In this document: piece after piece, positions 1-64,000 of the stretch
Position numbering within the stretch: position 1 is the first letter of the stretch
Layout of the letters: every line of letters begins with the position of its first letter
DNA from: Pontederia crassipes
Lineage: Eukaryota > Streptophyta > Magnoliopsida > Commelinales > Pontederiaceae
NCBI GenBank assembly: GCA_030549335.1
Contig: CM060195.1
Span: forward strand, 27,036,874 to 27,100,873
DNA length: 64,000 bases
Direction: 5' to 3'
The notes under the pieces: model-generated
Seen by the model: only the letters and a program-made list of their open reading frames with translations
Told to the model about the DNA's origin: nothing
Database searches by the model: none
Program-made: the position numbers and the translations under genes

Positions 1-605
1 ATCAACGAATGCCTATGCACATCTCTTGATTGTGTTTCTGCATAGCATCTCAAATCGATGCAATGTTCTGTGGCCAGTCAAATATTCAACTATCAATTAG
101 CTGGAAGACTATTGAACAACTTTTATATTGTTTTTGTAGACAATCTGAATATTGAATTGGAGAATATGGAGTCAGTATCTAAGCACCTTTCACATTGCTT
201 TAAAAACGTGATGATTTCTTGAAATATATAGTATGTAATACATAATATGTTAATATTTATCCATGTCGATTTTATTTTGTTAATCTGGATATCCAACTTG
301 TAATATAGAACCTAATTTCTTCTTGAAAAGGATATATAACCTTAAGATAACAAGCTTCTGAAATGTATCATATAGTTCAATGATCTCTTACATATCTTCA
401 GTAGATTTGTGTTTATCATCACATTTTGGGTTTGGGGGATTGTGTTGGATCCCGCCAGACCTAGACTGGAAGGTAGATTCAGGTGATTAGGCTTTTAAAA
501 AGGCAAAGCAACTCAATTCCTTAAAGATTGTCACAATCTCATGACCTATGATTGGATCAAAATCGATTGGTAGGTCCATATATTTTAAGGATCCGCACAA
601 TCCTT
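1..605. other. intron or upstream DNA, no exon recognised
   Basis: AT-rich sequence left of the first SINE. I looked for an upstream exon of the EH-domain gene that resumes at 6587 and found none I could support. The intron before 6587 is therefore probably at least 6.5 kb and the previous exon lies outside the window. Confidence 0.5.
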
Positions 606-775
606 ACCCCTCATTTTTTTTTGTTACAAGGGAGGCCCATGTTCCTAGTGCATAGGAAATTGAACTAGAAATAAATGGCCACACACAGTGCCATGGTGAG
701 AATCGAACTTGAGAATCTCAGTCTACAAGCGAGTTGTCTGCCACTGCACCACAACTTTGTTCCCTAAACCCCTCA
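606..775 (-). mobile_element. tRNA-derived SINE with 8-bp TSD
   Basis: Read on the minus strand this is a ~154-bp SINE (614-767). Its tRNA-like head has a Pol III A box, TGGTGCAGTGG (complement of 741-751), and a B box, AGTTCGATTCT (complement of 699-709). A tRNA-unrelated body and a terminal A-run (T-run on the plus strand from 614) follow. It is flanked by the direct repeat ACCCCTCA at 606-613 and 768-775. It sits in the intron of the EH-domain gene, antisense to it. The head is too degenerate and has no acceptor stem, so it is not a working tRNA gene. Confidence 0.8.
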
Positions 776-1353
776 GATTTTTCATCACTAGTCACGTGTA
801 ACACAATCCAAAGGCTGGCTAGAATTCTAGGTTGAGTTTTTCATTTGCTGCCTTGTTGTCATTCTTTAATGCATTTTCTATTTTACTGACTCTTTGTTTA
901 TATCCTGCAGTTAGATGTATGTTAATGTATGTAAATATCTTCATTGTCGAATTATGCACAGCTGCTTCCCTTTTTACTGATAAACTATGTTTTCTCTGAG
1001 AAGGCATTGTTAAACTATGTTTATTTGAGTAATAACAGACTCTCTTATTAAAAAAAAATAACATACTTTCTCTTTTTCAAAAAGATAACATATATAACAT
1101 ACTTTCTAATAGTATTCCGCCATGTGAGGTGGGTATTTTTGGCACTAGTATCCACAAACTAATTGGCAAAATCTTTATCAGACTTGATACTTGACATAGT
1201 GTCAAACATCAATTGTCACATCTTCCCCAAAAGATATTATTTGTCACTTATCTGAGATAAGCTATTGTCACAGTATTATTTGCCACATCTGATAATCTTG
1301 TGCTGTTCCATTGCATAATTCTCTCTGTTGGCCTGTTTACCAATTTTAAAGCA

Positions 1354-1473
1354 TGTAAGGATATCTTGTCGAATCTCATGAACATGAATCATGGCGTCGT
1401 ATGATCCATGTAGCCGACCCCACCTAGTGGGATAAGGCTTTGTTGTTGTTGTTGTTGTTGTAAGGATATCTTG
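1354..1473 (+). mobile_element. 5'-truncated (TTG)n-tailed SINE, Au-SINE-like
   Basis: The body at 1369-1458 ends in the block CCACCTAGTGGGATAAGGCT followed by (TTG)n, the 3' end known from the angiosperm Au SINE. A 15-bp TSD, TGTAAGGATATCTTG, lies at 1354-1368 and 1459-1473. Three related copies are at 7036, 58127 and 60705. The family name is from memory of its 3' end; the retrotransposition itself is shown by the TSD. Confidence 0.8.
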
Positions 1474-1947
1474 CTAGTAGAGATGGAAAATGGGCCGTAT
1501 CGGACCATGTCCGGGCCGGTCAAACTGTGGTTGATCATGCTGTGGGCCGTGTCGTGCCGGATTGGCGTTATGCCAACCCAGCACAGGGCAGCCCATTTGT
1601 TTTTCTTTCCTTTTGCCCTAAGATTTGAATCTTGTACTAATAAAAAAAATAAAATATTATAATACATGATATTATGATTATAGATATACAATAAAAAAAA
1701 TTATATATAATATAGTTGCAATATATGATTAAATATTTAAATATATAGTAAATTTTTTTATAAACAAAACATGTGACATCGTGCCGGGCCGTGGTGGCCA
1801 ATGTCCAGCATCCCACTGCGCAGCCCGGCACAATCTGGCCCAGGCCAGACCTGGCGTTCATGCATAGGCCGTGCCGGCCCGCTTGAACACCAACGGGCCA
1901 CGTGCTGGGTCTGGCAGCCCACAGGGAAGTTCACCTTTAATTGCTAG
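1470..1947. mobile_element. hAT-like non-autonomous element
   Basis: A ~460-bp element (1478-1939) with GC-rich, GGGCCGTGCC-type subterminal sequence at both sides of an AT-rich core, a layout common in hAT MITEs. The left end is TAGAGATGGAAAAT and the right end read inward is TTAAAGGTGAACTT, a weak TIR. The flanks CTTGCTAG (1470-1477) and ATTGCTAG (1940-1947) match 7 of 8 bases, as expected for an 8-bp hAT TSD. It inserted beside the TSD of the preceding SINE. No transposase is present. Confidence 0.5.
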
Positions 1948-1975
1948 CATGTCAAGAAAAAGGGCTTACAGTACA

Positions 1976-2056
1976 AGCGGGTTCTAGTGTTTTTTTTTGA
2001 GGGGGGAAAGGATGAGCACCAAATTAGGGTGTCATCCGTGTATATAGCGGGTAGTG
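1976..2056 (-). mobile_element. very short LINE 3' tail, second tail beside the main LINE
   Basis: A run of T, then the family's 3'-terminal hairpin motif (GGATGAGCACC paired with GGGTGTCATCC), about 50 bp in all. It lies directly left of the 3' end of the larger LINE at 2056. Both tails are preceded by similar strings, GCGGGTTCTAGTG and GCGGGTAGTG, which look like an imperfect TSD around the short copy. Confidence 0.55.
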
Positions 2057-5000
2057 TTTTTTTTTTTTGAGAGGAAAAAGGATGACCACCAGTTTGGTTG
2101 TCATCCATGTATATATATATCACTGAAGAGAATCATCATATACAAGTGAAAGCTCTCCAGTGGAGAGTGGCAAAAGACAAAAGAAGCTAACCAAAACCCC
2201 ACTCTCGAAGAAGGTAAAACATGTGAGAAATAATACTGTCCACCTGACATCTCTCCCCACAAAAAATGACTCGGTTGCGCTGGAGCCAAATAGCCCAGGC
2301 ACCGGCCAAAAAAGTCGCCATCGGAAGTCTCCAGCCCTGTCTCTGTGTACCCAGCACCCTCATGCTATGTCAGAAGTTCGCCGCTGCTGGAGGAACACCG
2401 TCCATAATGGAAGCCCGGGACCATACCTCCCGAGATACGCGGCAGCTAAAGAACAAGTGCGTACCGTCCTCTGCCTTCTCTCCACACATAACGTAGTAGG
2501 TGTCCGCATGCGGCGCCCACCTCGCTCTATAAACTCTGGTGAGGATCCGCTCTCGACGTAGAAGTCAAGCAAAGATCTTGACTTTAAGAGGCAATCAAGA
2601 GCGCCAAATCAATCTGCAATCAGCTCTGTGGTCCTCTGGGTCGATGGAAGCTGGAAGGAAGCGAAGATAGAGGCTGCGCGCCGAGAAGGCGCCCGATACC
2701 CATACCCAGCCATCTGACCAGGTCGGATGAGGATGGAAGGTGGCAATCCTCTGGTGAAGAGCCAGTCCAAAAGCCGTTGATCAGAGAGTGGAGACCTGAA
2801 GAGGGGCGTTCAGGAGCTTATCCCATGATCACCTCTCTGACCAGCACTCCGCCACCGAAACCTCGAGATGTGCTGCAAGAGCCAATAACCGGGGTAAAGA
2901 GTCTGCAAGTGGTCCCCCTGGGCACCAGTCATGCTGCCAAAAGGAGAAGACCTCCCCAGAGCCAAGTGATGGAGTCACGTGGGAAAATAACTGCCACCCC
3001 CCTCCAAAAAGAAGAGCCACAGGGTACGGTGGGCCTAGAGTCCCATGAGAGATCCCGACCATAGCAAACGAAGAAGACCTCCCTCCATAGGCTGTCATCG
3101 GGCCCCATGATCTGGCCCACCCACCGGGCAAGGAGTGCCCAGTTGGTGCAGCGGAGATCTTGAACACCCAAACCACCCTGCGAGGTTGGTCTGCATATGC
3201 TGCTCCAAGCCACCAGGTGGGCCCGATGGGCTGCACCCCTGCCAAAAAAATTTGCATCTCAAAGAGTCAATCCGTGAAAGTACCTGTGCAGGCATCTGGA
3301 GAACCGACATGAAGTAGATCGGGAGTGCTGAAAGTACTGATCAAAGCAGAATAAGACGACTGCCGCTAGATAGGAGCCGGGAGCTCCAGCCTTGAAGTCG
3401 GCACTCCAACCGCTCTATAACTGGGGTCCACCTCCGAGAGCCAATATGACGGTCCGACAGGGGGAGCCCTAAGTAGGTGAGAGGTAAGGCCCCAACAGGT
3501 GTGCGCAACTCCGTCGAGCATCGCAGAGCGTCCTCCGTCACCATGCCAAAAGGAATGAATGATGATTTGGCATGGTTGATCTCAAGACCCAAAATTGCGC
3601 CAAAGATCTCCACCAAAATAGACACCTGTCTGGCCTCAGTCACTAAACCCTCAATGAAAAAGACGGTGTCATCAGCATACTGGAGCAAAGGCACGAGCCC
3701 GCCGTCAAATCCTCTGAAAAGGCCGGACAGGCATGCGTCCTGAGTGCATCGGGCAAGGCGTCAACCGTCGGGGGGCACCCTTGTCGGACACCTCGCTGGG
3801 GTTGCACCCAGCTTCCGGCCATCGACCCATTAACCAGGATCGAGAAAGAAGCAGTGGTGATACACCACGATCCAGGTCGTAGGGAAACCTCTCACCTGTA
3901 AAGAATACCAAAGGAAAGACCATGAGAGGGAATCATAAGCTTTGGAAAAATCGACCTTCCAAAGGAAGACCTGCCAGCTGCCACGCCTCCACTGTGCAAG
4001 AATCTCCGAGGCCATAGAGTAGCTATCAGTGATGGACCGTCCATGTACAAAAGCCGACTGCGCAGGATGAATGAGGTCGGGGAGCACCTCCCGAAGCCGA
4101 TTAGCCTGTACCCGAGTCACCAAGAGGTAGATGGCGTTGGATGAGGCAATCAGAACCGATTCAGGCGCTCAAAGCCTTGGTTCCCACACGAGAACTCCTG
4201 GATGACTGCCATGACGTCCTCCCTCAACACAAGCCAGAACTCTCTATAGAAGAAGACCGGGAAGCCATCGGGGCCGGGGGATCCCTCGCCGTTGAGGTTG
4301 TGGAGTGCGTCGGTGACCTCGTCTTCGGTGATAGTCTACACTAACATGGAAGACTGATCATTAGTAAGACAAGGAATACCCCTGGGGGACCATCTCCAGG
4401 CCGGCGGAGGACGTCGTTTGGAATAGTCCCAATGGAAGGAGGCGATGGCAGTCCCGATGTGGTGGTGGCCCGTAACCCTCTGACCCATCACCTCCAGGTG
4501 GTCGATCCGATTTGCCCGCCTCCGCGAGCTCGCATACAGGTGGAAGAAGCGAGTATTGGCATCTCCCTTCTGAAGCCAGGTCTGCCCTCCACTGAATCTC
4601 CACTAACCTGTCCTCCAACTTGATGGTCGACTGAGCCCGCCTGCGTTGAGCCACCGCAGCCTCCGTGAGGTGTCGCGAGTCCTCTCGGTCAAGCTGGGCG
4701 ATGACCTCCAATGCCTCTGTCCTTCGCATCTCCCGGTCCGCCCGGATCCGTCTTCGGCGGTCCTGAAGAAAAAGTCGCGGGCTGCGGAGCTTGTCAACGA
4801 GGGTCCGCGAGTGTCCGCGAGGCAGAGTCTGAAGCTGATACACTCTGTTAGTGCTCGGCCACCGCCTGTCTGAACCCCTCCTCGAAGAGTCAGGACCTCT
4901 CAAAGCGAAAAAGGGAACGCAGGGGCTGACCATCTCCAGATCTCCACAAAAGAGGTGTGTGGTCCAAAAATGGCCGGTCCATGGCCTGAACAGCCGAGAG

Positions 5001-6150
5001 CTGGTGCGCCTCTACCAGCTCCCAAGAGCCAAGGAATCTGTCCAGTCGGGATCTGGATGATGGTGTCGCCGTGCTCCGCCAGGTAAAATGGCAGTTCGTT
5101 GCCGGGGGGTCCGACAACGACTAGAGTCGATGAAATCCCTGAACTCCTCCGCGCCAAGGTCTCTCCCCTGACGTCTGGTGGGCCAATCATCCATGTCCAG
5201 AGTGACATTGAAGTCGCCACCGATCAGCCATCGGCCATCCGGAAGATGAAGAGGGGCCGCCGTTAGCTCCTCCCATAGAATCTGCCGGAGGGAGCCCGAG
5301 CAGGGGCCATATACGCAGGATAGGAGATAGGCAGACCCATCAGAGCTGTGTTTCAGGTGGATTGTCATCGAGAAACGGGCTGTCCAAGAATCCACCATAG
5401 TAAACTGATCTGCCCGCCAGTCAATGATACAACCCCCAGACTGCCCGACTGAGCTAAGGCAGATGTGCTGAGTAAGCCGAGTACCGGCAATCTGCTCCCG
5501 CTCCCAAATCTGTGTGCTGCACTCCATGAGCTTAGTCTCATGGAGGAATACCACTTCAACCTCCCACTCCCTCAGGTAACGGACGTTCCATGTAAGAACC
5601 TTCATAGGGAAACCGTAGTCGTCCCGCCTGTGGGTGAAACATGACCCACTCCTGGCCGCCTTCTACAGCCACCCCGGGTGAGCAGCAGGAACCGTTGGGG
5701 GGGGGGGACGGTGAATTCCAAGTGGCCGTCGATGTGACTCTGATCTCGAGCGGAGGTGTCGCTTGGTCAACCTGAAACCAGCCCGGGCCGCGACATCCAG
5801 GACGTCGGCATCCACCGTCCAGGGAGGAGAGAGGGCTCGCTCGCCGTCCCCTCCAGGGGCGTGGGTAACACCGGAGGGGGAGAAGGAGGAAGTGATCTAC
5901 TCGCGGCGGATTCCTGGGTCATCTGAGTCACAGGTGCCGCGGCGGTTTCCAGTGGCGCATCTGCGAGGCCGGAGGCTTCAGCAACTGAGCGGCGGCGGCG
6001 GCCGTAGACGCCGGTGGACGCAACCCGTCGTCCCTTTCGCGTTGGGGATGGCGGCATTTGGTGTCGGAGGTCTGGTGGTGGAGGTGGGCTGAGGAGAGGG
6101 GCTCGCCGGAGGGATGGGCCGGCGTCGGTGGAGGCGCCGGAGGAGAGAAA
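2056..6150 (-). mobile_element. L1-type LINE, decayed, antisense in the EH gene intron
   Basis: An about 4.1-kb non-LTR retrotransposon on the minus strand. The 3' end is at 2056: poly-T on the plus strand, then the hairpin GGATGACCACC / GGTTGTCATCC. Moving leftward from about 6150, the order is a GC-rich 5' leader (5610-6150), endonuclease (5605-5012), reverse transcriptase (about 4600-3340), and a zinc-finger region typical of RVT tails (about 2530-2400). ORF1 seems to be missing. The left tail and domain order are clear, while the right boundary is approximate because I found no convincing TSD. Confidence 0.8.
2400..5605 (-). pseudogene. LINE ORF2: endonuclease + reverse transcriptase, frameshifted
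   Basis: This is the remains of an L1-type ORF2 that once cut the target and reverse-transcribed LINE RNA. The N-terminus MKVLTWNVR at 5605 starts an exo-endo-phos endonuclease (FLHETKL, SCVYGP, GGDFNVTL). It appears shortened just after the WNVRY motif, where about 20 residues seem absent. RT motifs follow: SAFVHGRSITDS and KVDFSKAYDSLSWSFL near 4050-3950, then the catalytic box YADD (complement of 3668-3679) in LLQYADDTVFF, then SFIPFG and the TYLGLPLS motif. Near 2500-2400 comes VMCGEKAEDGTHLFFSCR, the zf-RVT tail. The pieces fall in several frames with stops between them, so the protein cannot be made. It is antisense to the host gene. Confidence 0.85.
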
Positions 6151-6586
6151 GTCCAGTGTTCTTTGTGCCAACCCTGTAATGCCTTTCAAAACATGGGAGC
6201 TGTATTTTATTTGATGCTTGAAGAGAACCACTATTCTTCTCTTTTTCTCTGCTATGACTTCATTTATCAATGATTTTTTTTCAGAAAACGAAGGATGATT
6301 AGCAAGATGATAGTCATCCACATGTCTTTATTAATGATTTCTCAATGAAATGTGCTCTATTCCTTGGGTAAAGAAAAAATATTTTGTTTCTGTTTTCGAC
6401 GATATCTCATTTCTCTATTAAATTCTGATATAATCTCTCTTAAGCAAGAGAAATGAATGAAGATATCATGTGAGCCAAGGTTGTTTATGTACAAGATTCA
6501 TACTTTGTATTTGTACTAATAGTCTTGTGTATTATAGTTGTATGTTTGATGTATTATGGAGAATCTTGATTCCCCCTTTATCATAG

Positions 6587-9500
6587 GCGCAGGAAGTAGA
6601 AAAGCAAATCTTAGACTCGAGGGAGAAGATTGAATTCTACCGGACAAAGATGCAAGATCTTGTAAGTTTTCTTAATATTTTAGATGCTATCTCTAGGATA
6701 ACATTGTTTTGATGAGCAATTTATATTGTTACCTCTTGAGGAAAAATTAAGTTGATCATGTTTGCCTTAACAAATTTAACTATTTGACTCCTTTTGCAAT
6801 TTTCTTTTCCTTTTGTTTCTTTACGATTATATCATGGAATTTTGTTTGTTGGAGCAACTGAGGCATGGCACTTAATTTAAGGGGGATAGAGGATGACTAC
6901 CAAGTGGTCACATAACATTGGTGTATTCACCTGCTTTGGGTCATTTGGTAGTCATCCTCCATCCCCCTAAAAAATTCCCATTTTTCTTCTGGGCATCCAT
7001 GTACTCAAATATATATATACATATATATATATATACAACAACAACAACAACAAAGCCTTATTCCACTAGGTGGGGTCGGCTACATGGATCATACGACGCC
7101 ATTCCAATATATATACATATATATATGTATATATATATATATATTTGTTCAATTTGATGTGCTAACCAATTTTCCTAAAAGCTTAAGCCATTAGGAAGAG
7201 CAACATCATTAATTTTATATTCTTTAACACTCCCCCTCACGTGGACTGCAGACAACTTTTTGGTCTAGCCCAATCCACCACGTGAACAACAAAGGAAGGA
7301 GCTTAACTCTCTGGCTCTGATACTATGTTGAATTTGATGTGCTAACCAATTTTCCTAAAAGCTTAAGCCATTAGGAAGAGCAACATCATTAATTTTATAT
7401 TCTTAACAATATATATATATATATATATATATGGATGGCAACCACAGCTCTGGTGGTCATTCTTTTTCTCCTCAAAAAAATAAATAATAAGAAGAAGAAA
7501 TCCATGTACTAAAAAAAATCCCATTTTTCTATACTTCTTGTACACTGTAGTATTTCAACTCATTTATCTTTTAAGTGGTGATTGCATATTTTAAATATGT
7601 ACTATAACATTTCCCTCAAAAAATGTGCTACGTAACATATTGTTTCATTTTTGTTGCTCGCATTGATCTTGCCTGATATTGTCCTTTTATTCGAAAGGTT
7701 CTTTACAAGAGTAGATGCGACAATAGACTTAATGAGATCACTGAAAGAGCATCTGCAGATAAACGCGAGGTAATTTATCCATTTAACAAAATGGATCCTC
7801 AGATAGTTGGTAATTTGTTGTTGATGTTTAATATTATCAAACATTTTGACTTAGTATTATTGCTTTTCTGTCTTCTGCATGATAATAGCTATTATTCGTT
7901 CACGTTCATGAGAAACAGAAGAGATCAACTTAGTTTTCTGGAGATTTAGGCATTCTTAATAACAGTAGTTTAGTAATTGCAGAATAAGTCTAGTGGCCAA
8001 TATGTATTACTGCATCGAAATAACCCCCAGACTGCCTGGGGAGAGCTGACAGATCTCACTGCAACGTACACGGGGTTCTGTAACTATCACAAACTCTGTT
8101 AACCAGGGAACCTTCTACTCACTTCAGGATTCATGTGTTGCTGGCACAGTGCATACCAGTTCTTTTGGCTCACAGTTTGTGAAGATGCACTATCCTTTTC
8201 TGCCTAGCTAAATATGCTGAAGGAAAAATGTACAAATAAAAAAAGCCCAGATCAGACAGAACATAGAAAGGCAAAAAGGAAAAGCTATTAACACAGAAAA
8301 AGCTCCAGAGAACAGAAAACAAAGACCTTTTTGGATAGGTCACTAGAAAGTGGAATTGTTGGAGAGTGGAAAGATCACCAGGAGAGGAGATTGCAGAATG
8401 GGCTTATACTTCTTTCCTTCTTGGCTATGCAACAGTGTGTGCACTTCTGGGATATATCTGATTTCTTCTCTTATATGACAGGGTTGGCATGTGTAGGTTG
8501 GGTCAGAAATTCATGTTTCCACACGGGCCTGTGGATTCCCAATGTTTTCCCTTTTATCTTTCTTCTTTTTCGACAGAAGATACATAATAATGGAACAAAA
8601 ACTTGAAAAACATTAACCCACAATTCTCGTCGTCTGATGTCACCATCGGTCCACCACATATCCAGGTGTTTTGACTTAGAAGCATAAAAAAGACCTACAA
8701 GCATCATGATAGGTTGTCTCAAGTAAGTTAAGTAGCTAAGGTTATAGCATTATGGAGTCCTTCCATTTGAGTTTCAGACTTGTAACATCGCACGCAGCCA
8801 TCGCGATGGGGGCAAACGTGCGCTAGGGCACCTTGCCGCCTAGGGTCTCCGGCCCTTCATCGCCGGTGTGCGGTGCGACCGCCATCACCGGCGACTCCCT
8901 CCGGCGGTGCCGCTTCCGCCTCCGGTGGCCCCCGCCGGCGGCGTCACCAATGACGACTCTCGCCTCTCTTTTTCGGCTGGTTTTCTGTCCCCCCCTTCCT
9001 CTTCGCCACCTCCATCCACGCTCCCTCCGGCGGTGCCTCTGCCGGCTCCGGTGGCTCCCGCGGCAAGGCGTCACCGACGACGAACTTCGTGTCTCTTTTT
9101 TGGCTGCTTTTTCCCCCTGCTTCTTTTTCGCCACCCCATCCACGTGCCCCTGCTTCCCCATCGTCACCTCACCCACTTTCAGCAGACCCTGCCTCCGGCA
9201 ATCCCTGCCGGTGGCGCCCGCCGTCGATTCTCCTCTTCTAATCCCGCACCTGGGCCGTGGCTCCTCCTTGGCGTGTTCGGGAACAGCATGGCCCGCTCTC
9301 GCATTGTGGTAGACCATGAAGGCTGGTCGAGGAGATCTGCAACGAGGGATGTCCCTCCGTCTGGCTTGCGGGACACGATCTGCTATCGCTGTCGTGGTCG
9401 CGGCCATCTTCAGCGAAGCTGCATGGAACCATTGCGCTGCCTCCGCTGCCACGGTCTGGGCCACCGGCGCGCCGCCTGCCCGTCCAGTCCACACCAGCGG

Positions 9501-12500
9501 TTCGAGCAGGCAGCTCCTTTGGGGCAATCCTCCACCTGTTTGGACAGCCACGCGCTTGCTCCGGGTATCTCTGTCATCGACGCACCTTGGGGGCCAGATT
9601 CTTCTGCCACACGGGATTTCCTGTCTCAGTGCCTCATCGGGAGACTGCCTTCCCCAAGCACGCCCTTGGAAAAGATTCAGGAAGGAGTCGAACCACCTTC
9701 GCCTCTCCCCATCTTTGCTTTCTAGCCAGAGCGTTCTCCTCTGGCTGGGAATGCAAGAGCAGCGCGATAGGTTGGTCACGGAGTCGACAACGGTCGGGGA
9801 TTCACATGTCCGCTGGTCTGTGTGGTCGCCTGCACTTGGGGGCACAAATTCCGGCTGGCCTGATAGGGTTTTCATCATTCTATCCGGAGTCCCTCTGCAT
9901 CTGCGATATGCTGAGGTGTTGTCTGCCATCATCAGGCCTTTCGCAATCCTCTGTGATGTTGCGGTGCCTGCCATTGGAACTGCTGATATTGCTGATATTC
10001 GCGCTTCGATTTCAATCTCGCCTCATCAATGCATCCCTCCTGCGGTGCTCCTGCGTGCTGATGGTCGGATGTACCGCGTCTCCATTGCCTGCACTGATAC
10101 TCTGAGTTGTCGAAAGTCGTGGTCGGAGATCGCTGCCGTTGGTGGCCCGCGGCCGCCTACGGCTTCTCGATGGGGGTGGCGCTCGAGATCCCTGCCTCGA
10201 CACGTGGACTCCTCTGCGATGGCTGAGGCGAATCCTTCTCCGGCTGTGGGAACTGAGGCGCAGATGCCACGTGTCGTAGCAGCTCCACCCCAACCAGATG
10301 AAGATATCACCTTGCAGACTACTGGGAGTACTGAGGCACCTGTGTGCGATCCTACCAGGCTCACTACAACGGCGCCCCAGCTGCAGTCCTGTAACACGTG
10401 TCTCACGGGAGATGAAGCATCTGCCTTGGCAAAAATCGGCAATTTCCCTCCCCTTTCTGCTAGAACGAAGTCTGGGGATGCCCATGGTTCCTGCAATGAT
10501 GCAAAATCTTGTTTTGGGGAGACAGTCCACTACTTGGGAGTTGCGGGGCCCATGGCACCAGTTTTGGAGATTGCCCACGCGGAGGAAGTGGCCCGGCCTC
10601 CTTCACCAGCGGCGCTTGTGGTTCACCGTCGACATGGTGCCAGACCTGGCGCATCTCGACGACATTTGGCGATGGGCCGGCCGGTCCAGCCCTTTCTTAG
10701 GTACTCACGGAGTGGTGTAAGACGAAGGACAGTAGTGGGCAGGGGCTCGCCCACCCACGAGGTGACTAAGGCATCCTTATGCCAACCTTGCAAGAGGAAG
10801 GGCAATTCGATGGAGGATCAACGTGCAAATGATGGGGAAGAGCTGATCGTAGGTCCTGCCCCACCTCCTGGCCTGACAGACGTAATGACTGCATTGGGGA
10901 CAGGCGTGGTGAAGACGGCTAAGGCATCTTGTGCAGCAGATGTAGCGGATGACGCCGGGGCTGACCCCACTTTGATTTACGACCCTGATGAAGTTGCCTT
11001 GGTGGCTCGAGCTTGTGGTATCAGGCGAAAGCCTATCCGCAATCCTAGCCCAAATGTAAGGGGCAATCTGTAGCCGGACGACGTCCGAATGTGTGGGGCT
11101 TTCTGGCTTCGTGGCTTTTGATTGATGTGCACTTTTGAGTGATGGGCAAGGTGTGATGGTGGCTAGTGGTGCATGTTTTTTATTTTGGTCTATGGGGTGT
11201 GGCTCTGCGTAGCCATTTTTAGATTTGAGGTAGCGTGTTGATGTTTTCATGTCCTGGTCATGTGCCAAAATGCTTCTGGTGGCCTCTCTATCAACTTACT
11301 GTAACCCTTATTATTATTAATGGAACTCCTGGATGACTACCTAGTCATCCTTTCTCGTTTCAAAAAAGGTTATAGCATTATGGCCATATCATAGATCTTG
11401 AGTTGATCGGATTTCTCGATTTGCTATGGAATTATAATATCTTTGTTGTACTTGAGATTCTTGTATTTGTAGCCCTTGCAGTCAGTCCTTTGCTGATAAC
11501 TGTGATCTTTTTGAAATTTAAGTTTTTGATGCACTTATTCAGGTTGAATTATTGGCTAAGAAATATGAGGAGAAATACAAGCAAGTTGGAGAAATAGCTT
11601 CAAAATTGGCAGTTGAAGAGGCTAGAAATCGTGACATTCAGGTAATAAATTTATTGTAATATCTTGGCATGTATCCGTTCAGGAAAAAAAGACCTTGAAG
11701 TGCTGTCTTAGCAAACCTCATCACTTGCTATGTAACTTCGGTAATCTATTTACCTGCAACCATCTTTATGATTTATTCTAATTCATTTAACTTTATATAG
11801 GAAAGGAAAATGGAGTTGCATAATGCAATTATTAAGATGGAGCAAGGTGGAAGTGCTGATGGCTTGCTTCAGGTAGGCTTAATCTACTTTGGTTGCATTC
11901 ACAAATTTGATCAAATAACTATACCAGTATTATTTTCAGGTGCGTGTTGATAGAATACAATCTGATCTTGAGGAATTAGAGAAAGCTCTGATTGACCGAT
12001 GCAAACAACATAGTGTGAATGTCAAAGCAACCACCTCAGTTGAACTCCCATTCGGTATGTCTCATACCTTTTTTAGTTACTAGAAATGGAGATCTGTTAT
12101 ATTTGATAAATCTGCTATGTACCATTAGTCCAACATAAGTGGGAGCTTTGTCCAGCTGATTGGATGTGCCCCCAAAACTTTTGTATATATGCCATTTTCT
12201 TTGTCTCTTTAAGGTTTTGCAGCCTGCCTTTCATTCTCATCAAGCTTGAGCAAATCAAATATGCATATAGAACTTGAGTTCTGGATTGTTGTATCTTGTT
12301 TCATCTGACATCTGTGCAGTTTTAGTTCGGTAGATTCACAATTTTTTAGAATGGCTACTACTTTCCCACGTTATGGTTTCCAGTATCTGTCATAAAACTT
12401 TGGAAGACTGAACACATTTTCAAGGAAAAAAGTTCATACACATACTGGATATGTATAAATTGTATAAAATTAAAAAAATGTATAAGTTGCATTCTGTATT

Positions 12501-14151
12501 CTAATTGGAGATATTCAACAAAAGATTGGAGACATGCTGCAGTTTCTCTTCATCTGTATAAACAGACAATGAGGTTTGAGTAATTTTTTTGAGAGAGCAA
12601 AGGATGATTACCATTTGCAATCATTCATTTAAGTAGACTTAATAGAAGCTCATATTCATGATTCATGTATACTTGCACTGTGTCGCAGAAATAAATAGAC
12701 TTAATCTACAGTAGTATACACATCATGAACTTGAAAATAAGGGATGAAAGTTGATATCACTCTCACAGATGCACATGCATGCCTGTGTGTGTTTGCCTGC
12801 TTCCACTTTTTTGGTGCTTTTGTGCTAAGTTGTTTCATACTTCCTTAAGGGTGGCAACCTGTTCCACAAGAAGGCGCAGCTGTCTGGGATGAAAACTGGG
12901 ACAAGTTTGAGGATGAAGGTATTGTCTTTCTCTATTCTTCAAATATGTTCTTTTAGTCTTTCGAAACAAACACCTTTGAACTATACTGTTTTCTGGATTA
13001 TGTTCATGATACTGATTTATCTGTTTCACTTCTAATTTGGATGCTTCAAGCATTATGTAATATTACTAACCAAAACAAATTACAAGAATTTACATTAACA
13101 AAATTTGGATAAAAAAAATTCTATAAGAAATAAATACTCCAACATATTTTGTCTAGTAATGTTAGTATGGCAATCATTTGGGCCATCTGGTTACAATGCA
13201 ACTGCAGTATCTTTTTAGGGGAGATGTGATACATATAAGATATTGTACAACAAGTATCCTTTTTAAGTACAGAGTGAGAAGAGGGATGACATCTTTTTTC
13301 AGCTTATCCACATACACTAAAGTTTTTTTTCCATGTTTTCATGGTCTTTGGCCTCTCATACACACTTGTAAACTTCCTGTTTTTTATGGATTTAATACAA
13401 GATGGATTACAGCCCAAAATCAAGTCATCCTTAGTCCTTACCTTCCTAAAGAATAAATAAAAACAAAATGCTAGTCTTCTTCATCTCAAACATAAATAAA
13501 TAAATAATGCTAATTTGGTAATATGTCATATGAATATTTGAGAGACTTGGTGATTGTGCTGGCTATCATTTCTTTTTCTATCTACTCATGCTTGATTTGG
13601 ACAATAGGGTGCATTTTAGTGTTTCAATCTGAACAAGTTTAGATGTCACCTTTATTGCACCCTTTACATGATCATCTCCTCTCATGGTGACTGGGAAGAG
13701 AGCGCACAGTGATAGTACTGATGAGAGTACCACACGACAGAGAAATATGGGGTAGGTACCTTGCTGGGGAGAGTTTAGCAGGAAAGATCAGATAATTGCT
13801 GTGTTATTATGAGATTTTCTTTTGTTGGGTAGGAAGTTGTCACTTGGTATGTAGGAAGTTCTCACTTGGATGTTGCTATGCCATGTTTGAAAGGAAGAAA
13901 AAGAAAACATCTGCAACCAAGATAACCTTTGTACATCAGTGGTTAAACATTTTTGGGGCTACTTGGTGAACATACACGAACCAACGTCGATACAGTGGCA
14001 AATTAAGTCCCCCAGTTTTCGGGCTTGGATATTTTTAAGGCTAATGCCCAAAGTTATGGGATATAGCACTAATATTGTTGGTTAAGTACCACACTGAAAC
14101 ATCTTTTTTTTTTCTTTCATGTACTACAAGTTAAAGGTGTCAAACTGGTTG

Positions 14152-14193
<42 letters not shown>

Positions 14194-17100
14194 GTTTTGT
14201 CTATTTGATTTTTTTACTCTTCTAGGAATACATATGAAGTAAAATAACTTTGGTCCTGACCCATGGAAAAGAAGAAGAATGAACCCTGTCGAATTTTCCT
14301 GTCTGGGACAAATGATATTTTACATTTTATATTTCATGGTCCATTCTTTCTTTCATTTCTTAACATGATATTCTGAGTTTATTACATTTCAGTTCTGGCA
14401 ATCGAATGTAACCATAGTTGAGCAAGTAGTGTAAATATACACCTTTAGAACCTAAACTAACTTTCTGCAGAATGTTAACCCTACATTACGTGGAGGCTGA
14501 AACTCAAGCTAGTTTATCTTCTCAGCTTCTCCTCTCAGCTTCTCTTCCAACTCATGAAGTTTAATTACTAATTCCACAGTAATCTGGATGTGTCATAACA
14601 TTGTTTACACATGGAGCAAAATTTCCATGTCTATGGTGAGACGAATGTTATGTATAGAAAAATGTTGACATCTAAATCATGTTGGCTTTAGATCTGTGTG
14701 CCAAATATTTTTGTGTGGTCTGTGTTTTGTGCATCTGCTCCTCTGCTCTTGGGATAAATTGTGTTAAGATTCTTTTTATGACAAGTGCAAGATCAAGGAT
14801 GACATCTTAAATTAGGATATCTTTTGCACCATTTAGTTTATAATAGCCATTTAACATTCTTAAAAGAAAACAAGAACATTGACATCAATGACAATACTCC
14901 ATCTCAGTCATTACCATGACTGTTTATAGAGTACTTCCTTCAATATTTGGATAGAAATTTAATATCAAATCTGGATCTTGATAGTTCTTGACATTTGTGA
15001 AGTATAATGCAGGATGACCTGCCTAAATGTTGCATAATATTATATTTTCTTCTGTAATTATATTGATTTTTGTTTCAAAGGCTTCTGTTTCTACCATATC
15101 ATGTTTGGGTGAGATCTCCAAATGCTTGTCATTAACAAAAATCAAATTGTGAATGACATTTCCAAATTGAGTTATATAAGGGTCCTCTCAATAGTAGTGT
15201 TCTTAAATTAGCACTCTTGTGACCTTAAAAAACATGTGAGTGAGAATATTTTTTGGGACTTTTTTTAGGGCTTACTTTTTGGGGATTTAAACATTATATT
15301 TTTCATCTTTTCAGGATTTACAGTTGTGAAGGATTTAACAGACTTGGTCAATACTCCCACAGCAAAACCCACATCTCCATCAATTTGGAGTGATAAAGCT
15401 TCTGACGACTTTTCTCCTGTTGCATCTTCATCAATTGTTGATGAGCACATTGAGAAGTCTTATGCTACAAAAGAACAGATGAATGGATCAGCTTATGACC
15501 ACAGCGAAGAAGGATCAACAAGAAGCCCAAGAAGTAGCAGCGGACGAAGTACATTTGAAAGTCCTTTTAACTCTGTGCAGTTTGGAACACATGATATGTC
15601 ACCAAGCTTTAAAGAGAGGCAGAGGTATGTACATTACATCTCTCTTCATTATAGTTCTAAATGTCACATGGATATCTTAATGTCCAATATGAACATAAAT
15701 TACCTAGACTACATCAGTGTGAACATGTCAGACCAAGTAAGTTTGTAAATACCTTGTCCTCCTTTTGTTTAATGTTCTATATCTTTTGTTTTCACCATTG
15801 GTTTGATTATATGAGCATTGCCTGAGGATGTTCTTGATGGTCTATAGTGTCCAAGATGAAATCATGTCACCAATAGAGTAAAGAGTATGTTAAAAAAAAC
15901 TATTATGAACGAAGTAGATGTTAAGGCGAGCAAACATGTGAAGCATGGGTGTGAGAGTGCGATGAAAAGGTAAGGAAGGATACTGGTTTGCAGATATTTT
16001 TGGAAATCCTGTGGTAATATGCAATTCTTGAAAGAATCTGTTTGGAGGTTGGATGGAGTAATAACAACTGCAATGGATAAGAAAGAAACTAGTGACAAAA
16101 AAATACAAATGTATTATTCAATTAATAAACTTGTCTATTCCTAGTTCTCCTCAATCGCAGTTGTTTCTGCTCCTTCATCCCTAATATGAATGGGCTTTTA
16201 AACTGTAAGTCTTGCTATCCGATTGTCACAAAATAAGGTATGTGCGACTAGTGTTTTGGAGAACAATGTAATAGTGGTTTTATATCATCTTGTGTCCTAA
16301 ACAGCACTGAAGCTTAGTGTATCGGCAGTGTTGAACTTTGTGTTCTGGGAAACTAGTTTAGTCTAATTAAACACCTGGAAGCTTCTCCAGTCAACTTGTA
16401 TTTGAAGTACGTAGTAGTCTAAGGCAGTTTACAGAATAAGTTAGCTTCGTGCCATTAGTTTGTTAGGATCATGGACAGGGGGATCTTATTCCCAACTTTC
16501 ACCTAGACAGCCTTAAGTTTGTGGGCCCCACATGTAATTATTGCAAGAACAGGATATCCACATGTAATTATTGCAAGAACAAGGTCAATTTGTTCAATAT
16601 CTCCCCCAAGAATGCACTGCTCCCAGTGTATTAAGGAAGTGAGAACAAATGCTGGGTTGTCACAAACTGTTCTTTTTGCTTTCCATTTTCTTTTTTATGT
16701 TCTCTGTTGTCTCGTACAAGGGAAATGACAGTGATCTGTTTGGTCCATTGACATTTATTCTCTGAACTGTGTACTTTTGCTTCAATTCAGGTTTCAGTAA
16801 ACAAGAATTTTTAATTAGAGATCATATTTCCCTGCCCAATAATCTTTAAGAATTTTGATAGTGGTTAACTGCATCCTAGCCCATATTTAATGTTATACTG
16901 GACTGGTTATTTTATTTTCTATAATCCTTTCAGTTGTTATTATTAATCAAGATACTCATGCAAGAGTGATAAATTTGCAGTGATCAAGTTGGTGCTGAGT
17001 CCACTGTTTCTGGAGACAAGTATTCTGATGAGCCATGGACTTTTGATGATACCGACTCTGTATGGGGCTCCAGCACACTACAGGCAAAGGTAACTATGCT

Positions 17101-17628
17101 TCCTGCAATAAAATAGACATTCACAGGGGGATTCTAATTGATCACTTGGACCCTTTTTCCCCTCTCATGCAGGATGGGGATCATGAGAGTGCTTTCTTCG
17201 TGTCAAATGACTTTGGTTCAATGAAAGGAGATTCTCCAAGTGCCAGCAGTGTCTATGGAAAGGAGAAGCGAAGTCCATTCTTTGAGGATTCTGTTCCCAG
17301 TTCTCCAGTATTCAACTCTTCATCGCCATCAAAATTTAATGATAGCCGAGAAGATCGCTCTGTCAACAATTTTGGTAGATTTGATTCTTTCAGCACTGAC
17401 AGTGGGTATTTTTCTGCACGGGATGGCCCTTCAAGGTTTGATTCCATGAGCAGCAGCCGACCAGAGGGTTTTTCAAGATTTGATTCTATTAGCAGCACTA
17501 GGGATTTTGGTCACAGCCGGGCCTTTGAATCTTTTGATGACGCTGATCCCTTTGGCTCAACTGGACCTTTTAGAGCTTCTGGAGACCATTCTCCAAAGAA
17601 AGATTCTGACAATTGGAGAGCTTTCTAA
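6587..17628 (+). CDS. EH1: EH-domain endocytic protein, AtEH/Pan1-like (C-terminal part)
   Basis: The last nine exons of a plant EPS15-homology protein of the AtEH1/AtEH2-Pan1 type, subunits of the TPLATE complex that works in clathrin-mediated endocytosis at the plasma membrane. Exons: 6587-6661, 7698-7769, 11543-11641, 11801-11872, 11940-12054, 12850-12918, 15315-15624, 16981-17089, 17173-17628; all are GT-AG and the phases join to 458 codons plus TAA. The first five exons encode coiled coil (EKIEFYRTKMQDL, KSRCDNRLNEITERA, ELLAKKYEEKYKQ). Exon 6 holds the conserved WQPVPQEGAAVWDENWDKFE block. The low-complexity tail has three RFDS repeats, the DDADPFGSTGPF motif and the C-terminus DNWRAF, all family hallmarks. 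The N-terminal EH domains lie left of the window. Introns are swollen by a LINE, a half-LINE, SINEs and a TRIM, but the coding exons look intact. EH1 versus EH2 paralogue is not resolved. Confidence 0.93.
6881..6967. repeat. foldback hairpin related to the LINE 3' motif
   Basis: Arms of about 23 bp, GGATGACTACCAA extended by GGGGGATAGA on the left and TTGGTAGTCATCC extended by TCCATCCCCC on the right, with one mismatch, around a spacer of about 40 bp. The core GGATGACTACC/GGTAGTCATCC is the same hairpin seen at the 3' ends of the LINEs here. It could be a small foldback element or a rearranged LINE tail. It lies in the intron between EH-gene exons ending 6661 and starting 7698. Confidence 0.6.
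7036..7103 (-). mobile_element. (TTG)n-tailed SINE fragment, minus strand
   Basis: Begins with (CAA)n on the plus strand and continues with the reverse complement of the conserved SINE 3' block (AGCCTTATTCCACTAGGTGG onward). Only the last ~68 bp of the family remain. It lies inside an AT-microsatellite, so no TSD can be recognised. Confidence 0.75.
7146..7408 (-). mobile_element. TRIM (miniature LTR retrotransposon), 263 bp
   Basis: Two near-identical direct repeats, 7146-7229 (84 bp) and 7326-7408 (83 bp), each start TGTT and end AACA like LTRs. The 96-bp interior carries retrotransposon priming sites on the minus strand. TAGTATCAGAGCC (complement of 7313-7325) abuts the right LTR and matches the initiator-Met tRNA primer site (TGGTATCAGAGC) with one mismatch. 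The polypurine tract GAGGGGGAG (complement of 7230-7238) abuts the left LTR. There is no coding capacity, as is usual for TRIMs. Flanks ATATT and ATATA fit a 5-bp TSD in AT-rich DNA. The near-identical LTRs suggest a fairly recent insertion. Confidence 0.88.
7430..7487 (+). mobile_element. LINE 3' tail, extremely 5'-truncated
   Basis: GGATGGCAACCAC paired with GGTGGTCATTC, then CTTTTTCTCCTC and an A-run: the 3'-terminal hairpin and poly(A) of the same LINE family as at 2056 and 63520, here in plus orientation. It adjoins a (TA)n tract at about 7409-7432. Confidence 0.6.
7770..8737. other. intron sequence, no further feature
   Basis: Intron of the EH-domain gene between exon 7698-7769 and the half-LINE. 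No conserved reading frame, repeat or RNA gene was recognised. Confidence 0.5.
8868..11073 (+). pseudogene. LINE ORF1: zinc-knuckle nucleic-acid-binding protein, split over two frames
   Basis: ORF1 proteins of plant L1-type LINEs bind the element's RNA. One frame (8868-9725) has two CCHC knuckles in tandem, CYRCRGRGHLQRSC and CLRCHGLGHRRAAC, near residues 170-210. The frame 9316-11073 (585 codons, no stop) carries the downstream conserved region with FIILSGVPLHLRYAEVLSAI and RASISIS..LLRADGRMYRVSI. The two halves of the usual ORF1 are thus in different frames that overlap at 9316-9725. A single frameshift after the knuckles is the simplest explanation. The long open GC-rich frame suggests a young insertion. 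Confidence 0.7.
8895..9144 (+). repeat. two ~125-bp tandem monomers in the half-LINE leader
   Basis: Unit 1 at 8895-9020 and unit 2 at 9021-9144 both start CTCCCTCCGGCGGTGCC and end CCATCCACG, with clear similarity throughout. They are recognisable copies with several substitutions. Tandem monomers in a LINE 5' leader recall promoter monomers in mouse L1; that role is only an analogy here. Confidence 0.75.
12582..12640 (-). mobile_element. LINE 3' tail, minus strand
   Basis: TTTTTTGAGAGAGCAAAGG followed by ATGATTACCATTTGCAATCAT: an A-run plus terminal hairpin of the LINE family, read on the minus strand. It is 5'-truncated to about 50 bp and lies within the EH-gene intron 12055-12849. Confidence 0.5.
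12919..15314. other. 2.4-kb intron with (CT)n tract
   Basis: Intron of the EH-domain gene. Apart from a perfect (TC)n microsatellite at about 14153-14192 I see no exon, TE or RNA gene. The intron bounds are set by the donor at 12919 and the acceptor at 15313-15314. Confidence 0.6.
15625..16980. other. intron with a 31-bp tandem duplication
   Basis: Intron of the EH-domain gene. A short direct duplication, CCACATGTAATTATTGCAAG, occurs at about 16526 and again at about 16557, separated by 31 bp. Nothing else recognisable. Confidence 0.6.
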
Positions 17629-19649
17629 ACTCTATTGCAGAAAATATGTCCAGCTTGATCCAAAGGTATATTCACCTTCATGCCGGAAGTACATGGTTTG
17701 TTTTTGTTTCTAGACCAGAAGTTTCATGTATGCCATATTCTTTTTTTTCCTACATATTAATTTGTTTTTCTTCTGTTGATGGCGAGTTGGAAGATTTTAA
17801 TTTTCCCCCTGTATGAGTCGGTCTCGTGTAATATTACACTGAGCATTCTTTATAGAATATGTAATTAGGGTTTGGAATTTTAGCTTTAGGGAACATGTTG
17901 AATTTGGATGGATTATGTTTCCACCAGTGAGGCCATTGGCCGCTGCTGAAACTCTGTTTCATTTTTGTTTTAAATGTTGTATAGCTTCCTTGTGTTTGGA
18001 GATTCATGCCGAAATAACCGGGGGAAAAAAACTTTGTATTTATTTGATGTAATTAAGTGTGTTCTTGATGCATGTGGTCGGAATTGGTCTTTTTTTTTTT
18101 TTTTGCTTCACTTGCTGCAAAATGATGTTTCTTTTCTACATTTTCATTATTTATTTGTTAAAAGCACATTAGTACTAACAATTTAATTATCGCAATACCA
18201 AAAGCATTTAGTGAGCTATTGACAAAAGTTGGACAAAGAGCATTCAGCAAGATACGCAGGTTCATGACGAAAATCATTTTTGGGCAATTGGCCCTTTAGG
18301 GCCCGACGATGTTCTGTTGTCACAAGTTAAAAAATTTTGTTCCAGTTTTGATGAGTCGCCATTAAGGGCTCAAAACCGAGGTCCGAGTTTGATTCCAGGT
18401 GTCGTCGACTTATACCTTGATTTTGTCGGCAATTATTCTCCGTTTTTATTTTTGTTTTTGAGGCATACAAGCAAACGAATAAAACTTTTTATTTCCCATG
18501 ACTTTTGACACGGTCGATCGTGACGGCGTTCGTGGCCACATCTCACGGTCCACCACGTCCATTCTGTCCACGTCACACTTTTCTTCCACTTCAATCCAAT
18601 AGTGACACAACATAAAGACACGTCAACCTCATCAATGAAACCTGCAGCTCTTACCAGCTCCCTCTCTCTCTCTCTCTCTTTTCAACCGGATAAACGAGTT
18701 AAATTTCCGGAAAAGAAAACGTCAACCTTGTTGTGTATCTTTGGGTTCATATGAAAACAATCAGATCAAACTCGTCGCAACCTTTTGTTGTTTATTTATC
18801 CCTATCGAACGTCGTCCAGAAAACACAATAAAATTCAGATTATTTCGTCAACGAACAATAAATCAAATTATTTTGTTCGGTCCGACCAGACTGACTGATA
18901 GGAGGGTTCTCATAGTTTCTAATCCAGCTTGGATACTGCGATATAGGAAAGAGAGGTGGGGGAAATTACAAGGATGAACTTTATTAGGCGGTTTATGAAC
19001 TAGAATCAATCAAACAACGTGAACAAAAATAGATGATGCAAAATAGAACAAAAATATGAAGTAGAACCAAAGAGGATTCGAAAGAGATAAAGTTTTAAGT
19101 CACCGCAGGGGAGGGACGGGATGAGCAAAATATTATATTTTGAAGTTGAGTATTGGAGCCAAACTAGAACCAATCAAACAACGTGAACTAAAAAGAATTC
19201 GTGACCAAATCTTTTCTTGCCACCCCCCTCTTGCACTGTGAAGTAGGGCCAAACAAAAGAAGCAGAAGTAAAGATGTAAAAGACAGAGAAAGAAACAACC
19301 AACAAATTTATGTATTGAATCAGCATCCAACTCTGAGTTTGAGGCATACATTTTACAAAGCACGTCACGCATCATGTATTAAAATCCCCAACTTGCTTCC
19401 ACAAAAACAAAAACAATGGAATTTTGGGCAACTCCATAAACTCAATGTTGACCTCTGCCATCCTCCTCCCATTACCAAATTTTGAGAATATGATATGATT
19501 ATGATATGCCTGACGAAGCTAATAAAAATAAGGTGGCTATAGTAACAGTTACAGTATACGAATTTTTACCAAACAATTTCAAGCTTTATGTAATTTAATC
19601 CACCTATCACATTTTTTTTTGTTTACCGCTCAAACTATAAACGCAAATA
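17629..19649. other. 3' UTRs of two convergent genes and spacer
   Basis: The EH-gene 3' UTR probably runs from the TAA at 17628 to near 18.0-18.1 kb. The AVT3 gene comes in from the other strand and its 3' UTR lies left of 19650. I cannot place either poly(A) site. A short (CT)n tract lies near 18660-18680. No other gene is seen between the two convergent genes. Confidence 0.55.
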
Positions 19650-20918
19650 CTAAGAGGAGTAGGAGTTGAAGATGGCCATGAGAGAGGTCCAGGTGCCTGA
19701 CACGGCCACGACGAGACCGAGGGCCGCGACGGCCACGTCGGCGGCGGCGCCCGCCGCGCCCAGCTCGTTCCCGAAGACCTTGAGGTGGAAGATGGCCGGA
19801 AGCACGAAGCCGAGGATGCAGCAGACGCTACTGCCGACGAGGGAGAGGAAATCCGCGAAATTGGGGACGAGGGTGGCCACGAGGCTGACTGCCACCACCA
19901 GCGCCCAGCGCAGCCACGGGCAGTATCGCTTCTCGCAGAGCCAGCGCTCGCCGACCTCGTAGACGGGGTTCATCATCACGGGGAAGGTGAAGAAGAGGTT
20001 TATGCAGAGGCCGAGCTGGACGATGACGGTGAGCAGGCCGCTGCCCAGGTTGGTGGTGATGATGTCGCGGGTGTCGTCGCCGAAGGCGAAGTAGCCGAGG
20101 ACGCCGAAGAGGCCGTAGAGGATGGCTATGAAGGTCATGGAGAGGAAGAGGGTGCCGCCGAACTTGGGTTTGTCGGCGGCCTCGGACTCCAGGGGCAGGA
20201 CCATGCCGATGCCCTCGAAGGCGTAGACGGCGACGCCGAGGCCATAGAGGATGACGGACGGCCCGGCGAAGGCACGGAGCGGGGGCGCGCCGCGGGCGAT
20301 GTAGGCGACGACGTCCTCCCCGACGACGACGCCCATGGCGCCGAGATCGACGACGTCGGCGAAGATGCTAAGGGGCGCGAGCAGCGTCAGGGACTTGATG
20401 GAGTTGAGGCCGAGCTGCAAGGGGAGCATCGCCCAGATGTAGATGGCCTTGGCAGATAGCGAGGGTGCGAAGGGGAGGGAGACCGGGCGGAGGTGCGTGA
20501 GGGTGTTGGCGATGAAGATGAGGTAGCCGACGCAGAACCCGGCCTGGGAGAGCACGATCATGACGTCCACGGCGAGGCGGCCGACGCGGCCGGAGACGGC
20601 GTGGCCGAGGTCGCCGAAGGAGCCGATCTTGGATGTGGAGGACGCGTCGAGGCGGCGCCGGGTGTGGACGAGGAGCATCATGCAGTGGAAGGTGGCGGCG
20701 GCGACGCCCAGCAACATGAGGACGCCGGCGACCCAGCCGGTGCGCATGAAGGTGTAGGGGAGGCCGAGCACGCCGGCGCCTACGATCGCGATGAAGACGT
20801 TGGCGAACGTCTTGGGCTGCGACGAGAGGTGGCCGTCGCCGGCCTCCTCCATGGACGACGGCAGCAGCGGCGCGTCCAGCGCGTGGGACGACGAACCCGC
20901 CTCCTTCTCGAACCCCAT
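19650..20918 (-). CDS. AVT3: vacuolar amino-acid transporter, AVT3-like
   Basis: A 422-residue member of the amino acid/auxin permease (AAAP) family, AVT3 subfamily. AVT3 proteins in Arabidopsis export neutral amino acids from the vacuole. The first transmembrane segment holds the family block FANVFIAIVGAGVLGLPYTF, after a soluble N-terminus of about 45 residues. About ten further hydrophobic segments follow, including FEGIGMVLPLESEA, GYFAFGD and TFPVMMNP motifs. The gene is one uninterrupted GC-rich ORF, as in AVT3 relatives. I chose the ATG at 20918 (MGFEKEAGSS) because the longer frame to 20978 adds a Cys-rich stretch, MFQELELEQVSAICCCCGGA, unlike the family. It is convergent with the EH-domain gene. 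Subfamily is fairly sure; substrate is inferred. Confidence 0.92.
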   Translation of the reverse strand: MGFEKEAGSSSHALDAPLLPSSMEEAGDGHLSSQPKTFANVFIAIVGAGVLGLPYTFMRTGWVAGVLMLLGVAAATFHCMMLLVHTRRRLDASSTSKIGSFGDLGHAVSGRVGRLAVDVMIVLSQAGFCVGYLIFIANTLTHLRPVSLPFAPSLSAKAIYIWAMLPLQLGLNSIKSLTLLAPLSIFADVVDLGAMGVVVGEDVVAYIARGAPPLRAFAGPSVILYGLGVAVYAFEGIGMVLPLESEAADKPKFGGTLFLSMTFIAILYGLFGVLGYFAFGDDTRDIITTNLGSGLLTVIVQLGLCINLFFTFPVMMNPVYEVGERWLCEKRYCPWLRWALVVAVSLVATLVPNFADFLSLVGSSVCCILGFVLPAIFHLKVFGNELGAAGAAADVAVAALGLVVAVSGTWTSLMAIFNSYSS

Positions 20919-20984
20919 CGCACCCCCACAACAACAACAAATTGCGCTCACTTGTTCTAATTCTAATTCTTGGAACAATTTGGG

Positions 20985-21018
20985 GGAGAGGGGGGAGAGA
21001 GAGAGAGAGAGAGAGAGA
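20985..21018. repeat. (GA)n tract in the AVT3 5' leader
   Basis: A GA/CT dinucleotide run about 65-100 bp upstream of the AVT3 ATG, reading (CT)n on the coding strand. CT-rich leaders are common in plant genes; no more specific role is visible. Confidence 0.6.
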
Positions 21019-22686
21019 TTTTGAAGAGGGATGGAAAAAGGGGGAAATGACCAGGAGCTTCTGGCAACAGCGAATGAAAACTACTCACAAAGGGACTGAC
21101 CAAATTGGGGGGTGGGTGGGTGATTAAATAAATAAAAAAATAAGTTATATGAATTGTTTATTGCAAAATAATATGAAATTGCATGTTTTTTGGGAAAGAA
21201 AAAATGTTTTCTTAATCCAACTTTTGTTAATGAAAAGTTATTTTTGCTTTATCAATATTTTCCGTGATTACCAACATGGAACATTAGGAAACAAAAGAGA
21301 AATAAGTTTGAACCTTTTTGCATTTCTTATTTACTATTTATGATCCTTTTGTTTGTGACTTTAAATAAAAGAGCCACTAAAATAAGGATAAAATTTTATA
21401 TAATAAAATAAATAAATAAATAAGGATGGAGGAGAGAGAGAGAGAAAATTTAGTTTCAATTGATTTTTTATTCGATTCGTGTGGGTGTGGTTGTGGTGGT
21501 GGCGATCTTGTCATTTTCTCATAACGAGGTTTCTGTCAGCTGGAAATGGATGGCAGTCAGCTGTCTCCTAACGTAGCTTTCACCTTCCTTCTGTCAGTCA
21601 GCTATGTAACTCAAGCAACAAAGGTTCGAGAAGGACGACGGTTAGTCTTCCTCGTCCCCCAGGCATCCGGTTATCTTTGCGGATCTCTGCCGCGTGCTTT
21701 TGCGCTATGTTACTTACGAGCGGACAATTAGCTACAGCAGTAGCGAAACTGATTGCATACTTATTGATTCTAACAATTTATTGCATAGTTGATTATTATC
21801 ATCAAAACACCGAACCATTCAATATAAAGACGATTTTCAGTGCTGGTTATCTAATTGCAGAAGCGATCCCATAGGCTTGTACTTTCGCGTCTCTTTAAAA
21901 TTATAGTCATGGTAAAATTTTGGTTTATTAAATTTTAAAGGACTTCCAAGCACACGTATTAACTATAACTATAGTTATTTAATTCATTAATTGTTATAGT
22001 TGTCAAGAGATGACGTCGTCTTCTCTCCTGATTAATTCATCCGTTATTTTAATAACTTATCATGCTAATTTGTATTTAATTACTTGTCATGCTAATAAAT
22101 TATATATAAACTGATTGATAAAAAAATGTTCAATTAATAAATTCATCAATAATAAATGGGTGTTTTTTCTGATGCTATCATAAAAAGCACAACCATTAAA
22201 TACTTACTATTATAAAAAAGTTGCAAGGGCTCAACAATTCTTTCCTTCCGGGAGTTTGATGCGTACAAATAAAATAAAAAAAAAGGATTGCACGACTTTA
22301 GAAATGAATTTTTTTTAAAAAACATTAACAAGTAATTAAATGTATATGTCGTTTTATGATATCATTGAGAAAATTTATGTACTAGCTTTTATTTAATATA
22401 AGGATCGCGTGGACTTTGTTTTTATTCGTTTCCATGTTTACCCATTAAAATGTTTGCCAAGGAGAAATGATGAAAATAGTAAGGAAAAAAAATTAGGAAA
22501 TAATTTATTTGAAAAATAAGGAAATATCGTTTCGCACATGAATTTCGTGGGAAAAAAAACTCAATTTTGTTGGAGAATTGTCGTTCACTAAATTAGAGAA
22601 GGAAAAATAATAATATGGTTATTTGAAACGTCATAATGCTGATAGGTCCATGCATGTGCTTTATGTGATTTTTATAACTATAACTA

Positions 22687-22728
<42 letters not shown>

Positions 22729-23331
22729 CTCGACGTATCATTTAATTTTTCACACCCACCAAACACAGGATATTATTATTATTGTTTTATATATTTAAAA
22801 TTTTATATTATGAATTATTTATTATGAATTATATATTGACATATTTCGTTAAATTTTTTGTTAGTAAAAATTAAGTATATGTAAAATACATAGTTTTTGT
22901 ATTAAATATTCAACATCATGATTAGATTTTTACAAATTAAATGTTAAATTCTTTATATTTTATTTTATATTTAATTAAAATAAAAGATGTAAACTGATGA
23001 AAGTTAATTCATATTTATGTAATTAATTTATTTTTAAGTAAAATGAAAAAGTTTTAAATAGTGGACACAAATTTTCTTCATCTTTAATATTCTTGCAATT
23101 TTTTTCTAGAAATTTCTTTGTCATTTTGGATTGTTTTTCTTAATAAAACATATGACCATAAATGCAGAATTAATGTGTATCATTTTTTAAGATGATGTTC
23201 ACACTTCACATCTCTCTTTTTCTGTTGACATTCTTCCTTATCTTTAATGTATTTTCTTGAATTTTTATTTTTTTCTCAATTGTATCATTTAATTTTTTGC
23301 AGTTGACATGACATATGGTATTCCCATTATT
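21019..23331. other. AT-rich intergenic DNA upstream of AVT3
   Basis: Contains the presumed AVT3 promoter on its left side, a (TA)n tract at about 22692-22727, and otherwise low-GC sequence with only short chance ORFs. No gene or complete TE recognised. Confidence 0.6.
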
Positions 23332-23464
23332 ATATTAAGCAGGGGCGGAGCTACCTTGGAGTTACATTTTGAAATATTATACATACTAATGTATATTATT
23401 ATACACATATTTAAAATATATGATATGTCCCCCCATAATTTTGTGAACTTAACAAAATTAAACT

Positions 23465-23511
<47 letters not shown>

Positions 23512-23905
23512 AAATATATAGTAAGATCCTAATTTTGTGAATTTGAGATAACGAGATAATATGTGTGCATGTTTAAAATTTATAGAATAATACATGCATT
23601 TATGCAAATATAATGTATGTAGTAATAATTTTGACTCTTTCTATGACTAATCAAATTAATTAATTAATTCATAACAAAGTTACTTACATGTATTTTCCTT
23701 CAACATCATAAACACAAAGGAAAAAAATTATGCACGGTAAATAATAAAAAGATAATTTAATTTAAATACAATAATGTTTATAATTGTAAGTTATTTTTTA
23801 GATATATTATTCCTAAAGTAATATTTCTTTCTTTATTTGATTAAAAAATGACATATATGTATATATATTTATATTTATATGCATTTTATTTTTTTCACAT
23901 ATATT
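23332..23905. mobile_element. hAT MITE, copy 1, right end lost
   Basis: Starts at 23340 with the hAT-type TIR CAGGGGCGGAGCTA after the flank ATATTAAG (23332-23339). About 560 bp match copy 2 at 25437, then similarity stops near 23900 before the right TIR. The left flank from about 23260 is also shared with copy 2, so this copy was part of a larger duplication, not a separate insertion. An internal (TA)n tract lies at about 23470-23507. Confidence 0.8.
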
Positions 23906-25085
23906 TGATTTTAATTAACATATCTATTTCACTTCATTTAATTTCTCATTCAAGTTTCATTTTTCTCTTTTCTGAAGTGGAAAAAAAATCTGGAACATGG
24001 CCCTTTAATATTTTTATTTCATTTTTGGTGACCACAATTCAATATTGAATTTAACTATTCTAGGTTGATATAGCACTTTCCGCGTAGATAACCTAACTTT
24101 GCAGTACTTGATTCATGACATTACAAAAAGGGGGTTCTTTATTTGATGGCCTTTTCAGTATATAATCAATTTCAAATTAATTATTGATATATATAGTTAA
24201 ACTAGTGTGCAATTACAAATTATGATCATATTAAATTTGATGTGCTTACTAATTTTTCTAATAAGAGCTTTGTCTCTTATACTAATGTGCTGACCATTTT
24301 TGTTAAAAAAGCTTAGATAATTTTACATTCTTAACAAATCGCACACATTTTGAATTTTTTAATCAACATTATCTATGACCCAAAACAGAATGCCAACAAT
24401 TCTTCGAGAAACACTTTCAAGGGATTGTTTTTTTCTCTGATAGAAAGGTGGAATAAGACATAGATGCGATAAAAAAAAAAGAATTGATACGGAGGTCAAA
24501 TATAAGTTAAATTGAAAACTTCAAAAACTTAAATTGGAAGCTACTACCTCTCCGAGCCCTTTTCAACTCGAGATTCAAATTGGCTAATCATATGAGTCAA
24601 CCAATCTAATAAAGTTGAAACATTGTCCGGTAAAATTGCTGAGTTCCAATTTGATTGTGAACTTTGGTATAATTAATTTCAATGACACTTGTCCAAATTT
24701 ATAGAAGTAGACAACATGTTTTGGCTTTAATAAAATATCGAATTTATTTTCTATGCATGCAGCCATTGCTGAGCGTGCAACATATATAGGACGACGGAAA
24801 TTAGTTTAAGACAAGCAAAAAAATGATTGTGCTAGCATTATTATATTTTTATTAATCATCATTTGATTCGTTGATGAATGATGTATGAAAAATTTATTCA
24901 ATTAATAGAAATATCACGACGCTATTCTTTAAAAAGAGTAGCACAAATATTAAATCCATTAAATTATGCACAATCTAACAATTGTAAGAGTGAGGATGAG
25001 TCATCGTGACCCTTAAAAGAATCTAATGTTCTTCGTTTTTTATTCTCATCATTAAAAAAAATCTCTCCTCTCTTAACTAATATCT
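23905..25085. repeat. duplicated block, copy 1
   Basis: About 1.1 kb that recurs at 29450-32190, where it is interrupted by two MITEs. Shared stretches include TCATTTCACTTCATTTAA-type AT-rich sequence at the left and GAAAGGTGGAATAAGACATA at about 24445. It also contains a decayed relative of the TRIM at about 24233-24340 (GATGTGCTTACTAATTTTTC, GATAATTTTACATTCTTAACA-like ends). No coding potential. Confidence 0.75.
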
Positions 25086-25185
25086 TAACCTCTGTTTTGC
25101 CATTTATTCAATCGGTCACATGAAAATTTCATAATGTGAACAGTCAAAATGTAAGATGAGAAGTTACACAATTAATTGATAGGAT

Positions 25186-25350
25186 TAGGGATGTTCAGCG
25201 GATCGAGTCGATCCGCGAACTCGATGATCCGACCCGACTCAAACTAGTTTGGGTCGATCCATGGTCGGGTCGGACCCGACTCGACCTCAATCCGATTCCG
25301 ATTCGGGTCGGGTACGAGTCGGAATTTTTCGACCCGATCCGAATGATCCA
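25186..25350. repeat. GACCCG/CGGGTC-rich low-complexity segment
   Basis: Alternating GACCCGACTC and GGGTCGGGTC motifs, like the subterminal parts of some hAT-type MITEs. I could not find matching TIRs or a TSD, so it stays unclassified. Confidence 0.35.
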
Positions 25351-25428
25351 TATTTAATTTTTATTTTTTTTCTCAATTGTATCATTTAATTTTTTGCAGT
25401 TGACATGACATATGGTATTCCCATTATT

Positions 25429-26031
25429 ATATTAAGCAGGGACGGAGCTACCTTGGTGTTACATTTTGAAATATTATACATACTAATGTATATTATTATA
25501 CACATATTTAAAATATATGATATGCCCCCCCATAATTTTATGAACTTAACATAATTAAACTTCCTATACATATATATTAATATATCGAAAAGATATAGTA
25601 AGATCATAATTTTGTGAATTTGAGATAACGAGATAATATGTGTGCATGTTTAAAATTTATAGAATAATACATGCATTTATGTAAATATAATGTATGTACT
25701 AATAATTTTGACTCTTTCTATGACTAATCAAATTAATTAATTAATTCATAACAAAGTTACTTACATGTATTTTCCTTCAACATCATAAACACAAAGGAAA
25801 AAAATTATGCACGGTAAATAATAAAAAAATAATTTAATTTAAATACAATAATGTTTATAATTGTAAGTTATTTTTTAGATATATTATTCCTAAAGTAATA
25901 TTTCTTTCTTTATTTGATTACAAAAATGACATATATGTATATATATTTATATTTATATGCATTTTATTTTTTTCACATATTATCTTTTGGTCCCTCTAAA
26001 TTGTCATCCTAGCTCCATCCCTGATATTAAG
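25429..26031. mobile_element. complete non-autonomous hAT element with 8-bp TSD
   Basis: Element 25437-26023 (587 bp) with TIRs CAGGGACGGAGCTA and TAGCTCCATCCCTG, flanked by a perfect 8-bp TSD, ATATTAAG, at 25429-25436 and 26024-26031. These are the marks of the hAT superfamily. It has no transposase and would need a source elsewhere. A second copy with the same left flank is at 23340. Confidence 0.92.
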
Positions 26032-26639
26032 TATTCGTATTCTGCGTATTTTTTATTTGTAACAAAAATAATCATATATATAAATACATCATTAATTAAA
26101 ATGTATTGATTTTTCAACGTGATGATTGAGTTTCACAATTTATGTGTTAACTCTTTAATTTCATTATATTTTTAACAATAAGAATATTAATTTCGATTAA
26201 AATAATTATGCTTAAACTAATGAGCATTAGGTCTTCATATTTATATTAATAGTTTAATTTTAAATAAAATAAAAGGTGTAAAATAGTGAACAGAATTCTC
26301 TCCTTTCTTTAATATTGTTGTTATCTTTTTTGCAGCTTTTTAAAGTTTTAGATTGAATTTTTCTAATAAATTATTGTAATGCATGCTTGAATATTATGTA
26401 TAAACTTTTTAAAATTATGGTTAAATTTTCACAAATTATAAGCTGATTCATTATATTTATTTGTATTTTTTGTTCACAATAAAATATTATCTAATTTAGT
26501 AAAATGAAAAAAAATGTAAATAATGGATATCAAGTTTTCATATTTATATAATTTTTAAAATTTTAAATAAAATTAAAATAGTGAAATAATAATATAATAT
26601 TTCCATACTGATTATATATTTTTATAACATTTCGAATCT

Positions 26640-28980
26640 TCATATTTCTCAAAGCAATTATTCACATATGTGAACCCATATATGAAGTCTTCATTGATTT
26701 ATAAATCGAATGTAATCCTTAATAAACATTTTTTAAGGTCAATGTATAATGAATTTATTACTATTATTAATATGTAAATTGACCATAGTCCACATATGTA
26801 GATTCACTTTGAGTCCTGATGCATGCATTTTCATACATGTTTTACATGCATCATTTAAGTTATTTTTCGTAGTTTTTATCATTGCATGCATCTATTTTCT
26901 TAATTTCTTTTTAGTCCAAAGCTACCCACTTCTGTTTGATTTTATTCTCAGGATCATCATTTTGAAGATGCAAAGCGATCGGATCGGAACAGGATGCAAA
27001 ACGGAGCACAAAGAACACGTATGATTGAGTTCAAGAGAAACTCGGGCCGGGCTGGATCATACCCGGACTAGGTTGACGTTAAAAACCGAATCCGAATCGA
27101 TTTCTACTCGAAAATAAAATCTAAACAGAACCCGACCCGAGTTGGATCAGACCCGGCCCGAGTTAGTACAAATCAGCCAAACCGTGATTTTTCGGCCGAC
27201 TTTAACTTGGATTTAAATTCAAAAAGGTCGCCACCCCTATAAATATGGATGTACCACGAAGCCACGGAGCATGCAATCGCGGAGTTTGAAGCCCTAGCCG
27301 CACCAGAAACGAGAGACGAAGTTCTACTGCGCGCTACTGTAAATCAATCGAAGAAGTAGAGATTTTGTGGTTTCAGGCGATCGTTTGGAGCATAGTTTCG
27401 GCCAAAGCTTGTTCCAGAGACGTCCATCACTTCTTGAGAGTTTGATTCATAATTTCTAATCTTTATTTTATATTTTCTCCCTCGAATTTGATGTTAATTC
27501 TTTCGATTATAGATTAATTTAGTTGTTAGAGGAAGATTACGTTGAACCTTAGTTTTCTCTTAATATATTTTATTGTTTAGACTTATGAGAACACGGTTAT
27601 GATGTGGATTTCATGCTTTATATGAGTTTATTAGTTTCTTGCATTAATTTCATATAATTTCATATAAATTTTGCAAGGCAATATCGATCGGAATTCTTCT
27701 CTGTGAAGAACCCGAGCCGAGCCCGATACAACTAGAGTCGGGTTCCTTCCTTATTTTCGTTGTATTTTACCTTTGAGTCAGCTCGGGCTGAGTTCCATCT
27801 GACCCAGGCCGAGTTCTGTTAATTTGATATTTTTGTTAGTAAATTAGTTTTAATTGCTAACAATTATATCATTAACGGAGGTTTGCAACTTAAAGCATCT
27901 TAGATAAAGTAAATTGGAGTTATTCGAGTTTTCGACGTCTTTTTTACTTCTATTTAAGATAGTTAGTTTCTCGAGTTTTTGAGTCATTTACTTTTAGCAA
28001 CATTTCATATTAATGCATCTTAGTTTAGAATATATTAAAGTGGATTGAGTTTTCAACGTGCTTTGTTTATATTATTTACTATTGTAGTTAGGTCCTCAAG
28101 CTTTTAAGTCCTATACCTTTTATCCATTTATTTTTTACAAGAAGTCTATATTTGCTTAACTGTTAATTAAGAGAATACAATAGGGATACAAAGTCTGAGT
28201 TCTAACATTCTCTCACATTAATTAAAGGCATCATTGTTCTTGATTGTCATCAATTTGAATTACTTTTATCTCAAATCAATTCTTGTTACTTCTCAATTAA
28301 TAAACTTAAGTTAGAAAGATAAGAATCTAAATTTGTCCTTGTGGGGTCGACACTCTATTCACTTTTTATTATAATTTTGCGCTTAATTTGCACGCATCAA
28401 GTCCACACAATTCTCAATCATTTTTTTAAGATTGTGTAGACTCAAAATGAATCCACGTATACAGACTCATCGTTGATTCATAAATCATCATTGATTCATA
28501 AATCCATGGTATCTTTTGATAAATATTTTTTAAGGTCAATGTATAATGAATTTAGGATTCTCATAAATTTATAAATCAACGATAACTCCATATGTAGACT
28601 CGCTTTGAGTCATCACAATCTTCATTTACTTTCGTTTTTTTCTTATAAATGGATTGTTTGGATACAAAATGCATCCACATATATGGACTCGTCGTTATAA
28701 ATATCTTTTTAAGGTCAATGCATAATAATAGATTTAGGGCTATCATGAATCTACAAATTAATAATAGTTCATATATGTGGAGTCGCTTTGGGTTCACACA
28801 ATCCTCAATCTTTTATTGTAATTTAATAATTCTTTGGATCCAAAATGAGCTCAAATATGTGAATTCATCCTTGATGCATAAAATCGATGATAGTCTTGGT
28901 AAACATTTTTTAAAGGTTAATGTATAATGAATTTATGAGTATCATAAATAGGTAATTTGCATATGTGAATCCCCTTGAGT
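26640..28980. repeat. ~190-bp tandem array split by a solo LTR
   Basis: Units carry TTTTTAAGGTCAATGTATAA and a CACACAATTCTCAATC-like joint. One unit lies at about 26640-26816 and three more at about 28405-28605, 28606-28792 and 28793-28977, with clear divergence between them. The 1.58-kb LTR at 26817-28399 sits between the first and the others, and its TSD lies within the repeat. Short local satellite-like array; no coding potential. Confidence 0.7.
26812..28404 (+). mobile_element. solo LTR, 1583 bp, 5-bp TSD
   Basis: The LTR 26817-28399 starts TGATGCATGC and ends GCACGCATCA, and is flanked by the perfect TSD AGTCC (26812-26816, 28400-28404). A TATA-like box, CCCTATAAATATGG, at about 27235 suggests the U3/R boundary and plus orientation. 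The 3' end, TTTGCGCTTAATTTGCACGC, resembles long LTRs of plant Gypsy elements (Tat/Ogre group). There is no internal region, so it most likely arose by LTR-LTR recombination. The lineage is an inference. Confidence 0.82.
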
Positions 28981-29449
28981 CCACACAATTCTTAATCCTT
29001 TTTTATATTACATAATAGTTTTCCATTTGTTAGTTTTTTTTTTGCCTACATTATGATATTTATTGGTCAAAAGTATACAATTACAGGTAAAAAATATTCA
29101 AAACGATTTTCTTAGACCACATTAATATTAACGTTTTATAAAAAAAAATTAAATTATAAAAAATTATAATTGTGGAAAGCACATGATATTTCACTAGTTA
29201 TTAATGTAATTGATTCGATCAAATGTAATAAATGGAATCCTACTTTGCAATATATCAAAACGTTGGTCACAATGATGCATAATTCAATCTTATTTCTTTC
29301 TTATTTTTTTTTCATGAACATATATCCAACTTAATCAAAACTTGCTCACGGCAGGAACAAGTCCCAGTCGTCTTCCAATTCATTGTAGGCAATTCAATTT
29401 GCAATTTGATTCCAACTTTGCGGCATCCGAAGACCACTTGCTTATTCTC
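28981..29449. other. AT-rich spacer
   Basis: Nothing recognisable between the tandem array and the second copy of the duplicated block. Confidence 0.5.
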
Positions 29450-29752
29450 AAAATTTTAATTACATATCTATTTCACTTCATTTAATATCATTTTGCAAGT
29501 TTCATTTTTCGCTGTTCTGAAGTGGAAAAAATCTGTAACCCGGCCCTTCCATATTTTATTTCGCTTTTGGTGGCCTCAATTTAATATTGAATTTAATTAT
29601 TCTAGGTTGATATTGCACTTTACGCGTAGATAATTTGCAGTACTTGATTCATGACATTATAAAATGGGGTTATTGATTTGATGAACTTTTCAATATATAA
29701 TCAATTTCAAATTAATTATTGATATATATATATAGATATATATATATAGAGA

Positions 29753-30296
29753 GAGGAATATTAGAGTGCATTCACATTTGGGTGCATTCAATGCATTCAC
29801 CCATTCGCATCCGTCGGATCCGCGCGTTGTTGGTCGGATGGCTTGCATGTTGAATCGTGATATCATGATTTTCACACCGGTTCACTGCTCACGAAAGGAG
29901 ATCGATGAAGTCGCTTCTCATCCGTCGATGAAGCCACTCGATGACGCGGCAGCAAAAAAGGGGGGCGTCGGCCTCCCTCTGCAACCTAGGCTGACGCCCC
30001 CCTTTCTCGCTCGTCGCTCACCACTCGCCGGAGCGGCAGCAGAAAGCGAGGTCACAGAGGGGGGCCGACGCCCCCCTTTCGTTGATGTGCCGGCCCAAGT
30101 CGAGGATGTGGAGCCTAGGGAAGTCGACGATCAGCGATCGGCGCAAGGGAGATCACCGCGAGGTCGAGGAGCCAGTTTTTTAAATCGGAATTTTTATTAA
30201 ATTAATATTATAATTGATGATTAAATCTCGGCCATTATAATTAAAATAATTTTGATCTAATGGTTGTGAGTGAGTGTGTGCACCTTAATATTCCTC
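29753..30296. mobile_element. MITE A in (TA)n, Micron-like
   Basis: A 544-bp element with TIRs GAGGAATATTAGAGTGCA (left) and TGCACCTTAATATTCCTC (right; 16 of 18 match). Flanks are (TA)n microsatellite on both sides, the target preference described for rice Micron elements. The interior is GC-rich with an internal inverted GGGGGGCGTCGGCC / GGGGGCCGACGCCCC pair. No transposase. The Micron comparison is by target and size, not by sequence search. Confidence 0.65.
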
Positions 30297-30318
30297 ATAT
30301 ATATATATATATATATAT

Positions 30319-31455
30319 AAGAATATTAGGGTGCTACCACACCTTTGTGGTAGCACCCTGTGCCCACATCTTTAGAGCCATCCGATCTGAAATGGGCGGA
30401 TGAGATTGAGGAGCATCGGTTCAACGACCAAGTCGCGCGTCCGGTTCACACATTGTCCGGTTCTTGTCACGCGCGTCGGTTCACATATTGTCATCTTCGC
30501 CGAGGGGCGATGATGACAGCGGGGCTGAGGGCGACGACGACGTTTGGGCCTTCATCGCCGCCCTTGCAAAACCTGCATCGCCACCCTTGCTTTATCGTCA
30601 TGGAGAGAGCGTTGTCGCACAGGAGCTTCGTCGTCGCTCACCGCCTCATCGTCGCGCGGATGACTCGCGTCTCTACCCTCTCTACCACGATGAGGACGAC
30701 GCTGGGCGATGACGACGACGACGACGATGGCGCTGGGCGACGACGACGACGATGGCGCTGGGCGACGACGACGACGATGGCGTTGGGCGACAGAGCTCTG
30801 ACGAGAAAGGGAGAAGACGCGCCCTGAGATCTTCGAACGCTGTCGTCGATCTGCGAATGTCATCGTCGATCTGCGAACGCTGATATGAGATGTGCAAATG
30901 CAGATTTGAGATGTGCGAACTCCGTCGACAATCTACAAACGTTGATCTGCGAACGTCTTAAATCTAAGATGCATCGTTGCCCTCGCTCGCAAATCACCGC
31001 CCTCGCTCGCAAATCGCCGTCCTCGCTCGTAGATCATCGCCCTCACTCGGATATCACCGCTCTCGCTCGGATATCGCCGCTCTCGCTCATAGATGGCCAC
31101 CCTTGCTCATAGATCACCGCCCTCGCTCACATATTGTCACAAGATCACCGATTGTTGTTGCCATCCGTCCTCCACGGAAGATCGTCGTCCTTCACCGGCA
31201 AGATTGCCGCCCTTCGCCGACGCCCCCTTTTCGACCCTCGGATGTGTCCGCATCTGAATCTGTGATACGGACTGCACACAGGAGCTCTCGAATCGGACGA
31301 ATGGAGGAATCGTAGGGACGCGAATCGAATCTCTTGAACCAGACGTATCAGGTTGAATCGGCTTGCACGCATCTCATCAATCAATCTGAGATTGAACGGT
31401 TCTGAATGTGTGGGCGCAGGGTGCTACCACAAAGGTGTGGTAGCATCCTAATATT

Positions 31456-31459
<4 letters not shown>
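30319..31459. mobile_element. MITE B in (TA)n, with terminal palindromes
   Basis: A 1.14-kb element with TIRs of about 48 bp. Each end begins GA(A)ATATTAGG and carries the near-perfect palindrome GGTGCTACCACA / TGTGGTAGCACC (loop of 4 nt) followed by a GCACCCTG(T/C)GCCCACA block. It is flanked by (TA)n, at about 30297-30318 and 31460-31498. The outermost bases resemble those of MITE A, so both probably use the same transposase. The interior is GC-rich and full of short tandem repeats. Confidence 0.72.
30700..31140. repeat. short tandem repeats inside MITE B
   Basis: Two sets. At about 30700-30790 are repeats of GACGATGGCGCTGGGCGACG (about 27 bp). At about 30970-31140 are 6-7 degenerate units of about 24 bp such as CCTCGCTCGCAAATCACCG. 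They give rise to long chance ORFs on both strands. Confidence 0.7.
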
Positions 31460-31503
<44 letters not shown>

Positions 31504-32190
31504 ATGTCAAATTAATCAACAATTCATGGAGAAACACTTCCAAGGGAATCTTTTTTTTTCTGTGATAGAAAGGTGGAATAAGACATAGATGCGATGAAAA
31601 AAATTGATACGGAGGTCAAATATAAGTTAAATTGGAAACTTCAAAAACTTAAATTGGAAGCTACTACTGCCTCTCCGAGCCTTTTTCAACTGGAGATTCA
31701 AATTGGCTAATCTTATGAGTCAACCAACCTAATAAAGTTGAAATATTGTCCGGTAAAATTTCTGAGTTTCAATTTGATTGTGAACTTTGGTATCATTAGT
31801 TTCAGTGGCACTTATCCAAATTTATAGAAGTAGACAACATGTTTTGGCTTTAATAAAATATCGAATTTATTTTCTATGCACGCAGCCATTGCTGAGCGTG
31901 CAACATATATAGGACGATGGAAATTAGTTTAAGATAAGAAAAAAAAATGATTGTGCTAACATTATTATATCTTTATTAATCACCGTATTTATAATGACGC
32001 TATTTTTTTTAAAAAAGGGCAGCATAAATATTAAACTCATTAAATTATGCATGATTGCCAAACATGGACTATCCAAATTAGTCAACTCATGCACAATCTA
32101 ACAATTGTAAGAGTGAGGATGAGTCATCGTGACCCTTAAAAAAATAATGTTTTTCGCTTTTTATTCTCATGCTCTCTTAACTAAAAATGC

Positions 32191-32545
32191 TAAGATTAGT
32201 ATTTAATTTTTATTCTCCCTTAAAAATTAATTGTTAGGATCATGAATCATATTTACCGATTAGTATTTAATTAAAAATGCTTCCTCATTTTTTTTTCTTT
32301 TATGCGTCCGAGTTCCGACTATGATTAGAGAGAATAAATCAATGATGATTCGTGGGCTTTTGGGAGAGAGGCCTTATGGCGTTATGGCTGGCTTTCACAT
32401 CATCGTATGATGTCAGTGTTTCCAATTCTTCTATATTGTTCCTTTGTGATAACCTTTTTTAGTAAAAAAATTATTGTAATGACCCAACATTTAATAATTA
32501 AAAGTATTGATGCAATATATAAGAAAATAATCATGAGTGTATATG

Positions 32546-32577
<32 letters not shown>

Positions 32578-33399
32578 ATGGCTGAGTCATAAGAGATTAT
32601 CAGTGGGTTCACTAAAATAATAAATAATAGTAATATATATAAATTTATAAAATTGTATAAAAAATCATTAAATTTTTAAATATTATTTATAATAATATTA
32701 TATAATTATATATCCATATTTTTTGTGAATGGACATTAGTAAGAAAATGAATGAAAAATATATTTCAATTAAAAAGATAAAGATTTATAATATACAATAT
32801 AAAATGGTTGAGTTAATTATGTTAAAGATTTGCTTGGGATTTCATATCTTTTGCTTTCATGTTAAAAAATTAAACAGAAGGTAAATAAAATATTATGTAA
32901 AGATCTTAAAAACATAACATATAAAATATTAAAATGTTTGATATGATTATTCTAAAACATTTTTTAGGTTTTCATATTTTTGTTCTTCCATATTGAAAAA
33001 TTATATAGAAGTTAAATAGAAATTTATGTCAAGATATTAAAAAAAATACAACATAATAAAGTGCTTGAAATAATTATTCTAAAAAGTAAATATTTGTTAA
33101 GGGAAAAAATTATAAGTACGCATTTCCAAATAGAATGGAAATCATGTTGGACCTGAAATATTAAAATGTCTGAGATGATTATTCTAAAAATATTTTTTAG
33201 GTTTTCATATTTTTGCTTTCATATTGAAAAATTAGATATAAGTTAAATAAAAAATTATGTCAAGATATTAAAAAGTATAACATAATAAAATGCTTGAGGT
33301 AATTATTCTAAAAAGTAAATAGTTGTTAAAGAAAAAAAATAAAAGTAATAAACGTTTCAAAATAGAATGGAAATAATGTTGTAAGTAGGATTCGATCGT
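32191..33399. other. AT-rich spacer with (TA)n and a degenerate repeat
   Basis: A (TA)n tract lies at about 32551-32577. A loosely repeated ~175-bp motif (GATTATTCTAAAAA, TTTTTAGGTTTTCATATTTT) occurs at about 32940, 33110 and 33180. No gene seen. Confidence 0.5.
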
Positions 33400-34050
33400 G
33401 GGTTAAATGAAAAAATTACACCAAATATCCTCCAACTTTAAGATTTGCTCAACAATGCCCTCTAATTTCACTTTTGTAACAGCAATGTCTTCTATCTTTT
33501 AACTCATTTCACCCCATGCCCTCTTTACCTGCTATACCCCGTTTCCCAATCACGGAGCTGACGTGTCGCAGATGTGACGCTGACATGACATCTTCTCTTC
33601 TCTTCACACTGATGTGATAATATTAAAAAATAAAAAATAATCAAATTTTTTTTAAGAAATTCCATGTGAGATCTCCTCGCCGACGCATGGGAGGAGGGTC
33701 TCGCCCCCACCCCCCCCTCCCCCCCCCCCCCCCCTCCCCCCCCTTGTCGGAGCATACAAGGGGTTCCCGACGTGCACTCTCCTCTGACGATCATTTTTTT
33801 TATTTTTTAATTATTTTTATTCTATAATATTGCCATGTCAACGTGGAGAAGAGTGAAGATGTCTTGTCAACGTCACATCTGTGCCACCTCACCTCCGCGA
33901 CGGGAAGACAAGCTACAAGAGGTAAAGAGGGCATCAGATAAAATGTGTTAAAAGATGGAGGGCATTAGTGTTACAAAGTTAAGTTGGAAAACATCGCTGA
34001 GCAAACCTTAAAATTGAAGGATATTTGGTGTAATTTTTCCTGAGTTAAAT
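33400..34050. mobile_element. Mutator-like MITE with ~235-bp TIRs
   Basis: Element 33409-34041 consists almost wholly of two long inverted repeats (left start GAAAAAATTACACCAAATAT, right end read inward AGGAAAAATTACACCAAATA), roughly 80% alike. Flanks GGGTTAAAT (33400-33408) and GAGTTAAAT (34042-34050) match 8 of 9, as expected for a 9-bp MULE TSD. The centre holds a C-rich run at about 33706-33744. No coding region. Confidence 0.8.
33706..33744. repeat. poly-C tract at the MITE centre
   Basis: About 40 bases almost entirely C, with a few T or A, at the loop of the long inverted repeat. It could form i-motif or, on the other strand, G-quadruplex structures; it could also be prone to assembly length error. 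Confidence 0.7.
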
Positions 34051-34182
34051 AGATGGGGAAAAGTCGTTGTAACCACCGAGCTGACAAACAACTTGTGTTA
34101 TTTATGGAACTTAATTAATATTTCAGTGCCTACACGTGCAGGTATAGGCAGGAACCTACCTTCGTCTTTGATATATATATTA

Positions 34183-34608
34183 TATTTATATATAAATATA
34201 TATATCATAAAAGTTGCATAATATTTTTTTATAGCAGAAACGAATCGTCGAGGTTTTTCCACGAATGCTTCATGAACTCACTTGTACCTTAAAATCACGG
34301 ACCGAATCTCAGGATATCAAAACACTTGATCACAACACAAGTACATCAAGATGAACATACACGAAAAGTGCCACTTGGACCTCGGGTATGAATCTCCTTT
34401 TACAGACGACGGAGAGTTGGGAGAGGGGGGTTTACCATGCGTGTACATTGCGCGCCTCATGTGCATTGCACGACACACAATCATCACGCATCATGTCATT
34501 ATTGTGTGCATCCCGCATGTGCTTCACGCACGTCTTGCATGAGCGGCAACAATCCCCTCGACTATTATCCCAAGTGAATCACGTGTGTGACTCACCAACG
34601 CCTAACAA
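34183..34608 (-). repeat. Copia-A 3' LTR (left)
   Basis: Recognised by similarity to the split right LTR; it probably ends near CTAACA at 34606. The first ~20 bases have decayed into AT-rich sequence. Confidence 0.6.
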
Positions 34609-35829
34609 CACATTTTCATAGGCATTGCACTTTTCTTCATCCAAAAATGATAAATGGGTCGTGCGACCTATGAGTACAAATACGCTTTTTTATATAAGTC
34701 AGAAAGAGACCTATTAGGATCCACAATCGTGCAACTATATCTAGAGCTTATATCATGCTCGTTAGGGATTCATGACAGCTCACATTAGCCAACAAAATGC
34801 TCAAGTAATAATGTAACTCGTTATGCCCTAAATATACCTTATAGTATAGTCCACGTGGTAACTAACTTTCACATTTATTATATTTTTTAGGGTTATTTGC
34901 ATAAATTATCCATAAATTATCGTAATTTTTCACATCTAACCTCAAACTATGAATTTATTTTTTTGAATCCCTAAGCTATCGTGATTTTTCAATATAATCT
35001 TTCTGTCGACTTCTGACAACTTTTTTGTTAACTTCATTTTTTTCATTTATGAAAAGTCAAAATTGCCCATGCTCTCATCTCTTTTAATATAAGAAAATTA
35101 ATTGACCAATTGTGTGTGGAAGTTTAATGCAACTCATAATAGTTCTTTCTCCCGCACTCATACATTTTAGTAGTGAACTAGTTATTTTTCTAGACGTGAC
35201 TCAACATGCTACTTTACTTTTTTTTCCTTTGAGTATTATGCTATAGTAGTAAGCACTAATTTTCTTGTTTAAGAAATAGTCAAGAGTTTAAGGACACATA
35301 CAGATGAATCATTTGTCAAACACTCACACTATGATGATAATCGAACTAATCAATTCATTATATCTCTAAGTTGTCTTAGCATACTTGGTGCTAAATACAA
35401 GTACAACGGTGAAGACTACCACTAAATGAGTGTATGTGTAGCTCTATTAAAATTATACACCATACAGACTTAAGTCTAGTCGCTACCTTGTAGTCCTAGA
35501 CCGAAATTTTCAAATTGTTCGCTCTTATATAACATCAAGTTTGAATCTCTCTCTTAATTAGGCATCATTATGTTACTAAAACTCATATTTCAATATATTT
35601 TTACAATTACATTATTATTCCCATAATTTATTCCTGCTCGCTATCTTCATAAGTGTTAGAAGAACAAACTCGAGTCTGACCTACTTTTCACATACATAGC
35701 AAGCTTTTAAAATAATGAATTTGTAAAAAAATTGATAATATATTATTTATTGAAAAACTTGAGTACATCTTACATTTATAATTTACGCAACCCTAAGGCA
35801 TTTACATATCTCTTCTTTGGTGTTTGGTG
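34609..35829. other. Copia-A 3' region and an unassigned TE end
   Basis: This is the untranslated part between the pol remnant and the left LTR. At about 34890-35060 it holds GGGTTATTTGCATAAATTAT followed by a TATGAATTTATT / AGCTATCGTGATTTTT stretch like the end of a long-TIR DNA element; its partner end was not found. Confidence 0.4.
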
Positions 35830-37440
35830 AACGGATCAGCAAAACATTTAATGCATTGATATGTACTCATTCGAGATATCCTCTTTGACTTTCTAATCTC
35901 GTACAAATTTATACTTCGTGTCGATATATTTTCCTTTGTAATGGTATTTCTCATCCTACACATAAGCAATAGCTACTTGATTATCACAGTGAAAGATTAT
36001 TTTTTTATTGCATTATCAGAAATCCTCAACTTTTGAAGAAATCATTTAAGCCATAGAGCCTCTTGTACTGGCACTGAATAAGGTATGAATTCTTTCTCCA
36101 TAGTCGACAATGTCACACAATCTTATTTCTTGCTACTCCAAGTAATAGCACAATTGCTAAGCAATAAATTATATCCGGAGGTGAATTTTCGTTCATCAAC
36201 ATTATCAGTCCAATCAACATCGGTGAATCTAACAAGTCGTAAACTTTCTCCGTGATAGCATAGTGCAAGATCTATAGTACCTTTGAAATATCTCATGATT
36301 CTCTTCACTGTCTTCCAGTGTTAACGTCCTAGATTAGTCTGATATCGATAATTAGACTCACAACAAAATATATGTCTGATCGAGTACACATTATACATCA
36401 AATTGTTAACCACACTTGCTTAGGGGACATTGAACATTTTCTTTTGTTCCTCTAGAGTTTTAGGGCACATATCCATACTCAAAACATCACCTTTCATAAT
36501 AGCAGTGTCAATAAATTTGTAGTAATCCATATTAAAGGTTTTCAAAACATTTTTTACATATAATTCCTATAAAAAACCAATGATTCATTTTGAACGATCT
36601 CGTTGGATTTTATGTAGGCTACTTTACCCATATTCTTCATCTCAAACTTAATGATAGTGATCATCTTCATTAATCATGTTAAAATTATACGAAATGATTG
36701 ATTGATTAAATTTAAGACATAACTCTTTATATGATTATTTGAGCTCATAAATGAATCGATGCAGTTTGCAAACTTTACACTCTTCTTCTTTTACAACGAA
36801 GCCTTGAGGTTGCTCCATTTAAATTTTCTCATCTAGTTCTTCATTCAGAAATGTAGTCTTTACATCCATTTGTTGTAATTCTAAGTTCTTATGTGTGACT
36901 ATAAATAATATTAGGCGAATTGAAGCAAATCTTACAACAGGTGCAATGATTTCTTTATAGTCAACATCCGTTGTTTGCGAGCTTTAGATCTTTCAATTGA
37001 TTCATTCATGCCACGTTTAATTTTGAGAATCCACTTGTTTCCAGTTGTCTTACGGTCTACAAGAGATCAACCAAGTTTTAGACTTAATTTTTCTACGTGG
37101 ATCCTAACTCTTCATTGTCTTAATTCATTCTACCTTATAGGGGACAAGAAAGCTTTTTAACAGATTTAAGCTCAAATTCATCTTCCAAACTTACTAGAGA
37201 GAATTGCTCATCGTGCTCAGTAATGTAATGCGAACAATACAATTCTTTTTTTTTTATCATACTTGATATGCCTCCATATCCCTTTGGCATTGAGCATTAT
37301 TTTCAAGTGCAGATTCATTAACAACATGATTAATGGTCTTCAAAACCCCTTGTTCTTCTAAGACATATTGGAATTTGTGGTGCAAAATATCATAATTATC
37401 ACCATTTAACTTTTCATTTTTATTCAGGTCAACAATGATT
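35830..37440 (-). pseudogene. Copia-A reverse transcriptase and RNase H remnants
   Basis: Minus-strand translation gives decayed Copia RT (QMDVKTTFLNEELDEKI, EQPQGFVVKEEE, VCKLHRFIYELK), then at 36308-36123 the RNase H region (MKRIMRYFKGTIDLALCY, FTDVDW, TSGYNLLLSNCAITWSSKK), ending with ADPFTK near 35860. Stops and frameshifts are frequent. Gag, protease and integrase were not found and may be deleted or unrecognisable. Confidence 0.82.
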
Positions 37441-38117
37441 ATTTTGAAAGTCGTGATCTTGTTGGATCACGAAATAGGAGAAGTTAATATTATACATATT
37501 ATAATTTGACTGCAAGAACATAAATAATGAAATAATAATACTCATGAGTAGTGACGTCGAGAGGTTGCTATACTTTCACTCATCTACCACTATCTCCATG
37601 AAATATCATCATTCATTATATTAACAGTGCAACAAAATTAATCTAAGTCTTTGAATTTTGAATTAACACCTAATTCAAATAATTATATTTTATAATTTTG
37701 AATCAACTTATAATTCAAAATCACCGAAATTCATTTCGCATGGTACACCAAATTATTTCAAATATGACCAGGACAATAAGAACTAGTGCAACGAAGGCTC
37801 TTTCCCGAGGAGTATCAATTAAATAACCGTGCACTATCTTTTGGCTTGGCATCAATAAAAAAAATTGTGATAACTCACACATCAACTGTTAAGATTTCTG
37901 CACGAGAGAAATTATGCACAACAGAAAAACTCGAAAAATTTAAGACGACATAGAGTTTTATTAGATGAAAAAAATAGAAAAGGATTACAAGATCAGATTA
38001 CTTTCTCTTTGGACCCCTAGTGAGTTTATATAGGCGCTCTCTTTAACAGATGATAGGAATTACAGACTATATGGTGACTCTATATTAATTTCAAAAATAA
38101 AACATTTATCTTGTGAT

Positions 38118-39223
38118 AAGGAAATCAATGTTATTAGAATCAGATCAGACAATGATCCGAAAAAGTTTTCGTTTCAGGTCGAACCGATCGGACCGGTCGG
38201 TCGGATCAGATAATAATAATATATTATATTTATTATGATATAGTGAATTAAGCTATGATATTTTGATTATATAAATATATATATGATGTCAAAATGTAAT
38301 TATACAAAAAAATAACATTCATAAATGTATAATTAATTTTAAGATTTGATACTCAAATTATTATACACTTAATAAATTAAAATAATTGAATTTGATTATT
38401 ATATGCAAATTTTTTGTTGGTTAAATCTTTTTGTATTTCATACTTTAATTTTTATTTAGAAGCAACAAATACATATTTTTCTTCAAAATATTATGACAAG
38501 ATTATATATTTCATTAAGAACTATATAGTATAATTAGTAGTTAACTATTTAATTTGAGTTATTACATACTAAATTAAAGAAATTTAAACTTGTGTATATA
38601 TATTATTATATTATACTAAGCATATTATAGTTTGCACCATTCATTCATAAATAATTTATCTAATATGATAAATATTATATTAATATAATAAATATATAAT
38701 TAATTTATATTACAATATACATTTATGATATAAAAAAATGAATAAATATTAATCCATAAGTTAAAGCTCAAAGTTTAATAAATTCAAGACTAAATGAAGG
38801 GAAAAAGAACAAGTGAGCGTATAAAAATAGTCCCACATTCATAGTAGTAGGAAAGTGAGAGTAAATGAACAATTATAAATGAAGGATGAGACGAATGGGC
38901 TAATATGAGTATTCTTGGAGAAAGTCCATTTTTGGATATTTTCCAAATTTACAATAATAATTTTTATTAAATTATCTCTTAGTAAAAGAAATTTTAATAA
39001 AAAAATTTGGTTGAACCAAAAAATCGGGTTGAAACGCGGTTCAACCCGGTTTTGGCCGGTTCTTATCAGTTTTGATTGGTTCTTGATTGGTTCGATCCGG
39101 TCCAATCCGGTTCAAATTGAAGTCCGATTTTTGAACTTCAGATGGGTCGGAATAGTGGTCGGTCAGCGGTCGGACCGGTCCGACCGGCTGGTCTGGTCCG
39201 GCTGTGACAACACTGAAGGAAAT
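38118..39223. mobile_element. non-autonomous hAT inside the Copia-B 3' LTR
   Basis: Element 38126-39215 (1090 bp) starts CAATGTTATTAG and ends CTGTGACAACACTG, giving a TIR of the CA(G/A)TGTT type. A perfect 8-bp TSD, AAGGAAAT, is at 38118-38125 and 39216-39223. Removing it restores the LTR as seen at 43336-43697. The subterminal parts are rich in GGTCCGACCGG and CCGGTTC motifs and the core is AT-rich. No transposase. Confidence 0.9.
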
Positions 39224-39399
39224 AAATTAATTCCTTACCAATCTAATGATAAGGAAATATACATAATATATCAAACAAATTTCCTTTTATTTCAGAGTTT
39301 GGGTCTAGATGGATTTTTAGTTTGAGTAGGATTCAAGGCATTATTAATAATCTCCACCTTGAATTAAATCATCCAATCAGATATCTAATACTCTCTACC

Positions 39400-42300
39400 G
39401 CCAGTCCCAACTTGGGACTACTGTCACCTATCAATATTTAGCAAGTCCAAACAATGTTGAAACTTGCTAGTAGGAATTGATTTGGTGAACATGTTCGCTG
39501 AATTATCTTCTGTGCCGATTTTTTTCACATTAATCCTCTTCTCAGTACGGATAAAGTGATACCTGACGTTGTTTGGTTCTTTCATAATGCACTTGATCCT
39601 TGGCTAAGGATATTACATTTAAACTATCACAGTACACTATAGCCTGATCTTGTTGTAGTCCAAGATCTCTGACAAGGCCTTTTAAACAGATGTCTTTTTT
39701 AGTAGCTTCTGTTAATACCATGTACTCTGCCTTTGTAATAAATAGTATAACTGATGGCTGGAGTGTGGAGTGTGGCTTTCTAACTGAAAACAGAATTGCC
39801 AAGAGTGAAAACATAATCTATATATGATCTTCTTTTATCAACACCTGCAGCATAATTCGAGTCTGAATAACCTGCAACCAAACACTCCTTTCCACTTCTG
39901 TAGATGAGGCCAATGTCAAACATTCCTCTCAGATATGTTTTACTGTCTGGCAGTGCTCCTTTCCTAGATTGCTCATGAACCTGCTAATCACACTAACGAC
40001 ATACGCAATATTAGGTCTTGTGCATATCATAGCATACATCAAACTTTCGACTACATTGATATAGGGAATTTGAGACATGTACTCCTTTTTTTCGTCGGAC
40101 ATAAATTTAGTTGAAGAAAGTTGCACATTTGAAGCTGATGGAGTACTTAGGGTCTTCGCTGCAGCCATACCGAACCTAAATAAAATCTTCTAAATGTGAC
40201 TTTTCTGAGACAGAAATAATTTACCCTTTACGCGATTTCTATAAATCTCCATCCCTAAAATCTTCTTTGCTGCACCAAGATCCTTCATATCAAATTCTGC
40301 ACTAATGAGCTTCTTCAAATTCTGAATGTCTTCCATATTCCTTACAGTAATCAACATATTATCAACGTACAAGAGCAAATAGATAGTAGAATCACCCTTC
40401 ACCTTCTTGTGATAGACGCAACAATCATGAGGACTCCTGTTGAATTCCTTACTGATCATAAAACTATCGAATCTCTTGTACCACTATCTCGATAATTGCT
40501 TCAAGCTGACTTCTTCAATATGCAAACTTGATCTTCTTTATCTGGGATAGAGAAATCCTCTAGTTGATTCATGAGATGTCTTCTTCAAGTTTCCCATTGG
40601 AAAAGCTGTCTAATTGCTCGAGCTTCAAATTCTGATGTGCTACAATGGTAAGTAGCACTCGGATGGAAGTGTGCTTGACAATTGGAGAGAAAATCTCGTT
40701 GTAGTCTACTCTTTCTTTTTTACTGTAGCATTTATCAACTAAACGTGCTTTGAATCTGATGCCTTCAGCCTTTGGACTTTCAACCTTCTTCTTGAAAATC
40801 CATTTGCATCCAATGACCTTTCCTTTTTGGTAACTTGACTAACTCCCAAATCTAATTCTTGTGAAGAGACTCCATCACTTCGCGCATTGTCGCAATCCAC
40901 TATTCTGATTCTGCACGTGTGATAGCATCCTTGTAACTCGATGACTCTGACGACTCCACCTCTTCAGCTACTTGGAATGCATATGTAATCATGTCCTCAA
41001 AGTCATAACTCTTAGGAGGACCTACTTCCCTGCGAGCACGTCCAACGGTTAGACTTGTCATTGCTTTTTCTGTTTACTCCTCAACTCTGGTTGTTCAACC
41101 TGATGAGATTCTTTTGTCTCATTCTGAATTAGAGTTATTCCAAACTCCACATGTTTGTTGACATCCTTCTCTCCTGAGTCAACAACATTTGATTTTTGCT
41201 TGAGCATACATCTCATCAAAGGATATGTTTTTGCTGTGAATAGCATTGTGTTCTAAAGGAGATCAGATTCTGAAGTCTTTTACACCTGCACCATATCTCA
41301 CAAAAACTCCTTCTTTGGCACTTGGTTCCAACTTTCCTTCGCGGACATGATAATATGTTGGACAACAAAAAATTTTCAGATTAGTATAATCAGTAAGATT
41401 TCTTGACCATATCTCAATGGGAGTCTTCAAATCGATCGTGGTTGTAGGACTTTGATTGACAAGGTAGCATATTGTGCAACAGCCTCAGCCCATAATGACT
41501 TATTCAGATCAGAGTTAGAGAGCATGCATCGTGCCCTCAGAAGAGTTCTATTCATACGTTCTACTACACTATTATGCTGCAGTGTATCTCTAACGGTGAG
41601 ATGTCTCGTAATGCCTTCATTCTTGCAGAACTGATCAAATTCAGACGAACAAAATTCTAAGCCGTTATCGGTACGAAAGCATTTCATCTTTCTCGATGTC
41701 TAATTTTTCACCGGGGCCTTCCACTGTTTAAAAGCTTCAAATGTCTCGCTCTTGTGCTTCATCATGAATACCCACGTCATTCTTGAGTAATCATCTATTA
41801 CAAATAGGAAGTATGTAGAACCTCATAGAAATGGAACACGAAAGGGGCCCCAATAGTCAGTGTGGATGTGATCGAGCCTTGCCTTCGTCTTGTGCATGAC
41901 TTTGTTGAATTGATGTCATTTTTGTTTGCAAAAAATGCAATACTTTCAGAATCCAATCTTAGATATCTTCTTACCATTCAAAAGATTGCGCTTACTAAGG
42001 ATCCCTTTCTGACTCATATGTCCAAGTCGCATGTGGTACAACTTGAATGCTTCTGATTTTGATTTGGATGAACTACCTACTGTAGTCATGCTAGAAATTT
42101 CTGTGCCTTGTAGTATGTATAAGGACTTTTGTCTCACTCCTCTCATGACTTCAACATCACCCCTTGGTGACTGTGACAACATCTCCTGCAACATCCATCC
42201 GACATCCTTTGAAGTTTAAGAATTCCAACGATATCAAATTTTTTTTAGTTGCGAAATATGATGTCTCTCTGTCAATGTTCTTATCCGACTGTCATGAGTT

Positions 42301-43300
42301 CTGATCTAAATTGAGTCGATTTCAACTATTCTACAGGCTGCATCATTGTCTATGATGACGTTTCCGCTATCAATATTCTGATAAGTTGAGAACTACTTTT
42401 TGTGCGAAGTCGTCATGAATTCAGAAACTAACTTTTCTCCAAACATCTCTAATAAGATACCATGAGAGTCAAATCATCATAATGAGATTCGCTATTATGG
42501 TGTTCTACTGTAGCAATCGTGTCATTCTTCTTTTTCTTGGGGCAATCTTTCTTCTAGTGATCCGGTTCTTTGCAGTAGTTGCAGATGTCCTTCAGATTGA
42601 TGCCCTTCTTTTTCTTCGATTTACCCTTGTTAAGATTTGTCTTCTCTGCGATTGTTATCAACCCTGTGCCCTAAGTCTCCACAGTCTTTCCAAACGCCCT
42701 ATGACAAAATTCACGAGTTTGTAAATTCGATTTTACTTCTTACAGAGTAATTGTGTTTCTTTCGATTATAACAGATTGAATGAAATTTTCGTATGACAAG
42801 AGAAAAAATACCAACAAAAGTAGGGCAACATTTTCATCCTCAATCTTCACATCTATATTTCGTAATTCCATCAACATAGTATTCATCTGATGAAGATGAT
42901 CTTTTAGTGGGGTACCTTGTTGCATGCGGAGGGACGGACGTTACTTCAACAACAACTTGTTGGTCAGATATTTGGTCATATAGATACTCTCAAGTTTTCG
43001 ACCACAGGTCAATCGCCGTTCCTTGATCGGCGACTTTAATAATCACCTCGTCCGTCAGACACAACAAGATCATAGAGTGCGCCTTCTCCTCCTGTGCCGT
43101 TAAATTTACGAGGTCGACATTCTTTTCTTTACCCTTGGAGTTTTCCTCCTTTGATTTATCTTCGACACATTCGCGAGTGGCACCCAAACTCCTTGTTGTT
43201 TCAGAAGTGTCCGCATCTTGATCTGTCAGAGACTAAAACTATTTTGTTCCAAAAATTTCTCGATGTTCACGTTGTGCGATGACATCTCTACGCCTGACGG
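39400..43300 (-). pseudogene. Copia-B gag-pol polyprotein, broken
   Basis: The domains run in the usual Copia order on the minus strand. Gag is at about 43190-42740 (DQGTAIDLWSK, LKDHLHQMNTMLMELRN). A CCHC knuckle lies near 42590-42510 (YCKEPDH, KDCPKKKK). GAG-pre-integrase is at 42090-41950 (LYHMRLGHMSQKGILSKR). Integrase is at 41687-41427 (KCFRTDNGLEFCSSEFDQFC, ERMNRTLLRARCML). RT is at 40459-40190 (YLLLYVDNMLI, where the YVDD box reads YVDN, so an active-site aspartate is lost). RNase H is at about 40168-39600 (ICTRPNIAYVVSVISRFM, TKAEYMVLTEA, IVYCDS). Several frameshifts and stops make it non-functional. Motifs and LTR size fit the Tork/Tnt1-type lineages; this placement is an inference. 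Confidence 0.88.
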
Positions 43301-43335
43301 ACAATCGATAATGAAATCTCGCTTTGATACCAGCT

Positions 43336-43697
43336 TGTTAGGATTTCTACAGGAGAGAAATTATGCACTACAGGAAAACTCGAGAAATTTAAGGCGGCAC
43401 AGAGTTTTATTAGATAGAAGAAACAGAAGAGGATTATAAGATCATATTTCTTTCTCTTTGGACCTCTAGAGAGTTTATATAGACACTCCCTTTAACAGAT
43501 GATATGAATTACAGATTAATTGGGTCTCCATATTAATTCCAAAAGTAGAACACCTATCTTGTGATAAGAAAAAAATTAATTCCTTAACAATCTAATGATA
43601 AGGAAATATACAAAATATGTCAGACAAAATTCCTTTTATTTCAAAGTTTGGGTCTAGATGGTTTCCAGTTGGAGTAGGATTCAAGGCATTATCAACA
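43336..43697 (-). repeat. Copia-B 5' LTR (right), 362 bp
   Basis: An intact copy of the LTR that, on the left, is interrupted by the hAT. It starts TGTTAGGATT and ends ATTATCAACA on the plus strand. The primer binding site lies immediately left. Confidence 0.9.
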
Positions 43698-43702
43698 TCA
43701 AC

Positions 43703-43962
43703 TCTATTTCTAAAGACTACATCAACCATGCACTCGACCAGTTCCTCAAAATTTTTTAGACATGCATTTCGGGCCAGACACCACTCAACAAAAAGACACT
43801 AATTATTGTGATAATATTTGAATCTTAAGGTGTCTTAGTCCTATAAAAAAATTACACATGTTTCATGTATCATTTAATTGCCTATAAATTGTATAATTAG
43901 ACAAACTAATTATTTTTTATTATAGACTTGCATGAAACATTGATTTCAACAGATAGCGCGCG

Positions 43963-44017
<55 letters not shown>

Positions 44018-44340
44018 ACACATGTTAATTAATTCTTACAAAAGAAATTAGTTCAATTTATTTAATTTCAACTCAATTTCAAATTTTATCCTAATTATCA
44101 TACTTAACAAATTTTGACATGTCAATTTTAAATTCAAATTCACAAATTTAACACACAGTCAAAATTTTAGGAAGACAATTATTTACAATAAATTATGGAC
44201 ATACTAATTTTGAATTCAAATTCAAACTTCAAATTATTTAAAATGCCTTGCATAATTGAATTTAGATCACAATAATAAATATCATTATGACATACATAAA
44301 TGACAATATTGATTTCATGCATGATAACACATTTATTGAC
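43703..44340. other. Copia-A internal leader, AT-rich, with (CA)n(TA)n
   Basis: Non-coding sequence between Copia-B and the MULE, presumably part of the Copia-A 5' interior. It contains a compound (CA)n(TA)n microsatellite at about 43962-44014. Confidence 0.5.
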
Positions 44341-44946
44341 AATATTTGGGGTAAATTACATGAATCACCTCCAACTTAGGTTGTTGTAATTACTCGTTCT
44401 CGAACCTTTAATTTGTAACTAAATTATTCTCCAACTTTAATTTTTTTGCATACTTCGTCCACTTGACCAGTAATAACCACTTTCCCGATTAAATTTCTAA
44501 CGTGACACAATAAAAGTTAGTAAAATTAATAAAAAACTATTATAAAATTAATAAAGAAATTATAAAAAATAAAAAAGATCGGCGCCTGCTCGTCAGCGAG
44601 CTAATGAGGGGCCTGTGGGCGTCCCCTATGTGAGCTTGCGCGCCGGACCGACCCCCAACTGCGCGAGCTCGCACTGGGAGTGCCGGACCCTTTTCTTCCT
44701 CATCAAAGCGTGCGAGCTCGCGCATCACATGGGGGCGCCGGCCCCCCTTCTTCCTCGTCGTGTGCAAGGAAGAAAAGGGAGGCCGACGCTCCCCTCGCGA
44801 GCTCGTTCGACGTCGTTGTTTGTTTAGATTCTTTAGAATATTAATACATTTTGATTTGGATCAATGTTATGTTCCCGCTTTCTCTGTTCAATTTTCGATC
44901 GTGATCACTGATAAGTTCATAAGTTTGGCTGCTTAGAAGAGAGGAG

Positions 44947-45499
44947 ATGGGCCAATGCTTCAGCAAGCAATCGTAAGAACAACAACGAAGAAAAGAAGGT
45001 GCAATCGGGGGGCAAAGCCACCGACACCGACGACCCAACAACAATAGTTCCAACAACCGCAGCAATGGGGACTGTATGAGGATCACTCAAAGCCCACACA
45101 GCCTCCACCTCCTCCTGACTCCGTCCCTGTCGTCCATTTCCAACAGCAAAATCAATTGCCGCCTCCTGCGACACAGCAAACACCGCAGGGGGGCCGCCTG
45201 TGTTGAGGGCCCCTGTGACCACCGCTGAGCCAGACACCGTCCTGGGCAAGTCCTTCGAGAACATCACGTCTCACTACACCATGAAGAAGGAGCTCAGCCG
45301 CGAGCAGTTCGAGGTCACCTACCTGTGCATCGAGAATGTCACGTCCCACTACACCATGAGGAAGGAGCTCAGCCGCGAGCAGTTCGAGGTCACCTACCTG
45401 TGCATCGAGAATGTCACGTCTCACTACACCATGAGGAAGGAGCTCAGCCGCGAGCAGTTCGAGGTCACCTACTTGTGCATCGAGAAGGCCACCGGCTCG
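44947..45499 (+). pseudogene. captured CDPK 5' end with triplicated ATP-loop segment
   Basis: A fragment of a calcium-dependent protein kinase gene. The start ATG at 44947 gives MGQCFSKQ, the myristoylation/palmitoylation signal of CDPKs, then a stop. After a frame change, PVTTAEPDTVLGKSFENITS at about 45210-45270 continues into the beginning of the kinase domain. The segment ENITSHYTMKKELSREQFEV plus TYLCI (75 bp) is present three times in tandem, at 45257-45331, 45332-45406 and 45407-45481, followed by EKATG. In normal CDPKs this region is the glycine-rich ATP loop (GxGxxG). Here all three glycines are replaced (SxExxE) in every copy, so no kinase activity is possible. The kinase core, junction domain and EF hands are absent. 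Confidence 0.88.
45257..45481 (+). repeat. 75-bp in-frame tandem triplication
   Basis: Three units of exactly 75 bp keep the reading frame. Units 2 and 3 are almost identical and differ from unit 1 at a few bases (I/V and K/R codons), implying that unit 1 is the oldest or was separately mutated. The glycine-loop substitutions are shared, so they predate the triplication. Confidence 0.92.
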
Positions 45500-45837
45500 C
45501 TGGCGAACTCGCACAGGGGCACAGGCCCCCTCGCGAGAGGGTCCGTCGATGCCCTATGTGAGAGCTCACCGGTGGGCTTGATCACGCCCACCGGTGAGCT
45601 CGCACACGCCCCCTTTTTATTATATTTATATATTTTTATTGTATTTTATAATATTTTATTATTTTTTATTGTGCCACATCATTAATATAATAAAAAAACT
45701 GACTATTACCGATCAAAGGAACGATACATGCAAGGAAAATAAAGTTCGGAGATAATTGAATTACAAATTAAAGTTAGGAGACAATTGAGATATTGACCTA
45801 AAGTTGGGGACCGTTTGTGTAATTTACCCCAATATTT

Positions 45838-46338
45838 AAATCAACTAACTATTGCATTAATTCAACAAATATTTTATTAATAGTATTAAATTTCATGCAT
45901 GACTTTAAAATGTACAAAAAAATTCTAAGAAAATACATTATTTTCTATTTTTAATATATATTTTTAATTATTTTAATATTCTCAAAAATTTAAAAAGAAA
46001 AGTAAAACTATTTATTGGAATGTAGCAGCCCAACTGCCAATTCATATGGCTGCAACACCTTTTTATTATATTTTAATTTTATTTTTCTCGAAATAGTTTT
46101 TTATTTTTCTCTTTTTTTGTAACATGTGCAAAAAAAAATTCAAAAAAATCATACAAAATATTAAAATAAATTAGAAGAATATATTATTATGACATAGATT
46201 AATCCATAATATATTTGTGATGACAAAGATCACTTTGTCCCTCGGTTGTGATAATACAAGATACATATATTCTAAAATATTATTATTTTTTGTGCAAATA
46301 CGAGTTCGAGAAAAAAAATAAAAAAACTCTGATACAGA
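45838..46338. other. Copia-A internal leader, continued
   Basis: AT-rich, non-coding stretch between the MULE and the primer site of Copia-A at 46328-46337. Confidence 0.5.
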
Positions 46339-46399
46339 TGTTGGATCTATAACATATATAATTCATAAAAGTTGTGAAATACCTTTTACACACTACAAG

Positions 46400-46990
46400 A
46401 AAATTGTCTTTTACCGACGGTCCTAACCGTCGGTAAAATGGCTAGATCCGTCGAAAATCACGATTTCTGACGATTCTTTCGACGGACAGTGTCTGTGCGA
46501 AAAAGGGGCGTCACAAACATTTTGCGACGGTTTCTTTTGAACCGTCGGTATTACAGACGGTCTAGCTGGCGGACGCGGCAGTCGAACGTTGAGTATCGAC
46601 GGGGCGAACCGTCGATATTATCAACGCTTAGGACCATCGATATATATCGACGGTTTGAACCGTCAATAGTATTGACGGTTCGTGCCGTCAATATTTATCG
46701 GCGGCTTAAACCGTCGATAGTATCGGCGATTCGTGTCGTCGATATCTATCGGCGGCTTGAACCGTGGATACTATCGACGGTTTTAACCATCGATATATAT
46801 CGGCGGCTTAAATCGTCGATAGTATCGACGGTTCAAACCATCGACAATCTTGTATCGACGGTTTTACTCTTGGGCTACGACCATCGATAATTCTGTACCG
46901 ACGGATATAACCGTCGGTAAGTATCGAAAAAATCCGTTGAAGATTGTAATATTTCAGCTATTTCCGAAGGTCCGTCGGAAACATAAAAAA
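46400..46990. repeat. CACTA left subterminal repeats
   Basis: More than a dozen copies of GACGGTT and AACCGTCGATA in alternating orientation at roughly 18-20-bp spacing, forming palindromes such as GACGGTTTGAACCGTC. In En/Spm, repeats at this position bind the TNPA protein; the same role is inferred. Confidence 0.85.
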
Positions 46991-47823
46991 TTTTAAAAAA
47001 AATGGTGAATTTTAAATGTCCGAACAGATATAATACAACACATTTGATTCACAGATAATTCAATTCACAGTTCACATCACAGATAATTCAATTACTACAC
47101 TTAATTCACATAATCCAAACATAAAACAAATTGAACATCACATAATCGAACGGCATAACGTCTTCGTCACGACGAAGAGCTGAAGTTCAATTCGCATAAC
47201 GTCTTGGTCGCAAAACATCACTGCACAAAATTGAAATAGAGTAAAAGTTATAACATATGAAAATGCAAAAAAAACATGAATTCAGATTTGTTAAGTGTTG
47301 AAGAGCAAAATCTAAAGTGCGCACTAATTTGAATCTAAAATCTAAACTATACGTAATTTGATAAATTCAATAGAAGATGCGTAAACTAACAAGCTAACGC
47401 CGAATCTCAAAATTGAAGCAAAATCGAGCATAATCATCCAAAATAATAGAAAGAGGCATATGAGTTTTAATCATCATTACCATTTAAATCCAAAATGCCG
47501 AAGTTATCATTAAAATAAGGTTGCTAAGTTTTTTTCCTATGATTTCTTGCGGTGGTCAGGAAGTATGTTGAAGTTCATGGCCAATCAGGAAAAAATAGGA
47601 AACATAAACTACAAGTATATTTATTTATACTAAGTACTGACATTTACATGATCCAGCTGTCTGCATTCCTTTTTCGGTGAAAACTTTGAAAGTCTACAGA
47701 TCTAATTAAAAGGGATGAAGAGTAAAATCTAAGTTAGTACCCGTGTTGATGTCAAAGTGCATATGAATCTAATGAGTACAATGAACCTACAGATTAAAGC
47801 AAATTCCAAAAAATAATTATGTA

Positions 47824-49467
47824 TTATGAATCTACCTCGGCGTCGTCGTCGTTCAATTCGCCACGCATGAAGGCACGCATCATTTTCTTCATTTCAAGCC
47901 TGTTACGACATTCACGTTCTTCGAATTCCTTTCTAACCTCTTCCCTAATCTTGATGGTCACCTGATCGATAATTTCTTGCATACCAGAAGGAGATGAACC
48001 TGAAATAGTTCGTCGACCATATCCAATATCTGTGTCACTCACAGAAGATCCGATGCCATAAATGCGACCCTTCTTCACGCCGATGTGGTCCGTCCAAAGT
48101 TGTCTTGGGGTCAACGGTGTGGTCCCCTCCTGCGTGGCTTGCGTAATATGATCAACTTCTTTTGTTTTATAAGACTCCTGAAATATAAAGAAAATACAAA
48201 GAAGCGGCAAAAATAATTAACTACAAATGACGACTAGGTGATCGACTTCAAAGTTTTGTTAATTAACTATTAACTTGCAATTTAGAAAAAAATAAAAGCA
48301 CAAAAATTTACATACATATGTCTCCTGGGCATAACTCGAAACCCATTCTTTGTTCTTCTTCTGATGGGTTCGGAGAAATATTTCGTCCTGAGTAGGTGGT
48401 CTACCCATCTCTTTATCCTGCAATGAGATAATATTTTAAAATTTGCAACTTAAAGTATAATATTCTCTCGACACTTACCATTTTCTTAAAGTATAATATT
48501 TCGTCCTGAGTTCGGAGAAAGACCTTATCATTTTCTTAGCAATCGTGCTCGTGGATACACATCCGCCCGAATGCAAGCATGCTCCCTGGTCGGACTCTCG
48601 ACTGGTTTTTGCTTTTTCGCATTTCAATTTGTACTCCTCGATGGATCACTTTCCTAGAAAATCGATCCAAATGGCCTCGGGGATCCAATTGGGTCGTTCT
48701 TCGTCAGCTCGAGCTTCAGAAAGCATCGCGGACAATCTCTTCGAGCACCGAGAGTTAAAAGCCTTCCACATTTTTTTCGTATGCTCGGGCTCCCACCACA
48801 CATCAGCCTGTAAGTGTTTAAAAATAATTAATGTATTACGAAGAAAATTTTTAATGATCATGTTGGCTTCTAATGATACCTGAAATTCATTAAATAGCAT
48901 CTGTCTCGTGACATAAGGAACTTCTCTCCATGTAAGCCACGCTTCAGTATACCTATGTCGCAACACTTTAGTAACTGCCGCAGCCGCTGGTTTCGACGGT
49001 ACAAGCCTGGAAGGACACAGAATTATAAAATGTCATGGCTGAATCAAAGCATGAATAAGGATTCGATATACATAAAATAACACTTACCCTAAATTCCCAT
49101 CTAGCTGCACGTATGCTTTGTAAACACGATTTGACGAAGCCTGGTTCGAGCCTTCCACGGAACAACGAGCTCTGACGAGTTGTTGTGGCAATTGTGTATC
49201 CAAGTCCGCAATATCAGCGTGAGAGGAAGGACCCGGCGGAGGAGAAAAATGTTCTATTATGCGAATGCCCGTGGCTGATTTAGGAGCCGACGGAGGAGAA
49301 GAACGCTCTGTTATGCGAATGTCCGTTACTGATATAGGAGCAGACGGAGTACTGAGAGCTCTAGGGACGACCGACTCCTTTCCTTTATTTTTACTTTTAA
49401 CAAATCGATACATCTGCATAGTACAAAATTTATTCCAAGTCAAATTCACAATTGATAAAAAATTCAA
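47824..49467 (-). pseudogene. CACTA second gene, Ptta/En/Spm domain (exons)
   Basis: Minus-strand exons of the TNPA/TNP1-like partner gene. They include 49430-49084 (STPSAPISVTDIRITERSSP, then AYVQLDGNLG), 48966-48646 (RHRYTEAWLTWREVPY, EANMIIKNFLRNTLIIFKHL, SEARADEERPNWIPEAIWID), about 48420-48313 (GRPPTQDEIFLRTHQKK), and 48177-47824 (QLWTDHIGVKKGRIYGIGSS, IREEVRKEFEERECRNRL). This is the plant transposase Ptta/En/Spm pattern, a DNA-binding regulator of CACTA ends, with a C-terminal coiled coil. Introns separate the pieces. I saw no clear disabling break in these exons but did not resolve every splice site, so it may still be expressible. It is classed as pseudogene because the element as a whole is defective. 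Confidence 0.72.
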
Positions 49468-49869
49468 ATGTCACAACGTCTCGACCTTACTATGTTCGGC
49501 TACGTCTTGTGTTGCATCTTGAGGAACGGAATTGTACGTATAACTCGAGAACTAATTCCTAATATCCGGAGGCGCTTATAAAAAATAAACAAATTAATTC
49601 AAATAAGCTTTTGCGAAAAATTCTTCTGATCATTATTTCAAACACTCACGAGATGGTAGCGAATATAAGAATGCATCGTCCGCGTCAGGCATCCGTCGAT
49701 CCGATTGTTTGTCCACATGCATCGCTAACGCCTCAAACAAACTATTGCCTCAAACAAAATGAATATGAGTCGTAAATGAACAATCCATAAGACGACAACA
49801 GTCGTAATAAAATATCCTAATCGTAAGGTAAAAAAAATTGATAATTCGTGACGACAAGTAAAGACACCA

Positions 49870-51537
49870 TTACTCATCATTTGAATTTCCACATGATTGG
49901 TACCCGTCATCATCAGAAGTTGTTATAGTTTTAAATTCATCTTCGTCCGAGCCGTTTTCATCATTTTGTATGTCGACATTATCGAAGTCTTCAAATACGT
50001 GTTCTGAATCCTGTAGATCTGAATCCTGTAGATCGTCGACTAATTCGGTGTCGACAATAGGGGCCACAGAAGTTTGCGAGTCATCTTGAAAGGCACATTG
50101 CAATGCACCATCAACTTCTATCTTGCTTCTTGCCTTCGTCTTTATTACAACCCACCATTGTGCTTTGTCCCTGGTCTTCTCCGGATAAGGCACATAATAT
50201 ACTTGTCTTGTAGAAGACGGAATAATGAAAGGATCAAAATGATCACAACACCTATTGTGACGTACTTTAACTATTTTGGAATCTTTGTGAACTCGCATCC
50301 CTCTCCTTTTCTTTGGATCAAACCAATTACACTCAAATAATGTGACTTTATTACCTCCAGTATATTACAACTGAATAATGTCTTTGAGAACACCGTAGTA
50401 GTCACGCTCATTTTCTTCGTCCGTGGATCCCACGACACATACTCCATTGTTCACGATTTTCTTCCCGATCGACCAAGTTTCAGTGTGAAACTTATAACCA
50501 TTCACAAAATACACTGGCCAACTTTTCACCTCTCGAGCCGGTCCCCATGCCAAATTATGAAGACCCCGTGCCGGTAATGAGAACCTAATATAAAAATAAA
50601 TGAGCATAGTAAACGCTGAAGACATCAAATTATTTAGAATATTTTGAGAATTACCTATTCCTTAAACCACGGTGCGAAGTCATTCTCGATTCTATCTTGT
50701 ACATGTTCTTCAGGGACATTGTAGTATTGCAAGAAAGCACTACATACGAAGTGATGGCTAAATCAAAATGTTGTTTGGGAAGACGTTAAAAAAAAGAACG
50801 CATGGATATTAAACTTACTTAATGTAGCCTTGCACCTCCGGCGTGTTTAGAAGGACATGATTCGTGGCAGACTTGAATTCTGTATCACTGAGCCATCTGC
50901 TCCTTGGCTTCTCAAAATATCGTCCTAACTGATTGAAGAGTGACAAAGATGCCACATCAGACTGTTCTTCTGGAACTTCATCATTTCGATGGACTCTGGT
51001 CCTCGCACACTTAACATGGGACTCGAAGTAGTAAGAACAGAAGTATGAAATCTCCTGAATGACACACCCAGGCCATAAGGGTTGGCTCGATGCGTTTAGT
51101 AAGTCATAAAAATCTCTTGCTTCTGGATTTGGTGCCTCTTCATTCTGCTCGAATCTAATATTGCCATACTCAGTTGCAGTTGCGTCATAAACTAACTATT
51201 CATATTGTGAAGCAAATGTTGGTTCAGGATCCAGAAAATGAAGACCTGGATTTGGGACGCTTGTCGAAGGCGCTCCTTCGCCTAAATCATCACATTGCCA
51301 ATAATTGGGTTTGAAACCCTTTCTATATAAGTGAACTTTGACAGTCTCTATCGTCTGTAACTTTGTGCTAGCACATTTCAAACAAGGACACCTAATTGTT
51401 CCCTCCCGCTGATATTGTAAAGATTGACAAGCCACAATAACATAATTATCAACGCCATCTATAAATTCTTGTGTCAAGCCTCTACGACCAGGATTATTTC
51501 TTTTGTATATCCATCGACGATCGTTCAAGTATGACAT
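49870..51537 (-). pseudogene. CACTA tnp2-type gene, transposase domain missing
   Basis: The N-terminus at 51537 (MSYLNDRRWIYKRNNPGRRG, IRCPCLKCAS, VKVHLYRKGFKPNYWQC) is the transposase-associated domain (PF13963 type). An in-frame TAG/TAA-type stop occurs after ASQYE. Beyond it the frame resumes with EAPNPEARDFYDLLNAS, normally the lead into the catalytic Transposase_21 domain. At about 51060 the sequence jumps straight to VIQEISYFCSYYFESHVK, WLSDTEFKSATNHVLLNTPE, the end of the DUF4218 region. Then 50628-50365 and 50298-49870 encode the DUF4216 part (DPFIIPSSTRQVYYVPYPEK, WWVVIKTKAR). About 600-800 residues of DDE nuclease are therefore absent. Domain order is from knowledge of the family. 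Confidence 0.8.
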
Positions 51538-51832
51538 AATGACTGCATTATTTGCAAATCATCAAAAATTTCAGTGATACAAAATTGTATAAGGAAAGAA
51601 AAAAAATTTATGAAACAACTGAGGAAGAACAGATTGTTTACTAATGTTTACTAATCATACTGCCAGGTATACAGATAGCATACACATATACACATGTACA
51701 TTTACTCTATGTAATCAATGGACTTATTGCTGTTTCGGTTGTCATCTCAATTTAAGGTAGAGATTGCACGTATTTTGTGGTCGTCCTTCTGAATTTTATC
51801 TTTTTGTTTTCTTATGTCCACTATACTAAAAT

Positions 51833-52020
51833 AAGGTGTTACTGAAGGGCACTTTTACTGTGAATATTACTAATGAAACTACAGTTGCACTTGTTTCAAT
51901 GGCATTGAGCTTGGTTGGCTGCATTAGTCCTGGCTGCACTCAGATGTCAATTAGTATTTTAACAAAGATGGCTAAACCATGGTTGGTTCAGTCAAATGGA
52001 AATAAAAAGAGTAATTTATT
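51833..52020 (+). other. unidentified open frame inside the CACTA, possible captured exon
   Basis: Opposite to the transposon genes, a ~63-codon frame follows an AG (TAAAATAAG, 51833) with protein-like codon use: ETTVALVSMALSLVGCISPG, then CTQMSISILTKMAKPWLVQS. I do not recognise the protein. It lies where CACTA elements often carry foreign DNA, just left of a GC-rich repeat. It may be a captured host exon or chance. Confidence 0.3.
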
Positions 52021-52024
52021 AGCA

Positions 52025-52410
52025 TTAGTCTGCGGCCAGATCCGGCCGCCCTCCATGCGGCGGCCAAATCCGGTCGCCCTCCGCGCGCGGCGACGGCCAC
52101 ATTCGGCCGCCCTTCGCGCGGCGCGGCGGGGCCGTTGCGCGCGGAGGGCGGCCAGATCTGGCCGCCGCGCGCGAATGGCGGCCGGAACTGGCCGCCGCGC
52201 GCGAATGGCGGCCGGATCTGGCCGCCGCACGGAGAGCAATATATATGCAAGGAGGGCGGGGATCGGACCTACCTGCGCCGGAGATTCCAGTCGGCGGCGG
52301 AAGCTTCGGGCGGCAGTGAACGCGGGAGGTGGTCGACGACCGGACGAATTGCGGACGAAACAGCGGCCGGACGTATCGGCGGACGAACGTTCAAAACGAT
52401 CAAAGTAAGA
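52025..52410. repeat. GC-rich GGCGGCCAGATCTGGCCGCC repeats in the CACTA
   Basis: About eight degenerate units of roughly 30 bp built on GGCGGCC(A/G)GATC(C/T)GGCCGCC and GCGCGCGAATGGCG, in both orientations. They create long chance ORFs on both strands. They lie upstream of the tnp2 start, so they could be part of its promoter or leader. Confidence 0.65.
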
Positions 52411-52489
52411 GTGGGGTCGGGTATTTATATAACCACTTTTCGATGGTTAAAATCGCCGCAACATAGGTAAATATAATATTATATTAATT

Positions 52490-53065
52490 CGCGTTTCGAC
52501 GGCTCGAATCCGCTGGAAAAACCGTCGAGAGTTTCAACGGTTCTTCAAACCGTCGAAATATCGACGGTTTTAGCCGTCGATTCCCATAATAATAAATTTT
52601 TAAGAGATCAACAGATCTATAGTTTGTGAAAATTATAAATTTTCATTTTCGACGGTTGAGACCGTCGAAAACAATTAAGCTAGAATATTTTATTTAATAA
52701 CATTTCGACGGGTATGACCGCCGAAATATCGACGGTTGCTTCGAACGTCGCAAATTTCGACGGTCAAAACCTCGATAAGTTTAATAATTGTACGGAACCA
52801 ACGTTGAAATATTGCGACGGTTCAGACCGCTGGAAGTTTCGATGGTTAGGTAAACCGCCGAAATTTTCGACGGTCAGAACCGTCGAAGTGCCAATATTTT
52901 CGACGGAACCTTTCGACGAATTAGGAACCGTCGAAAGTTTAGACGGCTAAAATCGTCGAAAATTATCCGACGAAAATTTCGACAGTTTGGAAGATCCGCC
53001 GGAAAAATCGTCGGTATTTCAGACGGATGTCGGACCGTCGAAAATGAACCGTCGAAAATACGATT
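52490..53065. repeat. CACTA right subterminal repeats
   Basis: Alternating TTTCGACGGTT and AACCGTCGAAA motifs, the same family as those at the left end but with TTTCGACGG rather than TATCGACGG spacers. They mark the second terminus of the element. Confidence 0.85.
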
Positions 53066-53360
53066 TTTTCTTATAATGACAACGAAAATAAATCATCGAA
53101 ATTTTTTCATAAACACTCGACGAACGTATTTGTACCTTAGATAAAAAGCACAAAACTCTAATATGAATTCTCATTTATAAACGAGCGAGACTTTGGTGAA
53201 GGAGCATATCATGTACGTCCATCGCACGACGTGCGATTATCCCGCATCGTGCCATCATCGTGCGCATCCCGCACGTGTTTCACATGCACGCGTGATTGCG
53301 CGAGAACCCCACGACTGTTGTCCCAGGTGGGCCACCTGTATGGTCCACCCATACCCAACA

Positions 53361-56300
53361 TGGCATCTCCAACAATATATAACTATTCTTTTCACATATC
53401 AGTATATGCATTTTAAATTTATATGATTGGATCGAAGCGTTATAAAATGGTAAAATTTCGCGACCATTTCACTGTATTGATCATGTAAAAATATGCATTG
53501 GTACTCTAGATTTCTTTAACAATTATTTTCTCTCATTTGCAACTTATAACCGGAAAGAAAGAATTGTGAAAAGTAAACCCATTTGAATGTGAAGGGATCA
53601 AATTTTCAAGGAATTAATTTACAAAATGTCATGTCATGGTAACAAAGGAAATCATTAGTGATACGGTCGTCCATTGTTTTCTGATAAAGAAATAATTGAA
53701 AGATAAATAAGACTACTGAATATTTATTTGATTTTTTAATTTAATAATTTAAAAAAATACTTGGCTACACAATCAATCCAAACTAAAATGAATTGAATTG
53801 GTTGAAGAAAAAAAGACTTCATAATTGATTAAAACATGTTTACATATCAAACAAGTTAATCCTAAATTAAATTACAATTCTTGAACTTTTCTAAAATGAA
53901 AATCATCATATGTTTTTCCCTCAAAAGATTTAACGTCCCAAATGAAAAGTTACTGCCCTCGATCGGCATATCATTTTAATTGGAAACAGTCTTGTTCATT
54001 AATTAATCAATAGAACAAACTTTCCTATTTCATTTACAGATGCTCAATAATTGGATTTTTTTTTATTCAATAGAAAGGTTTTGTATGTAACGCTTGATCT
54101 AATAATTAATGTTGGAACATTTTGCAGACAACATCTCTTTCTTTTACTAATGAAAATAGCTTTTTTAACATATAAAAGTGCTTTCACACGTAGGACAGTT
54201 CCTTTAGGAGATCAAAATATAATGTGCAATAAACTTGTGGTCATGACAAAAAAATCTTTTAAAAAATATATTACCTTTTTTTCTCACAGTGCTAATGCTT
54301 CTGCTTCAATTGATGGCATTTCTCTTTTAGGAAGTAAAAATTTCAATGAGCTTGGTAGTACTTTCAAAGGACAAAAGAAGTTTTTTTTTTTTTGCATTTA
54401 GGTTGTGTTTAACAATATCAATAATAGGGTTGAGAACAACATTTAGCTGCTCAAATATTAATTTTATTATTTGGTAATGACATAAATAAGTAAATACCAG
54501 AGCTTTAGATAAAAATATTAAAACCTGTTCTTGTTAACCTTTACTGGTTAAAGGCTATATGTTTATTTTTTTTTCAATCTTACTCTTATGAAAATGTATT
54601 ATACTATTATTTCTTTTCTCAACTTATTTTATTATCTTATCACTTTTATTTTATCACCATTTGACTATATTTTTAATTTTCTTATATGCACGCTTAATTA
54701 ATTTCAAATTTATTTATTGTAAAATGGATAAAAAGTTCATTTGATAATCAATATTTTTATTATGATTACATATCATATAGGTACTATACAAAATTTATTA
54801 TAAATATAAATCCTTATATTTTTAAAAAAATATAAAAAAATATTATTAATTATAAATTTTATTTCACTTCATTCCATATTTAAAAAAATTAATAAAAAAC
54901 AATACTTTGAAATTTATTTATTATATTACAATAGAATTTATATAATACTTGAATTAAGTAATTCATCATATGTTCATTTAATATTCATTAATTAATTTTA
55001 TTGTTAAATTAATCAAATACATATTTATCAATATCTTAAATAAGTATCACTCTCATTGCTATCCTCTTATTGAACAATTAATATGTCAAACCTTAACTTT
55101 TTCTTGTTTTTTAAAGGTCGCATTTCATTTTATAAGGACAAAAAATGATGGAGTTGTATGAGTGATTTTTGAAGTGATAATAGTGATGTCCTTTTGAAAT
55201 ATTAGCTAATTTAATAAACATAATAAAAATCCTATTTTTAACAAAAATATCAATAACCAAATATCATCTTATGCAATTATCTAAATTAAAAAAAAACATT
55301 TCAACATTAGAATAGAATTTTCATGTTTCATTTTATTTTATAATTTTCTGTAATAATAAAGATGTTATTCTAATCCGAAAATAAGTAAAATAATATTGAA
55401 AAAATTTTCTTATATATATATATATTTGAGAAACTAAAGTAATGTTAAGAATTTTATCATGAAATTTTCGATTTAGCCTAAACTAAAATGTTAATGAGTA
55501 AAACTAACATATTTTTACACTTTAAAATAAATTTATAATGTTGAGATTGTTTTTGAACTAATATACACACAAGTGACATAACATATACGTGGATTCAAAT
55601 TCCATAAAGCGCAAGAATATTTGGACAGTTTACTTTCATGTTATGTGGAATTTATAATTTATCGTCCGTCTGTGAAAAGTTTGTAACATCTTTGTTTGAA
55701 CTTTACTATTCATAAAAAAAAATACATATTTATTACTTGTAACATTAAAGATTTTTTTGAAAATTCCATTGTATTTACGAAATTAAAGGTAATTTGACAT
55801 TTGATAATCATTAAAATGTTAGCTAATAAAATTTTGATTGAACCTTGGAGTTGAGTGTGAAATCAAGTCACCCAAAAAAGAAAAAAAAAAAAGAAAAAAA
55901 TGCTTTTGTTTCCTCTTGTAAACCATGAAGAGACCATTTAAGAAGACAAATATGAAACATGGTTTGGTTTGGCTTGATGCTAATTATGAGCTGTAATTCA
56001 AATAATTAAATTACAAGTAATCTCCTATGCTCATTATGTGCCCACTCGCCTTGTAATATGGTTAAGAACATATATATGATTTGTGAGATCATGTCATGAA
56101 CGAAGCAATGCATTGGATCCATTTATTATAATATGTCTCGTTGATTGCAGCTGTTCCAGTTCTCACTTCAAGTTTCAACTTTTGTGTTCAAGATGCATGG
56201 GATGGAACCTTCTTCTTTTATTATTATTATTATTTTTTAAATATTAACTCCGTTCCACACTAACTCAATAATAGTATTTCAAGTCAAACTGAAGCATTGC

Positions 56301-56800
56301 AAGTGATAACCTTTCAAAAGGTTTCAAGTCCCATGAGTTGCACCTTTTTTTTAGTTTTATTATCTTTTTGTTTGCTCTTATTTATTGCTTATATATCTTG
56401 ATGTGTTCATTTTTATAATAAATATTATTTACTTCGTTGTATCTTTAAGGCAATTCTTTATCTTAACTCGCGATAAAATAATATTATATTTTATATATTA
56501 TTTATGTCATTCTTATAATACATATTATTTTTAATACACATACAAAATATTTTTTATCCACACATCTTATATATTTGTTTGGACAGAACTAACGAGTGCA
56601 CAAATTCATTAATAAAATGACTATTGCATACCCAATTATTGGGATGAGTATGCCAAGTATAGTCTCAAACAATTATTTGCATTTGTACCTATAATTATTT
56701 ATTCCAAAAATATTGAAATAAAAGTGTGAATGCAACAAGATTAAACTTGTTTTATTCTCATTAAGGTAAATATATTCCAAAATTAAGGTAAATAATTAAG
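53361..56800. other. AT-rich intergenic DNA, no gene seen
   Basis: Low-GC sequence with only short chance ORFs. An open stretch at 54051-54401 encodes a hydrophobic, repeat-poor peptide that I do not recognise and do not call a gene. No TE with recognisable ends found. Confidence 0.55.
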
Positions 56801-56814
56801 TATTCCATATATCA

Positions 56815-57200
56815 TGATTTCTCATTTTGTATCCAACTCTTCGTTACCTCGTCTCTTTTTTACTTTTCACCACCTTTTCCACTCTTCTTTTAAACTGCTG
56901 CTACTACCAACTCTTTTCCTTCTCCCTTTCTCCCCGCCCCACCACCATCATCACCTCCACGACTCAGTTGGTCAAACCAACTCAATTCCCTTCCTCTCTC
57001 CTTCCTCTTTCTCTCCCTCTCTCTCTCTGATAGGTCTCGTTTTTGTCTCCCTTTCTCGCTCCCCCTTTTGGCCTTCGCGCGGGCGCGTCGTTCATGGGCT
57101 GCGGCACGGGAACTGGCGACGCGGCCAATTAGGTCTACCAGACAAGTCACCCGTCGTCCGCCATCGGAGATCGGAATTCCACCGTCGGGAACTGAGTCGG
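56815..57200 (+). promoter_or_regulatory. probable non-coding first exon of the U-box gene
   Basis: A pyrimidine-rich run (CTTCCTCTTTCTCTCCCTCT, 57000-57025) passes into GC-rich sequence that stops at AGTCGG followed by GTATGG (57201), a plausible donor. This is typical of a plant 5' UTR exon. The next exon, with the ATG at 61192, is then reached after a ~4-kb intron. The exact start and donor are inferred. Confidence 0.45.
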
Positions 57201-58126
57201 GTATGGTTTCCTTCATTCCTCCGGCAATTTCCATATTCCTCCGAGGATATCGAGTGCTCTGTTAGTTCGAGTTAGGTCTTCGTGGAGACGCTGGAGAAAG
57301 GACCGGCGAGGGATTCGGAAGACGAGGGACGGGGGTTGGATGAAGTGTGGTTCTGGCAATTTAGGCTTTGCCGATACTTGGCGCGCGGTTTGACCCTAGG
57401 AAGTGAGGCGTTCCTTGCTCTTTGGTGTCCCAAGTAGCGTGGGAAGGGAATACGCTTAGGAGGAATGATGTATAAACTCTTGGCATTGCTGTTCACGAGC
57501 TTTTGAGAAGGGAAATATATGCTTCTTCTTTATTTACCCATGCTTGTTGAGATTTTCACTTTTAGATTTGAATCGGGTCTACAACGATCCGATTTGAGGT
57601 ATGATGAAATTAGGTTGAGATGGTCGAATTTTGCTGTTTATGATCGGCAGTTGAAAGTGAGGGATGGGGAGTTGGTATTTGAAGACTTTAAATGTATATG
57701 CCATTCCCTCAATAAAAAAAAACTAAATATATATGCCATAATTAGGATGTGAATGTGTAGCTTCTTGAGGTGACTAATTTTTAGGACAAGTTAAGGAAGA
57801 ACACTTGCATTCATGAGTTTTGTAGAGGGGAATTGGTATTTTTTTATTCACTCTATGCTTCTCAATTTTTTAGAGAAATCATCTCTTTGTGTACTGATGA
57901 TGATAGGTGTTTATGTTAGTTCGAATTGTACAACGTGGTAAGATTTCCGTTCTTGTTTTTCATTATGAATAAGTATAAGACACACTATTGTTTGCAAAGG
58001 ATTTTATGCCACATGTAAAACGTGGAGTCTTTTTTGTTTATGCATTCCTTTTGAAGCATGCATAATTTTGTTGTGTCCTTATTATTGTGTATGTTCTTTG
58101 TAATTTCATTTGTGCGTATGTTTTAT
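57201..58126. other. presumed 5' UTR intron, unmarked part
   Basis: No conserved coding sequence or TE recognised between the presumed donor at 57201 and the SINE at 58127. Confidence 0.45.
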
Positions 58127-58299
58127 AGCCGGTCCCAAGCCCGGATAAAGGAGGAGGGTTGTGTTAGGCCCCGACAGTCAGCGTAAAACTCTGTCGAATC
58201 GCATGAACATGGATCAACGAATGCGAAATGACGTCGTATGATCCATGTAGCCGACCCCACCTAGTGGGATAAGGCTTTGTTGTTGTTGTTGTTGTTGTT
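58127..58299 (+). mobile_element. (TTG)n-tailed SINE, longer copy
   Basis: About 173 bp from AGCCGGTCCCAAGCCCGGAT through the conserved 3' block to (TTG)n. It has the same start as the copy at 60705, from which it differs at several sites. I see no Pol III boxes, so the tRNA-like head seems absent. No clear TSD. Confidence 0.78.
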
Positions 58300-59323
58300 C
58301 TAGGATATGGATTTAGGATGATAGCGTACTGTGATTGAACATATTTTTTTTTGATGATATGCAAACCCAAGCATATGATTGCCAATCTTCTTTTTTTTTT
58401 CTTTGTAACTACTAAAAAGACGTTGAAATATACTTCCATCTAAGTTTCTTTGTAGATTTTCATTTACTATGAATGTGATTGGTCAATTGATCCTTTTTCT
58501 ACTCCAAGTGACAATTTACGCAGTATGTTACATATTGTCACCTAAAGAAGACAAAAGGTTGATGGTCAAGGATCACGGTCGTGTAGTATAGACATGAATT
58601 GTTGAACCCTTTACATGAAGAAGAGGGTAAAGTTCGATGTGCTGTGCAAAAACCAGCAAGATTGACATTGATCATCATAGCTTATTGCATTTCATTATTT
58701 CTCCCAATGTTGCCAGAGTTGGTTATATATTTCTAAAAGTTTGTAAGTACATGGATGATCCCATCTACTATATTCATCTTGGGCAGGAGGTCCTTTCATT
58801 GGACTTTTGTTCTCATTTTCATTTTATGCTTATGAAAAAAAAAATGTTTCCTCCCGATTTGTTCCATTAAACCTCCTATGTGCTTGTTGTGTTGTTTTGC
58901 ATGACACTTGAACATATGATGCTTGAAGTGAGGAGGCTCATTTATTCAACATCTAGAGGTTGAAGACTATGAAGTGATAATGATAAAACTGAAAATACAA
59001 CTAAAATAGAACTAGGATATGTATTATTAGTAGTAAAAGTGCAAGAATCTTAAACATAAATACTACTAATAACTTGTCAATTCGAGATGACAAATCTCCA
59101 TAAGTCCGTATGGAGTGGACCAATCTCCAATTACATAACTGGTAAAAACATTTCAAAGGCTCCCCCTAATCTAAAATCCATTCTTGTATTTATAACATGC
59201 AAATACAAATATAACTAACTACCCACTACTTTCTTAACCAGCCACTAACTCATACAACTTCTAACTACCCACTACTTAATTAACCAGTCACTAACTAATA
59301 CAAAGTGGTATCTTATCAGATAA
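58300..59323. other. intron sequence with a ~55-bp tandem duplication
   Basis: A direct repeat built on TAACTACCCACTACTT(T/A) and CCA(G/C)(C/T)CACTAACT occurs at about 59214 and 59263. Otherwise nothing recognisable. Confidence 0.45.
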
Positions 59324-59691
59324 CTTCTTGTTGATAATGCCTTGAATCTGAACTTAATTGTAACCCTATGTGAACCCCTATATAATTAGGCGCTTTTTGC
59401 TGCCTTGACAGCGAGCCTGGGGGGGTCTACGGGGGATCCCCCTGCGGGGGCCTAGGGGCAGAGCACCTGAAACCTAGACGGTTTTAGGGTTTCTATTTTC
59501 TATTTTGTATTGGAGTTCCTTATATAAACTCCACGATGGCAAGGTTATTTTGCATCCTTGTAAACGTCATTATTCCATAATAAAGAGAGCCGCCGCCGCC
59601 TGAGGACGTAGCCCGATTTAGGGTGAACTTCGTAAATCTCTGTGTTCTTCTGTATTCGTGTGATCTCTCTTTCTCTTTACGTAACACTTCT
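59324..59691 (+). mobile_element. solo LTR of the Copia-B family, TSD CTTCT
   Basis: The LTR 59329-59686 (358 bp) starts TGTTGATAATGCCTTGAATC, the same 5' end as the Copia-B LTR read on its own strand, and ends TTACGTAACA. A perfect 5-bp TSD, CTTCT, is at 59324-59328 and 59687-59691. The middle differs from Copia-B and has a GC-rich GGGGGATCCCCC palindrome and a TATATAAACTCC TATA-like box. It lies in the presumed 5' intron of the U-box gene, in sense. Confidence 0.88.
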
Positions 59692-60409
59692 AAAAGAAAT
59701 ATATCTGCTTTCTCCTATTACAACCACTGCTTTCATGTAGCATAATTTGGCAATGAATTTCATAATTGTGCAATGGAATGACTGTTTTCTTCTCCCACAA
59801 TCTTGATGCTCAATTCATGAACTCAGTTTTCTTTCCTTTGAAGAATGAATATTGGATGACACCTTTCCTTTAGTGTCAATAATCATTTGTGCACCATCAC
59901 CTTTGTCAAGTAATTTCTCAGTTCTAGATTTTTACAAAAGTAACTGAAAATGTACAAATTAGAAGGGGTCAACAAAGCAGACCCCAACTGGCTCGTAACT
60001 GTGTTTTTTTATTTCATTCTGGAAAAGAAGTGATGCATTTCTCAATATTATAAGAGAATTCCTGTCCGCATTTCTTCATTTGTGGAAAAATTTTTAGTAT
60101 AATACTTTAATATATAGTCTGATGTCTGGTCAAAATACCCAGTCATCTTTCTCTTGAGAAAAAAACTCATGCTTTATCCGTGAGGACTTGTGACCATGCC
60201 TTAAATTCAAGTTCCTGAACTATGTGATTAGAATACAAATTTCCATTTTTTTTGCAGAAATCTAATTTGATTTCAAAATAGTTTTGAACTGTCATGGGTG
60301 TACTATATCTTATCCACTTGCATCCATTTTTATTACTGATGCCAAATTACTTTAGTCTTATATATTCTGTAAATTTTTAATGTTCCATTAACCCTACATT
60401 GTGATTAGC

Positions 60410-60527
60410 CTCGCAGTTAAGTCAGTTGATTATTAGTTTGATTTTCTTTTTTCATTCTTATGACAAGTAGATGTCATAAGAATGAAAAAAGAAAATCAAA
60501 CTAATAATCAACTGACTTAACTGCGAG
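60410..60527. repeat. 56-bp perfect inverted repeat with 6-nt loop
   Basis: Arm 60410-60465 and arm 60472-60527 are exact reverse complements around AGTAGA. The arms start CTCGCAGTTAAGTCAGTTGA. The right arm is part of the chimeric insertion that starts at 60473. Confidence 0.95.
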
Positions 60528-60542
60528 ATTATCAACTTGTAG

Positions 60543-60629
60543 GTCGGCTTACAATGGATGCTGTCTCTGTACAATAACAAATTAAATGGTATTTTGGCAG
60601 ATGAGATGGGTCTTGGAAAGACTGTTCAG
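60543..60629 (+). pseudogene. BRM: captured exon of BRAHMA-type SNF2 ATPase
   Basis: An 87-bp, 29-codon exon read in frame: [14 protein letters not shown], then [15 protein letters not shown]. It is the Walker A (motif I, DEMGLGKT) region of the SNF2 helicase domain. The [11 protein letters not shown] wording matches plant BRM rather than SYD or MINU. It is preceded by an intron-like end (TTGTAG) and followed by GTCACT, so the source was unspliced. Phase is 0 on both sides, so it could be spliced into a U-box transcript in principle, but it lies upstream of the U-box ATG. It is isolated and not a functional BRM gene. Confidence 0.9.
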
Positions 60630-60704
60630 GTCACTTTCTATCATATCGTGATTATATATAGTCAGATTAGCCCTTTTTAAAAATATATTTTATATAGCCA
60701 GATT

Positions 60705-60869
60705 AGCCGGTCCCAAGCCCGGATAAAGGAGGAGGGTTGTGTTAGGCCCCGACAGCCAGCGTAAAACCCTGTCGAATCTCATGAACATGGATCAACGAAT
60801 ATGGCGTCGTATGATCCATGTAGCCGACCCCACCTAGTGGGATAAGGCTTTGTTGTTATTGTTGTTGTT
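60705..60869 (+). mobile_element. (TTG)n-tailed SINE at the 3' end of the chimera
   Basis: About 165 bp from AGCCGGTCCCAAGCCCGGAT to (TTG)n. It has no TSD at its own 5' end; the TSD belongs to the larger insert, showing that it moved together with the upstream BRM sequence. Confidence 0.85.
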
Positions 60870-61191
60870 ATTCTTATGACAAGTAGATCCTTTCTCAATA
60901 TATTTAGCTTCATTAGTGATATCACCTGTTATATGGATCGTATTAAATGATACTGTTTCAATTTAGAGGATTGTTTGTGCATTCAGGATATCAACATGAA
61001 GAGTTCTGGTCTTCCCTTAAAAAATGCAAATTTCTGTAGGGCTTACTAACTAAAATTTTAATGATGAAACTCGGAGAACGAAATATCAAAATTTGAGTAC
61101 CGAACTCCTGTTCTTCAGTAATCTTTAATTAGTTGTGCATCATCGAAGTATATTCACACTTATTTCTCTTTTGTAGGTTCTCTTCGAAGAA

Positions 61192-62146
61192 ATGACTGAA
61201 GATTATGATGGCCACTATGCGTCTGGCAGCCATTCTGATGATGGCTATCATGAGAATGCATACATTGAACCTATTTATGGGTCATTTCTCTGTCCCCTTA
61301 CAAAGAAGATTATGCGAGATCCTGTTTCCATTGAGAATGGACATACTTTCGAACGAGAAGCAATTGAGAAATGGTTCAAGGACTGCAGGGACAAAGGAAG
61401 AAGGCCAACTTGTCCATTGACGTCAGAAGAGCTAAGTAGCACCACCCTAAACCCTAGTTTAGCTCTACAGAAAACTATTGAAGAGTGGATGCAAAGGAAT
61501 GAAACTGCCCAACTGGACAAAGCATACAGAACACTCTCACCTGGAAGCTCGGACAATGATGTTTTACAGGCTCTGAACTATATAAAACTTATCTGTCATA
61601 ATAGCAGGTCCAATAAGCATGTCAATGCAGAGATCATGTCAAAGATCTCAAATATGCTGAAGAGTAGTAGCAAGAAAGTAAGATGTCAAGCACTAGAGAC
61701 CCTTTGTGCATTAGCTGAAGAGAGCGATGACAACAAGGTTATCATAGTGTTAATCAATATCTGAAATATTTTGCATCCTTACTTGACATTAGTGTTCTTG
61801 ACAAAAATATCAAAATTTCTAACTATATTGCAGGAAACCATAGGTGCAGGGGATAATACTATTCGCACTATTGTAAAGTTTTTGTCTCCTGAGTATTCAC
61901 AAGAAAGAGAGGAAGCTGTATCATTGTTGTATGAGCTTTCTAAATCTGAACCTTTGTGTGAAAAGATTGGTGATGTCAATGGAGCAATACTCATACTGGT
62001 TGGGATGGCAAGTAGCAAGTCAGAGAACTTATTGATTGTGGAGAAAGCTGACAAGACACTGGAGAATTTGGAGAAGTGTGAAAAGAATGTAAGGCAAATG
62101 GCTGAGAATGGACGACTGCAACCCCTTCTAACCTTGCTTCTTAAAG
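61192..62146 (+). CDS. PUB44: U-box/ARM E3 ubiquitin ligase, PUB43/PUB44 (SAUL1)-like, 5' part
   Basis: Two coding exons, 61192-61737 (182 codons, phase 0) and 61834-62146 (104 codons plus one base), then a donor GTACTT; the rest lies beyond the window. The first exon begins at acceptor TTGTAG (61176), with the ATG 15 bp in. Residues about 27-100 form a U-box: FLCPLTKKIMRDPVSIENGH, TFEREAIEKWF, CPLTSEEL, which recruits E2 enzymes. A helical region and armadillo-type repeats follow: EREEAVSLLYELSKSEPLCE, ILILVGMASSKSENLLIVEK, RQMAENGRLQPLL. Together these match PUB43/PUB44; SAUL1 in Arabidopsis restrains senescence and acts in immunity. The full family protein is about 800 residues, so about a third is visible. 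PUB43 versus PUB44 is not separable. Confidence 0.92.
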
Positions 62147-62629
62147 GTACTTTTGATCTATTACCTTTTTCCATTTGGTCCTGTCCTCTTTATTGTTAAC
62201 ACATTTATGTAATTTCCCATACAACCTGCATATTATATCCTTTGTATCAACTGGTCCTTCAATTTTTAAACCATAACTCGGTCTTCGAACTATTAACTCC
62301 AACTACTTGTAACTTTCTATCATCAGTTTCTATGTGCTAAGATGCCACTACATTATCCATGGTTTTTAGTTAGAGGCCACACAAGCAACAAAAACATCAA
62401 ACTTTCAAAACAGGAATTAAACCAACATTAAGTGGAATTAAAAAACAATTGTCCATATGGAGTGGGCAAATCTTCAGGAATACAAGGTTTATCAACATAA
62501 CATGCCGAAAACAGATACTAAACACCTCTAAAAAGAACATACTGAACACATAGAAATGAAGAAATAAATTAACTAGTAATTGCTACAAATAAGGACATGT
62601 GCTGACAGTTAGCGGCAAAAGGTTGTAGT
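62147..62629. other. intron of the U-box gene
   Basis: Starts with donor GTACTT at 62147. No further U-box exon is found before the window end, so this intron is at least 1.85 kb and holds two LINE fragments. Confidence 0.6.
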
Positions 62630-63020
62630 AGGATACGTCATGCGCTCTGTGTGGCCAGGCCGACGAGGACATCATTCACCTATTTCTTTAGTGCTCAGTA
62701 TCCCAAGAGGTTTAGTGGTGGACGAGCGCCAGTAACACCTTCCCATCAGCCTCGGAGAAATTTTGGCAGCCACTCCATGCCCTTGCTAGGTAGAGACAGA
62801 GTTGAAGAGTTTTATTGGCGATCTTTTTGGCTGGTACTTGAGTTTTAGTGCAATCGGGTCATTTTTTGTGAGGAGTGATGTTAGGCTGACAGCATCGTAC
62901 ACTACTTCTCTTTTCTTCTTTGGAAGTGGGGTTTTGGTTAGTTGCTGTATACCTCCCTTTTGCTCCTCTCTCCTCTTCATTCATATATATATCCTTTCTC
63001 TCCTCAAAAAAAAACATAGA
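62630..63020 (+). mobile_element. LINE 3' fragment, sense
   Basis: The last part of an ORF2: a zf-RVT-like region (CGQADEDIIHLF near 62650-62690), then the 3' UTR, in which GGGTCATTTTTTGTGAGG and AGTGGGGTTTTGGTTAG match the LINE at 2056-2300 read on its own strand. It ends with CTTTCTCTCCTC plus an A-run at 63003-63015. It is 5'-truncated, with stops in the coding part. Confidence 0.72.
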
Positions 63021-63511
63021 GAGAGAGAGAGAAAGTGGGCTCTTTAGCACATGCTCTCTTCTTCCTTCTAATATATGCATAAAGAGAGACTCTTATCAAT
63101 GTATCCCCTGAAAAGGCACCTTGTCCTCAAGGCATAAGGATGGAAATTGATTCTTCCAACTAGCTTCTTCAAGAGATCGTTCACACTTTTTTGACAAGCA
63201 ACTTTCACACTGGGATTACCGCTTTGTTGATGCAGATTGTAGCTTTTGATGAAGTGGTTGAATTAATGCTTTATAACTTGTAACATTTGCGTTGTCAATT
63301 GAACATCATATACATTTCATTCCAATTAGCTTGTACAATGTTGTGGGAGGCCAACCATTTGATTCCAATTACCACATCCATCCCATAATGTAGAAAGGGA
63401 ATAAATCTTGATTAGAAGTAAGATTAAATTGGAGGTGATGCTGATGCCGTTGTGGCTGGAGCCTTTATTGTCTTGACAAATGCTGATTCTTGACTCAAAT
63501 TCAAGATTTAA
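63021..63511. other. intron sequence, nothing recognised
   Basis: Short (GA)n at about 63020-63035; otherwise no feature. Confidence 0.45.
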
Positions 63512-63726
63512 AACTCAGCCTTTTTTTTAGGAGAAAAAGGATGACTACCAGGTTACGTGGTTGTCATCCAGGTATATATATATCTGAAGAAATGGGAGGA
63601 GACATGTACAAGTGTGTGCTTTCGGAGAGAGAGCGGCAAAATAGAAAAGTATATCAGCTAACCAAAACCCCACTCCCGAAGTAAAAAGGACATGTGGTGT
63701 ACAATATGCTCTGTATGACAAAAAAA
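63512..63726 (-). mobile_element. LINE 3' fragment, antisense
   Basis: On the plus strand: T-run, GGAGAAAAAGGATGACTACC paired with GGTTGTCATCC, then the 3' UTR with CTAACCAAAACCCCACTC, as at 2190. About 200 bp, strongly 5'-truncated. The flanks AAAACTC at about 63512 and 63724 may be a short TSD. Confidence 0.7.
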
Positions 63727-64000
63727 CTCGTTTTTATATACAGTTCTTGGCTTGTGAATGCGAATATTAGCTTTCAGCTTTTCTTTCAACCCATTAAGGA
63801 ATGCTCCCATGATGTTCAGGCTGGATGATAACACGACAACTTCTTGATGATACTGTTTAATAGATCCCTTTTGATGGAGGTTGCAAAGATGCTTATCAGG
63901 ATTTCAAAATCCTGCATGTCCATAATTTTCCTCCAATGCTTTGACAAGCTTCTCCCAATACAAAACAATACATTCATGGTTAACCCAAGAAAATAAATCA
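63727..64000. other. intron sequence to the window edge
   Basis: No exon of the U-box gene or other feature recognised. Confidence 0.4.

Follow-up and report, generated by a model that had tools for sequence, protein, structure and literature searches.

The window analysed here is a stretch of 64,000 nucleotides of the Pontederia crassipes genome (C13:27036874-27100873), and the genome searched with it comprises 1.13 Gb in 43 contigs. The window carries an insert bounded by a 19-bp direct repeat, whose copies at 60454-60472 and 60870-60888 are identical (19/19). Between them lie, in this order, an inverted copy of the 5' flank, 14 nt of an exon end, the bases GTAG, an 87-nt exon, 78 bp of intron and a short (TTG)n element. 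The homeologous site on C14 is empty. It has one 19-bp repeat with one mismatch, no palindrome and no insert, and the rejoined window flanks are identical to C14 at 757 of 782 positions. By this comparison, the added DNA amounts to 416 bp (60473-60888) at one place. The first-pass annotation had called for a search for an empty site with one copy of the 19-bp repeat, and the homeolog in the same genome supplied it.

The left part of the insertion site is a palindrome. Its left arm (60410-60465, + strand) is original target DNA and is found on C14, as the alignment shows. It overlaps the 5' copy of the target-site duplication (60454-60472, + strand) and is followed by a 6-nt loop, AGTAGA (60466-60471), to which no strand is assigned. 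The right arm (60472-60527, - strand) is a new inverted copy of the 5' flank together with the first 12 bases of the duplication, and it is missing at the C14 empty site. The two arms form a perfect 56-bp inverted repeat. The 3' end of the preceding exon, GAGATTATCAACTT (60525-60538, + strand), shares the bases GAG with the end of the palindrome, which makes a microhomology of 3 nt. A microhomology of 7 nt at this place was considered and rejected, since the gene reads AAGAGATT.

The next four bases, GTAG (60539-60542, + strand), are the beginning of the upstream intron, 4 nt that stayed behind as though splicing had used a donor at position +4. The 87-nt exon itself (60543-60629, + strand) encodes 29 residues and is of SNF2 type. 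It matches the Pfam family SNF2-rel_dom with an E-value of 3e-11, and its best PDB matches are of the SNF2/SNF2L2 type. From these matches and from its likeness to BRM sequence we take the gene to be BRM. The exon ends in a real intron border (CAG/GT), after which come the first 78 bp of the following BRM intron (60630-60707, + strand), closing with the 5' copy of a 17-bp duplication, TATATAGCCAGATTAGC. The insert is completed by a short, 5'-truncated retroposon with a (TTG)n tail (60708-60869, + strand) and the 3' copy of the target-site duplication (60870-60888, + strand). Along 329 bp the block is 99% identical to this genome's BRM gene, or 97.7% when a spliced, gapped template is used. This match and the empty homeologous site on C14 rule out chance.

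The source of the block was found on C10. There, 78 bp of BRM intron separate the exon from a sense-oriented (TTG)n element (about 75 bp had been predicted), and a 17-bp duplication of its own, TATATAGCCAGATTAGC, flanks this element on both sides. On C9, a nearly identical BRM gene contains the 17-mer once and lacks the element, and thus represents the empty source site. The dispersed copies of the block keep the 5' 17-mer with occasional substitutions and stop at the tail; the second 17-mer follows the tail in none of the eight. Because of these features, and with C9 being empty, the direction was from the gene to the copies. The source locus is known, and the copies begin upstream of the element and stop at its tail, as expected of 5' transduction. 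The comparison of loci points to a read-through RNA from BRM, which would have carried the upstream sequence. The insert at 60473-60888 is thus very probably a LINE-driven 5' transduction from one BRM source gene. The initial proposal of a single BRM RNA read back from the intronic element was borne out by the identity to BRM on C10 and by the end of the copies at the tail.

The same block is present in eight insertions, so the event does not stand alone. Using only the exon-intron part of the window (60523-60706) as the query, we obtained and scored 15 candidates. They comprise eight composite copies, the BRM genes on C10 and C9, an older paralog of BRM on C19 and four further loci of SNF2 type. 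The composite copies are the window copy on C13, L002 on C12, L004 on C17, L005 on C8, L006 on C12, L007 on C8, L008 on C4 and L011 on C11, and all eight end at the element tail. As an upstream control, 991 bp of BRM ending 405 bp before the block matched only C10, C9 and C19 (3/3 candidates scored, E <= 1e-5). The downstream control, 1001 bp of BRM starting 5 bp past the tail, gave the same three loci (3/3 scored, E <= 1e-5). Any copy extending into the 405 bp between this control and the block would include the block as well and should turn up in the exon-intron search. At this search sensitivity, then, copying appears to have been confined to the sequence directly before the tail of the element.

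Clear target-site duplications flank four of the eight copies (window, L002, L006 and L008), and L011 has a weak one of 10 bp. No duplication was found for L004, L005 and L007 in up to about 4 kb of 5' sequence; the lack of a clear duplication in four copies is at odds with the transduction model. An empty site for L002 is present on C11. L005 seems to have a 12-bp target deletion when read by eye against the rearranged C7 homeolog, and no close homeolog was found over the junction of L004. Loci on C7/C8, C9/C10, C11/C12 and C13/C14 match mutually at 93-99%, a likeness as in a recent polyploid, and they serve as empty-site controls. One query scored equally on C1 and C2, and likewise on C5 and C6. 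In a separate observation, L007 (within L045, C8:3957300-3965700) was seen to end a 2.8-kb stretch that is missing from a 97% similar paralog at C8:4036564.

Copies that have no target-site duplication could also arise by capture at the DNA level, through a Helitron, a Pack-MULE or double-strand break repair with filler DNA, and the inverted flank resembles the filler DNA of polymerase theta. Such capture would have to yield eight copies that all stop at the same (TTG)n tail, with BRM sequence beyond the tail only in the BRM genes. It would also have to remove, in every copy that reaches it (6/6), the 93-bp intron that precedes the exon in the gene. We therefore find DNA-level capture very improbable.

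The loss of this intron shows the state of the template. L002 and L005 continue into 18 exact nt of the previous exon across the canonical junction, L004 does so over 18 nt with one mismatch, and L007 over 10 nt. In L006 the canonical junction is read on 3-5 nt only, which overlap its duplication. The window copy has 14 nt of the previous exon plus GTAG, giving the junction CTTGTAG/GTCGG. The gene reads CTTGTAG/GTTTGC, where a further donor lies 4 nt beyond the regular one. The window copy therefore resembles the product of an RNA mis-spliced at this alternative +4 donor; slippage is another possible source of the four bases. L008 and L011 leave BRM within the exon, before the junction. The template RNA thus appears to have been partly spliced, with the upstream intron out and the element-bearing intron kept. 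The unspliced RNA put forward in the first-pass annotation does not agree with the absence of the intron from all six copies extending to the junction (in one case read on 3-5 nt). The same annotation saw intron borders on both sides of the exon. Its right border is real, and its left one was rejected, as these bases are the end of an exon plus 4 nt of intron, in other words a spliced junction.

The window copy, L002, L004 and L005 match spliced RNA to exactly 18 nt past the junction at most, L007 to 10 nt and L006 to 3-5 nt. The 18-nt limit holds in the window copy too, although its junction is shifted by 4 nt. Given the different splicing of the window copy, a shared parent explains at most three of the four 18-nt ends. 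The exon junction complex sits 20-24 nt upstream of junctions, and the ends of plant RNA decay products are enriched 25-30 nt upstream of them (PMC10226599). The 18-nt ends could be the footprint of this complex, halting reverse transcription on freshly spliced nuclear RNA, but we regard this idea as quite doubtful. Two to three of the 18 nt (GAG in the window copy, TT in L002 and in L005) may derive from the target or from filler; the true ends would then lie at 15-18 nt, which weakens the idea. It is further weakened by L008, whose part from a second gene matches 29 nt past its own junction and disfavours a strict block, although the exon in question, going by its apparent splice sites, measures only 34 nt.

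This second gene enters L008 (C4:10193688) directly from the BRM exon. The continuation matches C9:67988952 over 83/83 nt and C10:9558782 at 98% over 81 nt. It comprises 29 nt of an exon joined directly to the exon after it, with the intervening intron removed, and then the first part of the next intron. Thirty joined residues of this gene match a primase zinc finger with an E-value of 4e-4 and 20.6 bits, which is under the Pfam cut-off of 28.8. We presume the gene to be MCM10-like. L011 (C11:23357199) has the same chimeric junction over 53/53 nt, and 248 nt separate its weak 10-bp duplication from the second-gene part. A 9-mer present in both genes, ATTTTGGCA, adjoins the switch point between the second-gene intron and the BRM exon in L008 and L011. 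On the simplest reading, copying switched from one partly spliced RNA to another, and the product later moved a second time. As the two loci share the junction, one composite has probably moved again.

The divergence of the copies was measured against the majority of nine sequences, namely the eight copies and BRM; gaps and tails, among them a 1-nt deletion in an A run of the window copy and differences in its tail, were left uncounted. The window copy shows no substitution in 307 positions and appears to be a fresh copy. BRM has 2 substitutions in 308 positions, L002 2/308, L004 3/308, L005 6/308, L006 6/308, L007 7/308, L008 2/252 and L011 2/249. L004 shares a C-to-T change with the present-day BRM which the other seven copies lack, an indication that the copies were emitted at different times. 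Two C-to-T changes are common to L005 and L007, and one change to L007 and L011. The sharing between L005 and L007 may reflect common descent or repeated C-to-T change, and the shared changes allow that some copies descend from other copies.

The composite could then be a mobile family of its own, in which one spliced BRM-element master gave rise to all the others. L002, L004 and L005 match BRM up to the same exact 5' position, L005 and L007 have their two changes in common, and the chimeric junction of L008 and L011 relates at least this pair by descent or through a common parent. However, L002, L004 and L005 differ in the sequence before their shared 5' end, and the change that L004 has in common with BRM is absent from the other seven. 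Unless slippage produced them, the four intron bases kept in the window copy and missing elsewhere require a BRM RNA of its own. We consider a single master unlikely, though worth weighing, and keep to transduction from the BRM gene, probably followed by renewed movement of one composite.

Next, we consider the element that forms the 3' part of the composite. Among 31 sampled loci, which are the best-scoring ones without BRM sequence and not a random sample, 23 open with the exact head ACTCCGCCTATGTTTTATAG. The BRM element starts at CGGTCCC, so it is 5'-truncated relative to this head. Its last 55 nt (60801-60855) are identical (55/55) to the 3' end of L075 (C7:33396000-33404754), a candidate partner LINE. 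L075 is about 3.0 kb long and 5'-truncated, has a (TTG)n tail and a 16-bp duplication, and contains stretches of endonuclease (PF03372) and reverse transcriptase (PF00078) with one stop between them. At one locus, L045, on the reverse strand, the head of the short element continues into LINE 5' sequence. As for a tRNA-like head, ARAGORN found no tRNA and Rfam gave no match at the gathering score in the window, and the A and B boxes are weak and were read by eye only. The element had been called a SINE; it is indeed a short (TTG)n element, but probably a LINE with its middle lost and not a SINE of the tRNA type, such as Au or TS. Its partner looks like an RTE-type LINE by the (TTG)n tail and by a C-terminus resembling that of RTE. 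The RTE LINEs of flowering plants end in (TTG)n or (TTGATG)n (PMC3747384).

Six of the 31 loci were viewed closely, and they revealed one further 5' transduction besides BRM. The element is preceded by about 104 bp of common sequence in L037 (C11:2185418-2186986) and L042 (C5:59590290-59591855). From where their 14-bp duplications lie, this was probably an independent transduction from L042 to L037. The window contains other traces of the family. A second copy of the short element, 94% identical and with a longer 5' head TATGTTTTATAGCC, lies at 58128-58296, where no clear duplication was seen by eye. There are 5'-truncated tail copies at 1367-1459, with the duplication GTAAGGATATCTTG on either side, and at 7035-7102 (- strand), in an AT repeat. 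A decayed LINE-type endonuclease-like frame is located at 5012-5605 (- strand); its Exo_endo_phos match has an E-value of 0.08, below the Pfam cut-off.

The 5' junction of the window insert requires a separate explanation. The inverted copy begins at the last base of the duplication (60472) and includes the complement of 12 duplication bases. The inverted arm is identical to the C13 flank (56/56) and differs from C14 at three places, which excludes the homeolog as its template. The first-pass annotation recognised the 19-bp duplication, the exon, the element and the inverted flank, and all four stand. It explained the inverted flank by a switch onto target DNA, which would be a jump of the cDNA 3' end to the bottom strand. 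In insertions made by the R2 protein, cDNA 3' ends do prime on cDNA or, less often, on nearby target rDNA, and fold-back of cDNA ends at insertion sites is also reported (PMC11371274). However, when insertion is target-primed, the bottom-strand bases of the duplication remain on the right-hand flank; by this reasoning, a cDNA that copies the left bottom strand should end at 60453. The inverted copy reaches 60465, and its turn coincides with the last duplication base. The jump of the cDNA therefore has a low, if appreciable, probability. Since the inverted copy holds 12 duplication bases and starts at the last base of the duplication, we prefer a fold-back of the top strand, which by this strand argument probably fits the inverted flank better. 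Fold-back priming of this kind would depend on a single base pair, A60465:T60472, which weakens the case for it. Together with the 6-nt loop, copying to 60410 and joining of the cDNA at GAG, it would account for every base.

From these results, the following course of events can be proposed. A short, 5'-truncated RTE-type element would first have inserted in sense into the BRM intron on C10. BRM transcripts that kept the element-bearing intron and had already lost the preceding one would have served as the template, presumably in the nucleus. LINE machinery, for which L075 represents a candidate partner, would nick the target and prime on the (TTG)n tail. Reverse transcription would then read back through 78 nt of intron and the 87-nt exon and up to 18 nt past the exon-exon junction. 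At the window site, the nicked top strand, with its 3' end at 60472 where the duplication ends, would fold back and add 55 bases from its own flank. The folded strand would join the cDNA end at GAG and prime the second strand. The same block would have been placed in seven more insertions, some of them presumably straight from BRM, and one composite would have moved again, as the shared second-gene junction suggests.

If this is correct, an internal exon was lifted in a plant without being spliced onto the element, and an intronic LINE-derived element was the priming site. One genome offers the source gene, its empty copy, an empty target and eight insertions, and the spliced junction and the end point at the tail can be observed in the same assembly. 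The copies record how their template had been spliced, seemingly even the use of an alternative donor 4 nt further on, as well as a switch between the RNAs of two genes. This is a rare clear trace of exon shuffling, in which an intronic element appears to have carried the neighbouring exon to several chromosomes. It also makes the origin of intron-bearing plant gene fragments testable, by a search for fragments whose end coincides with a (TTG)n element in an intron of the parent gene. Among the open papers listed, we met with no case in plants of exons being carried by a (TTG)n element within an intron.

Parts of this route resemble known systems. SINEs embedded in 3'UTRs, such as Alu and B1, have been proposed to promote reverse transcription of their host transcripts into processed pseudogenes; these helpers act from the 3'UTR with L1, whereas the BRM element lies in an intron and has a (TTG)n tail (PMC5199112). 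The tobacco TS SINE likewise shares its last part and its TTG repeats with an RTE LINE, RTE-1_STu (PMC3747384), but in the BRM element the first part also seems to be LINE 5' sequence, as seen at one locus (L045). In snap-back 5' junctions and in twin priming of LINE insertions, a 3' end at the insertion site likewise primes DNA synthesis (snap-back, PMC11371274; 5' inversions are mentioned in PMC4245944). Unlike in these cases, the primer in the BRM insert is best read as the top strand of the target acting on its own flank, and not as cDNA. The closest known case is that of the exon-carrying SVA elements of apes, and this kind of event is already known there. SVA_F1 with MAST2 exon 1 and pt_SVA_D6 with STK40 exon 1 are likewise amplified non-LTR composites with a spliced host exon on the 5' side, and further SVA 5' transductions include exons of 8 other genes (PMC6139936). 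In these two SVA elements, which number 84 and 94 copies, it is a first exon that was presumably joined to the element by splicing (PMC6139936). The BRM composite, by contrast, is found in a plant in eight copies and has a (TTG)n tail of the RTE type, and its internal exon is linked to the element through intron that was retained.
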